Source: Tetraselmis striata (lineage: Eukaryota > Chlorophyta > Chlorodendrophyceae > Chlorodendrales > Chlorodendraceae). From it: a DNA stretch of 64,000 bases. Each line of letters opens with the position of its first letter. Position 1 is the stretch's first letter. The notes beneath the pieces are model-generated. The model did not search any database. It was not told the DNA's origin and worked only from the letters and a program-made list of their open reading frames with translations. The DNA lies in the NCBI GenBank assembly GCA_006384855.1, contig VCJN01002436.1, forward strand, positions 1-64,000, read 5' to 3'. This document shows positions 1-64,000 of the stretch, one piece after another. The translations under genes were made by a program, and so were the position numbers.

Positions 1-56
1 GCACAATATCTGTTGCTGCACTCATATCTCACATCACTAGCTTAGCTATAGTGATT

Positions 57-80
57 CCCCCCCCCCCCCCCCCCCCCCCC
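57..80. repeat. Poly-C run
   Basis: An uninterrupted run of about two dozen C at the left edge. The flanking bases show no recognisable gene. The run resembles the homopolymer tracts found in introns elsewhere in the window, so it could mark an intron of a gene lying off the left edge, but nothing here proves that. Confidence 0.8.
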
Positions 81-500
81 GCACCGCGTACGCACAAGCC
101 TGGGTATACGCATCAACTGCCCGCCGGGATGAGAAACTGGTATTGGTAGTGTGTCTGTGGGGTGGAGGGGGGGGGGGCAAAAGAGCTGCCAATTGCTGCC
201 AAGCTGGTGCGTTACATTGGGGCAGGCGCTGGGCAGACAATTGGGGCTCGCTTCAGAGCATTGTCTAGTGCCTATGCGGCTGCGCCGCCTCCGCCGCATG
301 CAGACTCTGCGGGCTCACCAGCACCGCCACCTCAGTCATGCGGCCCTGCATCCCGCAGCCCGCCGCCGTCAGCCAGATCAGAGGTATCCAGAAGCCAGTG
401 CTGGGGTTGTTGCGGCATGACCGCATAGTTTTCAGCGGCTGCCGTCCACAGCTTGTAATGCATCCCTTTCCGCCGATTCCGCTGTATGCGCTGTCTTAAA

Positions 501-1197
501 GCCGCGCTGCCCCGGCCGCCGCGCCTTGGCGCCGCGCTGCCCCGGCCGCCGCGCCTTGGCGCCGCGCTGCCCCGGCCGCCGCGCCTTGGCGCCGCGCTGC
601 CCCGGCCGCCGCGCCTTGGCGCCGCGCTGCCCCGGCCGCCGCGCCTTGGCGCCGCGCTGCCCCGGCCGCCGCGCCTTGGCGCCGCGCTGCCCCGGCCGCC
701 GCGCCTTGGCGCCGCGCTGCCCCGGCCGCCGCGCCTTGGCGCCGCGCTGCCCCGGCCGCCGCGCCTTGGCGCCGCGCTGCCCCGGCCGCCGCGCCTTGGC
801 GCCGCGCTGCCCCGGCCGCCGCTGTCTTGGCGCCGCGCTGCCCCGGCCGCCGCTGTCTTGGCGCCGCGCTGCCCCGGCCGCCGCTGTCTTGGCGCCGCGC
901 TGCCCCGGCCGCCGCTGTCTTGGCGCCGCGCTGCCCCGGCCGCCGCTGTCTTGGCGCCGCGCTGCCCCGGCCGCCGCTGTCTTGGCGCCGCGCTGCCCCG
1001 GCCGCCGCTGTCTTGGCGCCGCGCTGCCCCGGCCGCCGCGCCTTGGCGCCGCGCTGCCCCGGCCGCCGCGCCTTGGCGCCGCGCTGCCCCGGCCGCCGCG
1101 CCTTGGCGCCGCGCTGCCCCGGCCGCCGCGCCTTGGCGCCGCGCTGCCCCGGCCGCCGCGCCTTGGCGCCGCGCTGCCCCGGCCGCGCGCCTTGGCG
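501..1197. repeat. GC-rich minisatellite, 30/31-bp unit, about 23 copies
   Basis: The unit begins GCCGCGCTGCCCCGGCCGCC and ends in either GCGCCTTGGC (30 bp) or GCTGTCTTGGC (31 bp). By reading, there are ten 30-bp units (501-800), seven 31-bp units (801-1017), five 30-bp units (1018-1167) and a final 29-bp unit. Copies within a block are nearly identical, which implies recent homogenisation. The long Ala/Arg/Pro frames on both strands come from the 30-bp periodicity. The 31-bp block shifts frame at every unit, so I do not call a protein here. The array abuts the 3' side of the BED-finger gene on the minus strand. Confidence 0.95.
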
Positions 1198-1209
1198 CCG
1201 CGCGGGGTA

Positions 1210-1996
1210 TTGAGTCCTCCCCTCCCTAGTGAGCGCGTCCACCTGCGCCTTGCGCTCGGGGCCGTCCTCCTCCGTCACCACATTCTGCAACCCCCACCGC
1301 GTGACGAACCACGCAGCTCCTTGCATGCGCTTGTACATGTGCCCAAGCACCGCCTGGGGACGCGAAGCTCCTTCTCGGTCATGATCGCCTTCACCCGGGC
1401 CTCCTCGAGCAGCGGACCGGCGTTAAGAATGGAAAACGTTTCCATGTGGTGCAAGCAGTCCTCCATGACCCAGCCGGACTGCACCGTCACCTTGCCTGAC
1501 CCTGCAGTCATGGAGGGGAATGCCGTCACGCCCACGCCCACGCCCACGCCCACGCCCACGCCCGGGGGGGGGGGGGGGGGGGGGGGGTTACCTTTCGATT
1601 CTTGGACACTGCAAACGAAGGGCGCAACCGTCCATACCGTCTTCGCCAACGGGGTCCTCCCCCACGCCCATCACATCGTCCACCTTCGAGCCGCCGTCGT
1701 CCGAGACCGGCGCCGGCGGGCCGTTTCCGACGGCTGCAGCTACTCCTGCTGCCGCGCTTGTTGCTGCTGTTGCTGTTGCTGCTGCTGCCGCCCCTGCTGC
1801 TGCTGCTTGTGATAAGGCGGCCTTGCGGCGCAACTTAGCCGCACGCTTCAACGAGTGGCTACAGTTCGGGTATTTTAGGAAGTGCCGCTCTCGCGCCGTC
1901 CTTTCACTACTACCCGTCACGATGCCGTGGCAGTGCTTGCATGTGTACACGCCATCCTTCGACACACTCGCTATCCATCCCTTTGCCGGCATGCCT
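1210..1996 (-). pseudogene. BED-type zinc finger, hAT-transposase-like gene remnant
   Basis: On the minus strand a splice acceptor (CAG) near 1997 leads into a frame starting MPAKGWIASVSKDGVYTCKH. It has CxxC followed by HFLKYPNC, the layout of a BED-type finger with a final His-x6-Cys, then a basic stretch and an Ala-rich linker from a trinucleotide repeat. A donor, GTAACC followed by a long C run, ends this exon near 1590. A second coding block lies at about 1505-1275 after a TGCAG acceptor, and the frame changes once near 1350, after which AAWFVTRWGLQ follows. BED fingers plus a TRW motif are known from hAT transposases; the family call is inference. The two exon phases do not join cleanly and the catalytic C-terminus is missing, so I treat it as broken. 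It could instead be a host BED protein. Confidence 0.4.
1532..1588. repeat. CCCACG hexamer repeat joined to a ~25-base G run
   Basis: About five CCCACG hexamers are followed by a long G run (C on the minus strand). On the minus strand the C run begins directly after a GTAA donor, so this is probably the start of an intron in the BED-finger gene. Confidence 0.8.
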
Positions 1997-2099
1997 GCTG
2001 CCGCGCGCGGGGGGCGGGGGGGGGGGGGGGTGAGAGTTGGGGTGGATGTAACCCACCAGATGCGTGTGCGCGGCTGTCCGCGCTTGATTCAACGGTGAG

Positions 2100-2577
2100 C
2101 GGCGGTGACCGTGAGGCGACCCCGTACTTCATGCGCGTGCTGGGGCGTTACACAATCATCAGCAGTTAGGGCGGCTGCATTAAAACGCGCACCTACGAAC
2201 ACCACCTACCGCCTACCACCTACCGTACCACCTACATCCGCCCACACCTCCGCCCGTCGTGCCGCACATCGCGGCACACCGCGGGGTCAGCGGTCAGCGA
2301 TGTGCGGTCAGCGATGTGCGGCGATGTGCAATGAGTGCGTACATCCGCCTGTACTTAGCCCGGGTGCTCCGCGTCGGCGGGCGACACGCGAGCCCGCGTG
2401 CGCATATCAATTTGATGAAATTATGGAAACGAGAAATTCATATAGTACTTTACAGGTCGCGCGCGATAGTCGTCGCTACTGGGTATGAAATCCACGTCCC
2501 TCGTCCGTCCCGTATCGTCCCCGTATGTCGTCGTTCGTCACCAGTAGGGCACATTTACGTCACATCTGAATCTCACA
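2100..2577. other. Stretch without a recognised gene
   Basis: Contains short CCTACC-type repeats near 2208-2235 and a doubled GTCAGCGATGTGCG word near 2290-2315. I see no conserved frame or splice structure. Confidence 0.5.
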
Positions 2578-2645
2578 GTGCGAGCGCGTGGAGCGGTCGC
2601 CAGGCGGAAAAGAAGCCCCAACTACAAGTAGTAAGCATTATTTCA
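2578..2645. repeat. Left direct repeat of the DIRS relic
   Basis: About 65 bp matching 5670-5735 in the same orientation. Both share the core GTGGAGCGGTCGCCAGGCGG, then a diverged CAACTA-AGTAGTAA segment. Confidence 0.8.
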
Positions 2646-5600
2646 AAGGGAGGGGGCTGTGTGGTTTGCCGAGCTCGATCTTGGGTATTGACGCGGGAGG
2701 ACGCCGGCCGACCCGAGGGGCAAACGTGGGGCGGTCAAAAACCCGGGGCCGGACACCCGGCCCGAAGGGGGAGCCAGAAGGCGACCACTGGCCACATGGG
2801 AGGAGCGACGCCAGTATGTGAACACGCCGAGGCGGCCCGGCGCGAAGAGGTCTCGGGAGGGCGGGAAGACAACCACCTCGGATGCCATTTTCGAGAGGCG
2901 CTAGTGCCAGCCGCGGTCGGGCCAGTAGGGCACGATGGCGGTGGCCGCCGCGCCGGAGGTGTGGAGTTTGATGACGAGGTCGTCGACGAGGCCCCGGGGG
3001 TGGGGGGTGGGGGGGGGGGGGGAGTGGGGGGAGTGGGGGGAGTGGGGGGGGAGGGGGGGGGGGCAAGGGGCGCTAGTTGTGCTCCCGGCGCCATGCGCCA
3101 TCGGCGGGGAGGCGCAAGCTGTCGATAGCCTCGCTGCATGGGTCACGCCAGCGGGAATTGTAGCGCGGGCGCCGCGCGTTATCCATGGTAGCGAATCGGT
3201 TACGGTGAGACGCCCCCAGGTGCTATCGATGTGGTTGAAGTGGCGTAGGCTGAACGCCTAGTCGTCGTAGTCAATTTCGCGGATGAGGCGGTCGGCCCAG
3301 ATGTTCGCCGTGGTCTTGATGTAGCGCGCACGGATGGAGATGTCGTTGGAGTCAAGGATGAAGCACAGTTTCTGCAGCTCCGTCATGAGCAGAGGGGAGC
3401 GGAAGGCGAGATTGGCGAAGACGTGGACCACCACCCCCATGTTGTCCTCGTGGAGCAGCACCTGTCGACCCCAGAGCTCCGAGAGGAAGGTGATACCGGA
3501 CAGCCTTGAGCTCTTTGTAGGTGATGTGCTACTCGCGGTCGCAATCGTACCAGAAACCGCGCGCCTCGGTGGTTGCGTTGAGGTCGGCGCCCTACCCGTA
3601 GCCGGAGCTGTCGACGTGCATGTAGGCAGTCTCCACGGGTTTGTAGATGGAGCGGCCGTTGCTGTGGCCAGGGACTGCCATCCACCATTCGAGGTCGCGT
3701 CGGAGCTTGTGCGCCATCTTGACGCGAACGCTCCACCAATTCTTAATGCGGAGCGCGTCGTGCAGCTCGCGCAGATAAAACCGCGCCGGCTTGATGGCGA
3801 GAAATAGGAACCGGGCACGACTTGCCAGGGACGCGAGCTCTCGCACATGCAGCCATGCATCGCTTGTCGCGCTTAGCACGGCGGATGGGGCCGAGGGTTG
3901 TAGCCGCGATGAGTCGAAATTATAGCTAGAGAGGGGGCTCGAATCGTACCGCTCCGTCGTGAGTCGATCTCCATACCGAGGTGCTCCAGCCGTTGTACCG
4001 GCTCTAACTAGCCCTTGTCGGGGTGTCGGCTGAGGCCTAGCCGTCCGTGCATGGAGGTGACGCGGTCGAGCACAGCGTAGGCCTTCGCCCGGCTGGACGC
4101 AAAAAACGGGAAGGCGTCCATGCAGGGGAGCATGCGGCAGCCACGGAAATGGTTGCGCAGCGCCTGACGTCGCCCCATCATGCTGAGCTTGGCGCGACGC
4201 ACTCATTGGGAGGTCACTGCGAAGTCGGGGCGTCGCAGATGGCGATTGAACGCCGCAGGGAGAGAGTAAAAAGTAGTAGGGGCTTAGACTTCACCTCATG
4301 GGGAGCCCCGCCAGCTGGTAGAGCTTGCCTCGGTAGTTTACGGTAAAATAGTCTTGGTCTTCGGGAGCGATGCATGCCGACGGCGTAGAAACCGTCATGA
4401 AGGTAGTCCATGGAGAGCATGTAGTCACCCGGCCGAGCCAGGTGACGCAGTCGCGTGAGAGACTCGTGTCTCGCTCCTCGCAGTACCGGTTGAGGGGTCG
4501 GAGGTCGATGATGAGCCTCCACTTGTTGACGCCCGGCTTAGGTATGAGGAACAACCGAGAAACCCACCGCGAGCAGTGGCTTCCCTCCCATAGTCCCATG
4601 CTCCGCTAACCAAAAAGTGAGCCAAATCGCAGTCCATGAAGCGCAACTAGTCGGGAGTCGCGTCCGCCATCGAGACCCGCCCTTGGTGAAAAGGGGCGGG
4701 CGGCCCGCTCTTGAACGGGATGCGCACTCCGTTGCGGATCATGTCGACGACCATGCGTCCGGCGCCAATGTCCGCCTAGCGGGTCTGCAAGTTGCGTCGT
4801 ACCCGGTGGCGCATGTAATCCGACTCAGGGGTGCACGAGTCGGCACGCGAGCCGGAGTCCACATGGCTGCGCGCTTGGCGCGTGGGGTTCCGTCTTCGCT
4901 CAGAGGGGACTTCGACCACCCTAGGCAGCGTTTTCGTTGCGTGTCGGGGCAGGAGTAACCGACCAGAGGTAGGGAGCAGCTCGTTTGGTCACGGTAGTCG
5001 GGTCGGTCACCGGCCGGACACGGAATCGCTGCCAGTCCCGCCGAGGTAGACGTTTGAATTGGCCAGTCAGCCCGAGGCGCCGAGCAGTCGGCGCCAAGTT
5101 GGAGCGTGCCATGAGGGCGTGGGCACGCTAGTGGGGCCACGAGTACCACCAAGTCACCAACCCGCGCAACGGGCGCGATTGGGATGGGGGCTTGTTGAGA
5201 AGAGGGGCGCGGTGTCTTAGCGCTCGCCTATGAAGGTGCGATTGTTAGTCGTCAGCTGTCATCAAGCCGGCTAGGGAAGTCGGCTAGTAGCACCCACGAA
5301 GACGGTACCGGCGGTCGAAGGACGGCGGGTCGTCACACGTACGCGGTTCGGGCGTGCGGAAAAGCCAAAGCGTATTGCACGGGACGAACCCGCAGCATCG
5401 ACGCGACATGCCACATGGTAGGCGAGGCGCGAAGATGGAAGATGGGGACAACATATAGCACGCTAGTTTTTATAAGAATTCTACCTCGAGTGGGGTCGAC
5501 GCGCAGCGTAGTAGTGCTGGAGTTGACCGTGCTCGTTTGTACGGCAGTTTCTTTCTCATGCACATTTCGGGTGTTGAAGAATAGAAGTAGGCGGACTACC

Positions 5601-5669
5601 GTGCTTTTAGTACGATGCATAGCTGCGGGCGTTTGCATGCGTGCCACATTTGTAACGTGTACGCAGGCA

Positions 5670-5735
5670 AGCGCGTGGAGCGGTCGCCAGGCGGAAAGGA
5701 AACTCCAACTATAGGTAGTAAACATATTAACAAAA
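5670..5735. repeat. Right direct repeat of the DIRS relic
   Basis: Partner of 2578-2645, direct orientation. It lies on the 5' side of the minus-strand RT block and brackets the relic with its partner. Confidence 0.8.
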
Positions 5736-5739
5736 AAAA

Positions 5740-6054
5740 GTGTCATGTTTTACTTCCGGCTGCGGCCCGAGTGTTTAAGCGGCGCTCTCCGTACGATCGC
5801 ACTCCCGTGCGCATATTCGATTCTCACAGTTTTGGGCAGATTTCTTCGTAGTGAGGCGGGCCCGCCGCGCGCGAACAACGGTGCGCGGACTTGGCGGGTG
5901 CGGGTGTGACTAAGTACCGCACACAGTTTACAACCGCACTGTGACCTTATGTACTGCGCGCTTATTTTGCGATTTTTGCGCAGCATTTTATTGCTGACCC
6001 ACAGTTTCAGCTTTTCCGGCGCGCAATGGCGGGCGGGTATCACTGATTTTTAAG
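5740..6054. other. Stretch without a recognised gene
   Basis: Lies between the DIRS relic and the inverted-repeat element. Only short unsupported frames are present. Confidence 0.5.
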
Positions 6055-6310
6055 CGCACATGTTAAGACCCATGCGGACATTCGGGCCATGTATAGTCGC
6101 TACATGGAGCGGTCCATGTGGACAGGGAGCCTCCATTGACCCATGTCCACATGGAATATCCTATGTACACATGGAGCAATCCGGGTCATATCCGTGTGGA
6201 CATGGGCTGTCTAGCGGGCCGTGTGCACACGGGTCGAGCCATGTTAGCAGGGAACGTGTGTCGCGTCCCTTGTTCAAATGGGCCGCGATGGGCAAGCCCG
6301 TCTGCACATG
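6055..6310 (+). repeat. Left inverted arm made of CATG-palindrome words
   Basis: Imperfect inverted partner of 7685-7947. Repeated words such as CATGTCCACATGG and ATGTACACATGG occur every 25-40 bp. Confidence 0.75.
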
Positions 6311-6859
6311 ACCACGACGTACGGTGGCGGGTTGGCCATTGTATGGACATGCGCCGGATCGCGCTTACGACTCGGCCTTTGCATGGGCAAGCGCTAGTTG
6401 GCGCTGCGGCGTCCGCCATTCTGCGGACGGATGCCGTGCCGGCGCGGGAGCTGCGAACGGGCGCCAGGTACAATCGATAATCAAAACCCCCAGCGGGCAG
6501 GCGGTTCTCACTCGTCCCCAGCACGGTAGCGCACCCCATCGCAGCTGCGCACTTTCCCTTTCCGGGCCCGTCTCTGGCCGGCTCTGGTCCGTCGGTACAA
6601 AGGCCTCACGCAGTACTTATGCTACCCATCTTTACCCCTTGGTTAATATACCGGCGGACTTTGCGGTAGGTGGCTGGCTGTGATGTCAAGCGTGGCTGGG
6701 TTTGCGGGAACGACGGGCATGGGGCGGCGCTGACGCCAGGTGTAGACTGTGGGGAGGAGGGCGGGCCGACCGACTGAGGAGGCCAGTGAGCGGATGGGCG
6801 GAGGGTGTGTAGATGGTGCGTGCTATTGTGCCCTGCTGCTCACCGTTGAGCGCTATATA

Positions 6860-7340
6860 TGGCTATGCTGCAAGTGGCGGGCAGGTGGGCGGGCGGGCGG
6901 CGAGCAGCAGGCGCGCGCGATTGGGCCGCGCTGCCCAACTCTGCGGGGTAGTGTATGTGCTACAGGTGGCGAGTGGGTGGGCGGGCGGCGCAGCGGGCGG
7001 GCGGCGAGCAGCATGTCCGCGACGCTACGCCCTGCCACTCACCGCTGAAGGGTAGTGGCTGTGCTTCATGTGGCGGGTTGGCGGGCGGGCGGCGCAGCGG
7101 GTGGGTGGCCGGGCGGCGAGGAGCAGGTCCGTGAGGCTGCACCCTGCTCCTCACCGCTGAGGGGTAGTCGCTGTGTTACATGTGGCGGGCGGGTGGGCGG
7201 ACGGCACAGCGGGTGGGCGGGCGGGCGGCAAGCACAAGATCCGTGAGGCTGCGCCTTACCGCTCACCGCTGAGGGGTAGTGGCTGTGCTGCAGGTAACGG
7301 GCGGATGGGCGGGCGGCACAGCGTGTGGGAGGGCGGGCGG
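6860..7340. repeat. Tandem array, ~105-113-bp unit, about 4.5 copies
   Basis: Successive units share GGGTAGTGGCTGTGCTGCA, then GGCGGGCGGGCGGCG and CGAGCAGCA blocks. Unit starts fall near 6946, 7051, 7162 and 7275, with a degenerate first unit near 6865. The array sits inside the inverted-repeat element and is probably part of it. Confidence 0.85.
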
Positions 7341-7684
7341 CGAGCAGTCCAAGGAATGAGCAAATATGCACATATAAAAGGCCGTGTGCTACCAGCGTTT
7401 GCAGTTGCCGCAAAGCTTGTAGGAAATGCAACTCCAGGTGTCACTCTAATAACAACTGCAGTCGGAATACTGATGAGGACAATGGTGCTGGCACTAGCGC
7501 TAAGGGAGCTATCACCCCAGTCGGTGTAATGAACTAAATGAATAAAATCAAATTGGACCGAAATATGTATTTAATTTATCTCTAATTTGAAAAGTTATTG
7601 GCATCTGCTACTTTATTAGAGCTTAATTCAAATCGAATTAATTTTGCCTTATAAAATGCGGACGAAAACTTACCTTATCACACA

Positions 7685-7947
7685 TGGGCTGGATAGTGTG
7701 GACCCATGTGTGAATGGTCCAAGTACCGCGCTCCATGTGTACATGGGCCGGTCCGGGTGTACATGGGCACTTGTCAAGGGCAATCCATGTGTACATGGGT
7801 CAGCCAACGACCCGTGTGCACATGGACCGTTTCCAGTTAACTCCATGTGTACATAGTACGGGCCATGTGGACATGGTCAATGGAGGCTCCATGTACACAT
7901 GGTCCACGCCATGTACACATGGCCCGTATGTCAACATGGGTCTTAAC
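7685..7947 (-). repeat. Right inverted arm made of CATG-palindrome words
   Basis: Reverse-complement partner of 6055-6310. It carries about eight CCATGTGTACATGG-like palindromes. Confidence 0.75.
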
Positions 7948-7949
7948 AC

Positions 7950-8870
7950 ATACGCCAAGCACGGCAACGGGCTCGCGACGCAAGATAGCCGTAACATCAC
8001 ATCGCATGTGCTCAGAGTAGGGTATAGAAATACCCTAGGTGTACAGCGCGCACATGCGAGGCATGTAACGCATTTACGTCTGGCGAGATGGAGCATTTCA
8101 CAAATGCTAGTTAGATGCAAATGGTCGCTATATGTATGTCCACCATACGCCTTCGCAGTCATTGAGCGACTACTGGATGCACTGGTAGGACCGGATATCT
8201 CGGAGGCAAGATGATGAGGATATATGCCGCACATGGCAGCATTCGGTTTGGCTATGGGGACACATGTGGCGTGCAGCCTTCAGCCTTACCCTTTTACTGT
8301 ATTACCTATGACGCCTGCACAGGTAGTGGGATGGAAAATATGAGACGCATATTTGGCATTATTCATGCTGCCGATTTTGTAGGCAAAGATGTTTAGTTTA
8401 TAAAGTAATTTAATAATTGTTTTGTATGGCGACTGTGTGTGTTATTTTCGCTCTACGTGTCCGCTCTGTATGTATGTCCCGCGGTGTATATGTGATTACA
8501 TGTGCTAGCTACAAAATTCAAGAAATCCATGCAGAAATCCAGAAGAAAATCCAGCTCTGCATATAGCGACTACCCGGTGCGGGTATCCCTACCCCGAACG
8601 GCTCGCTGTACCGCGTGGGCACCGATTTGAAGTTGAGCGAGCTACTGTCAAAACCCCGTGTATTACTTTTGACGCCTGTAGTACTGAGCTTCATAGCAAT
8701 ACTAATGCGCTGAAATGATCTGAGGATTATAATATACATATAAGAACCAAGATGATAGAATGTTTGAAAGTTCTTTATATCCGAACGCCCCTCAAACACG
8801 AGTAGCGACTACTAGTACGGATATCGCTCGGCACGAGTAGCGACCTACAGGTACTACTACTGGTAGTCGC
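7950..8870. other. Stretch without a recognised gene
   Basis: A plus-strand frame ends near 8214 (CPPYAFAVIERLLDALVG) but matches no family I know and may be chance. TAGCGACTAC-type words recur near 8565, 8800 and 8840. Confidence 0.4.
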
Positions 8871-9111
8871 GATTATGAAGGTACACACTACTTGCGATGA
8901 CACCACAAGCACATCGACCCACCGGCGCGTGCACAATTCGTCGCAACCCTTCCTTCACAACCTTCAGAAAGACACAACCTTCAGAAAAGAACTCGCAGGA
9001 ACCATCAACTGCTCCAAGGCAACAACTTGTGAGTACCTGTCGTGGCCTGCGAGATCTTGCCGAATGCTCGCGGCACTTCACTCTGCTCTGTTCCGGAACC
9101 CGACAGCGAAG

Positions 9112-9475
9112 GTAAGGTGCGCCGGAGCAGTGCGCCGGCGCCACCGCTATCAGCGCACTGAATTATGCCTCCGGATTGCGTCCGTCGGAACCTCCCCCCC
9201 CCACCCCCCCCCCCCCCCCACCCCCCCCCCACTCCCTCCAGTGCGAGATCCTGGTCATCTCGGCCTATTTGCGCATCATACGCTGCTCCTGTTTCCAATG
9301 CCTTTTTGTTCACCCCGGTGGCAGAAATCTCGCTCGCTGGTCGGCTCACATTGGCGCTTCCCGCCGCGCAAATAAGCTACCAGTACTGTTAATATTATTA
9401 TTGAAGAATTGGCCCCAATCAAGAGCGTGATGCCTTCCAGCCCCACCACCCGGCCTATCACCTTTCTCCCTGCAG
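9112..9475 (+). other. Possible intron in the 5' leader of the AP2 gene
   Basis: A good donor (AAG then GTAAGGTG) at about 9112 is followed by a long interrupted C run (9196-9231) and then a pyrimidine tract and CTGCAG acceptor near 9475. No long open frame joins this to the AP2 start, so it would lie in the 5' untranslated region. Sense-strand poly-C is also typical of introns in the large gene at 34-50 kb. A second possible acceptor lies near 9562. Confidence 0.35.
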
Positions 9476-9693
9476 CCGTTTCGCTGCTTGATTTCCCGCC
9501 GTGGACTGCATCCTTCATGCCCGGGCTGATTTTCGCTGGCGCTGAACGTGGTTGTATCACGCGCAGGAGCACGCGAAAGGGTGAGAGCATCGCCTGCGGC
9601 ACCCCCTGAGGACGTGGGCCTGCATCCACCCCACGGTCTGCAACTGCCCCGGTCTGCGCAAGACGGAGCAACCCGCACCTACTCGCCGTCACG

Positions 9694-11049
9694 ATGGCCT
9701 CCGCCAAAGACCCCTCCTCGCCGTCCAGGACATCGCCGAAAGACGAGGTCGACGCCGTGGTTTCTGTTAAGAGCAGCCAGTACAAGGGTGTGCACTGGGA
9801 TAAAACTAAGAGCAAGTGGGTGGGCTACATTCACGTCCACGGTAAGAAGCACCACTTGGGGTACTTTGCCCAGGAGGAGGACGCCGCCCGCGCCTACGAC
9901 CGCGAGTCTCTCCGGTGCCGGGGGATAACAAAGAACTTTCCCAGCTCGGAGTATGAGTCTTCCGATCTCTCGCAGGAGCCAGAGGTGCGCAAAGTGCTCG
10001 AGAAGAGCTCCCGGTACATTGGCGTGAGCTGGAATAAGCTCCGGCGCAAGTGGGCGGGCCGAATAATCGTCGATGGCCGCTCTCTGCACCTCGGCCACTA
10101 CACGCAAGAGGAGGATGCCGCCCGTGCCTATGACAAAGTATGCTTGAAGTCTCGTGGCTCGACGAAGAATTTCCCTGCAGAGCAATACGCCAGCAGTACC
10201 GAAGTCCGCAATCCGCCGGTCGCAGGGGAGGCGGCCCCAGCAGGCAGAATTTTCTCCAGTCACCACGCTCCGCAATTTGCGATGCACCACACCCAGAGCT
10301 CTTTTGGCAGCGGGACCCCGCATAGATACGACACCGACGATAACTCGCAAGACAGCTCGACTTCCATTGATACGGCTAAGGTCCTGCAGGAAGTCCAGCC
10401 TCGCCTGTTCATGAACAGCTCGCGGGAGTACAGTGCAGTGGCTTCAGTGCCACCCGAGCCGCTGGGTTTCATGCACCCAAGCGCCTGCATTGGGCAGTCG
10501 GCCTTCAACCCCTACGCTGGGCTGAGCCCTCTGAAGCCCACGGTGGCATCCACGGCAAACTGGAGCCAGCCATCAATGACAACGGCACCGCCGTCACAGA
10601 TGCTGGGCTACACTTCTGGACTCAACAGCCTTCTGCCCCTTGGACCCTTGACCCACAACTCACACGCCCAAGCTCCTGCACCGCCGCAATCCTGCGGAGG
10701 AAGTGGATTTTTTTTCTCCCAGACGAGCCAACCGACGGCAATACATAGCTTGACACCATACAGTGCACTGCAGCCGGTGATACCGTCCTCTCTCTTGGGC
10801 GGACAGCCTCTGCCGCTGCCACCTATGCTGCAGATGCATCCCACCGGCGCCCCGTCCATCTCATGTGTGTCCCAACTTACGCCTGGCAGCAACCAAATAT
10901 CCACACCATCTGGGATGGCCCAGCTTCAGGCCTGGGCAGCTCTTCAGAACTCGATGTACGCAGCCCCTTCTGGCATGTACTCGCCTGACAAGCAGGTCGA
11001 CATGCACCCGCCGCTCAAGCGTCAGCGCTTCGACACCCTGGTGCAGTGA
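9694..11049 (+). CDS. AP2-domain transcription factor with two AP2 domains
   Basis: An intact 451-residue frame, probably a nuclear sequence-specific DNA-binding regulator. Two AP2 domains are visible, at residues about 28-83 (SSQYKGVHWDKTKSKW ... HHLGYFAQEEDAARAYD) and about 106-161 (SSRYIGVSWNKLRRKWAGRI ... LHLGHYTQEEDAARAYD). Both keep the YxGVxW strand, the KW of the second strand, the EEDAARAYD helix and a closing KNFP. The linker is only about 23 residues. The remaining ~290 residues are low-complexity, rich in Ser, Pro, Gln and Leu, as in activation regions. PLKRQR near the C-terminus could be a nuclear signal. The start is the first ATG of the frame, in context ACG-ATG-GCC, and the stop is TGA. 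Double AP2 domains are known from the AP2/ANT subfamily of plants and algae; target genes cannot be inferred. The frame looks uninterrupted, unlike its repeat-filled surroundings. Confidence 0.95.
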   Translation: MASAKDPSSPSRTSPKDEVDAVVSVKSSQYKGVHWDKTKSKWVGYIHVHGKKHHLGYFAQEEDAARAYDRESLRCRGITKNFPSSEYESSDLSQEPEVRKVLEKSSRYIGVSWNKLRRKWAGRIIVDGRSLHLGHYTQEEDAARAYDKVCLKSRGSTKNFPAEQYASSTEVRNPPVAGEAAPAGRIFSSHHAPQFAMHHTQSSFGSGTPHRYDTDDNSQDSSTSIDTAKVLQEVQPRLFMNSSREYSAVASVPPEPLGFMHPSACIGQSAFNPYAGLSPLKPTVASTANWSQPSMTTAPPSQMLGYTSGLNSLLPLGPLTHNSHAQAPAPPQSCGGSGFFFSQTSQPTAIHSLTPYSALQPVIPSSLLGGQPLPLPPMLQMHPTGAPSISCVSQLTPGSNQISTPSGMAQLQAWAALQNSMYAAPSGMYSPDKQVDMHPPLKRQRFDTLVQ

Positions 11050-11311
11050 CAAAATATATACATGCCTGAAGCCAGATGTTCTGACATGTGCAAGACATTG
11101 CAGTTATGTTGTATGCCAAGTACCCATAGATAACCGGAAGGGCGCCTGCATGGACTCTTTAGACAGAAGGCATTGCTCGAATATGCCATTCGCGAAATTG
11201 GAGCTGTTTTGGAGACAGGCACAATTTTTCCGAATGGTCCTTTTTACGGGGCTTAGTTTTAACTATTTTTAAGTCTAAAACAAGTGTTACCTGATGTGAA
11301 TTATAGCATCG

Positions 11312-11316
11312 TGTAA
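11312..11316 (+). terminator. Candidate poly(A) signal TGTAA for the AP2 gene
   Basis: TGTAA lies about 265 bp after the stop codon. In chlorophyte algae TGTAA is the usual poly(A) signal. Other AT-rich words lie nearby, so this assignment is tentative. Confidence 0.35.
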
Positions 11317-11319
11317 GCA

Positions 11320-12285
11320 ACTACATCAATTCACCGCATACCTTCTCCTGCGGCAAGACTGTTAGGTTTTAAAGGAAGCTGTGTTTCATGCAGCGTGTGT
11401 GAATCCAATGTAGGTGCAGCATTCTTTTATTGCATGTACATCAAGGCAGTGCTCATTGTCAGCTTCAGGTGCCTATGGGCTATCTGCGCGGGGGGGGGGG
11501 GGGGGGGGGTCGGCATGGCATGACACGGTTGTTTTTTGGATGAGGAACATACCGCCACCACGCCAATGCACTTAATGGCGGGCGATGCGCTGTGTCCACG
11601 GCTGTGATCGTGGTGTCAGCAATCAAGCTGAGCATGTTGAGGAATGATGAAATCTTCAGCAAGCAGGAGAGTGGCCAATTCTAGTATGAAAATATCCAAG
11701 TCACATCATCTCCAATCACACTGAGCTTATGTAGCGCCAATTGCTTGGTTGTGTGTCAAGATTAAAAACGTGTCGTACCAGATAACTGCGTGTCGTATCT
11801 CTTGAAATAGGGCGGCGCCCCCATAACAAATATCCAACAACTGATTCAGATCAGATGTTAGATCATGATGTTAGAGTACATCATTACATGTAGGTATATG
11901 CTATTATGTATGAGATACTGCTGACATATGTGCGCGGCATGCTGGGACATACTATTGGACATAGTCAGACGCGACAAGACACCACGCCGACATAGCACCA
12001 ATTGCGCAGCGGCGACGCAAAGCTCCATCCTTTTGGTTGCTTATGTAACACATCTGCATAACACATACACCGAAGTACGGCTTTAAAGACAAGATGTTGA
12101 GCGGTGCGCTACTGAACTTTGCGTGCATGCATTCGACTACAACAGTGTAGTCAGAGGGTGGTGACACCATGCTTGGAGTACCTTATATATGGGTCTATCC
12201 TTCTTATTGGGTGAGTGGATCGATGGAGAGCATGTCGCGCGGGACAGCACTGACACCAGCCGCAGTGACACCCCTGCAGCGTCTG
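11320..12285. other. Stretch without a recognised gene, with a poly-G run
   Basis: Holds a ~19-base G run near 11491-11509 and only short unsupported frames. It may include the end of the AP2 3' untranslated region. Confidence 0.5.
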
Positions 12286-12289
12286 TACG

Positions 12290-12485
12290 GCGGCTGTATC
12301 CCCATACAGGCATCGTTGTCTGTCCGCTCGCTAGATCGCGGGTCTCTTATATGAGAGATTCCCGGTGTGATTCCCGGCTCTCCCACTGAGGGCACTATCG
12401 ACCGGGCGCGTCCCGGGTTTACCTGGTTGATGCATTACCCCTTCAGGTTCGAATGAGGCAGATCGGTCCCGCTGCTGCCGGCGCC
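12290..12485 (+). mobile_element. SINE with tRNA-like head (copy 1)
   Basis: The head reads TGTCCGCTCGCTAGATCGCGG, an A-box-like start, then a TCTC/GAGA hairpin and GTGTGATTCCCGGCTC, resembling a tRNA T arm. The body follows: TCCCGGGTTTACCTGGTTGA then TGCATTA and GGTTCGAATGAGGCA, shared with copies near 16.3, 19.6, 31.7 and 50.2 kb. A tRNA-derived head with a shared body is the standard SINE plan. The tail is truncated compared with the 50-kb copy. Confidence 0.65.
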
Positions 12486-12559
12486 GGTGCTTCAGTTCAT
12501 AGAAGGCTGTTTATAGAAGGGTGGGGCCCAAGGCAATCTTGCAGAATCTCATCAAGGCC

Positions 12560-12625
12560 TCAACCGTGCCATGAAATTGAAATTGAATTGCATCGCGGTA
12601 ACTTGCCGCTCTCCGCCGTCCAACC
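12560..12625 (-). mobile_element. LINE-B-type 3' tail fragment
   Basis: Reads GAAATTGAAATTGAATTG, then CTTGCCGCTCTCCGCCG. This is the reverse complement of the tail found at 61.60-61.66 kb and resembles the ends at 54.64 and 57.70 kb. Confidence 0.5.
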
Positions 12626-12639
12626 CGACTAACTTGTGC

Positions 12640-13780
12640 ATCTTCGGCCGTCGTGCTAATTATGCGCGTATATAACAGTTTTTTTGCCATTGATAGTTGG
12701 TTCCGCTCGTCCAACACTACGGGAAGCCGCCTATTGAAACTGTGTGTTTGCACAGTGCACGTGCGGTCGGGGCTCTCTTTTGATGTTCCAGTAATCCATT
12801 CTGACCTCAAACTGGCGTGGCGTACGTATGCCGCACGAACACGTATTGGTCGCCGTAGCGTCATCCGCGCGTTGGGACTTCGCTCTCGCCGGGACACCTT
12901 GTCAGTCGTTTGCCCCGCCCTGTCTTTCCGGGGGTTTGGGCATTGGGTAGACCCGACGCCGCATAGCCACCGGAATAACGCACAAGACGTCCTTGTTGAT
13001 CACATCCCAACGTGACTCTTTTGCTCACCACAGCCACAAAATGCATAAGCGCCTTGTGTTGCTTTGGGCCAACATCGCGGCGGAGGCCGGTGGCGGTGCG
13101 ATGGACAACGAATTGGCTTCCCAACCCATGTCCTTCTTACCAACAGCATATGTCCATCGTTATCGGTCTTTTGTCATTTTGTGGTTGAGTGCACTGGGCG
13201 CTTGGGTGTCCCGGTGCCTCGGCTTTGGCTTTATTGGTGTATGGTATGTCTTTGCGGTGCCCAAGACATCAATACGTCATGCGCCAAGACGTCCTCTCAC
13301 GGCTCGGCCATGATGATATCGCCGCGGTTGAGGACCTTTGCGGTCCATGTTCTGCCGCGGAACTGTGTGGTTGGGCACCGGCTGAGTTCTGTCATCATAT
13401 CACTCGGGAGCGTTTGGTTCTTCTGCAGCGTGTGCCACAGAAGCCCACCGCACGGTGGGCGGGCTGGGATGCGACCAAGTCTTCCTCTGCCTCCATGCGC
13501 TCCGGGAGTCCGGGAGGCGGGGTTGTCTTGTTTTTTCGACAAGCTTGACTGATTGGTGATTGGGTTGTCTTGTGGACAGTGAGACAGTCTTGGTTCTCTT
13601 TTGAGCTGGTTTTTTTGGCCTGTTGTTGATGTAGGTGATTCTCATGTTTTCGTATCGCTTATATCAATATTCTAGCACACGTATCACCATGCATTTAAAA
13701 AACATATGGGCATCATCCAATGTGTAGGATGTATGTGACCGCGTAGATAGGCGGGCCGCGTACTCGCCAGCGCCCGTATT
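12640..13780. other. Stretch without a recognised gene
   Basis: Several mid-length frames occur on the plus strand, including a hydrophobic one near 13.0-13.3 kb, but none shows a known domain, codon evidence or a repeated partner in the window. Confidence 0.4.
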
Positions 13781-13784
13781 ACAG

Positions 13785-13830
13785 GTGTGAATTACAAAAG
13801 GCCAGGAAAGAATCCACAGCCAGCCGAAGC
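13785..13830 (-). mobile_element. LINE-A 3' end fragment
   Basis: GGTGTGAATTACAAAAGGCC followed by an AATCCAC word, the reverse complement of the LINE-A terminus seen at 15.9, 19.1 and (inverted) 20.1 kb. Confidence 0.55.
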
Positions 13831-14264
13831 ACTCGTGCTATATATATGTGAGCAGTGTTCCGCTGAAATCCACTTTGGTAATTGGCGGTAATTAGGCCAG
13901 TGAAATTTAATTGCCGGTTTTAGGGTCCTTTTCTGGCCGAAATCGGAGGGGGGGGGGGGGGGGGGGGGATGTATTCAGTATAACCCCGACAATTGTGTAG
14001 CTACTACATTGGCAGTACTTTCCCAACCGTACTGCAACCGGGCCAAATATTGTAAATATGTGTGTTGGTTACAGGGCCAGCTGTTGTCGTGCGCACACTC
14101 ACGCAGAGTAGTCGCTAATGTGGGTATGTACGCGCCGCCACCGCCACGCCGCGGCATGCAGCTGCATGCATACCTGCCGGTGCGCAACCCTGAGCAGCAA
14201 ACACCATTACACCAACATGTGCTAGTTCCTAGCGGCCGCGTCGTCGAGCTGTACCAACGGTGCG

Positions 14265-14681
14265 ATGGCAAGCAATGCCTACAGCACTGTGAAAGTGGCC
14301 GTGACCTCGGATGACAGGCAACTCGGTGGGCGGGCAGCGTTGCATGTCTTTGACGAGCGTTGGCTAAAAGCACACACTTGCTATGAGATGATGCGGCATG
14401 TGGCGAAGCACATAGACCCGGAGTTGTCCTTTGTTCTCGTGGAGCAAGTGACGATAGTGAGTGTGGAGCACGAGGACCTAGTCACAGGCTCCGGGCGAAA
14501 ACGACGGCGGCCCTCAGCCATCCCTAGACTGAACAAACACGCGCTTACAAGGCAGGGTGCACAGTACTTAAAAATAAAACATCACCAAGCTACAAGATTT
14601 CTGGAGGGGGGGGGGGGGGGGGGCGGGCAAATCGGAGGGGGGGGGGACCTAAAACCGAAAATTAAATCTTACTGGCCTTAA
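14265..14681 (+). CDS. Hypothetical protein, possibly repeat-derived
   Basis: A 138-residue frame (start MASNAYSTVKVAVTSDDRQL) with an ordered N-terminal two thirds, including VFDERWLKAHTCYEMM, then a basic GRKRRR patch. The last part runs into a G homopolymer, which suggests that the true coding part ends before about 14.6 kb or is spliced there. I do not recognise the family. It sits between two LINE-A tails, so it may belong to a mobile element. Confidence 0.2.
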   Translation: MASNAYSTVKVAVTSDDRQLGGRAALHVFDERWLKAHTCYEMMRHVAKHIDPELSFVLVEQVTIVSVEHEDLVTGSGRKRRRPSAIPRLNKHALTRQGAQYLKIKHHQATRFLEGGGGGGGQIGGGGDLKPKIKSYWP

Positions 14682-14714
14682 TTCGTATCATTAATACCAC
14701 CTGAAGTGCGACTG

Positions 14715-14770
14715 CTTCTACCATCGGTGGATTTCCTACCGACCTTTTGTAATTCGCACCTGTATTAATA
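14715..14770 (+). mobile_element. LINE-A 3' end fragment
   Basis: CGGTGGATTTCCTACCGACC then TTTTGTAATTCGCACCTG, the LINE-A terminus in plus orientation. It lies just upstream of a longer copy. Confidence 0.55.
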
Positions 14771-14784
14771 TTAAGATTCCCCAC

Positions 14785-15978
14785 GCTGCTTATTCGGCCG
14801 CTGCTGCGCGGGTGCTGGGCCTTTGCCCGCGCGAGGTTCCGCGCTTGTCACTTGCCCTGGCCCCACGTGTGGTATTGATCCCTCATGGCTTCGCTCTACG
14901 GATGGCTCGAACCGGAGCGCTAAGGATTTCATCGTGGATCATCTACCCATCTGCTCCGTAGCGAACTACAAGCACCGCATGCATACCGATTTGAAGAATC
15001 TGTGGGCATATGTGGCAATTGATGCGGGGGCGGTGCTTGACCGGGACCGCTCGGGAGCCGGCGACTTGATCCTTGAGACGAGTGGGCTGCGCCCAGCGGA
15101 CCGCTCGCGGCCGTCGGACTTGACGCTGGCGGGGTGGGGGGGGGGGGGGGGGGGACGGCGTGCAATTACATGATCGACTTCGCGTGCGTGTCCTCCACGA
15201 CCCGCCCCACTTGGAGCAACGACCCCAGCTGGTGCACCCCGGGGATTGCGGCGACCGAGACGGAGCAGGGTAAGTTGGCAGCGGACCGGGGGTCTTCCGC
15301 CCCAGTGCAAGGTGTTCACCGGTACTACCCTTTTGTGGTTGAGGACCGCGGCCGTCTCGGGAAGTCCGCTTTGACGGTGGTCTACATCTTCGCGGTGTTG
15401 CTGGCTGTGCGCGACTTCCCTGGCGATCCTTCCGCCCCGACCTCGTGCTTCTTTCGTGGTCATTTCGTTTAGGCACTTCGGAACTTTATCGCTAGCCAAC
15501 CTGCCGAGTTCCGCCGTCACTTGTCGCGCACACGGCGGGGGCTGTTGCAGCGGGTCTCTGCTTTGCGTGCATGGTACCCTGGGCGGCATTCTCTCTGCCG
15601 GTGTGCAGATGGCCAAGTCTGATGCATGGGCTCGTGCCCATTATGCATCTTCTCATGCTACTGCTTCCACCTTGCAGTAGTTGTAAAGGACCTTTCCAAT
15701 TGTTCTTTTCTGGTGATTTCCTTATATCGCCTTCTGCAGCTAGCTCATGTAAATAATGTTAATACGGACTGACGAGTACGTTACTACCACATATCTACGC
15801 AACATCACTAAGTACTACATGGCAGTTAACGATAACTATGCGGGACGATGCGGGTCGCTTTTAGGCGGCTTGTTGTGTTGCTACGGGCCGCTTTAGGCGG
15901 TTGCTTGCTGTGTTTATCTTACAATGTAGCTTTTCGCGGTGGATTCGTTTCTGGCCCTTTTATGTTATTCACACTTGT
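14785..15978 (+). mobile_element. LINE-A copy 1, 5'-truncated: endonuclease-like C-terminus and 3' end
   Basis: A ~1.2-kb copy homologous to 17.83-19.17 kb. The shared frame reads DFIVDHLPI, then AGAVLDRDRSG, SRPSDLTLAGW, MIDFACVS and VVEDRGRLGKSALTVVYIFA. The order RPxD, hydrophobic-D, a downstream E..K and a closing vEdrGRLG is what I associate with restriction-like endonuclease regions at the C-terminus of algal LINEs. Differences between copies 1 and 2 in the VDHLPI part are mostly synonymous in this frame, which supports past coding. A G run near 15.14 kb interrupts the frame and the protein end is shifted. The conserved C-terminal block reads HGTLGGILSAGVQMAKSDA near 15.57-15.63 kb. The 3' end is TGGATTCGTTTCTGGCCC then TTATTCACAC. 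Confidence 0.6.
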
Positions 15979-16254
15979 AATTACTTGACCGTCATCAAGG
16001 CTTTAATTTGGTAACAGTGCTTGACGTGATGAGAGATGCGCGCCGCGGCCGGGGTCAGCCCGGCTAGCGTCACATGAGAGGCCGAGGGGGTAAACCATAT
16101 CTCATAATCAATCCTAAAATCCTTTTGTACCAGATGTGAAAGTGCACATACGGGGGCGTATTGCGCCGGAGGCTGTGATATACCTGTAAAACTAAAGTTC
16201 GCCCTAGGACATCGGCCGAAGCCGCCCCATCACTACTTGACCTCGTGCGCCAAC

Positions 16255-16470
16255 TCCAGTCGTAGGTTTGGCATAGCCATTGATCGTTGCCTCATTCGAA
16301 CCCCGAAGGACTAATGCATCAACTGGGTTAGCATGGGACACGGGTCCGGACGATATTGCCATGAAATGACATAGCCGGGACCGAATCGATCCGGGGACCT
16401 CCTGAGTAGGAAACCACCGCTATACCGAGCGGACGGACAACGAGACATGTAAAGGATTGCCGGTATTATG
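16255..16470 (-). mobile_element. SINE with tRNA-like head (copy 2, inverted)
   Basis: On the minus strand: GTCCGCTCGGTATAGCGG (A-box-like), a TCCT/AGGA hairpin, GGATCGATTCGGTCCCGG (B-box-like), then the common body word TTGATGCATTAGTCCTTCGG and GGTTCGAATGAGGCA. Confidence 0.7.
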
Positions 16471-16479
16471 GGAACATGT

Positions 16480-17635
16480 CCCGTAATCCGGACACACGGC
16501 CTAGGCGAGATGGGACCAGCCGCCAATCTTCTCCTCGCGTTGGCCTATTATACAGGTCCTCATTCAAGTAGTCGCGACGTACCACGGCATTGACGAATCA
16601 CTGCGTCTTTATTACGAGTAGATGAGATTGTACCGATACGGGTATGCAGTGACGACCAAGGTATATGTATGGCACGGGATGTGCTCTACCGGTAGACCGC
16701 TCCACCGCCGTAGTTTCTACACACACGGCGCGCCACGTCGTAAAAGCTGAAATTCGGCCGTAGAGCGGCCACCCCTAGAGTGGTAGACCGGTCTTAACAT
16801 TTCGGCGGTAGGATGGCATCGGTAGCTACCGATGCCACCCATCGGTCTACCGCCATACCGCTCTATTTTGAGCGCGACACCCTGCCGATGGCAAATCCAC
16901 CTTCATTGCGCTACCCCTCGCCCCCCGCTCCATGTAGTCCCACCGAAACTTTGCGCGGGCGATACCGGATTCCACGCCTCGCGGTCATGGATGCACGCCC
17001 GGAATCGCCCCGCAAGGCGCCTCGGGCGGCCGTTCATCGCAAGCAGCCAGTCAAGCGTGTCCTATGTCTCCACCCGGCCGATCTCGCCATCCGGTGCGCC
17101 CATCGGAGCGCTGCCTCATAGCGTGTTTTGACCGAAAGGGCATCGCCCCGCTAGCCTTGCTGATCCATCTTCCGCTGGATCTTATGTCGCGGGCGGACAA
17201 CCCTCAACCGGCCTGAGCCCACTAGACCAAGCAGCAGGAGCGGCCGGTCTTGCCATGCTCATGATCAGCGCTTTGCGGACAACTTTAAAAATATGCGCTC
17301 GTCGGCTCTCTCTTACCAGCTAGCTTCCACCGCGCGACACCCCTCCCGGCCTTGGCTAACCCGCGCAGACCTAGCCTCCCAGTCAACGGTTCATGTGCAC
17401 AACCAGATGTATCTGGGCGGCATGATTGAGGCGGGGCGGAGACCGGCCACAGACGAGCGGGTTCGCTGGCGGGGCGGTTCGATCCCATCCCACAGCCAAC
17501 ACGCCTACTTGTATTGTCGGACTATAGTGGCTCCGTTTCTCTTAGGATCCGGGAGAAATCTCGATTGTTAATTAAAACAGGGGTGCTACTTCTACTCCGG
17601 TTTATTTCTCCCTGAGGCAGTTTATACTATACACG
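16480..17635. other. Gene-less stretch with GGTAGACCG repeats and a perfect palindrome
   Basis: GGTAGACCG words occur in both orientations between 16.69 and 16.87 kb. A perfect 22-bp palindrome centred on GGTAGCTACC lies at 16815-16836. Frames from 16.8 to 17.57 kb show no family I know. Confidence 0.5.
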
Positions 17636-17639
17636 ACCA

Positions 17640-19172
17640 TGGTTGTCCATCGCCACCGCAGTCGTGCAATTCGCTTGCGTGACTTAGTATTCGTGGCCCT
17701 CGATCTTGGCTTCCGGTGTACGGGTGCCGCGGTCTCGCCACTCGATACCTGCTCATGTACAACGCGTGCGGGCCGGGCTCCCTATCGTCGCTTTCCAAGT
17801 CGGATCACGAGTCACCCCGCAAGATTCCATGTGCTGCTTATTCGGCCGCCGTTGCGCGGGTACATGGCCTTCGCCTGCGCGGGGTTCCGCGCTTATTGTC
17901 ACATACCATGGGCCCACGTATGGTATTGATCCCTTATGGCTTCGCGCTACGGATGGCTCAAGCATGAACGCTACGGACTTCGTCGTGGATCATCTGCCCA
18001 TTTTCCCCGTCGCGAACTACAACCACCGCATGCATAACGCTTGTTTGAAAAATGTGGGCTTCCGTGGTGATTGAAGCGGGGCGGTGCTTGACCGGGATCG
18101 CTCGGGGGTCGGTGACTTGAACTTTGAGACGAGTAGTGATCTTCGCCCGGCGGACTGCTCGCGGCCGTCGGACTTGACGCTGGCGGGGTGGAGGGGGGCG
18201 GTGAGATTACATGATCGATTTCGCGTGCTTCTCCTCCACGACCCCCACTTGGGGCAACGAGCGACCCCCGCTAGTCGTGCAACCCAAGGATCGCGGCGAC
18301 CGAGGCGGAGCATGGTAAGTTTGCCTCGGACCGGGCGTCTTCCGCCCCGGCGTTGCAGGGTGTTCACCGGTATTACCTTGTTTTTTATTGTTGAGGACCG
18401 CGGCCGCCTAGGAAAATCTGCTTTGCCGGTGGCCTAAATCTTTGCGGTGTTACTTGCTATGCGCAACTTGCATGGCGGTCCTTTATTCACCTCGACTTCA
18501 TGCTTCCTTCGCGTTAGTCCGTCCATGCTCTTCGGAACTTTGTAGCCACTCGCCCGCCAGCCTGCTGAGTTTCGCCATCACTCCATGTTGCGCACACGGC
18601 GGGGGTTGTTGCAACGGGTCTATGTTTGCGTGCATGGTACCTTGGGCGGCATTCTCTCTGCCGGGGTGCAGACGGCCAAGTATGATGTTTTGCTAATGCT
18701 CATTCCGCATCATCTTCCGTTGCTGCTTCGTTTCCACCTCGCAGTTTATGTATGGGGACGTTTCCTATGTTTTGCCTTTTTGGGTGATTTTCTGATCGCC
18801 TTTTGCAGCTACCTCATGAAGTATGTATATATTATACACACAGGAGAAATGGGTATATTTCTCTTCATCCCGTATTCCAACATGGGCTTTAGCAGAGGTT
18901 TATAGTATAATACGTCGAGAACTCCGATACCATTAATGTGATCGCCGTAGCGCGAGCACATTCGCCGGGTTCAGACATTTAGTGCAATGGCTAGGATACT
19001 GGTACCGGTGTTATGGTATGCCTGTATCCTGTTTCAAACTAAAATCGCTCCGAGAATTCATATTGCGCGGGTTGCGCGGGCCGCTTTTGTGGGCGGCTTG
19101 CTGTGTTGATCTCCGAATACTGCTTCTAGCGGTGGATTTCGTACTCTGGTATTTTGTAATTCGTACATTATA
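17640..19172 (+). mobile_element. LINE-A copy 2, 5'-truncated
   Basis: The longest LINE-A copy, matching copy 1 from about 17.83 kb. Visible blocks are TDGSSMNATDFVVDHLPI, VANYNHRMH, LDRDRSGVGDL, MIDFACFSSTT, FIVEDRGRLGKSALPV, RTRRGLLQRV and HGTLGGILSAGVQTAK, with several frame changes. After the coding end a GCAGCTACCTCATG word and a ~350-bp 3' region lead to GGTGGATTTCGTACTCTGG then TTTTGTAATTCGTAC. As a plain LINE fossil it cannot make a full protein. Confidence 0.6.
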
Positions 19173-19554
19173 GCGGGGCAGCGGCATCGCAGGCGGTACC
19201 GGTACGGGTATTTCTACATTTCAAAGTTTTGCCAAAAGGGTCGCGCAGGCTATTTTACACGGACAAGAGCCGAAATTGGCAGAAGGTGAAAGCGAAAGCG
19301 TGCTGGAGGGAAACCGGTGTCAGGAGGGGGCGCTGCGTGTACGCAGCGAAAACTGGAAGATGGCAGGCTCAGCTCTTACGACTGCTTTTATGTCTAGTGA
19401 TTACTTGTGCTGCACCCAGGGAGGGCGGCGCAACGACAGGTGCCCAGTTCCTGTACCACTGAGCAGCACTTGTAGCCGAAAAGCGGTTAGGGGAAGGGAG
19501 GAAACCCCATAAACTAGTTTAGATCATGCTGTGCGCCGTCTACAGCCTTACATA

Positions 19555-19735
19555 CCACCAGGAGTCCTGGGTTTACTCGGTTGATGCATTAGTACTTCGG
19601 GGTTCGAATGGTGCAATGGTCTACGGGCTATGCCAGACCTTTAGTTTGCGACCTTCAGTTTGCCAGACCTTTAGTTTGCGCAAGAGGTCAAGTGCTGGGG
19701 CGGCTTCGGCCGATGTCCCGGGGCAAACTTTACTT
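19555..19735 (+). mobile_element. SINE body copy (copy 3), head missing
   Basis: Starts CTGGGTTTACTCGGTTGATG and runs through GGGGTTCGAATGGTGCAATG to CCGGGGCAAACTTTAC. A short internal duplication (CCAGACCTTTAGTTTGCG twice, near 19635-19682) is unique to this copy. Confidence 0.75.
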
Positions 19736-20082
19736 TTACCACCAGGAGCACTCTCAATGCGACCACTTCAGGCCACTTCACCGGTGTGCCGATATACTAC
19801 TGTAGGGTAGTGGTACCCGGAAATAAGGATAAGATGGGGGTACAGCACCAGGGGCAGACGATGATTTACTCGTACCTGTATACAACAGTATGACATTGCT
19901 CGCGGTAGAGCTGGCGGCAAGGAGTACCAGCTCATGTAATTAATTAGTACCAGTACAGCGAGTCGCCTGTGATATCTGTAAGGATTAGGTATACTTGTAC
20001 TTTACTTAAACTTATACTTATATGAGCTAGCAGCAGAAGGCGATATCAGGAAATCACCCAAAAAAAGGATATCTGTAGGTAC

Positions 20083-20910
20083 TGGTGTGAATTACAAGGG
20101 CCAGTAACAAATCCACCTACTGCTAAAAGCAGTACTGAAAGATCAACACGGCAAGCCGCGCCCGAAAGCGGCCCGCATCCCGCACGAGGCTGTACGTACT
20201 TGTACAAGGTGGACACAGGACCACGAGTGCATCGGCGCCTGTAAAGTGGCGTTCCGACGCTTTTGATGCCGCTTTTGACTTGTCGATGCTCTTCGCCGAC
20301 AGCATGTGATCCATCTTCGGTCTAGTCAGCTGTCGATGTGTGGTGGAAATCGAGAGAGCAAAACCAGCGCGGGGTGACCTTTATTTTATGGCGAATGACA
20401 GCTTGCAAAGTTTCAAGTTGCAACAGTACTTCATGTGATCGTTCCCACACTCGGTTCCCACCAGCACGCATGGTGGGTGATGAATTGGTGCTGACAGACC
20501 AGTCAGCAGCATCGCTGGACATCAGTGTATTTTCCCCGCGCATCAGATAAATAAGACGACTACAATACGCGAACTAATACAATCCAGCGCGTAGTATAGT
20601 CGTAAACTGAGCGTTTTCCGATACCGTGGATGTAGCTGTACGCAGCTTGCGGAGTGTATATCATTTAAAATACATGAGCTAGCTGCAAAAGGCGATCAGG
20701 AAATCATCCGAAGAGGCAATATGGAACGTCCCCTACAGCAACTGCGAGGTGGAAGTAGCAGCAGAAGAGGGTGCGGAATGAGCGCGAGCAGACGCATCGG
20801 ACTTGGCCGTCTGCACTCCGGCAGAGAGAATGCCGCCCAAGCTACCATGCACGCAAGCAGCAGCGACTCGCTGCAACAACCCCCGAACGAGTTATTGTGG
20901 ACTCGAACAA
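20083..20910 (-). mobile_element. LINE-A copy 3 (inverted), 3' part only
   Basis: From 20910 down to 20670 the minus strand reads RGLLQRVAAACVHGSLGGIL and SAGVQTAKSDASARAHSA, the conserved C-terminus. The 3' terminus GTGTGAATTACAAGGGCCAG lies at 20083. A further small fragment of the post-coding region, CAGAAGGCGATATCAGG, sits at 20030-20046, so a second inverted tail adjoins it. The 3' region is longer than in copies 1 and 2 and may hold another insertion. Confidence 0.55.
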
Positions 20911-20920
20911 TAATGTACAC

Positions 20921-21215
20921 AATGACTCTATCGGAGTTTCCCGCTTTGCTGAAGCTGCCGTTTTTATCCTGAGCAGCGTTGTCTTCATGAAGATGAAGTC
21001 GCTCAACTCGAGTCCCGTCCCTCGGCCTTGGAGGCGCAGCTTATTTAACCAAATGATCGCCGCGCATGCAACAACGGCAGCGATGGCAGCTGCTTCTCGC
21101 CCAACCAAACGGAAGTTTGGCAAGGAACCTGCTAGCGGCAGTCGTCGTGCTTATCCTAAGCGCGTTCGGGACGACTCGGACTCCGACAGCGAGGATCGGC
21201 GGAGCCAGCGTTAGG
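20921..21215 (+). CDS. Hypothetical basic/acidic protein C-terminus
   Basis: The end of a plus-strand frame carries RPTKRKFGKEPASGSRRAYP and DDSDSDSEDRRSQR before a TAG stop, a charged pattern typical of nuclear proteins. The upstream half of the same frame lies antisense to LINE-A copy 3, so the true start is unknown and it may be chance or a transposon remnant. Confidence 0.2.
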
Positions 21216-21329
21216 GAAACATAATATATACAATACACAGCCATCAGGGCCAAAAAAACGCTAATTATCGGGACTATCACAAAGAAACGAAGTAGAACAA
21301 GCTACATGTTAGCTACGAATCATCATCAT

Positions 21330-22420
21330 CAGGTTCGAACCACGAAAGAAATGTCTAGGCAACCATCCACGGCTGAGATAGTACGCTCAGCAGGATTGAA
21401 AGTCATCATATTAGGCTCAAATTGCTGTACCGGGCGGGTGCGTGGAGAACCCTCGACCGGCGGAGTTTCCCGGCGTTCGTCGACACCGGGCATAGAAGCC
21501 TTGGACACAAAGAGAAGTATGTGTGTGCCACTCTTCATGTAAGACATCATATACAGTCGCTCTGTTACTAAAGCCCATATGCTCACCAAAGTCCTCGACT
21601 AAAATCCGTTGTAACTCCACCACTCCGACACGAATAAGAGCCATAGGTACCAAGGAACTCCTTACCCGTGATGCCCATAAGAGAGCCCATCCACAGCCTT
21701 AAGTGCCGGGTGTACTGAGCAAATTTAATCACGTTGCCATAGGGCTCAGTACGATCCGGAGATTTCAGAACCAATCTGTCATTATAAAGCCATGGAAGCT
21801 CGGACATGTCAAAGACTGACCGTCAACATGACGAGTGGCTGACAATGGCTGCTAAAGTCGACGCAAAAGTTGCATAGGACAGATCGGGACAAGAATCACA
21901 GAAATTATCCCTCGGGCACCTTGGCGGTTTTGATCCGCCTTCCTTTGGAGAAGGTAATGCTCACAAATTTATCCTCCGGGCCAAAAGTAATATTCGGATG
22001 AAAAAAATCAGCAATATAGCGCAATCGAATCGGCGCATGGCGCCAAAGCACTACATGACACAAAGTAGCACCGCGACCACCATATGACAGTACGGAACAT
22101 CTAAGCCCATAGTATAAGCGCTGGCAAAAGCGACGACATCACGCAAGAGTTCAAAACGGCATACATATGTCTAGTCTACAACTGGGCCACATGGCCAATA
22201 GCCAAGCCCATAGAAATAGCCTGACCAATAGAACTAGCCAGAGAGTGCACAGACTCTGCCCCGATGGGCATATAACATATTTTGGATGCCATGTTGTAGG
22301 CGATCCCATCTCTCATCGGGAACGGAGAAAGTACCCGCCGTTGACTCCTGCCACAATAAACCCAATGTAGCATGCCGAGTCCGTAGCACTGCATGTATCT
22401 GTGACGTGCGGGTCAAGCGG
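21330..22420 (-). mobile_element. Tyrosine-recombinase element relic
   Basis: Minus-strand pieces in order include a strand-rich block (KFVSITFSKGRRIKTAKVPE near 21.95 kb), LYNDRLVLKSPDRTEPYGN, and YGSYSCRSGGVTT near 21.65 kb. The last resembles the H-x-x-R box region of tyrosine recombinases. A following piece with GFSNRATVYDVLH could hold the active-site Tyr. Such recombinases occur in DIRS elements and Cryptons; I cannot tell which. It is a fossil with several interruptions and no whole frame. Confidence 0.45.
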
Positions 22421-22424
22421 GAAG

Positions 22425-23715
22425 GTCAGCGAGCCATTATCCCTCGGATGAAAGAGAAGAGAATAAACTCAGGCGGCGGGTCCGCGGCTACCGCTCCCAC
22501 CAATACCGTCAGCCTGCGAGCGACGGGTCCAGCGACTGATTACCTTTCGTACCGGTGGATGGTCGGGGGGGAATGTTCCGTCGTATGTGGTGTTTTGGTA
22601 ATGGTAGAAGATATGGGGTAGGTAGATGACGACGACGACGCAGCAAGAGCAGCATATACCGGACTACCGTACCAGTAGTGAGTAACGACAACCTGTATTA
22701 GCAAGCTCCCAACATACGCACGTCACGGATACGCCCTCCACGCACGGGAATTTAAAAGCGTGTGTATTCAGTAGCTCGGGCGGTCGCTCGTACCGGTACG
22801 GGGTAGGCTAGCAATGCGATACGGGTAGCGCTGCGGCCCCGACTCCCCGATGCTCGTGCGGTCCCGCCGGTCAACGAACGCCAAACGAGCAGCAGCCACG
22901 CGAGGGCGCAAGCGGTAGCGCGTGCGCAAATACAAAACTCGTGGGAATCGGGGAATGCTTACAGTGCGGAAAAGGCTTTGGAGAGTAGCTAGGGAGTAAA
23001 CTGCCGGCGGGTGGTGGCGTGACGTCGGACTGGCGTGATGTCGAAGAGGATGACTTGTGCGGATACGCCCGTTGTCGTGCTGCGGTAGTCGCTAAATGTA
23101 GCCGCCGTCGTTGCTATGACAAGTATACAGGGTAGCCGCTCCGGCGAAGCCCTGAACCTCTCCAGTGGGACCCGTCATTTCCCAAAATTGTCCAGGATTT
23201 GTGATTCTCGGTTTGGATAGTCGTGTCACCCATTAAATTGAAGCTATCGCCGAGGCGAGTCCGAATCTGAAGAGTTTTTCGGAATCCATTTATTTTAAAT
23301 CGAGGTCGATATCTCGCCCAGTCCCAGTGCTTTGTGTCGGTAGTATATATGCAAGATCACTGTTATGTACATTGCCCCCACGGTCTGCTAGCGACTACGT
23401 GCGGCCGGATTCTATAACTTTTCAATAAGAGTCACTTTCGCTCAAGAGATATGCATATATCATTGCGCATTTTACTGACGTCGTGATAATGGGTTAATGT
23501 CCACTAATTGTGTAAAGGCGAATAGTTATCGCTCCTGTTAATTACTTCGCACGAGGTTAACAAATCTGAAGCCATGCACAACGGTCTTTCTGCGCGTAGC
23601 TGCCTAGCCGTAGCCAGCATTATCATGGTACTAATACCCACACAGGATGAGCAACTCCGTGCCAAGGCTACTATGGACTGCGTGTAGCATGATCCCCAAA
23701 TAGTCTAAAGCCCCC
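22425..23715. other. Stretch without a recognised gene
   Basis: Includes a GACGACGACGACG microsatellite near 22626 and GTAGTCGCTA-type words. No supported gene, RNA or repeat partner seen. Confidence 0.5.
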
Positions 23716-23717
23716 AC

Positions 23718-24690
23718 GCAGTGGCCGCTCCACATGCATGGTGCCCACACAGCACTATCCACCATCCCACAGCCCCACGCAGCGGCGGCTCCGCTCATAT
23801 CCCTACACCTTAATCATAAATCAGCGGTCGCTCCGCACCTCGCCCCAAACCTCCATCCATCAACCCATAGCCCAGCACAGCGGCCGCTTTGCCCCTCACC
23901 CCGCACCTTCATCCATCAACCATCAGACCCGCGCAGCGGTCGCTCCGCCCCTCGCCCCGCACCTTCATCCGTAAACCCATAATCCCGCGCAGCGGCCGCT
24001 CCGCCCCTTGCCCCACACCTTCATTCATGAGCACAACGCCCCGCGCAACGGCCGCTCCACTCCTAGGCCAACTCCCTTCATCCCTAATTCACCAGACCCG
24101 CGCAACGGCCGCTCCGCCCCTCGCCCCGCACCTTCATCCATCAATCATCAGACCCGCGCAACGGTCGCTCCGCCCCTCGCCCCACATCTTCATCCGGAAA
24201 CTCATAATCCCGCGCAGCGGCCGCTCCATCCGCCCCTTGCCCCACACCTTCATTCCTAAGCACAAAGCCCGGCGCAACGGCCGCTCTGCTCCTAGGCCAA
24301 CTACCTTCATCCCTAAACCAACGGACCCGCTCAGCGGCCGCTCCGCCCATACCCCCACAGCTTCATTCCTAAACCAATAGCCCCGCGCAGCGGCCGCTTC
24401 TCCCTTGCCCCTATCAGCATCATCCACACATCTACAGCCCCGCACAGGGGCCGATCCATCCATAATATAGTCCCACCATTTCCACCCACCACCCCACAGC
24501 CCCGCGCAGCGGCCACTTTGCCACCATCACTATCCGCAAACCCACAGCCCCGTTGTGTGGTCGGCATGTCCACCGCCATTTCCAAACAAACCTTTACAGC
24601 TCCGCCGCAGCGGCCGTTCCGCCTCTAGCCTCATCATCTTCCTCACTACCCCACAGTCTCGTGCAGCGGCCGATGCGCCCACAGCTCCAC
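23718..24690. repeat. Minisatellite, ~51-60-bp unit, about 17 copies
   Basis: Each unit centres on CGCGCAGCGGCCGCTCCGCC, followed by CTCGCCCCGCACCTTCATCC and a short spacer ending AACCCATAG or similar. Units start near 23770, 23820, 23875, 23930, 23986, 24040, 24095, 24150, 24208, 24268, 24326, 24382 and onward. Several keep the 8-bp GCGGCCGC core. The long proline/histidine frames on both strands are by-products of the repeat. Confidence 0.9.
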
Positions 24691-24892
24691 TAGTGTAAGC
24701 TTTAGGCGAGAGGCTTTAGCATAGACAAGGAAAAGGTTTGCAGCAAAGGAAAATTGTTACAGTTTGCCAAGGCATACACGGCTTTTGTACCACTATCCGT
24801 TTGGCAGTCGGTTTGCATGTAGGCATTTAGGTTCATGCATGCGATCTAGGCTTGTTGTCATCATGGGGTCATCGGGTTGTTATGGCTGGTGA

Positions 24893-24985
24893 AAGCATGG
24901 CATGTGGCGAGCATGTGGCAAGCATGTGGCAAGCATGTGGCAAGCATGTGGCGAGCATGTGACAGGCATGTGGCAAGCATATGTG
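24893..24985. repeat. 11-bp tandem repeat, about 8 copies
   Basis: Unit GCATGTGGCAA with minor changes, lying just beyond the 3' side of the chromovirus relic. Confidence 0.9.
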
Positions 24986-25246
24986 TGTGGGCGGGTGAGC
25001 AGCTTGGTTGCGTGTTCTTGTGTTAGTATAAGGGAGTGAGTGGTATGAGTATGACGGTATAGGTGTGTGGGTATAGGTATGCAGGCAGGGTTTTGGTGGT
25101 AACCCTAACATTCCATCCCGGCCCAAAAAAGTAGCCCTACGGGATACGTAAAAGAAAGCGGGCGGGGTATTTGGCAGACAGGATATGATAATCATGTTGC
25201 GTAAGCATAAGGCGGAGGGAAGGTGTGTTACGGGCATAGACATGCA

Positions 25247-28200
25247 TCATATCGAAATTTTGAGGTTAGCATAGGGTTCCCATGAGTCGTGGGAATCGTC
25301 GTAGCCGGACCAATGCACAAGAAAAACTAAGGCAGGGCCGCGGGCATGGTGTGGCGAGTGTTGGTCAATGCGATGGTCGCGAATGGCATCGACGATATAT
25401 TCGTCTTGCGGGGGCTCAATGCGGCCATGTATGACATCGGCGGGAGTGTCTGGGGATTCACTGCGGAGCAGGCGAGAGATGTGGAACACTGGGTGGCAGA
25501 CCATGCTGGTGGGCAGGCGAAGTTGATAGATAGGCCTGCGAGGAAATTTTGCGGACGACTAGATACGGGCCGATGTAACGTTGGCGGAATTTGCGAATTG
25601 GTTGGTTGCGGAGCAGGAGGTGTTGTGTGGAAAGCCACACTTGGTCGCCCTCGGTGAATTCGTCGGGACGAGTTCTACGGTTGGCATATGCTATTTGGTA
25701 TGCGTCGGCGAGTTTTAGTTCTTCTGTGATTACGGCATGGGTATGTTATATCCGTGGAACGATATCAATGTGATCCGCGGGGTTGACCGGTTGAAACAAG
25801 AGGTGTGCGGGTGTAAGCGGGTTCATGCCGTAGCAGGCCTCGAACGCGGGGTGCGTTTAATTGCGGATTGATAGGCGTTGCTATAACTGAATTCGGCGAG
25901 AGACAAATTATTGAGCCATTCAGTGTGGTTTTGGTACACGAAAGAGCGGAGGTTTTGTTCAATGGTGCGGTGCGTACGTTCGGTTTGTCCGTCTGTTTGG
26001 GGGTGGTATGAGAAATTGATATTTAATTTCGTACGTAAAGATCGGAACATATTTTGCCAGAAGATCGAGGTGAAGCGGGGATCGCGGTCAGAAATGATGG
26101 TGCGGCAAAGGCCGTGGTGGCGAAAAATGATATCGATAAACAAACGAGCGAGTTGGGGGGCGTCTATATGAATACTGCATGGAATGAAGTGGGCTTGTTT
26201 AGTAAAAGTGCAGACAAACGTGGCGATAGTGTCGAAGCCATTTTGCGCAGGGAGGCCGGTGGTAAAGTCCATGGAAATAACTTCCCAGGGTCGTGTGCCT
26301 TTGGGTAGAGGTGACAAAGAGCCAATGGGGCGTTGGGTGGAATATTTTATGCGTTGGCAGGTCGGGCAGGTGCGGCAGTAATGTTTTATGGTTTTGCGCA
26401 TGTGGGGCCACCAGAATGTTTTAGAGATGTTGGCGAGCGTGCGATCTGCATCGGGGTGATCGGCCGCGTCGTGGAAATCCTGGATAATTAAGTGAAGCAG
26501 GGGTGTATCCGGCGTTGGCAAGCAGACTTATCAGCCATACAGTACAAATTGTCGTTGGCATCGAACGCAACGCCAATGGGGATGCGATTGCCATAATAAT
26601 GTGCGTCGGTTGTGTAGCCGTGGCGGATGCGAACAAGTAATTCAGGATTAACTTGTAGGTGGCACATGGTAGAGAGGAAATCATGCATGTCCTCCAGATC
26701 TTTATCAAGAAGTTGGGTGTCGTGTTCAGTTAAGGCATGGTGCAAGTCTGGACGGCGGGACAGGGCATCAACTTCGTTTTGGGATCCTTTGCGATACAAT
26801 ATTTGTAGGACGGGTTTACCGGTAGTGCGGGGGTGATTAGCAAGGTATGGGGAAATAACACTAAGCCACATGGAGTGACGGCGGCCTAGCGCGGGCTGAT
26901 CGGGTAAGAGGCGGAGTGTTGCGTCGTCGGTGATGACAGTTATGCGGCGGCTGCCTTCGATATAGCAGCGCCATTCGTTCAATGTGCAGACTACACCTAA
27001 AAGTTCTTGATCATAGGTGGGGTATCGAGTATGGGCAAGTTGTAAAACTTTAGCATAGAAAGCGCATGGTCTGAGGTGGCCGGCGGAGTCCTTCTGCAGT
27101 AATACCGCGCCTAGGGCATATTTGGAAGCATATGTTGAGACTACAAACTCGGCGTCTGGGCATGTTGCAGGAGTCATTAAGACCGGGGCTGAGCTTAGTG
27201 ATTGTTTAAGAGCATTAAACGCGACATGCTCGCGTTCCCCCCAAGTAAACGTTTTAGTCTTGCGGCAAATATCATAGAGAGGGGCCGCCATGTGGGCATA
27301 TTTGTGGACATGCTTGCGATAGAAATTGCAGAATCCAAGGAACTATTGTATTTGTTGTACGGTTTTAGGCGGGGCACAGTCGAACTGCAGCAATTTTGTT
27401 TTCGGAAGGGCGTGTGCCATGTTGGCCAACCATGTGACCTAAATATTCTAGCTCATTTTTGGCGAAGAAGCATTTGGGCAATCGCAGCCGTATGTCGTTA
27501 TCGGCGAGGAGGCTGAGTGTGGCATTAAGGTGAATCAAATGGTCATCGAGTGAGTTGCTAAAGACTAGTACGTCGTAAAGATAAACAAGGATGAATGTGT
27601 TTTTGTGCGGTTGAAGGACGTACCGTTATTCATCTATCGTTGGAACGCCGAGGGGGCATTAGACAGGCCGAATGGCATAACCAGAAATTCGATCTGGCCG
27701 AACTGAGTTTTGAACGATGTTTCTTGAACGTCGGAGTCTTTGATGCGGAGTTGGTGATAGCCTAGGGCCAGGTCAAGAGCTGAGTAAACTGCAGCGCCGG
27801 AGAGCATATCGAGTAGCATGTCAGCGTGTGGGATTGGGAATTCTATTCGGCGCGTATATTTATTTAGTTGGCGATAATCAATGCACATGCGCAGGCCGCC
27901 ATTGCCTTTTCGGGCGAATAGGACGGGTGCAGCGTAAGGCGAGAACGACTCTCTAATAAAGCCTTCGTCTAGAAAGTCATTTAACTGCTTTTTTAACTCA
28001 TCCAACTCGGCAGGGGATAGGCGATATATTTTGCCGGGTGGCACTTGGGCATCGGGGAGTAGGGGTATTTCGAAATCAAAGCCCGGGCGGGATTGCGGGA
28101 GGCAGTCTAATGGTTGGCAAATACTTTTGTGTTTAAGTAGGAGGGAACGGATTTGTTGGGTATATTCGGCAAACTGGCTATATCATTTTCTACGGAAAGG

Positions 28201-28900
28201 GCAGTAGTGTGTTCCGTGGCGTTGTACTCACGCAGCACGGCACAAAAGAACACGGTGTCGGGATCTTTTTAAAGTGTCTCACGAGCCATAGATAGTGTTG
28301 GCGTGAACTACATCGACGTTATTTGAGCGAGATTCAATAGGGCATGTCACGGTGTGTCCGTCGGAGAACGTGAGTGAACCGGTGGTCCAATTAATATTTG
28401 GGTTACGGTTTTTGAGAAAGGAAAGGCCGAGGACGGCGTCGAAGTTATTCTGTGAGGTTACAATAAACTCAACGTTTGCTTGATATCCAATCATGTCGAG
28501 TCGTAATGTGCATGACTGTGATGCCAAGGTCATACGGCCGTCTGCCATAATAATACGTATTTTATTTTGTAGCGGTGCGGTATTAAATTTGCGCAGGCGG
28601 GCGAAGGCCTCGGCAATAAAACACAGTGTAGCGCCGGAATCTATGAGCATAGTGAGCGGGGGTAAATCAGGGTGGTCGGGTAGTTTGGGTTTTAGCAGTA
28701 GTAAGTCGTGATCGGACATTGACGTTATGAAAGCTTTATCAGTTTCAAAACGGGGTTGGTGGGTTTTCTTAAAGGTCTTATTGGGTTTATATGACTTACC
28801 TTTAGACTCAATGAGCTCCATTAGTACTCCGTGCCAAGTCAAGTATATGAAGAGTAGTGAAGAAAGCATGTTGTCTGTGTCACGCGCAATCATGCCCATC
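25247..28900 (-). mobile_element. Ty3-type chromovirus relic (PR-RT-RH-INT-chromodomain)
   Basis: Pol domains lie in the usual order on the minus strand. The aspartic protease (LIDSGAT) is near 28.6 kb. The reverse transcriptase is near 27.6-28.05 kb (MCIDYRQLNKYT, PFGLSNAPSAFQ). RNase H is near 26.85-27.29 kb (YPTYDQELLGVV). The integrase is near 25.85-26.5 kb, with an HHCC-type finger (CPTCQRIK), ISMDFTTGLP and SDRDPRF. A chromodomain-like end is near 25.26-25.45 kb (LVHWSGYDDSHDSWEP). A C-terminal chromodomain defines chromoviruses. Gag is not visible and no LTR pair is recognised, so the ends are missing or too diverged. It is a fossil with about five or more interruptions. The domains are still easy to read, which suggests moderate age. 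Confidence 0.85.
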
Positions 28901-29108
28901 TCACGTCCCACAGTTGTGGACGAGCGCTCGGAGGATCCTGAAACGCTGGCTACACCTATGCCTTGCGAGACTCCCGTGTTGGAATCTGAACCGGACAACT
29001 ATACAATTATTGAAGTGGACGGCCGCCCAAAGAATATTTTCACATGGTATAAATGTCCCCGAGCAGGTTGATGATGATGAGTCTTGGTTTAGCTATACCC
29101 GCCGATGA
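28857..29108 (+). CDS. Hypothetical peptide fragment of unknown origin
   Basis: Plus-strand frames here give DERSEDPETLATPMP, SEPDNYTIIEVDGRPKNIF and, after a frame change, EQVDDDESWFSYTRR before a stop. The composition looks like real protein, and the chromovirus relic ends beside it. It may be the C-terminus of a gene or element that the retroelement entered. Not recognised. Confidence 0.2.
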   Translation: MKKACCLCHAQSCPSHVPQLWTSARRILKRWLHLCLARLPCWNLNRTTIQLLKWTAAQRIFSHGINVPEQVDDDESWFSYTRR

Positions 29109-29109
29109 A

Positions 29110-29600
29110 TTAGTGTGATGCATTTGTAGTTATTAGTTTATGTGCCTTGTTGCGGATGTTTTTGGCTTCAACCATTTGACACTGACTCCGCCGATCTTGT
29201 TGGCACTCGTTTGCACATTGAGGCTATGTACTACTGTGGTCTCACTGTCTGCCGCCCATTTGCGGGCGGACATGGCTCGGAAATACGAGGGTTTTTAATT
29301 GCCGAGGATGTAGCCGTGCGCAAGCGGACACCTACATCCACGGATCTGAGTACAAGCGGAGTGCAACTGTAGACCGGCATTTGAAAATGCCGGTTTTCCG
29401 TGCCGTAGCCCGCATATAACGCGGCGGTTGTTAGTATGATTCCCCATTCTCTCGTCGTGCTTATCTGCGTAAATGACTACGACTATCATCATCGACGAGG
29501 GTTTGCTTCATATAGCGACCACCGTATAAGGTTGCAAGTTTGCCAAAATCATCCCCTGACTCAATTTCAACAGTAGGGTTTCAGGGCAAACTTGTTGGCT
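29110..29600. other. Stretch without a recognised gene
   Basis: A short inverted GCCGGCATTTGAAAATGCCGG-like hairpin lies near 29370-29392. Otherwise nothing supported. Confidence 0.4.
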
Positions 29601-29604
29601 TATT

Positions 29605-29710
29605 CTACTCGTGTGAATTAGTGAATTACGAGTACCAACAAAAATACGCGAAAAGCAGCACTAGGAGATCAACACAAGCCGCCTAAAATCGGCCGCAACC
29701 CCCACCAGAC
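29605..29710 (-). mobile_element. LINE-A 3' end fragment (inverted)
   Basis: GTGAATTACGAGTACC, then GCGAAAAGCAGCACTAGG and AACACAAGCCGCCTAAAA. This matches, in order, the inverted terminus at 20083-20200 and the reverse complement of 15.85-15.98 kb. Confidence 0.45.
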
Positions 29711-29819
29711 GGCATGGATGAGTGAGGCGCGCATGGTTGAGAGTCCGGGCCACGCATTATGCACGTGTGTGCAAGTGTGATCTATTGCCAAGCTGAGCAG
29801 CTTCGGCCACGGGATGACC

Positions 29820-30000
29820 GACGACGAATCCACGCCGCTGGATGAGGCAGCATGCACGCTCTCGAGCCGTCACCAAGTTCAAGTGCTTAACACCCCAATG
29901 AAATCTCCACCGAGCAAGGCCGCCTGATGAGCTTCGGTGGTGCACCGAGTGCCCTAGGACCAGAGGACGCCCCGATCCGCTGCCAAGCATGCGACCGCTC
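29820..30000. repeat. Dispersed ~170-bp repeat, copy 1
   Basis: Shares with 33450-33610 the words GATGAGGCAGC, CCAATGA-TCTCC, CGAGCAA-GCC-CCTGATG and CCGCTGCCA. Orientation is the same. Class unknown. Confidence 0.5.
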
Positions 30001-30589
30001 GCACTGTGCGGCGCATCCCTTGCTCACCTCATCCACCGTGCCAATTCTACTCGTACATCATAATGTACACGTCCTGCCATGTTGAGGCGCTCACGAAGTT
30101 GCAAGGAGCTTGACCGCAGTGTAATCAGACATTGACCCTTAACGTATCGGAGGTACTGGTATTGGTCCTGTGGCAATATGTATCTTACTAGAGGGTATAC
30201 CGCGGAGTCGACGTCAGCATTCGAGAGGTTATCAGCAATAGTTACGACTGCATGCAGCAAAACGCGATTCGCAACAGTACTTTCGGCATTGCATCCTTCA
30301 TCTCGCTTACTACTGTACTTTCCGCTTACCATACCAAACCAGAATATGAGTTCTAGTAGTTTGCGAGCATCCGTACGTAACATGTACAGTTTCGCACTGC
30401 AAGTGAACCAGGGCGCCTGGAACATCGTGCCAGTTGGCATACCGGTAGTATAGCCACTACTAGTTCTACCGGGGTTGTACCAACATGAAAACATTCTCAA
30501 TATATAAGGAGGGTTTGCTGAAGAGTGGCGCCTTGAATGCCCCGCGCACGTACAACTAACATTTCAGGGATATATTTAACGAGCGAATA

Positions 30590-30745
30590 GGCTTCGTTGT
30601 CGGTCCGCTTAGTAGAGCGGTGGTCTCCTTCGCAGGAGGGCCCGAGATTGATTCTTGGTTGTGTCAGTCAGGGCAATCTCGTCCGGGCCCTTGTTCCGGG
30701 TTTGCACGGTTGATGCACAGCCCGGCGTGTCATGGGTTTATACCA
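30590..30745 (+). mobile_element. SINE with tRNA-like head (copy 4)
   Basis: GGTCCGCTTAGTAGAGCGG forms a clear A-box region with paired arms. A CTCCT/AGGAG hairpin and GAGATTGATTCTTGG (B-box-like) follow, then the body start CCGGGTTTGCACGGTTGATG. The rest of the body is diverged. Confidence 0.65.
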
Positions 30746-31679
30746 AGGTTGCGTTGAAGTACCCCCTGGAGGTATTCAGTTCAGCCTGAATTGAATTCAG
30801 GGATTCAGGTATTCAGACTGAAGTCAGGCTTGAAGACCCCCCCCCCTCCCCCTCCAACAGCGGCGTAGAGCAGTGGCATTTTTTGAACGTTCAAACATCT
30901 TGTTACATCTGTGACACCCACCGGTATGGGACACGGACTGAGTAGGCGCGGCAGGGAACTCGGACGAGTCACGGCGGTTAGCAGGGGGGCGGGCGGCGGC
31001 ACGGCTGCGGGGTGATGCCGCCGCCGCGCTGCTGGCGGTCGTGCGCTGAGCCCCTACCTCCCGATGACACCGGAACGTCACCCTCGCCGGCGTTCACGAC
31101 TACATGCTCCGCGGTTGGCTCCGAAGCATCCACACTCGTTGGTATCGTGAGGGAAGAGTGCATGGTTTGGTGAGGCGAAAGTGGTGTGGCAGTGTGTGAT
31201 GTGCCTTGCGGATCTCCTTCCAAGCATCGTGGCGTCCGGCAGCCGTTGGCAGGGAAGGAAGGTCAACAGCTAGCGCCAAAGATAACATAAGGATTATACC
31301 AAAACCCATAATAGCATATTATGATACCATTGAAATCGTTTTGCACCGGCGGCCGCACATATATTGCGAATTATCACGTCATACTAGGTAATCTACTGAT
31401 AGGGGCTATTCAATACTATCCGCCACCCGGCCATCTGGGCCGTATACGGCTACGCCACGTAGGACACCCTAATGGGCGGTAGGGAACAATATCTACGGAT
31501 TCGGACTATTCAGAGGTAGTCAATCCTATAGCCGGGCCCCAGACTTAAAACTCGTATTTCTAAAGGGAGTTCATGTAGGGGGTATTCAGGCCATTTCCGG
31601 GAGGTATTCAGGCTGAACTGAATTAAGCTGAAGTTGGGACTTCATGCTGAAGTACCTTGAACATGCCCTTCAGCGCAAC
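30746..31679. other. Stretch without a recognised gene, with AATTCAGG repeats
   Basis: Short repeats of GTATTCAG/CTGAAT words flank 30770-30830 and 31585-31660 (GAGGTATTCAGGCTGAACTG type), about 800 bp apart. They may be the ends of a small element, but I could not align them well. A poly-C run lies at 30837-30846. Confidence 0.35.
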
Positions 31680-31835
31680 CCTAGTTTATACCCGGTTGAT
31701 GCACAAATTAGCCCTTCGGGGTTCCCATGAGGCAACGGTCTAAGGGCTATGCCAGACCTACGATTGCAGTTGGCGCACGAGGTCAAGTGCTTGGGCTTGG
31801 GCGGCTTCGGCCGATGACCCGGGGCGAACTTTGGG
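31680..31835 (+). mobile_element. SINE body copy (copy 5)
   Basis: ACCCGGTTGATGCA through CGGGGTTCCCATGAGGCAAC, GGCTATGCCAGACCTACGAT, GCACGAGGTCAAGTGCT and CCCGGGGCGAACTTTG. The tRNA-like head is missing. Confidence 0.75.
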
Positions 31836-31839
31836 TTAT

Positions 31840-33360
31840 CTTATTTAAGATCCGAGCTATAAGTTCTTGCATTACTGAGGCTGAACTTGGTAAATAATTT
31901 CAACGGGTTGCATGATTTTCTGTAATTCCCGTTGCGTCGCGGCAGATTCAAGCCGCCCGATGTGCCAAGTAGGTCGCCAAGTACAAACGACGTATGCGCG
32001 CCTGCGGTTCTGAAGTCGGTAAATAGCGAGTCGCCATAGTATTTTTGTGGACCATGACCTATTCTGGACCATTTCGCCACGACAACCCCAACACTCCTGA
32101 TAGGCAATCGGTATGTGGTCAATCAAGACAAGTGAGTATGGCCCCATCTAGACCCTGACTAGGGTCTAGGGCTTACTTGCTTGGGTGGTGCTGTGGTGAA
32201 TCGGGTCGCGGGTTGTACGCTGACGCTGTCATGGCGCGGACATGATAAAGCTTACCCACTTTGAGCAACGGAAGTTGATGGTAATAAGGCTGTAAGCAAC
32301 AATTTTCAAAACTTGGGAAGACCCCTCCTCTTTTGGTCAGGCAGACACTTTCACACTTTGCCATGCTTCCGGTCTTCAAGTGACCGGGGCCGCCAAACAC
32401 CACAAATAACCGAAATATGAATCCCGCAATGTAAAGGCGCGCTTAATTATTAACTGCAACACAAACCACTCAAAATCGCACCAAAAAACACTAAATACCA
32501 TATCAAATGCTGTCCTACCTTGAACTAATGTACCGCGAATATTTCAAAAAGCGGTAAAAGTTTTTACTTGTACTACCCGTATCTGATGCACGATACCTAA
32601 TATCTAATACACGATACATTACTTGTACCATCTTACCGTTTTCCCTGCACTACAGCTCGCGCATGGGCTGTGACACCGGCGGCGGTACGAGTGGCACCCT
32701 ACAGCAGGTATGTATACTGATGACGTGGCTTGGTGTGGTTTTGTCGGTCACAGTCGCTACTCGGATTGTTTGTTGCGGATTCCGAACGAAGAAATTTCTT
32801 CATCAGTCCAAATTGGTTGTTGATTTTCTTTTGCTGTGCAATTGCGATGCGATACATTTTTAGTATGAAATACCGATGCTCATTTGGATTTCGCAGGGAG
32901 AACGGGTAGTATATCTGCCATCTAGTGCTAAGAGCATCAGCAGTAGGCTGCACAGCAGCATGCAGCCTGCGCAAGGCAGAATGGACGAGTGTAGCACACT
33001 CGGTTATGAGCACGAGCATCAGCCACCTTTGCGTGAGTGTCAAAGGACAATCCTTGATCGCGCTCGGCAACGTGGGACCATCAGGACATCGCAACATGTA
33101 ACATTTACAGCGGTTTCGTCAGATGGTTTGAAAGCGGGGGCTCTCATTTTGCTTCAGTACAACCTCCTCTGCATAATCCGAGCTCGACACCTCGTGGCAA
33201 TGACTACCCAGGACCTACACGGTCAAAGTAACACCACAGCATCGTGATATCGGCGCACGTGCGCCCCATGTGTGGGGTTACAATCAAGTATTATTATTAC
33301 CGGTTATATATATACACGCTCGCAGATTGCAGGGCGTACTCGCACCGTGCGGATCAGTCA
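31840..33360. other. Stretch without a recognised gene
   Basis: Short frames on both strands (for example minus 31.84-32.15 kb) show no domain. A CAG-GTATGT donor-like site near 32708 is not supported by a coding exon. Confidence 0.4.
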
Positions 33361-33449
33361 ACACGCTCGGATTCAGCCGCCGAGCGCTCATGACGCATAT
33401 TTTCTGAACACTTGACGTAATTGCTGTGTTGGTATGATCAACGGCTCTG

Positions 33450-33610
33450 CTGAGGCGTCGGATGAGGCAGCCTGTTTGATCCCACATCGCCACCGCGTTG
33501 AGCCCTCCAATGACGTCTCCCGCGAGCAAAGCCTCCTGATGCTCTGGATCACTGCAAGCACAGAGTTCCTCTCAGTGATAGAGTGCCCGGATACGCTGCC
33601 AGGTACGCCA
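33450..33610. repeat. Dispersed ~170-bp repeat, copy 2
   Basis: Partner of 29820-30000 in the same orientation. It lies just beyond the 3' end of the large minus-strand gene. Confidence 0.5.
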
Positions 33611-33766
33611 TGGCGCGGACAACACAGCATGCATAATTGCCCCAAAAGATGTTATGCCATAAAGCAACTGTCAAATAAACGAGGTCGCATCCAGCATTCC
33701 AGCAGCTTCCCATCATTCTGACATCGCTTTCTGGGACACTGCGCCCGCGTGTGTTACCTGCGTTGG

Positions 33767-35951
33767 TCACGATGGCGGCATGGGGATGTTGTTGAGCAAC
33801 GCAGACAAGACAAATGGCTTGTACTCCGCCTCCAGCGTCTGTAGGAGCGGAAACACCACTCGTCAGTAGGAGCACTATCCTCGCCGAGCGCACACGGAAG
33901 ACTGTGCGTATTGCACGGCTGGCATGGCATAGCGGAGGAAGACAACTCAGCGCTGTCTGAGCGCGCCGCCAGGGAACACCAGCGGGAAACTTACGCCGAT
34001 ATAGTCAAGATATTCAGTGAGCCTGAACGATCCCAGCTGGGACTGCAGGATCCACGGCACCAGATCTGCCTGGGCCGCATGTTGACGCGCCTCGGACTGC
34101 ACAACAGGGGCAGCAGAGGGCGGAAAGCATTCATGGCGAGGTGCGGGACATGGCAGTGGCCTGGAGACACGGCACTGGGAGCGCACACGGGCCGGCCTGT
34201 GACGCAATGCCCCAAGATCAGCAACTGCGTCACACCTCACAGTGCCGCAGGAGCGCCACAAGAAAGTAGATGATGTAGTCTGGACCCATCACCTGCAGCA
34301 CACCCAGAAATCAACGCCCGTCAGGGGTCAGTGCCTTCCCTGGCAGCGGGCCAGCACTGCAAGTGGCAATGCCGGCGGAATCACCGTGTGCATCACCGTG
34401 TGCATCACCGGCCGTGTGCATCCGCAGGTGCCCACGGGAACATTTTGTACACTACTCCACGCAAAATGGCACCGGGCATAATGGGTATCTGTCGGCGGGC
34501 TGCCACAGGCATCGCACGCCGGTCGGGTGGCATGCTGCATGCCGTGAGACGCACCAGTTTCAGGCAGGTGAAGTGCAGGATGTCCTCCCAGTGCAGGTAG
34601 TTCAGGAAGCCCTGCAGCGACAGGTCGCACATGTTAGCACAGCCTCACCGGGCAGGCGGATGCCCGTGTGTGCCCAAGGTTGAGGCGGACAATGTTTCAG
34701 TGGCAGTGCCGCACTTGTGGCGTGCCTGCCTGCCAGCGCCCACAATCAACATGGGTGCCGACGCACTTCGAAGATATTAGCAGCAAAAAAGCGCCTTGCC
34801 TTTTGCCACCCAAATCAAACGAATACATGGCGATTACATTACGAAAGTAAAAAATGGGGTGAATTGGGGTGGAAGGGCAGGGGGGGGGGGGGGGGGGGGG
34901 CACGTGAGACAGCCACCGCAGGAGGATGTGGGAGATGGAGACATGGGCCGCAGAAAAAGCGCCCGCAAGTCCCGGCATCTGCTCGCATGCCACCGTTTCC
35001 ACCTGCATCGTTCCATGGCGGCAGTCAGTCGCCCGCATTCCCTGTAGCTGATAAACGGGATAGGCAGAAGGAGGGATGGACCAGCGAGCTCGGATCGGCG
35101 AGGTGTGTGTGTCTGGTGGGGGGCGGGGGGCACAATCCATGCGGAAGGCGTGGATAGGAGCAGCGGAAGAGGCAGCACGCGCGGGTGCGCAAAGGGTTGA
35201 TACTAGCAGGCGGTGCGTCACGCAAGCTGCGGGCCTGAGCGCACAATGTGACAGATCATCATGGCGGGGCGGCTGCCAGCGACGGCTTCTCCCCATGCGG
35301 GCCATAGGTACACCGACGCAGGCGAGTGTGTAAGGTAGGCGAAAAACTCCTGCGCAGCGGCACCCAGCCGGCTCAGCACGTGTGCCTCAATGAGTCACGT
35401 GCGGGTAGCGGTTGGACTCACAGCGGGGCCCCTCCGCCGCTGCGGCACCACGATCGCCCAGCACGGCGGCCTGTTGCCGTCGCGGGCCGCACCTGCGTGA
35501 TGACGCCAGACCCCATGATGCTCCAGATGACGGCCACAAACCAGTCGGTGCTGAACCCCTTGGCGCCGCCCCTGCACACCCAGAAGCGCATTAGTCGCCG
35601 GCACGTGGCTGCGACTTCAACATAAATAATGCGACCACACCGTACCCGCCGCAACGGCTGCGGGTTCGCTGTATATAGCATCGTTTGACCCCCCCGTCTG
35701 CAAAGAGAGGAAAGCAATCATTCCTCTTATAATATATCATAACACGAATACCGCACGGACCTTCTGACTCTTTGATGCAAAACAGTCCATTATTCCGCAA
35801 TCCCCTGAACCCAATCAACTGTTACGTCCACTGTTGTCCCATCAATCCTGCGCGATAATACTCGATATTGGGGATGAGGGGGCCTTTTAGCCGCACTGGC
35901 TCTATGGTATGTATGCACTTGAGAGAAGAGACTAGCGAAATGACATGGGGC

Positions 35952-35991
<40 letters not shown>

Positions 35992-38900
35992 GGGGGTGGG
36001 TGGGGGGGGGGGGGGGGGCGGGGGGATAGTGCGGTGGTCACGAGTAGGCATTCCCCACAGCCCTGCCTATTGTTGTCAGTGCAAACCAGCGGGGCAGGCC
36101 CCACCCAGGCGCAGCCGCTTGAGCGTCGTGACACGCGGCGGCGCTGGAGGCCACCGCCTGGTGCGCCCAGCGGCTGAGCTCGAGGAGCGACTCCGCGCCC
36201 CAATCGTCCCGGCGCGACGTGCCCGTGAAGTAGCCGGACGCCACCCTGTGATGCAGCCACGGCAATGGGCGGCAGCGCAATCTCACCCACGCAGCGACCC
36301 CCTGTGTCCTGACTTTGGTTTCGGAGCACGGCACCATCACGCCACGGGATCACACTCCCGAAAGGAGCATACTCGAAAATGGAGTCAAATAGTAACATGT
36401 TGCGCAAATTGTAACAACACACAATTGATAGATTTGTCTTCATTTTGGTATTGGTTCAGGTAGACTCATCCATGAGTGTTATACATAACCACTCTTGCAA
36501 TTGTTATTTTTACTAGAAATTGTGCCTTTAAAGGACTCAATAACAAAAACAACAATTGTTTGGCTTCAGCGACAACTGTACACATGTTTTGTAATATAAC
36601 CATATACAACTTTGACAACATGGGGCTCCGGGAGCTGCGAGCTGTGCGAGGGTTGCTGTTTGGCAGGTGAAGAGGGATCGGCGGACGGAGCGTTGTGGAC
36701 ACCTGTGGAAGTAGGCGGCGGCGCGGCGGAGGCCCTGGCTTACGACCTCCTCCAGCGGGGGCAGCTTCAGCGGGGCGCTGCCGCCGCCGTCTTCGCCGCC
36801 GTGGCTGGCCAGCACCCGCGGGATGGGCGTCCACGGGATGGGCGCCTGACAGCTGATGGTCGCCAGGTGGTGCCCTGGCCAGCGGGGCGGGTGTGCGGGG
36901 GGGGGGGGGGGGGGGGGGGGGGGCTTGCTCAATGGCCAGCACTTGACGTGATGGTGCCATGCTCCGAAACCATATTCCGGACACAGGGGTCGCTGTGTGG
37001 GCGAGATTGCGCCGCCGCCCATTGCCGTGCACCACAGGGTGGCGTCCGGCTACTTCACGGGCACGCCGCGCAGTCGCTCTTGGGCGCGCCGTCGCTGGGG
37101 CGCGGGCGTCGCTCTATCTTTGGATTTCTGTGCAAAGGCTGGGAGACCAGGGCGCGTAGTAGCAGTGTCCTTTGGTTGCACAGCACCCCTCTGCCAGAAC
37201 TCTGAGTACCGCCCACGTGTATTCCACACAAACACAGCGCGCCCTCCCCGCCGGTCACCACATGGGGTAAAGCGTGAATGGTGAGCGCGTGCATGGTTGC
37301 GTGGCGGCTACCACATGCCCGGATTGCGATCTACAAGCAGGAAAAGGCAAGTGAATCAACCGAGGGTACCCCCCCCCCCCCCCCTTGACCCTGCTTTACT
37401 GGCACCGCAGACGTACGTGCGCGGCAACTATAAGAAGCTGCAAATTCGCCAACTTGATGCACTTTGGGTGCCGGCGTAGCCACAAGAGCCCGAATAACAA
37501 GCCTGAAATTCGGCTTGCATGCAACCTATAGGCGCATGCGCTATCGTTCCCCTTTAGTGCCTTCTACATTCGACCTCCGACTGGTAGGGCAGGTCCGTAC
37601 TCGAAGTGCTCGCATTAAAGCGCCGGCGCCCGCAGCCGGTTTGCCAGCAGCATCAGCGTCAAACATCGTGTCAACTATAGCACACGCCACCGGACACATC
37701 GGTCGGCAGGCTACCCGCTGCAGGCGCATCGACAGCAAGCCACGTGGCGCAGCGTCCGATTTTTTGACGTGTTCGACGCAGGCAGGACACAGTCGCAAAT
37801 GCCCCCCCGCATCGGCAAAGATGGATCACCGCAGTCTGCTGCCATGCGCCTCACTTTTGGGTCGGCGGCCGCGGCGCGGGGCCCGCACCTGCCGGATGCT
37901 TCCCAAACATGGCCACCATCACGGTGCGCTGCAGCAGCAGGCCGACCACCGAGATGTTGAGCGCCCCGGAGGACATGTCCTCCACGAGCTTCAACTGCGG
38001 GCATGGGCAACCGGCAAGGACAAGGACAAGGAAGGAATGGGGTTAGGCGTGTGGGGAGTTTGCGGTGTGGCCCTCCTTGCACCCCCCCCCCCCCCCCGCC
38101 CCTTGCGCCCCCGCGCGCTCGCCGCACCTGGACGCTCTCCCACCACAGGGTGGCCTCCTCCATGCCCGGGGCCTTGTTCACCACGGCGTCCAGCGTGCCC
38201 GCGGACACGGCCTCGGCTGCGGTGCCGGGCTTTGGCCGTGTCGGGGCGCCGCCACCCGCAGAAGGATCCCTGGCGGGCGGGGCACACCGTGCCTTTCAGT
38301 GCTCAGCCGGGGAGATGACAGGGCGCGGGGCTGAGGACCGTGCGCGGTGAGTGGGCGGAGGGATGCCAATGGATCGGAGTATGGACCGCTTTCTTAGCAC
38401 GGGCCTACAAACCCGGGCCGGTCTTAGTTAGGAGCCGCTACGCCCGAGTTCTCCAGACAAGCGGCACGTCATAGCTTCCGTGGATATGCCCCGACTCTAC
38501 ACTAAGTAACCAGCAGCATCCCCCTGTCTCCAACAGGGATCTTGGCTGGGACATCGCGGCCCTTGGTCCAGAGCCCCGGTACGGGTGACTGCGCGTCGGG
38601 GGGTGCACCTAGCGTTCCTTCCGGAATCAGGGCGCCGGCACTTTAATAAGAACCTCGTAATGAATCTGCGATTGCTTCTTCTACGTTTAAGTCATGCTGG
38701 GGGGGGAATGTTGTCGACGTTGCGTTGGCAGCTCGGTGCCGGTACAGGGCCAAGCAGCATTGCCAATTGCCGCCTCGGCGAATTGCTGTTCCTCCTAAGG
38801 AGGGGGGGGGGGGGGGGGGGGGGGGGCATACGTGGGCGCGCCCGCCTTTTGGTCATCGTACCACGTCGCGGCCTTGATGTGGCAGGGATAGGGCACCAGC

Positions 38901-41900
38901 GCGCGCTCCCCGTTGCCGCCCAGCGTGTGCTGCGCCTCCAGCAGCGCGTGCGCCGAGGCGCTGTTCATGTCCACGATGGTCTCCAGCACCCAGCCTGGAC
39001 GCACGCGATGCGGAGGCCATCAGCGCCGCCGCCTCAGCGGGGAGGCGCCACCCTCCAAGTGCGCGCCCCAGCAGCTGCACACACCGCCCACCTGCACAAG
39101 CTCTCTCGGAAAATATCGGCCGGGACCCATAATACTGGTGCCCTCGCTAGCCGAACATCAATCCCCCCCCCCTCCCCTTGGCAAGTGTCATCATTTCGGG
39201 CTCTGATTGCGGCCTCTTAATTGCCAATTCAACAACACCAACGGTCAACTCCAATAGGAAACACTGCTGCAGCATGAGTAGCATGAGTGACATGTGTCTG
39301 TCGCGGAGCGTGGGATGACTGTATCGGCAGGCATTGGAGTTGGCCGCTCTTCCCTCCTTGGCGCCCCTTTCCAAACAGAACAACCAGGCTCCTGGCAACT
39401 TGGGTTGCATGGTTTCGGAGCAGCTACAACCCAGCTTCCATTCCCTGATATTTGAGGCACGGGTGACCGTACATGGCCTGTCGCCCAGGTTGAATCCCTA
39501 ATAGGACGGAAAAATGACTGACTGACTGACATCGCCGCGTGGCTTCACACCGCGCATTCACTGTCCGTACTCCTAGACCAAGACATGAAAACAACCCTCT
39601 TCTAAAGCAAAGCCATTGCCGCCCGCTCCATTTTGGTCCGGACCTTGCGTATGCGGTGCCAGGCTTATGGCGGTGGTTTTGGTGGCTCGGAGGTGTGTAT
39701 GTGTCTTCGTGAGACACGTGCGACTTAGGTAACCGCATTCAGTTCCCGCAACTCCAACCTGGCCACGAGGGCCATGTAGATGCTGAACAGTGGGATTCAC
39801 TCCCGACCCCGGGTCGCTGTGGGGCTCCCCGGGCTAAAATCGGGCTAAAGTCGTATCCACCGCTAAAGGCCGCGCGAAGCGTCGTACGCCGTTAGTCTGA
39901 GGCACTGAGGGCACCTGAGCGAACGATGCTGCGCACGGCCCTTTGCGACGGATGCGATTCTAGCCCGGGAAGCCCCTCAGTGACTCCGGGGTCAATCCTA
40001 CTGTTCAGCATCTGTGGCCCTCCTGGCCAGGTTGGAAAGTGGGCTGAGAGTAGGTACCACAGCAGGAAGTGCCGAGGCGCTCGCGTGATCGAACCGCCAA
40101 GACAGATTCCACGCAACACGCCGACTTTGCGCACGTCAGCATCGAAAGCTGCGGGCACTGCGTTTCTGGACCGTGACGACGAGCCGAAGCGCCCGGGGCG
40201 GCTGTGATGAGGAAAAAGGGGGGGGGAGGGGGGTGAGGCGGCGCATGCGTACTTTCATTGTCCGCCAGCTGGGGGACATTGGTTGCCGGGGCCATCTCTG
40301 CGTCCATGCTGGCTCGCCGACTGCCTTTCTTCCTGTGCACAGCAACTCAATGTGTCATTCCGCCGGTAGGCCATTACACGAGCATCGATTCAGGCGCGTT
40401 ATCGGGCACCGGCTGGAGGAGGGGCCCGTGGGAGGGGGGGGGGGGGGGGGGGGCACTTTGTCTTGGGGCCCCGACCGCCGCCTTTGGCCTGCGCCACAGA
40501 ACAGCGCCCTGGATTAGTTACCCGTCTCTGTATTGTGATGCGGGGCTGTCCCTGAGCTGCCGATCCATCCCGTGTGGGATCCGCAACCGGTCCGCATGCC
40601 ATGCCCCCGCGTCGATGGACGAGAGAACGACTGCGGCGGCCGATAAGAGTTGTGTTGCGACATCGCGTCGAAGCAGCGGCTCGTACACAGAGCGGATGTC
40701 GACAGTGCGCCCAGCTCTTCCCGCTAACCACAAATGGCCGCCGCACCTAAAATTACCCTGATCGCAAGCCTCTGATTGGGCTTCCGCGCAACCAATCAGA
40801 AGGTTCGCGATAGCTCCTCCAAACCTTTTCCTACATTGGCCTCTGGCAGGCAGGGCAGATTCCTATTTGCGGTGCTCGAACCGCACCGGCACACGCACAG
40901 CAGCGGCAGATCAGCGATGTTTCGCGGCCCGGAGGGAGGTTGACGCGTTGGGGAGGTGGCGCCTCGCAAGGGCGTTGGGAGAGGGCAGCAGCGCCCTCCA
41001 AAGGGGCGCCGTGCCATGGAGCAGGGTGCCCCCTGGCTGGAGGAATGGTAGGGCCAGCGCATGGGAGGGGCGTGGGGAGGGCAAACCGGCAGGCGGGCCT
41101 CGCGGCTCCCACCTTTTTGTCTGGGGCAGCTGGCGGCTCAGGCTGCGGTTGGATTTCGTTGGGATGCGCGTTGATGTGGCGCATCAGGATCTGCCGGGGG
41201 GGGGGGGGGGGGGGGGGCAGCGTCAGGCAGCATTGCTGCAAACCCAGATGCTCCGAAACCATACAGCAGCAGCAACAGCCAATGAGCCATGCAATACACC
41301 GGGCCACAAATACTTCAGGTGGATCAGCACAAGAGGTGTGTGTTTTGGGGGGGGGGGGGGGGGGGGGGGCGGTTGTTCACTTCCGGCAGCTTCGTGGAGG
41401 CGCAGAGCATCGACAGCCCATCCACGTCCAGCCTGTACATGCAGCACAGCTGCAACCCCACCTGTGCGCCGCAGCAGCAGGACAGTCGCCGGCGCGTCAG
41501 GAGCCGCGACTGCGCTGGGCGCGCTGCCGGGGAGGCAGGTCGGGGAGACAACAGCGGCGGAGGCAATGCAGAGGCTGGCAAAAAGACGTCGCAGTTCCCG
41601 GTGGGTGTCCCCCTGCGGAGCATCATCGCAGAGTGCGATGCACCCCCCCCCCCCCCCCCACCCCCCTCCTCCTACTCCCTGCCGGCGCTTCAAATAAGTG
41701 CCCTGCCCCATCAGGCGCTGCAGCTGTGAGTAGTGGGGGAGGCCCAAGAATGCGTGGAGACCCTCACTGCACCTGAAGGGTGCCCCTCCCCCCCCCCCCC
41801 CCACCCCTGGGTGCCCTGTTCCCGCGGGCTCAGCGCTGCCCTTCCCTGATGCACCACAATGGGGTCCATGCCAGGGCTCAGCGGCTCCGGCTGCTGTGAT

Positions 41901-44256
41901 GTGGAGTGCGCAGAGCCCGGCGCACCTGCTGAGTGTCCTCCGGGTACGCGTTGCCGTACGTCTCCTTCCCGCCCGTCAGCCCCTCCACCAGCCCCTTCAG
42001 CACCTGGCACGGGCGGGCAGAGCGGCACGGTCATCGCTTAGACAGCCAGTGGCGGAACCTTCTCCCCGCTAGGGCCCCCTCTCGGCCACACGCATTGCCT
42101 TTCCCACAGGGAAGAGAAAGGCGTGATCCACGGCCCCGCCCCAGTCGCTGGGTAAAATGCACAGCCACAACCGACACTGTGACGCATCTATCTGTGGGGG
42201 CAGCAGGGTGTCCGAGGATACCCGGGCAATTGAACACGGTGCGCAGGGGGGGGGGGGCAAGTGCCGCTTGGCATGCGTATGGCAATAAGCGCCCTGCTGC
42301 TCGGTGGTGGGGTTTCTCACCCGCTGCGTGTCTGGCAGAAGTGGGATCTTGAAGGGCTCGTGCAGCAGGTGCGCAGCGCTGCGGTGCCACGCCAGGACGC
42401 CCTGAGTGGTGCAGCCAGGGGACGCATGGAAGCGAGTCGGACTCGGGAAGGAGAAAGGGAAGGGGGTTGCCCCGGGGGGGGGGGGGGGAGGGGGCGGGGT
42501 TCCCGCTCATCCCAGAATCAGCATGGGCACATACACACAAATGTGTAGAGCTCACGTAGACCAAACACATAGCGAAAAACATGCCACCTGCATATTCATC
42601 CAGGGTTCGCATGCTGCTTTCTGCCGCTCGTGGTCCCCGCCAAGTGACACACCCGGTATGTCATGGTCTCATCAGGGCCTGCGCCCGGCTGCTCTCGGGT
42701 TTGCCCATTGACTACCGATACAAGTCGCGCGCTGCTTGCCGGTTACGATGGTGCCATTCACCCTTCTCAGGGTGGCGCAATCGCGCATTTCCGAGATGCG
42801 GCAGAGCCCCCCACCGTTTTCTTGTCCCAAAAGACAAGTCGTTGACCGGACTGTCGGGAGCGCGGGGCTTGAACCAGGGCGGGTGGGACATGACACGGGC
42901 AAGAAAGGTCAGGGGAGGAAGGGGGGGGGGGGGGGGGGACCCGGACCTGCATGTCCCGGAGGCTGTTCAGGATGGGGTACGCCGACGCATCGCTCTGCGG
43001 CACATCGTGGCGCGGCAGGCGTTTAGTCAACTGGGGGCGCAGCTAGGAGGCACGTGCCGATGCTCGGAAGGTACCCAGCGCTCCGCATGCCAGCTGCCGC
43101 AGCACCATCTTCAGCCGCGGTGTTGTGGATGCCAAAGCCAGGGCAACAACATGATGACGGGGGGACGCACACCTGCAGCAGGACGCCGAGGTCGTGCTGG
43201 CTGAGCAGCTCCCGCGTGAGCTCCACCCACACCAGGCGCGGCAGTCCGCAGGTCACCAGCGCCTCCGCGCCCTCCTCAACAAGCGCCAGCCCGCTCGCCT
43301 GCGCCGGAGAGCGGGTCACAACCTCCTCAGCGCACAGCGCACATTACGCCTTCGCACGGCGGAGAATACTACACGCTTCTAATTCAAGGCATGTTTGCGC
43401 ATCAGCAGGTGTCACAAGCCAGCACCGCCAAACAAAGGGATTGAATCTTCACACCCTAGTACTGCGGAGAAAGGTGCAACGTATCATCATAATTGCTTGA
43501 TGATGACGAAGACTCGATCCCGTTATCATTAAAATGCATGTAAGGGCTACTGACCGGAAATTCATTTGTGGAACAGTGTACATCGCCCACAGCAGTAACA
43601 TGCACATTGATGTGACGATGACTAGCACAGAAAGAGGGAGACGTACAAACCCCTGCTGTCCTGCATCGACGCCATGGCCGGAGGACGTGATGTCTGAGTT
43701 CATTTACTCACATGCGCAATCAGTGACTTGGGAGAAGTGCATGCTCCGAAACCATGTGATCTTAATAGGAATTTCTGGCTCTGCCTCGCTAGGCCGGCTC
43801 AAAAATGAAGCTCCACTGCTCGCAGCAGACCAGAATCGGCCCGGCTTCTAAACCACACCTCTAGAGTCAAGACCATCGCGCTGGTGCACCCGGGTACTGG
43901 TAACATCGGACCGTCACATTGGCGCCCCGCTCATACCAGACACAGCGCCCCTAGCCAGGGGAGGTTGTATGGCCTCGTTGGCCGCATGCGCACGCTCACC
44001 TGCCGCAGCAGCTCAGCGCGCTCCTCTGGCCCGCTGGTGGCAGCGACGTAGCGCTTGGTGAGGTGCGTGGCGGCCGCCACTGCCGCGCCGTTCTCCACCA
44101 CAATCTGCACGCCCATGGGGCACGTGGCAATGCTGCACAGCGCGCCTGCGCACATGGCCACCACATTCTGCGGACACGTGGCGCATGGCGTCAGCGCATT
44201 CTGGCGTCTGCACGTGGATTATTGGTGGCGGGAAGAAGAGCATGCCAGGAGGGGGG

Positions 44257-44297
<41 letters not shown>

Positions 44298-47200
44298 CTC
44301 TGCCGCATCATGACACCCACATACACCTGACCCCAAACATGCCCGGAAGCTCAGGTTTTTTGTGCGATGTCCTGCACTCATTGTGTATTCAATATGACAT
44401 AATAAGAATACTTGATAAGGCTAAATGCATGCGATCCAGGACCGTCCAGTTATAAGGACCAATGTTCAGACTCGCGGGATCGCCCCGTCTGGACTTGCGC
44501 CACAAATAAAGACTCCTCCGTATGAGCCAGTTTTCCCGGGAAATTGCTGCATGAAGATATTTTATCATGGCAAGTACAAAGCATCAGAAGTGCTGTCGGC
44601 AACTCGCAATCGTTAGCAGCCCCTAGATATTCTACGCGTACCAATGCAGGCGGTACTCGTTGTGTTCAACCCGCGGTCAAGGGCACTGTGCTCTGAAACA
44701 GGTATCGGGGCCCAACATGTGCATTTTCATTGTCAAGGGCACTGCATTCTGCAATCGATGTCAGCTGGGTGCAATGCAGGTCACTTCCGGGGTGGGCCCG
44801 CCAGGATGGGTTGACGCTGTCGCGCTGCACATACCGAGTGTGCGATCTTTTCGCGGTCGGCGCTTGAATCCTTAGCGCCACCCTTTCCAGCGGGAGCTCG
44901 CCGCCCGGTGCGGCCCTCCACGCACCCCTTGCAGAGCGTGTCGATGAGGCCGCTCCCCTGTGGATAGTGGGGCCATGGGCAGCGGGCGCGATCGGCGCGG
45001 AGCAAAGCGGGCTGGGATGGGGTGGGATGACGCCGGGCAGCTTTTGCTGGACAGACAGGGCAGCAGCCAATGATGGCAATGGCAAAGGGAGTGGCGCGTT
45101 GAAGTACTTGCTGCAATATCACTTGATACGATATATGGGTATACGGGTGCCTACGCGCCTGTAAGAACCCACATTATAAGCCTCAAAATGGGATTGCTAG
45201 CAACCTGTGAGAACATTCGCTATCAGTCCGCAATAGTTTCGCCTACATGGGACCTATGGCAGGTAGGGCAGGTTCGTATTCGCTGTGTTCTTTTGACCGC
45301 GGCAGCACCCACATGCCACATGCACCCGCATGCCACAGCAATAACCATCGTCCAGTAAGCTCGTGTATCCACCTATAACAGGTACCAACACTGGGAGCGA
45401 TTCCAGCGCTCCCGGGCGCCACTCAGGCCGGGTGACGGACCTTGATCTCCCAGAAACAGGGCGCGTCCACCGCCATCTCGCCCACCACGCCCAGATATGC
45501 GGCCAGAAGTTCCTTCGGCAGCACCGCGCCGCGGCTGAGCGCCGCCTTGGCCAACGCGGCCGCCAGCACAAAGAGGAGGCAGCGCTCGCGGCCCGCTGCG
45601 GAGAATTTGCGGGCGACCTCGATCTCGTCCTCCTTCAGGGGCCTGGCACAGGGTCCAGTGTCGGCGACCCATGCATGTGTAGCTGTCGTACTTTGTGGGG
45701 CTAAGCAGCCGGTCTACAATAGTGCCGCTGTGCCGGCTCGCACACAAAAGATGCCGCCATACTTTAGTGATGTGTGTGTGTGTGTGTGTGTTCATCGTAC
45801 AGTACACCTACGATAAATACCATGAGGTGAATAACTTGTATCGATTCGCGCCTCTCGTGAATATGATACAGTCGGTACATATACCTGCTATTATATTCTA
45901 ATGTAATACTGATTTTACATGCTCTGTAAGTGTGTATCCCCAAGAATGGCAGAGGTGGTGGCTCCCAGTTGATGACCAGAATGCCAGGCGGTTTACGGGT
46001 GCAGACGCACCTATAAGAACCCGTATTGTAAGCCTCACATCGGGATTGCTTGCAACCTATAAGGAAACATAAGCTATAGTTACACTGTAGTTTCGTCTGC
46101 ATTTGACCTCTGGCAGGCAGGCCAGGTTCTTATTCGCAATGTTCTTACTACCGCGCGTCGGCACCCGCACCTCATCACGCTGTTGGCCTGGTCGATGGCG
46201 GACGCATGCACCACGCAGCGCACGCTCATGACGACGCGCCGCCCAGCCGGCAGGCGGGCCAGACGGCGCAGCACCGAGGCCACCATGCGGTGCGTGGCCA
46301 CGCTGTCGGGGTCAAAGCCGCCAAAGCAGGCGTAACCTCCGGGCCCGCGCTGGATGTTGGCCGGGATCTTGACTCCAGCCTCAATGAGGACCGCCTGGGC
46401 AAAGGGATGGGGACACCATCAAGAGAGAGGGGAGGGGGAGAGGGGGGGAGGGGGGGGGGGCTTCTGTCAGGGTGGGTAGCTGGTAATGAAAAGGCATCCC
46501 GTAAAAACTCGTTTTGTAAAACAGTATACAATCCCCTTATTATTGTGGAAGAGTTCAGCGTCATTATCGTGACGTTTCCAACAACTAACGGAGTATTCCT
46601 AGTCTTGTATGTCCGAACTCAGCAGCGCTGAGCTGCTTAGGTCATGGCAGCTAAGTTCTAAGCGTACGCGTGTGTTGGTTTTGGAGCGCTGCATACAGCA
46701 GCAGAGCCGAGTAGCCGCTCTAGATGTGGACTTAGAAAACAAAGCCTGACAGCAGCGCAACCTGGCCGATATATGTGGCATGACACGCTGCGAAACGGTG
46801 GCGGGTGATGGGGGCAGGTGGGTGGGGGCTGTGTGATTGCCTGCAGCGGCTCCAGCAGCCCCTCCACGTGATGCTTCATCAGTATGGTGCCGTTAGCCGC
46901 CTGCCGCCCTGCCAGGCCGAGCAGTTGGTTGTACGCCGCCTCCACCACGGCCGCCGGGATTGCGTGCGCCTTGGGCACCAGGATGCGCACCAGGCACTGG
47001 ATCGCGCCGAGCTTCATCTCCTTCTTGCGGCTCTTCATGTCAGCCAGTGCGCCCTGCGTGTGCGCGGCAGCCAGTCAGCGATCCATAATAATCTCCGATC
47101 ACCGGTCCAGACTTCCAGTGCCCCCCCCCCCCCCCCCCGCCCCCCCCCTCGCCCTCGTGAAGATGCGCGCTCTCTTAGCAGCAGCCCCAGCAAGGGGGGG

Positions 47201-49963
47201 GGGGGGGGGGGGGAGAAGCCCGGCTACCGAACCTTCATGGTTTTGCTGAGCTTGAGGGGGAAGATGGCCCGGCCACTAGAGGTGGAGATAACGGAGCCCA
47301 GAACGTTGGCCGCTGCCGTGGTGACAAGGCGGTACATCGGCGTGGTGTTGGCGTCCGGGCTGATGCTGGCCACGTCATCGCCCGCGGCGCCGTCCGAGCT
47401 CTGCTTGGCATGCTCCTTCGAGGCAGGGCACCCCGGGCGGTCAGCGGCATGGACTAGTTCCTGGATGAATGAGTGCTACTGGTAGGCCCGTTTGCGCATT
47501 TCCTCGTGACTTCCACTGTGGTGGCATTGTCATCAAATGGTTGATTCGCAGTTGGCGCTGCTCAAGGTGCTAAAGGAGAGAGGGGGACGGGCGGGCGGCC
47601 TCGCTGGACCGCCGCCACACCTGCAGCACATGCATGCAGAGGTAGAGCATGTGGTGGATGGAGCCGCACTCCACCATGGCGCCGGGGAGCAGCGCCGCCA
47701 TGCGCGCGGTGGCCATCCACTTCCGGAACCACACCATCTCCGGCTCCAGCGCCGCCAGGATGTGGAATGCGCACACCGTGTCGTTGCCCAGCCCCACCGG
47801 CGGCACGCCGCCCGTGATGGGGCTGACTTGGTAGCCCACCAGAAGGTGGCAGGTAGCCTGGATGATGTCCTACAGGGGGTAATGGAGCGGGTGGTTGCAG
47901 GGGTCAATACAGACAAGAGCAGGGTGTGTGCAGGATAAAGGCAGGAGAGGTTTGGGGGGGGGGGGGGGGGGGCAGCATCAGGGGGGGGGGAGCAGCAAGA
48001 GGGGGATGGGGACCTGCAGCAGGCGCGGGCTATAGAGGGCCCAGCAGCTGGGAAGCTCCCACAGTAGGTGCAGCATCAGCTGCAGCGGCCGCCTGTGCGC
48101 CTCGCTTATCTCCTCATTAACCGAGCCTGCGGCGTGCGCCCCAGCTCCTCCTCATTCCCGTTGCTTCTGGGACCACCAGCAGGCAGGGTGCTGCTCACTG
48201 GGGAGCAGGGTAGCAGGCCGGGTGGGGGCGCCTCACCCTCGAGGTCCAGCGCAGGATCCACCATGGACGCAAGGTACGCCGCCAGAAGAAAGACGTCCGC
48301 CATCTGCAGGGGCGAGTCCGACACCGCCTTGGCCAGCTCCTCCATCAGCGGCAGCAGCGCGGCGCCCACTGCCTCGTTGCCGGAGCGCAGCGCGGAGGAC
48401 AGCAGCTCCACCGCCGCCTCCCACTTGGCGGACTCGGCGAGCGAGCCGGCGTGCACGTGCCCCGCTTGCACTGCAGCAATGGCGGATTCTGGCCGGCGCA
48501 CAGGTGGGAGCACAGGCGCAGGAGCGGGCGGCGGGCTGTTGGTGGGGGTGGGGGCACCTAATGGACATGGCAGCACGCGCCACGCTGCCATCACGAGGGG
48601 GCATGCAGCGGTGAAGCCAGGCGCGCACCAACGACCCGAGGTTGGTCGGACGACAGCGCCTTCAGCGTGGCAAGCGTCTTTTTGGTGGAGCGATCCACCC
48701 GGTAGCTGCGCCCCGAGCGCACACGGCGATTGCACATCCTCAGCCGTGCCGCGGTGCGGAGCTGCGGGGCAGGGCAGGGAGGGGCGCCAGCCACCTACCC
48801 GCCGGCCGCGGCCTCCTCCTCCTCCTCTTCATCGCTGTCGCTGGACATGGGGTCCTCCATGTTCCAGACCTGCGGGCTGCTGCCGCTGTCAAGATCGATC
48901 CCGCGCCCCATGTCCTGCGCACATCACAGCAGCCGGAGTCGCTGAGCCCATGCATTGACCTCTTGTGCGGCATCAGAGAAGGGCAGCACTAAGCCCCTTG
49001 CACACGTGGCACGGGGGCGGGGGGGGGGGGGGGGGGCACCTCCTTCAGCTGCAGGGTCTCCACGCATGCTTGGGCCTCCCCCATCACTCGCAGCTGCAGC
49101 GCCTGATGGGGCAGGGCACTTAGCTGAAGGCGCCACGAAAGGGTGCGGGGGGGAGGGGGGGGGGGGGGGACAGAGACAACGCACTCTGCCATGATGCCTT
49201 GCAGGGGGGGACACCCACCTGGAACTGCGACGTCTTTGCCAGCTTCTGCGTCACCTCCGTCGCCGTTGTCTCCCCCACCTGCCCACCAGCTGCGGAGCAT
49301 GGGCGGCAATGTCATTGAGCGAACGCAGCATGCCTGGAAGGACATCAGACGCACCCCATCCAGGGACCAGATGGCGGTGTCAGAGGTGCAGCGCAACCGC
49401 TGCCTTTGGGCGCGCCGCTATCACCCAACTTCATCACCTTGTGCCATTAGGAAATGCCTGCTCCCCCGGCACCCTACCCCACCTGCATGAGAGGCCACAG
49501 GGGGGTGGGCCCGCACCTCCCCCCACCACCTCCGCCAGCTTCCGCGGCGCCTGCAGCCGCAGCGCATCCTCAAGCCGCCCCTCTAGTAGCTCCACGAGGG
49601 GCAGTAGCTAGCGGCGCGGCACACCACCGGATCAGCTTGGTGGACCTGCCCCTCCTCATACCCATGTCATTGCATAATGTACCCCCCCCCCCCCCCCCCC
49701 CCAAACACACACACACACACACCTACCCCCGCCCCCCCATTATGAACCCCAAGGACTGGCGCGCGGCGCCGTCGTCGACAGAGCGGCCGATCACTCACGT
49801 GGAACTCCTCGTGCGTAGTCTGTAGGTTCCGCAATGCAGCCTCGGCTGAAGCGGGGGTGCTGATATCCACCCCCCGCTCGCCCAGGTCGCGTGCCAGGCG
49901 CGCCAGCGTCGCCTCCATCGGCGGCTGCATCGGACCGCGCGTCTTGGGCCGCTCGCCCTCCAT
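33767..49963 (-). CDS. Large intron-rich gene, ~1,340-residue helical-repeat protein of unknown identity
   Basis: About 34 exons, listed 5' to 3': 49963-49799, 49607-49530, 49278-49219, 49123-49040, 48914-48799, 48705-48629, 48470-48237, 48126-48014, 47869-47621, 47415-47233, 47053-46841, 46394-46171, 45642-45441, 44957-44886, 44167-44000, 43298-43173, 43030-42947, 42401-42321, 42003-41926, 41461-41381, 41190-41113, 40488-40457, 40332-40253, 38994-38832, 38216-38128, 37994-37889, 36874-36703, 36245-36105, 35571-35493, 35385-35314, 35002-34904, 34611-34555, 34096-33995, 33838-33767. Nearly all have GT/AG borders and phases that join. The ends of exons 14 and 24/25 are uncertain, and exon 11 seems to use a GC donor. 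The start is MEGERPKTRGP and the end is NNIPMPPS then TGA. An acidic stretch (SSDSDEEEEEE) precedes YRVDRSTKKTLATL. Later exons are Leu/Ala-rich helices, some ARM-like (AMCAGALCSIATCPMG), with one basic linker (GGGRGPKTKKKGSRRAS). No catalytic motif, signal peptide or membrane segment is seen. It is probably a scaffold; the family is not recognised. Confidence 0.75.
35955..35988. repeat. (AG)n microsatellite
   Basis: About 17 AG units within an intron of the large gene, followed by a G run. Confidence 0.95.
36208..36350 (-). repeat. Inverted-duplication arm covering an exon of the large gene
   Basis: Contains the 5' half of the exon reading VASGYFTGTSRRDDWG on the minus strand, plus its upstream intron. 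It is the reverse complement of 36939-37075 with few differences; both carry GCCGGACGCCACCCTGTG and GGTTTCGGAGCA. This copy is in phase with neighbouring exons, so it is the functional one. Confidence 0.8.
36939..37075 (+). pseudogene. Inverted partial exon copy inside an intron
   Basis: A plus-strand copy of the exon at 36245-36105 and part of its upstream intron, lying in the intron between 37889 and 36874. It reads VASGYFTGTPRSRSW before diverging. Because it is antisense to the gene it should not be spliced in, but the transcript could fold back on the true exon ~700 nt away. Confidence 0.7.
37485..37640 (+). repeat. ~150-bp intron-dwelling repeat, copy 1
   Basis: Common landmarks are AAGCCT-AAAT-GG, TTGCATGCAACCTATA, CATTCGACCTC-GACTGG and GGGCAGGTCCGTACTCG. 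It matches the copies at 45.16 and 46.01 kb. All copies face the same way, antisense to the large gene. Confidence 0.7.
38084..38098. repeat. Poly-C tract in an intron (one of many)
   Basis: This plus-strand C run (G on the sense strand) is a rarer orientation. Most tracts in this gene are C on the sense (minus) strand. Confidence 0.8.
40785..40900 (+). repeat. ~150-bp intron-dwelling repeat, copy 2 (partial)
   Basis: TTTTCCTACATTGGCCTCTG, GGCAGGCAGGGCAG-TTCCTATTTGCGG-GC and CACCGGCACACGCAC align with copies 3 and 4. The 5' part is missing or diverged. Confidence 0.55.
41505..41905 (+). pseudogene. Inverted copy of exons 3-4 of the large gene, inside its own intron
   Basis: Plus-strand GTCGGGGAGACAACAGCGG matches the sense strand of exon 3 (49278-49219, VGETTATEV). 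Then come the same GTGGGTGTCCCCC donor region, a C run, a copy of exon 4 (LSALPHQALQL followed here by a TGA) and ~130 bp of the next intron (CTCAGCG-CTCCGGCTGCTGTGATGTG). The match to 48905-49290 extends about 380 bp in inverted orientation. The copy has a lost codon phase and a stop, so it is a dead duplicate. It lies between exons 19 and 20. Confidence 0.85.
44258..44294. repeat. (CA)n microsatellite
   Basis: About 18 CA units in an intron of the large gene (GT on its sense strand), starting near the presumed splice region 5' of 44.17 kb. Confidence 0.95.
45155..45310 (+). repeat. ~150-bp intron-dwelling repeat, copy 3
   Basis: CCTGTAAGAACCCACATTAT, AAGCCTCAAAATGGGATTGC, GCAGGTAGGGCAGGTTCGTA. 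Closest to copy 4. Confidence 0.75.
45771..45791. repeat. (TG)n microsatellite
   Basis: About ten TG units in an intron of the large gene. Confidence 0.95.
46005..46165 (+). repeat. ~150-bp intron-dwelling repeat, copy 4
   Basis: CCTATAAGAACCCGTATTGT, AAGCCTCACATCGGGATTGC, GGCAGGCAGGCCAGGTTCTT. It ends a few bases before the exon border at 46171 and so overlaps the 5' splice site region of exon 12. Confidence 0.75.
49704..49722. repeat. Poly-C run followed by (AC)n
   Basis: A ~20-base C run (49682-49702) is followed by an AC repeat, in the first intron of the large gene. Confidence 0.9.
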
Positions 49964-50184
49964 CCCAGCCGGACTCGAGCCGCTCCGCCCTCGCGCGGAC
50001 TCAAACCCCTCGGCGCCTCACTGGCCAACTCGACCCTGACCTGGCGGGCTTTTGACAGCACACGCTCTAATCAGCCTGGGGTGTGCAGACACCAGAGATG
50101 AGCGGTCGCGTGAAAACGGCCCGCCTCCCGCACGAGGCGGGTTGGACCGGTACGGTAATACCATACCACACCTTCAGCTGGCGT

Positions 50185-50335
50185 GTCCCGGGTTTACCCT
50201 GTTGATGCATTAGCCCTTCGGGGTTCGAATGAGGCAATGGTCTATGGGCTATGCCAGACCTACGACTGCAGTTGGCGCACGAGGTCAAGTGCTGGGGCGG
50301 CTTCGGCCGATGCCCCGGGGCGAACTTTACTTCTA
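50185..50335 (+). mobile_element. SINE body copy (copy 6)
   Basis: The best-preserved body: TCCCGGGTTTACCCTGTTGA, CCCTTCGGGGTTCGAATGAG, GGCTATGCCAGACCTACGAC, GTTGGCGCACGAGGTCAAGT and CCCCGGGGCGAACTTTAC. No clear tRNA head. It lies upstream of the large gene's start codon. Confidence 0.8.
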
Positions 50336-50339
50336 CTTT

Positions 50340-51990
50340 CACCTGGCCATGCCCCGACGACGAGTGCCTGTAGTCGCTATCTCCTACGCGGCCTATTCTT
50401 CTTCGGCCGTCGGGACCGGACTGGCAAAAGTCAAACCATTAATTATTAATTAATAGCTAGTCTCTACGCGCGGCCGATTATCCAACTCGGCGGCCCTATA
50501 CCTCTCCACATAAGTTTGGGGTCCTTTTTGGCTGAATATGAAATGAAAAATACTAGGGTACCTAAACGCAGGACTTTGGGGCTGGAACCCGGGAATGGTT
50601 TAGGTTGTTATTTAAAACCTTTTGCTTGATAGGGTCTGAATTATAACCTAATACCCTAAGAATAGGGTGTTGCGATCTGGCGCGGGGCTCAAAGGGCATG
50701 ACGCACTGATGCACAATGATACATGTTATTGGCACATATATGATGGCCCACATGCATAGAGCATTGTATGGTGCAATGGCCGTAGATGTGTGAGGAAACA
50801 TAGTAGCTCGCGGGTTGGGTGGGTTTGGGTGGGCATAGTCACGTAAGGCAGAGTGGGCACACGTGCGTGTGACGATGCTAGGACCAGTGCAGTTCTGCCC
50901 ACTGCAAGCGACACCCCCTTGACTTCAAACGCTTACAGCGACTCAGGGAGTGCTCCAAAAATTCTGAAAAATGCGCAAAAAATTCCTTGCGTCAAACGCA
51001 GGAGGTGATGATCGTGTTTTGAGCACCTTATTTGCACGTTTTGACCACTTTCTAGCGATAAACACAAAATATATCAATCACGGCATCATTTCGCAACACT
51101 CAGCCTCAACACGGGGGCGTAGCTTTGCGCTATGTGTGCCCCCTTACTCCATACGCATTTGTGTGACAGTGTTATGAATGTAGATGCACACGGGGCGGCG
51201 CAAACTTGACACATGCTCCCTCTCTAGCCATGTCCTCGATGGCCAACAGCATTGTGCTGTTTTTCAACATATTATTTTTGCTGATATTCGAGCAATTAAT
51301 AGCGCGCTGCTATATGGCATTCTACTTGTGATTCGGCGCAATTGCCATGCGTGCACGTGACCCCCATTGATGCGCTCTCGCCTAAGCCAAGGAGGGCTCA
51401 ATAAGCCTTTCATGCGTGAGTGGGCAACAATAACGGCACCATTTTTGGCCGAAAATCACGCCATGTAGTGGTGAAACTGTAATTTAGGGCTTGCGCAATA
51501 CCCTTAGTGACCTAATCTTGGTGCCCCACACATGTTGTAGGTGAACCTTACACTAAAGATGGCAGCATGTCAGTACGGCGTGGATTTGCGCGTTGGGTGT
51601 ATGCGTACGAAGGGATGGCGCAACTTGTTATTTTACAGTGCAAGTTTTACACGCATTGATTTGCCATTTCTCGAGGGGCGCAGAACGACGCATGCCATGT
51701 CGCACGGTTAGGCCTAGAGCGCGCCCCCATTTTTTTGCGAAGTCGACCTCGCCCTTAGTCACTTGCATGCAATTGCCCACACCGTATTTTCTGCATGACA
51801 TGCGCATGTCGAACAAAACTGCAAAACCCAAATTTATGTGGAGGGGTGTACTGATGCGCATGTAGCGAATACTGTTTATTGGAAAAGTACATTTTTCTGC
51901 GCTGGCGCGCGCGCGTGCTGCTGCTACTACAGCTATGTAATCCGCGTAAACTGCTGATGTTATTTATGGCTGTTGTTGCTGCCAGCAGTA
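50340..51990. other. Stretch without a recognised gene
   Basis: AT-richer than its surroundings, with no conserved frame. Part may be the promoter and 5' leader of the large gene to its left, but I cannot mark an initiation site. Confidence 0.4.
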
Positions 51991-51992
51991 GC

Positions 51993-52175
51993 TTTTGGAG
52001 GGGCTGGCGGGCCACAATCAATTGAGATGCAAAACACAGCGCATTACAGCGTTTGCTCGAAATGGCCCATGCCGCACAATAGTCTTAGCAAGTTTGAGAT
52101 GCCCAACTATAGCTTCATCGATATTCGAGTGATATTGGCTATCGAAGGGCAGCCAATACCTTCTAAATGACTCTT
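51993..52175 (+). repeat. ~185-bp direct repeat, copy 1
   Basis: Matches 52556-52735 from TTTTGGAGGGGCTGG through GCATTACAG-GTTTG and CTATAGCTTCATCGATATT to GCCAATACCTT. Diverged, same orientation, ~560 bp apart start to start. Confidence 0.8.
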
Positions 52176-52574
52176 CCTCCTCTGGCTTAATCGCGTAGGG
52201 CGAGGTGGAGCGATTAAAAGCCGGTAATGAGTTGGGTCTTGCAGACCTCGTCCTAACAATGTGTATAGTGGGATGGCCGAGGTTCCTACGACCCCTTGTG
52301 ACCCACTACACCCTGAGCTAGTGTTGCGCTTGATCTTCCTCTTCTTTCGCTCCTGCGGTTGTCGCCCGTTGGAGGGCAACACTCCTCCAGCTGGTTCAAC
52401 TAGCCCAGCAGCTGTCGGTAGGCGTTGAATACTTATTAGTATCGCCGCATGCTTAAGCGGAGAGAGCGCGCGACGCACGCGGCCGTGCCGTCCCTTCCAA
52501 AAACTTGATTTCGCCGCCAATGCCATCACAGCTCCGAAATCATCGAAATTGACCTTTTTGGAGGGGCTGGGCAC
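52107..52574 (-). CDS. Hypothetical basic protein, 155 residues
   Basis: An open minus-strand frame starting MPSPSKKVNFDDFGAVMALA, with basic clusters (KGRHGRVRR and ERKKRKIKR) suggesting nucleic-acid binding. It spans exactly from one 185-bp repeat to the next, so the start lies in one repeat and the C-terminus in the other. Not recognised; it could be a small element's gene or chance. Confidence 0.25.
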   Translation of the reverse strand: MPSPSKKVNFDDFGAVMALAAKSSFWKGRHGRVRRALSPLKHAAILISIQRLPTAAGLVEPAGGVLPSNGRQPQERKKRKIKRNTSSGCSGSQGVVGTSAIPLYTLLGRGLQDPTHYRLLIAPPRPTRLSQRRKSHLEGIGCPSIANITRISMKL

Positions 52575-52735
52575 AATCAGTTGACATGAAAACTACACAA
52601 TGCATTACAGTGTTTGATCAAAGTTGCCGTTGCCGCACATTCAATATAGTCCTAGCCACTCTGAGCTGCCCGGCTATAGCTTCATCGATATTATCGAAGA
52701 GCGGCCAATACCTTTGACCTGACTCCCAACATACT
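52556..52735 (+). repeat. ~185-bp direct repeat, copy 2
   Basis: Partner of 51993-52175. Confidence 0.8.
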
Positions 52736-52744
52736 GCACTCACG

Positions 52745-53445
52745 TACTTTAGTTTACGCCGTAGTTAACGGCGCCCGTTAAAACACCCGCGTGACCATCT
52801 GAGTGTACGCCGGCGTATACGCGGTTGCGTAATCCGCAGCAGCATCATCAGCGGCGTGATCGCCGCCGCCCGGGAAGCAAGTCAGGGGTGCACCTCCGAC
52901 TCCGACCACCGATCCATGCAAATGCGCATGCTCGGTATGTACGTGGGGCGCCACCCGAACTATCCCTTCGCATGACATGTGAGGTACGCCGACATGTACG
53001 TGCTGATGTGTACAGCGGGGCTTCATCCGTTCATCCGTCATCCGCCGGAGAACTTCGACCGTGTAGGCTCATGCAACGCGATTGTGCATGGCACGACGAC
53101 GATGGTACCAGGTCACTACCATGTCGCTATTGATGCGCATGCCACGCGCTGCGCGGGGCAGCGCCGGGTGCTGGCTTGTAATTATTGTAACCTGCGAATC
53201 AACATCAAAATGTGCTGTGCCACATATGTGCTAGAATATGCATCCGATCATCGCATCCTCCGTGCATGTTCAATGGCCCACATCCGCGATCAACCGCCAA
53301 CTCGGGTATGCGTTATTCCGCAACCAAGTGGCGAGCGACTTCCGACCCGAATGGTTGGAAACTCGTGACAAGTCCGCGGTGCGGGCTGCAGCGTCGGGAA
53401 ATGCCCTGACGTATGCTTGCTTACATGCTACTGAAATCTAGCATA
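52745..53445. other. Unassigned stretch beside the DIRS relic
   Basis: A plus-strand frame (52979-53368) carries HPPENFDRVGSCNAIVHG and a CNYC motif. It looks protein-like but matches nothing I know. It may be an outer part of the DIRS relic or an older host fragment. Confidence 0.3.
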
Positions 53446-54632
53446 AAGTTTGCCAAAAAAGTAGCCGGCCCTAACCCCGGTGGCTAGTGGTGTGAGCAAA
53501 AACCGCATGTCGGAGACCGAAATACCTTCACGTATTGTTCTATTAATTGCACCGGACTGTCATGAAATATGCGATGTCATCTGCAATATCGGCAAACGAT
53601 GCGCTTGCATGTTGTCCACATTTTATTGACATTAACGCAATTGCGAATATACGGGTGTGGAGAGTGTGCATCGCCGCAGATTCGCACGTCGGAGCGAGGC
53701 TGGACCAAATGATATCGACCCGTCTGGGAGGATACGGTATTTTCATCCGAAGCTGGGTGGCAGCACCTCTTCTCGGACAGCATAGGTTTAAAAACACTAG
53801 GCATAACCCTTGGAGGAAACCATATGACCGGCTGAGGTTGAAAACCCGCATGTAGCTACTGCGGAATTCGACTAACGTAAGTGCATGCCGGCGTGTGCCG
53901 GGCTTGCGCACGACCCGTTTAGCCACCATATGTAATAATTCCCCGACCGCCGCTTCTTGGCACGGATTTGCCAACGTCCATTGCATCCAGTGCGTGACAG
54001 CGAGCGATGATGACGCCCATGCCAATCAATGATAATCACTATTCTAGCTCCTACCGTTGCAGGGTAATGCTTATTCAAGTCCCAAATGCAATGTGCAATA
54101 AATGTTCGCAGCAGTCCCACCGTTGCATGAAGGGGCGAAACACCTCTGGCACTGCAAAACCGCTGGAAAATGGCAAGCGAAGACTCGTACATTTCCGTAG
54201 ATGACGTCCTAAGGCGATTTGCTCCCACAATGTCCGCCAGTTGGTTCTTGTCTGGTCCATTCAGCAGCGTGACACGCTGCTCCATATGGCAAACTTCGCG
54301 GTGTATACAACCCATTCATGCGCATCGGTGTATCTTAGCCCCGCGCAGCTCGCGCACAAAGTCATCCCATAGTCTGCGCAACATTAGACAGCCCGCATGT
54401 CTGATGCGTAACATGCGAAGCATGTCGACGTCATGCGGGGCGGCGCCGCCTCTAGCAACACATGCATAATAAGGGAAATGAATAATAATGCGTACAACGC
54501 CCCATTCTGTGGGGCCGCTAAAAACACAATGCTACGGTTTCCGGTTGCTCTCGCAACGCGAGGTGCCCGCCGTCCAGGCGCTACATCCGTTCCGTTGCGA
54601 ATATCTCGGCGCTGGCCGCCCGCCTCACCTAG

Positions 54633-57600
54633 GAGATTGAAATTGAAATTGAAATCGATTACAACTTGCTAGTCTGCTGCTCTCCACCGCCCGTACCGAG
54701 TTGTTCATAAGGCTTGCCATCCCTAACCAAAGTAGGGAACCCATATAGTGTAATTACAGCTCAAGGTTTCGGCCATCCTCTTTCGTTTCCAAACCCCGCC
54801 TTTTTCCATCACGTGATCATTGGTTGTGTTATTTCCGGATAACTACAATGGTCGCCAGTACGGGCGACTACCGCTAATCGGCAGTACGGGTACGCATATA
54901 TTACTCGCCCCGCCCGAAAAGGTTTCTGTGTACATCAGTAATGCACCGGCACCGCGCAATCTTTGGTCGTCGTGCTGCATCTTGGCTCCACCTACCGCCA
55001 TCGCTGAAAATATCCCGCACGTCGCGGCGCTCTTCGCCCCACCGCGCTAGTTGTGGCGGCCCGCCGACCTCGGCCGCGGTCCGGCGATGCTGCCTCCATC
55101 TCGCCGCCCACCGGAGCTCTTGCGGTAGGATCCCCAAGGGGGAGTGGAGACTGGACTAGACTGGAGGGGGTAAGGCGCCTCCCCCCCTCTCCCCGCCATG
55201 TCCGCGTGTCGTCGCTCCGTGGTCGGCAGGCCGGTCTTGCTCGCCCTCGCGCCGCTTGCTTCCGCAGCGTGCCTCGTCGATGTAGCCGCCCGTCCAGGGT
55301 CATACCGAGCTGGCCGCTAGCAGATTCCTCCCGCTGCATGACTGCGACCCCCTCGGGGCACTCCGGCTCCTGTCTCCTGGCCCCTGAGTCGCTGCCATAC
55401 ATGCCCGGCCTCTTTGCCCCCTAACGCCCGCCCCGACTTTAAGTGCCCGCCGGGCTCCTGTCTCCTCGCGCTCACCGCCCTCGCCCGTTCTCACGGGGCT
55501 ATTTAGTGTTTCTCGGGTGTTTGGAACGGGTCGGCCGCATGGCGCCGCCGAACACTCCGCTGTACTAGTCCGGGATTCGAATGTTTCACAGGTGGAACAC
55601 ATACTGGTGGGGGGGGGGGGGGGGGGGGGGTTACGCCAAATCTTTTGCAGGTCAGTCGCGGGTCGTACCGAGGTACGCGAGAACACTATTTTATTTCGAA
55701 CAGCCCCCGCGAAAAGACTGCCCCCGTCTGAGTCGCACACACCCCCGCCCTCCCCACCCGCAGGTGGATCTCGGAGAGGCCGACACAAGGCCGAGGTCGT
55801 ACATGAATTATTTTTAGCAGCCCCGCGTACATAGCTCCTGCCCGGCGGCGCCAGCGGCGCTATATGGACTACGAGTGTTATTTTTCAAAAGCACCTGGCA
55901 TGACCCGAAACGCTTTATTTACATACACCGACGGCTCCCGCATCCACCGCGGCGGAGCGGTGGGAATCGGTGCCGGGTCTACACGCCGGGAAATAAACCC
56001 ATCGCAGTGGGAATGGACGCGGACAATATTCGCCGCACCATCACCAGATAGAGCCGAACTGGCCGCCATATCGGTGGCACTCGAGTCTGACCTACCGAAG
56101 CACATCCTCTTAGATAGCGCAGTCTCCCTTCACCTAATAGAGCGCATCATGTACCGGCCAGGCACCTTACGACGCCACGCTCACAAAATACTACTCGAAC
56201 ACATAGTACGCCAACTCCGACACCGAGCGGATTTGGGACTCCGAACCATCCTCCAGAAAGTCAAAGTCCATATTGGGGTCGAACAAGCCGACACCACCGC
56301 CGCCGGCGAAGTAGTCAACGGGACAATCCCACCTGACACTATCGTAACCGTAGGCGCAACTACCGAACCAACCGATGACGTGTGCGTGGCTGAACCCATG
56401 CATGCCAAGGCGCGCCGACCACCACTCACCCCCCCCAAAACTTGAAAACCGCCCTTCGGAAACACGCCAACGCTACAGTAGGCTGCGACGAAACCCTGCA
56501 CTCCCACCTCATAGACTAGGCGTTGGCCACAGGTGTAAAATGCCGAACCTCGTCACCCCCTCGGACATCACCACCTCGGAAAGAATCCACAAGTGGAATT
56601 CATGTGGGGAACACACTCAAGCCGAATGAGACGCAAAGGCCAGCCGTCCTTCACATGCGGGAAATGCGGACAGCATCTCAGCAACGGTCACATGGCAGGC
56701 AATTGTCCCTCCATGCATGGCCGGCCTAAAGACAGACCGACACAATAGCACGCTTGAACTCCTCCTCAATGACCTGGAAGTCCTAAACGGCGGTCGCTGG
56801 CACGTACTATTCACGGACGCGGGCAACAAACCTGTGGCTGACTTCTCCTCCCCCAACAGAGACTCCCGGATCTCCGACCTAACTGACAGAATCACACACA
56901 GATTTCTGTGCGCATCAGCATCCCCGACCGCCTAGCGGACGCCCAAGAACGGGAAACCGAAGGTCCCAGTGCCGCCCAAGCACCCACCCTGCTCCCCACG
57001 ACCATGCTACCCCCTCACCTCATCCGCCCTAAACACAGCAAGCCGGACGCAGTACGCATCGTCGGATTCGACCGGGACCCGACCACCGAAACCATATCTC
57101 CAGCACCGATCCCAGAGCAGTCCAAAACATACAGATAATCGAATTCAAAGTCTGTACTGATCTCAATCATGCCACCGTGCACGCTCTCATCCGCAAAAAT
57201 TACCAACACATGTTGAGCGCCCTACGTCAACAAGGCTGGCAATGTCCGATTGAAATCATTCCCGTCACCCTCAGCCGCAGCGGCACCATGCACAAACTCA
57301 CACTAGAAGCAATCCATAGCCTCACGGTCCTCCGCCCCAAGAAGCAACCCCCGGACAAACCCCCTCCGCCTCCCAGCGCCGCTACAATCCGCCTCTGTAG
57401 GAAACTCCAACGACACTCAATCGGATGGCTACATGCATACTCTCCTCCGCATATCCCGACAGTCCCTCAAACCTGCCATGTCCAACCCTAGTACCTCCCA
57501 CACACCCCGCACGCACACCCACCGTTAACATACACGCTTTCCGCAGACCATCGTACACGGCAGGGGGGGACAATACCAAGCGGCATGGAAGGAGGAGGGG

Positions 57601-57958
57601 CGCGGGCGATAAGGAGGAAGGCCGGAAGCTGCATCCGCAATCCCTAGGGTTCCCACAACGGTTGGATAAAGCAGGTCCTAAAAGCAACTCGGCTTGGGCA
57701 GTGGAGAGCAGCAAGTCAACACGTTGTAAATAAAAGCACCCCGCCGTAGTAGGGCTCCCCGGCCGTCGCAAGATCAAAGTACCCGCCACAACCGGCCACC
57801 ATGCTCAGCCCTGTGCTGGCATCCAGCCGGGCACGGGTCTTAGGGGTTACTAGCGCCCATCACGTGGAGGTGGAGGTGGTGCCGCCGGGCATGCCGCACC
57901 CATGATCCGCCTCCGCTCCTGGTGGGCCGCTGCCCGGCGGCGGGCGCCGCGAGATTGA
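54633..57958 (-). mobile_element. ~1.46-kb repeat element (left copy) with 8-bp target duplication, itself interrupted
   Basis: GAGATTGA occurs at 54633-54640 and again at 57951-57958 and looks like a target-site duplication. Between them, 54641-55886 plus 57741-57950 form the reverse complement of 60266-61660 over nearly its whole length, once the LINE at 55896-57731 is set aside. On its own (minus) strand the element ends in a short ATTTCA-type tail preceded by a GGAGAGC-AGCA-CACGTTGTAA word shared with the LINE-B end. That suggests a non-autonomous retroelement using the LINE's 3' end. No protein is conserved between the copies. Confidence 0.75.
55887..57740 (+). mobile_element. LINE-B, 5'-truncated, with RNase H, zinc knuckle and restriction-like endonuclease region
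   Basis: AAAAGCACC at 55887-55895 and 57732-57740 is the target-site duplication, so the inserted DNA is 55896-57731. Its first ~540 bp keep an RNase H-like frame: FTYTDGS, PDRAELAAISVALESD, LLDSAVSLHLIE, RHAHKILLEHIVRQL and KVKVHIGVEQAD. A CxxC-x7-H-x4-C knuckle (CGKCGQHLSNGHMAGNC) lies at 56656-56706. Then KPDAVRIVGFD (near 57.04 kb) and IIEFKVCTD (near 57.14 kb) resemble a PD...ExK nuclease core. RNase H plus a C-terminal restriction-like nuclease recalls the Dualen/RandI LINEs of Chlamydomonas; that is inference. Frames change at least three times after the RNase H. The end is CACGTTGTAAAT. Reverse transcriptase is absent owing to 5' truncation. Confidence 0.75.
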
Positions 57959-58449
57959 CTATGACGAGTGGCAGTTCGACCCGCGTCGATTCACCATGCC
58001 CAGTGCTAAGTGGGGCGCCTACATCACCATCGATCGCTTTGCAACTACGTCCGAGAACGCCCTCATGCCCCGCTACAACGTCCGATGGCGTGACCCACGG
58101 TGCGAGGCCGTCGACGCCATGCGCATCTCCAATGCCGCATGATGACGCTTCGGACGAAACTAGTGTAACCTCCCTCGGAAACGTATCGGCAATCTTGTCT
58201 CCAAACCGGAGTCCTGTGGTGCACCAACCGTCGTCATGATTCCCTATTGGCTGGCCTGGCAAAGCGTGGTGCCAACTCTTCTTGAAGATGCGCTCCGAGA
58301 TGCGCTCATGGAAACCGCGCCACGACCTCTTCATTCCTAGCCGTATTGCCGACCGCCTTCCCGTTGGTGCTCCCCGCTGGCTTGTCGTGTCCTTCAGCAT
58401 TCCCGCCCGTGATCCCTGCCCGTGGCCCGCTGCGCCCGGCGTTTTCTAG

Positions 58450-58785
58450 TCGGCGAAACAGACGTTCCTTGTGAAGTGTTCTAAACTAGTTTATGTGGGT
58501 TCTCTCACTCTCCGGGAAAGCCATGGCGCAGCGTCCGTAGCGCGCTTGTACGCGCGCATATGTTTACGGGGGCCGGATAGAACTACCACCTGCCTCCAGG
58601 GCGGCAGACCGGTCAACTCTCCGTTGCCGTGGCACGCTCCATCGAGCGCACCACAGCCCTCCCACCCCCTCTTTGTGGGGCTTGTTTGCCTGCAAATTCT
58701 TTATTTACCATATTATCACTATATGTAACCACGCCTGGAAGTCTTCGGCAAACGCGACGTTTCTTGTGAAACTTAGTAAAGTTAT
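58450..58785. repeat. Pair of ~38-bp direct repeats
   Basis: TCGGCGAAACAGACGTTCCT at 58450 is echoed by TCGGCAAACGCGACGTTTCT at 58746, with the next ~18 bp (TTGTGAA...) also similar. They lie just past the DIRS tail and may be its split terminal repeats. Confidence 0.5.
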
Positions 58786-59265
58786 GATTCAGGTTATCAA
58801 GCGACCGCAACCGCCAAACAACCAACAAGCGATGACATCAGTGGACATCAGTGATGGACATCATTATTGTATCGGTGAACATCAAGCAATATTGTAATTT
58901 AGCCATGTATAATGGAGCCCGGGCATCATCATCTCATCAATCCGTATGCGCATTTCGATCAGCAAAAATCGCGAGAACCGGAGGGACCGTACTGGTATAG
59001 AATATAGGTACGAGCTCTCGTAATACCATACGTCTTGCGCGCATCATTGCTGCGATGATTCCCCAAAAGGAAGCAATAATAATGACGACGAGCATATCAG
59101 TACCTAAGAGCAGTATCTGAGCGAATTAGTGTTGTATGGTGTGATCGTTGCTTGATATGTCGAGTTATGTCCACTGATGTTCACCGATGTTGCTTGTTAG
59201 CGGCTGGGCGTTTCAAGATACATCATTGGTGTTTGCAGTGCAAAATGGTACACGGCGGGTCGGCG
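58786..59265. other. Stretch without a recognised gene
   Basis: CATCAGTGGACATCAGTGA near 58838 and its loose reverse complement near 59165 (TCCACTGATGTTCACCGATG) hint at an inverted pair about 300 bp apart. Otherwise nothing supported. Confidence 0.35.
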
Positions 59266-59269
59266 GGTC

Positions 59270-59610
59270 GCATGAACAAGGCTCGGGGCGGTACATGGAG
59301 CGGTTCACGGAACTTAGCATGTGCGGCGGTTCGGCATCATTATGTCCACGTGGCGTGCCCGTACCGCTTGAGGAGCTGCATCGATGCAATATAATAGCAG
59401 CACCTCAGCGCTGCCATCGTCAGACAGAAGTTGCCAACCGCCCGTACGCGGCACCACCAAGCGCACGGTAACACCCGACGCATCCACCCCAAGTATGCTC
59501 GTTGCTCCGGCGTGGTGCTTCGTCCTGTGCTTTTTACGGGCTTTTCTGTCCCCATCTTTCTTTGTTGCGGCGCACCCATATCATGGGGTCGCGCCGCGAC
59601 AGAGCTCGAT
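59270..59610 (+). repeat. ~310-bp direct repeat, left copy
   Basis: Matches 63150-63450: GCTGCAT-G, GCAGCACCTC-GC-GTGCCATCGTC-GAC, GTGGTGCTTCGT-TGTGCTT, CTGTCCCCATCTTTCTT and GCGCACCCAT-ATCATGGGGTCGCGCC. Same orientation, 3.9 kb apart. It could be an LTR-like pair of a coding-less element or a segmental duplication. Confidence 0.8.
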
Positions 59611-59939
59611 TTTTCGTGACATGCAAGGTCTTTGGTGTATACAAGTCAGTCAAAAGTGGTGTCTCGCGCCCAGCTCGAGGACATGTCTCGCTAGCCGTAG
59701 GGCGGTCGGCTACCGTCCAGAGGGCACCGTGCGCCGGGTCCGTGAGCCGACATCCAATGTCTCACACCGACGACCGTTTGACTTATGGGGGGGGGGGGGG
59801 GGGGGGGTTTCTCACGCCTCGCGACACAAGAGCCCCCCATGCCGCCGGCCCTGGGCTAGCTAGCGAAGAAGACCGCCATTTCCGGACAGCAGGAGCGATC
59901 TATGCGCCGGTGGTATCTGCGGCTCTAACACGCTCCGCG

Positions 59940-60265
59940 CCACAACTACCGGGCTGCCCCTCGCAGCCCCATGCATGCAGTTGGTTGGCGCCAACCAAGC
60001 ACCGTTGTATGCCGCCCCGCCGGGGCTTCCCACGCAGTCGGCTGGCGCCATCGGGCCGCCACTGCACACATGACCCGGTCAGCACCATCAAGCCGCCACC
60101 TTGTGCCCGGGTCACTTCCGCGGCCCCGGTACGCAACTCGTCATCATCGGGCCGCCACTGCACCTGGTGCCACAGTTGCATCCGCAGTCCGAGCACGAAG
60201 TTGGTCGGCGCCATCAGGTCGCCACTACACAATATGTCCCGGTTGCTTCCGCGTCCCGGGCATGG
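59940..60265. repeat. ~68-bp minisatellite, left part
   Basis: Units share GGTCGGCGCCATCGGGCCGC then CACTGCAC and a TCCGCGGCCCCGG block. Four to five units occur before the array is broken by the element at 60266. Confidence 0.85.
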
Positions 60266-61660
60266 GCGCCCGCCGCCAGGCAGCGGCCCACCAAAGCGGT
60301 AGATTTGGGTGCGGTAAGCACAGTGGCACCAACCCCACCTCCACGTGGTGGGCGCTGGCAATCCGTACGACCCGGGTCCGGCTGGTTGCAACAGGGGGCT
60401 GAGCGGGGTGGGCGGTTGCCGCTGATCCTTGGAATGGGCACGCGGCGACCGGGTAGCCCTACGGGGGGCTTTGCAAATAAAACTCGCAGCCCCGATAACG
60501 CCTTATGGCGCCGCGAGGTAGCAGCGCCCCGTACGGGGGGCTGCTAAAAATAATTCATGTACGACCTCGGCCTTGCGTCGGCCTCTCCGAGATCCGCCTA
60601 CGGGTGGGCATGGGGGTTTGTACGACTCGGACGGAGCCAACCTACTCGCGAGGGCTGTTCGAAATAATATCGTGTTCTTGCGTACCTCGGTACGACTTGT
60701 GACCGACCTGCAGAAGATCTGGCGTACCCCCCCCCCCCCCCCCCCCCCCCGTATGTTTCCATAACCTGTGAATCACTTGAATCCCGGCTTAGTGTAGCGG
60801 AGTGTTCGGCGGCGCTCTGCAGCCGACCCGTTCGAAACACCCGGAAAATTACCCTCAGCCGCCCTATGAGAACGAGCGAGGGTGGCAAGCGCGAGGAGAC
60901 GGGAGCCCGGCACCTCGGGGCGGGGCGGGGCGGGCGTTCGGGGGCGACGAGGCCGGGCATGGCATGGACTCAGTGGCCAGGAGACAGGAGCCGGAGTGCT
61001 CTGAGGGAGTCGCGTCCATGCAACGGGAAGAGTCAGCTGGCGGCCACCCGGTCTGACCCTAGACGGGTGGCTACATCGACGGGGCGCGCTCCGGCGGCAA
61101 ACGGCGCGCATGTAAGCATGGGTTCCCGTCTTCCCCCCTCCAGTCCCCCCTCGGGGATCCTACCGCAAGAGCGCATGTGGGCGAGATGGCGGCAGCATCG
61201 GCGGACCGCGGCCGAGCAGGCCGGCGGACCGCCAGAGCCGGCGCGGCGGGGCGATCATCGCCGCGACCTGCGGGTTATTTTCAGCGATGGCATCAGCGAT
61301 AGCTGAAGCCAAGACGCAGCAACACGGTGACCGTAAATTGCGCGGTACCGGTGCATTGCTGATGGGACGACGGGAATCCCTTTGGGGGTTGGGGTGATTA
61401 CTCCACTAGTACTGTCAAGTTGCGGTAGTCGCTCGTGTTGGACACTGCCCGTAGTTATCCGGAAAGTAACACGGTTACTGATCATGTCATGGAACGAGGC
61501 GGGGCTTGGAAACGAAAGAGGATGGCCGGGAGCTTGGGTTGTAATAACGCTATTTGTGTTCCTTGCTATGGTTAGAGATGGCATGCCCTAAGAACAACTC
61601 TGAGCGGCGGAGAGCGGCATGCTAGCACGTTGTAAACAATTTCAATTTCAATTTCCAAGG
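60266..61660 (+). mobile_element. ~1.4-kb repeat element (right copy), inserted in the minisatellite
   Basis: Uninterrupted and inverted relative to the copy at 54.6-57.95 kb. It starts in GCCGCCAGGCAGCGGCCCAC, includes three spaced motifs of the form GGGGGGCT-GC-AAATAA (60456, 60533 and a weaker one near 60650), a C run at 60727-60750, and GTAGGATCCCCGAGGGGGGA in reverse near 61150. It ends GCTAGCACGTTGTAAACAAT then an ATTTCA repeat. Minisatellite units lie directly on both sides. GGCATG before and GGCACG after may be its target duplication. Confidence 0.75.
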
Positions 61661-61661
61661 C

Positions 61662-62910
61662 ACGCAGCTGGCCGGCACCAACGGGCCGCCACTGAAAAAT
61701 GTGTACCGGTTGCTTCCGCAGCCCGAGCACGCAGCTGTTGCGGCGTCAACGGGCCGCAGCTATACCATGTGCCGCGGTTGCATCCGCAGCCCGAGCACGC
61801 GTTTGGTCGGCTCGTCCATCGTGCCGCCACTGCACCTTATTCCTCGGTCGCTACTGCGGCCCGGGCACGCCACGCGCGCAGGTCGGCGCCATCGGGCCGC
61901 CACTGCACCATGTGTCACGGTTGCTTTCACAGCCCGGGAACGCAGCCGGTCGGCGCCAACATGCCGCCGCCGCGTCGTCACGTGCCACGGTTGCATCTGC
62001 AGCCCGAGCATGCAGCTCGTCAGCGCCATCGGGCCACTACCACTGCACCTTGCGCCCCCCATCCGATTCGCTTCCGCGGACCTGGCACACAATTGGTCGG
62101 CGCCAACGGGTCACCACTGTACCATGTGCCCCGGTCGTTCCGCGGCTAGGGCACGCGACTGGTCGGCGCCATCAGGCCGCCACTGCACTACCATGTGCCC
62201 CGGTTGCTTCCGCGGCCCTAGCATGCAGCTAGTCGGCGCCAAAGGGGCGCTAGTGCACCACGTGCCCCGGCCGCTGTCGCAGCCCGGGCACGTAGCTGGT
62301 CGGCGTCATCATGCCGCAACTTTACCATGTGCATGCCCCGGTCGCTTCCGCGGCCCGGGCACGCAGCTAGTTGGCGCCATTGGGCCGCCATTGCACGTTG
62401 TGCCTCGGCGGTTGCTTTTGCAGCCCGGGCACGCAGCTGGTGGGCGCCCTTGGGCCGCCACTGCACCGTGTGCCCCCGGTCGTAGTTTCCGCGGCCCTGA
62501 TACGCATTTGGTGCCAACGGACCGCCCCTGCATCTTGTATAGTGTCCCTGTTGCTTTCGTAGCCCGGGCACGCATTTTGTCGGCGCCATCGTGCCGCCAC
62601 TGCGCCATGCGCTCCGGTCGCTTCCGCGGCATGGGCGCACGCAGATTATTGTCGGCGCAAACGGGCCGCCACTGTACGTTGTGCTCCGGCGGTTGCTTTC
62701 GCAGCCATAGCACGCGCAACTAGTCGGCCCCATCGGGCTGCCACAACACCGTGTGCCCCGGTCGCTTCCGCGCCCCGGGCCCCACTGCTGGTCGGCGCAA
62801 TCGGGCCGCCATTGCAAGTTGTGCCTCGGGGGTTGCTTTTGCAGCCCGGCCGCCACGCACGCAGTTGGTCGGCGCCATCGGGCCGTCGCTGCACGCTTAC
62901 GGGCCAATTG
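61662..62910. repeat. ~70-bp minisatellite, right part, about 17-18 units
   Basis: Each unit reads roughly GCTTCCGCGGCCCGGGCACG, CAGCTGGTCGGCGCCA-CGG, GCCGCCACTGCACCATGTGC, CCCGGT. Units repeat every 66-76 bp with frequent base changes. Long Arg/Ala/Pro frames on both strands are by-products. Confidence 0.9.
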
Positions 62911-63149
62911 GCTCGTTGGGCTACCCTTGCTGCACCCCCAACCTTGCGCGGAGCTTGCTATCGACTCCATCGTCCACTTTTCCCCGCCCGCGCCCTTCGC
63001 ACGCCCCGCCGTGCGACCTTAGCAAGCCGTTTTTCTCCCGGGCGGTCGCTGGCCTCCCGCCCAGCCGGCGCCCAAGATATGTCTCGGCAATACAAATGAG
63101 CCCTCCCTCCGTTGAGTTTTTTAGTACTTGTAGTTGGGATTTCCTCTTC

Positions 63150-63450
63150 CCTTGTGTACTTAGCAGGCGCGGTACGGAACCATTATGATCAAGCGACGTG
63201 CCCGATTGGCCCAAGGAGCTGCATTGGCCGAGTAGCACCTCGACAGTGCCATCGTCCGACGGACGTTGCTGTACGCTCGTACGGCACCACCTCTCGCGCG
63301 GTTACCCGACGAATCCATCCCGGGTATGTAACGTTGCTCCCGCGTGCGGTGGTGCTTCGTTTTGTGCTTAAAAACACTAGGGGGCTTGTCTGTCCCCATC
63401 TTTCTTGGTTGTGGCGCACCCATCATGGGGTCGCGCCTTGACAGCCACAC
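63150..63450 (+). repeat. ~310-bp direct repeat, right copy
   Basis: Partner of 59270-59610. Together they bracket the minisatellite and its inserted element. Confidence 0.8.
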
Positions 63451-63477
63451 CTACCTTCCCCTACATCCCTTCGTTCA

Positions 63478-63548
63478 TTTTCTTAGGCTTATTTTCCCTA
63501 AGCCTAAGCCTATTTTCTTAGGCTTAGGGTATGCTTCTTAGGCTTCAT
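63478..63548. repeat. Cluster of CTTAGGCTT/AAGCCTAAG words
   Basis: Five or six copies in alternating orientation, able to form small hairpins. They are followed to the window end by a C run (63688-63705) and no supported gene. Confidence 0.8.
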
Positions 63549-64000
63549 GCCCCGCCTCCCAAAAGCTTGTATTGAAGCCAAATAACCTTTTCGGCAATGT
63601 GCATACACCCCTTCCGTTAAAAACTCCCGTTCTAACCGTACCGCTATCAATGCAAATGCCATCTTAGGCAATTCCTATGTTTTAGCCCCCCCCCCCCCCC
63701 CCCCCTCAATTTTACCCCTTCTCCTCTCTCCCCCCAACCTATCTTCACTTACGTCTAACAATACTTAGTAGACCATGCCCTCAGCTACATAAACCCCCCA
63801 CCGGCATGACTTTTCTAAACTATTTCAATGCATGGTTGGACACAAGAGGGTGCTCCCTGTAATATGCAAGCATAAAATGGATGAGGGGGTAGGGCACTGT
63901 TTGGAACCATCACCAAACTACAGTCCGCATCAAGGCAACCCAACCATACAGTGGGTCGGTGGCCTATCCACCCCTCCATGTAGTGCTATGCTCCCGTTGA
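63549..64000. other. Window end, no recognised gene
   Basis: AT-richer sequence with one poly-C run. Nothing else supported. Confidence 0.5.

Follow-up and report, generated by a model that had tools for sequence, protein, structure and literature searches.

Long poly-C tracts just downstream of predicted 5' splice sites in one green-algal gene

Long pure runs of G or C have been described in Caenorhabditis, where they are maintained by DOG-1/FANCJ (PMC2211496). Within genes of C. elegans, G tracts lie on the non-coding strand in a ratio of 84 to 47, which means that sense C is favoured, and the position of the G/C tracts within introns is unbiased (PMC2211496). The tracts described here, carried by one gene of a green alga, resemble those of the nematode in being pure G/C runs of similar length, over-represented and mostly non-coding, and in favouring C on the sense strand by about 2:1 within genes. 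Unlike the nematode tracts, which show no bias of position within introns, they cluster just after the donors.

Among GC-rich green algae, the tandem repeats of Chlamydomonas reinhardtii and Volvox carteri are densest in introns, with a density that rises towards the intron-exon junctions (PMC3887541), and their mononucleotide repeats consist of C/G in 75–91% of cases (PMC4668000). The host gene is similar in composition and location. However, the main repeat motif in the two published algae is GT/AC, and mononucleotide repeats are a rare class there (0.94%; PMC3887541), whereas in the host gene long poly-C stands out and shows strand specificity at donors, and its introns carry just a few GT/AC arrays, at +77, +380 and +541. 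The low published proportion suggests that the present genome may have a special bias.

C runs at this position also have a functional precedent in animals. In a human minigene library, C runs of at least four nucleotides downstream of the 5' splice site are strong intronic enhancers (PMC8789036), αCP/PCBP proteins act via C-rich motifs adjoining splice sites (PMC4797308), and hnRNP K is reported to boost the splicing of an intron via a C-rich motif close to the 5' splice site (PMC2481429). The host gene likewise has C runs in the intron beside the splice site, after the 5' site or before the 3' site, but the known enhancers are short and animal, and a corresponding function of the present tracts is putative.

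The window, i.e. the whole stretch of DNA that was analysed, is 64 kb long with 57% GC; spliced genes occur in it together with remnants of retrotransposons and numerous simple repeats. Its gene content and composition suggest nuclear DNA from a green alga. Starting at the ATG at 49963 on the minus strand, exons of the host gene were picked by open frame, phase and AG/GT borders. Donors were deduced from the reading frame alone, and all splice sites are therefore predictions. The resulting model has 31 introns, one of them with a GC donor. Most flanking exons join in frame; frame problems are left at exons 6 to 8 and at exons 23/24. GC3 of the exons in the coding frame is mostly 0.7–0.97, and a codon score, although trained on those same exons, re-finds most of them with nearly the same ends. 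The product is predicted to be a large protein. For the part encoded by exons 1–26, a Pfam search returned nothing above the cut-off and a PDB search returned no match. No relatives of the gene were found in viral and prokaryotic collections, and tRNA and Rfam searches found nothing. When other multi-exon genes were sought in the window by coding score, only an AP2 gene, a BED-finger gene and transposon remnants were obtained.

Homopolymers of at least 8 nt in the 64 kb comprise 47 runs of C/G, the longest of 27 nt, versus two of A/T of 8 nt each (on the plus strand 16 C, 31 G, 1 A and 1 T). First-order simulations gave about 2 C and about 2 G runs of this length. Runs of at least 15 C/G number 31 in the window (10 C and 21 G on the plus strand) versus none in the simulations. 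The host gene contains 18 sense-C and 8 sense-G runs of at least 8 nt, and all 26 are intronic. In its introns they reach 2.12 per kb, about five times the density in the rest of the window (0.44 per kb), whereas its exons (3.9 kb) are free of them. The initial annotation had counted more than fifteen C tracts in 16 kb; it had left the eight sense-G runs and the inverted copy described below unmentioned. The principal tracts and related features are listed in Table 1.

Table 1. Positions of the host gene, its main tracts and related repeats in the window (a slash marks the predicted exon-intron border; offsets are relative to the predicted splice site).
Feature	Position	Strand	Remarks
Host gene	33767..49963	-	ATG at 49963 to TGA ending at ~33767; 32 modelled coding exons
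C18 at +4, intron 4 (GAG/GTGC18)	49019..49036	-	Donor best of in-frame alternatives; tract also in inverted copy
C20 at +20, intron 11 (AAG/GTTCGG...)	47194..47213	-	
C18 at +9, intron 18 (CAG/GTCCGGGTC18)	42921..42938	-	Strong donor
C23 at +12, intron 21 (GAA/GTGAACAACCGC23)	41347..41369	-	Weak donor, uncertain
C20 at +4, intron 23 (AAA/GTGC20; donor AAA/GTGCCC)	40434..40453	-	Weak donor; phase mismatch with exon 24
C25 at +6, intron 24 (CAC/GTATGC25)	38802..38826	-	Phase fits exon 25
C15 at +50, intron 3	49155..49169	-	Also in inverted copy
C10 at +24 and C19 at +42, intron 9	47954..47990	-	
C22 ending at -6, exon 22 acceptor (polypyrimidine position)	41196..41217	-	
C27 ending at -23, exon 27 acceptor (polypyrimidine position)	36897..36923	-	
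Sense-G18 and G9, intron 11; predicted pairing with the same intron's C20	47121..47148	-	Fold z = -5.6
Inverted degenerate copy of the exon 3 to intron 4 region (48920-49283 minus)	41534..41903	+	Within intron 20, ~81% identical
G22 tract in repeat	55609..55630	+	Inverted copy (60727-60750) with C24 at the same place
G19 tract in repeat	15136..15154	+	Reduced to GGAGGGGGGCGG, a short interrupted G run, in the second copy (near 18182)

What distinguishes the sense-C tracts of the host gene is their position. Six of the 31 introns have a run of at least 15 C that begins no more than 20 nt from the donor (at +4, +20, +9, +12, +4 and +6 in introns 4, 11, 18, 21, 23 and 24, respectively), versus 1.1 expected when every run is shuffled inside its own intron (p ~2e-4). 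The same shuffling yielded no excess of sense-G runs near donors (0 observed versus 0.5–0.6 expected) and no significant enrichment of tracts at acceptors over the host introns. With the weak-donor introns 21 and 23 left out, four tracts were observed versus 0.83 expected (p 0.004); without intron 11 as well, three versus 0.72 (p 0.024); and without intron 24 in addition, two versus 0.68 (p 0.14). These p-values are flattering, because the pattern was first noticed in the same gene. Thus, the central proposal of the initial annotation, poly-C just after the donors, survived both permutation and removal of the doubtful donors. The comparison of homopolymer distances with shuffled introns that it had suggested, made here for one gene, supported sense C near donors; its mention of C runs at acceptors is correct for two cases, but acceptors are not enriched overall. 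The donor-side clustering is the new part of these observations, so far in one gene, and no report of poly-C beside donors in green algae was found in the open-access literature.

A run of at least four C was found within 25 nt of the GT at 15 of 31 donors versus 38 of 514 other intronic GTs (p 9e-9), and G showed no such effect. A partly independent check of the clustering came from short runs. Among the 23 of the 31 introns that have no C run of at least 8 nt in the first 60 nt, runs of 4–7 C occur within 25 nt of the donor in seven, versus 32 of the 514 other intronic GTs (p 6e-4), and the same test for G runs on these 23 introns gave nothing. The C content of the host introns is 52% at +10 to +30 versus 28% in intron middles, and the introns without long tracts have 42% C across +9 to +40. 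From the short-run excess and the C content after donors, the underlying feature seems to be a C-rich zone after the donor, of which the long tracts are expanded extremes.

On balance, the tracts are probably G/C mononucleotide microsatellites that grew by slippage from short C runs in the C-rich zone after the donors, an explanation that we hold with moderate confidence. Seeds would be supplied by the zone at about +10 to +30, and slippage in replication would stretch some of the short C runs to 15–27 nt. The C runs would stay beside donors, as unstructured C-rich RNA may be harmless or mildly helpful to splicing, and G runs at the same place would be removed, as they would fold into G-quadruplexes or base-pair with C-rich RNA. 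Slippage alone would not put tracts at donors, and the seed argument is needed. This explanation is preferred because it needs the fewest additional mechanisms to account for what the tracts consist of, where they lie, how they are oriented and how their lengths vary. The tracts look like slippage-grown repeats next to a splice site, not a novel type of genetic element. They may also assist splicing mildly as C-rich intronic enhancers recognised by a KH-domain protein (PCBP or hnRNP K-like), but this role would be secondary to the slippage origin.

Could the tracts instead be selected splicing elements? They would then be intronic enhancers that make up for weak donors and are recognised by PCBP/hnRNP K-like KH proteins, which would help to recruit U1 or bridge to U2AF. 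The clustering on the donor side and the absence of G tracts there agree with such a role. Tract donors also tend to score lower (mean 0.64 versus 3.67 for the others, p 0.055–0.07). Part of that weakness, however, is built in, because a tract at +4 takes the place of donor bases, and two of the low-scoring donors may have been misplaced. In human cells, poly-C of at least four nucleotides at a fixed site downstream of the 5' splice site gives strong enhancers (PMC8789036), adjacent C-rich motifs mark PCBP-dependent exons (PMC4797308), and hnRNP K is reported to enhance splicing through a motif near the 5' splice site (PMC2481429); but few C suffice for the known enhancers, and runs of 15–27 nt are not required. 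Moreover, 23 of the 31 introns have no C run of at least 8 nt in their first 60 nt. A role for a C-binding splicing factor or a C-rich enhancer, which the initial annotation had raised, is thus possible, but we consider it unlikely that selection for such an element explains the tracts. A stronger version holds that, in this algal lineage, the 5' splice site is recognised jointly with a C-run element at the start of the intron, and that slippage in this element gives rise to tunable, length-variable donors across many genes; it is judged improbable.

The orientation of the tracts was also compared with their position. Over all host introns, the ratio of 18 sense-C to 8 sense-G runs of at least 8 nt gives p=0.076, and becomes 20:6 (p 0.009) once both tracts of the intron 20 inverted copy are scored in their own sense. 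By start position, the ratio is 9:1 up to +50 from the donor and 9:7 beyond +50 (p=0.80), with p=0.10 for the difference between near and far. The sense-C imbalance comes from the tracts near donors. A transcription-strand effect of the kind proposed for C. elegans, in which the origin of tracts is indifferent to position but those that place G in the RNA are lost through stalled transcription or the formation of G-quadruplexes or R-loops, would produce a bias in this direction, the same as that of the 84 to 47 in the nematode (PMC2211496). Because the ratio in intron interiors is 9:7, strand bias is not favoured as the sole cause, although the contrast with the 9:1 near donors carries the p of 0.10 given above, and the nematode tracts are without positional bias (PMC2211496), unlike those of the host gene. 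We regard this effect as an improbable explanation of the whole pattern.

Structure formed by the nucleic acid itself was considered as a further function, with R-loops, template-strand G-quadruplexes or i-motifs regulating elongation and hence splicing. Runs of 15–27 G, as are present on the template strand, can form G-quadruplexes. In intron 11 (47054–47232, minus strand), the C20 near the donor is predicted to pair strongly with the downstream G18/G9 (MFE -115.8 kcal/mol, z -5.6); close-range C/G pairing of tracts was found in this intron only. Stable R-loops require G-rich RNA, whereas the RNA of the host gene is C-rich here, so the orientation is the wrong one, and the R-loop effects suggested in the initial annotation are disfavoured. 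R-loop forming sequences have a G-rich non-template strand, and the donor-side tracts carry C on that strand. Proximity to donors is likewise not predicted by a structural function. A G-quadruplex in template DNA at the tracts is possible and would leave the donor placement unexplained; as an account of the tracts, such a function is very improbable.

Copies of tract-bearing sequence in the window bear on both slippage and data quality. Poly-G is a known artefact of base calling and the splice sites are predicted, which could suggest that the tracts reflect poly-G read errors, assembly filler or wrong splice-site calls. The inverted copy within intron 20, however, contains C17 (41643–41659) and C15 (41788–41802), which are C in its own sense and G in the sense of the host gene. 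They are the counterparts of the host C15 and C18 and make up two of the eight sense-G runs. The C tracts have therefore survived about 19% divergence, and among the copies compared tracts lie at the same place at about 19–20%. Between homologous copies, tract lengths are 15/17, 18/15, 22/24, and G19 versus a short interrupted run; the last pair (15136–15154 and ~18182) appears, from comparison of the two copies, to be a visible gain or loss of a tract. Such differences look like the pattern of slippage with interruption and loss. The retention of tracts in diverged copies, together with their change in length, argues against a sequencing artefact; in addition, most flanking exons are in frame and the clustering stands without the doubtful donors. 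An artefact is thus hardly credible as the source of the tracts. Separately, because the inverted copy lies inside the gene itself, a long hairpin could arise within the pre-mRNA.

If the clustering of C runs at donors holds genome-wide, a lineage of green algae would have a highly mutable repeat adjoining one of its basic splicing signals, and the relation of repeat length to splicing efficiency would be directly testable by comparison of strains. If it fails genome-wide, the host gene is a single case in which repeats of a common class are unusually abundant.

The initial annotation had attributed the same habit to two other loci of the window. In the BED-finger-like gene (minus strand), a C24 at 1564–1587 comes straight after the GTAA of a possible donor, and a C15 at 2016–2030 lies shortly before a CAG acceptor; however, the reading frames flanking the C24 cannot be joined cleanly, and the gene may therefore be decayed. 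In the AP2 leader, the C run is located about 11 nt upstream of a CAG, so that it resembles an acceptor tract and not a donor one.

Self-comparison of the host gene revealed no similarity family among the tract-bearing introns, and an introner (mobile intron family) origin was rejected. The only matches within the gene were one dispersed element, two inverted pairs and one palindrome. The dispersed element, of about 130–170 bp, is found at 37466–37634, 45163–45290 and 45997–46169 in several introns with copies about 70% identical, and is possibly a MITE. Besides the inverted copy in intron 20, an inverted repeat is formed by 36186–36344 and 36944–37096 (85% identical), which lies in introns 26–28 and overlaps exon 28. 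It contains the motif GGTTTCGGAGCA, which is also found in other introns (39415, 41250 and 43745). The palindrome, at 39753–40036 in intron 23, is imperfect, an inverted repeat onto itself with 69% identity.
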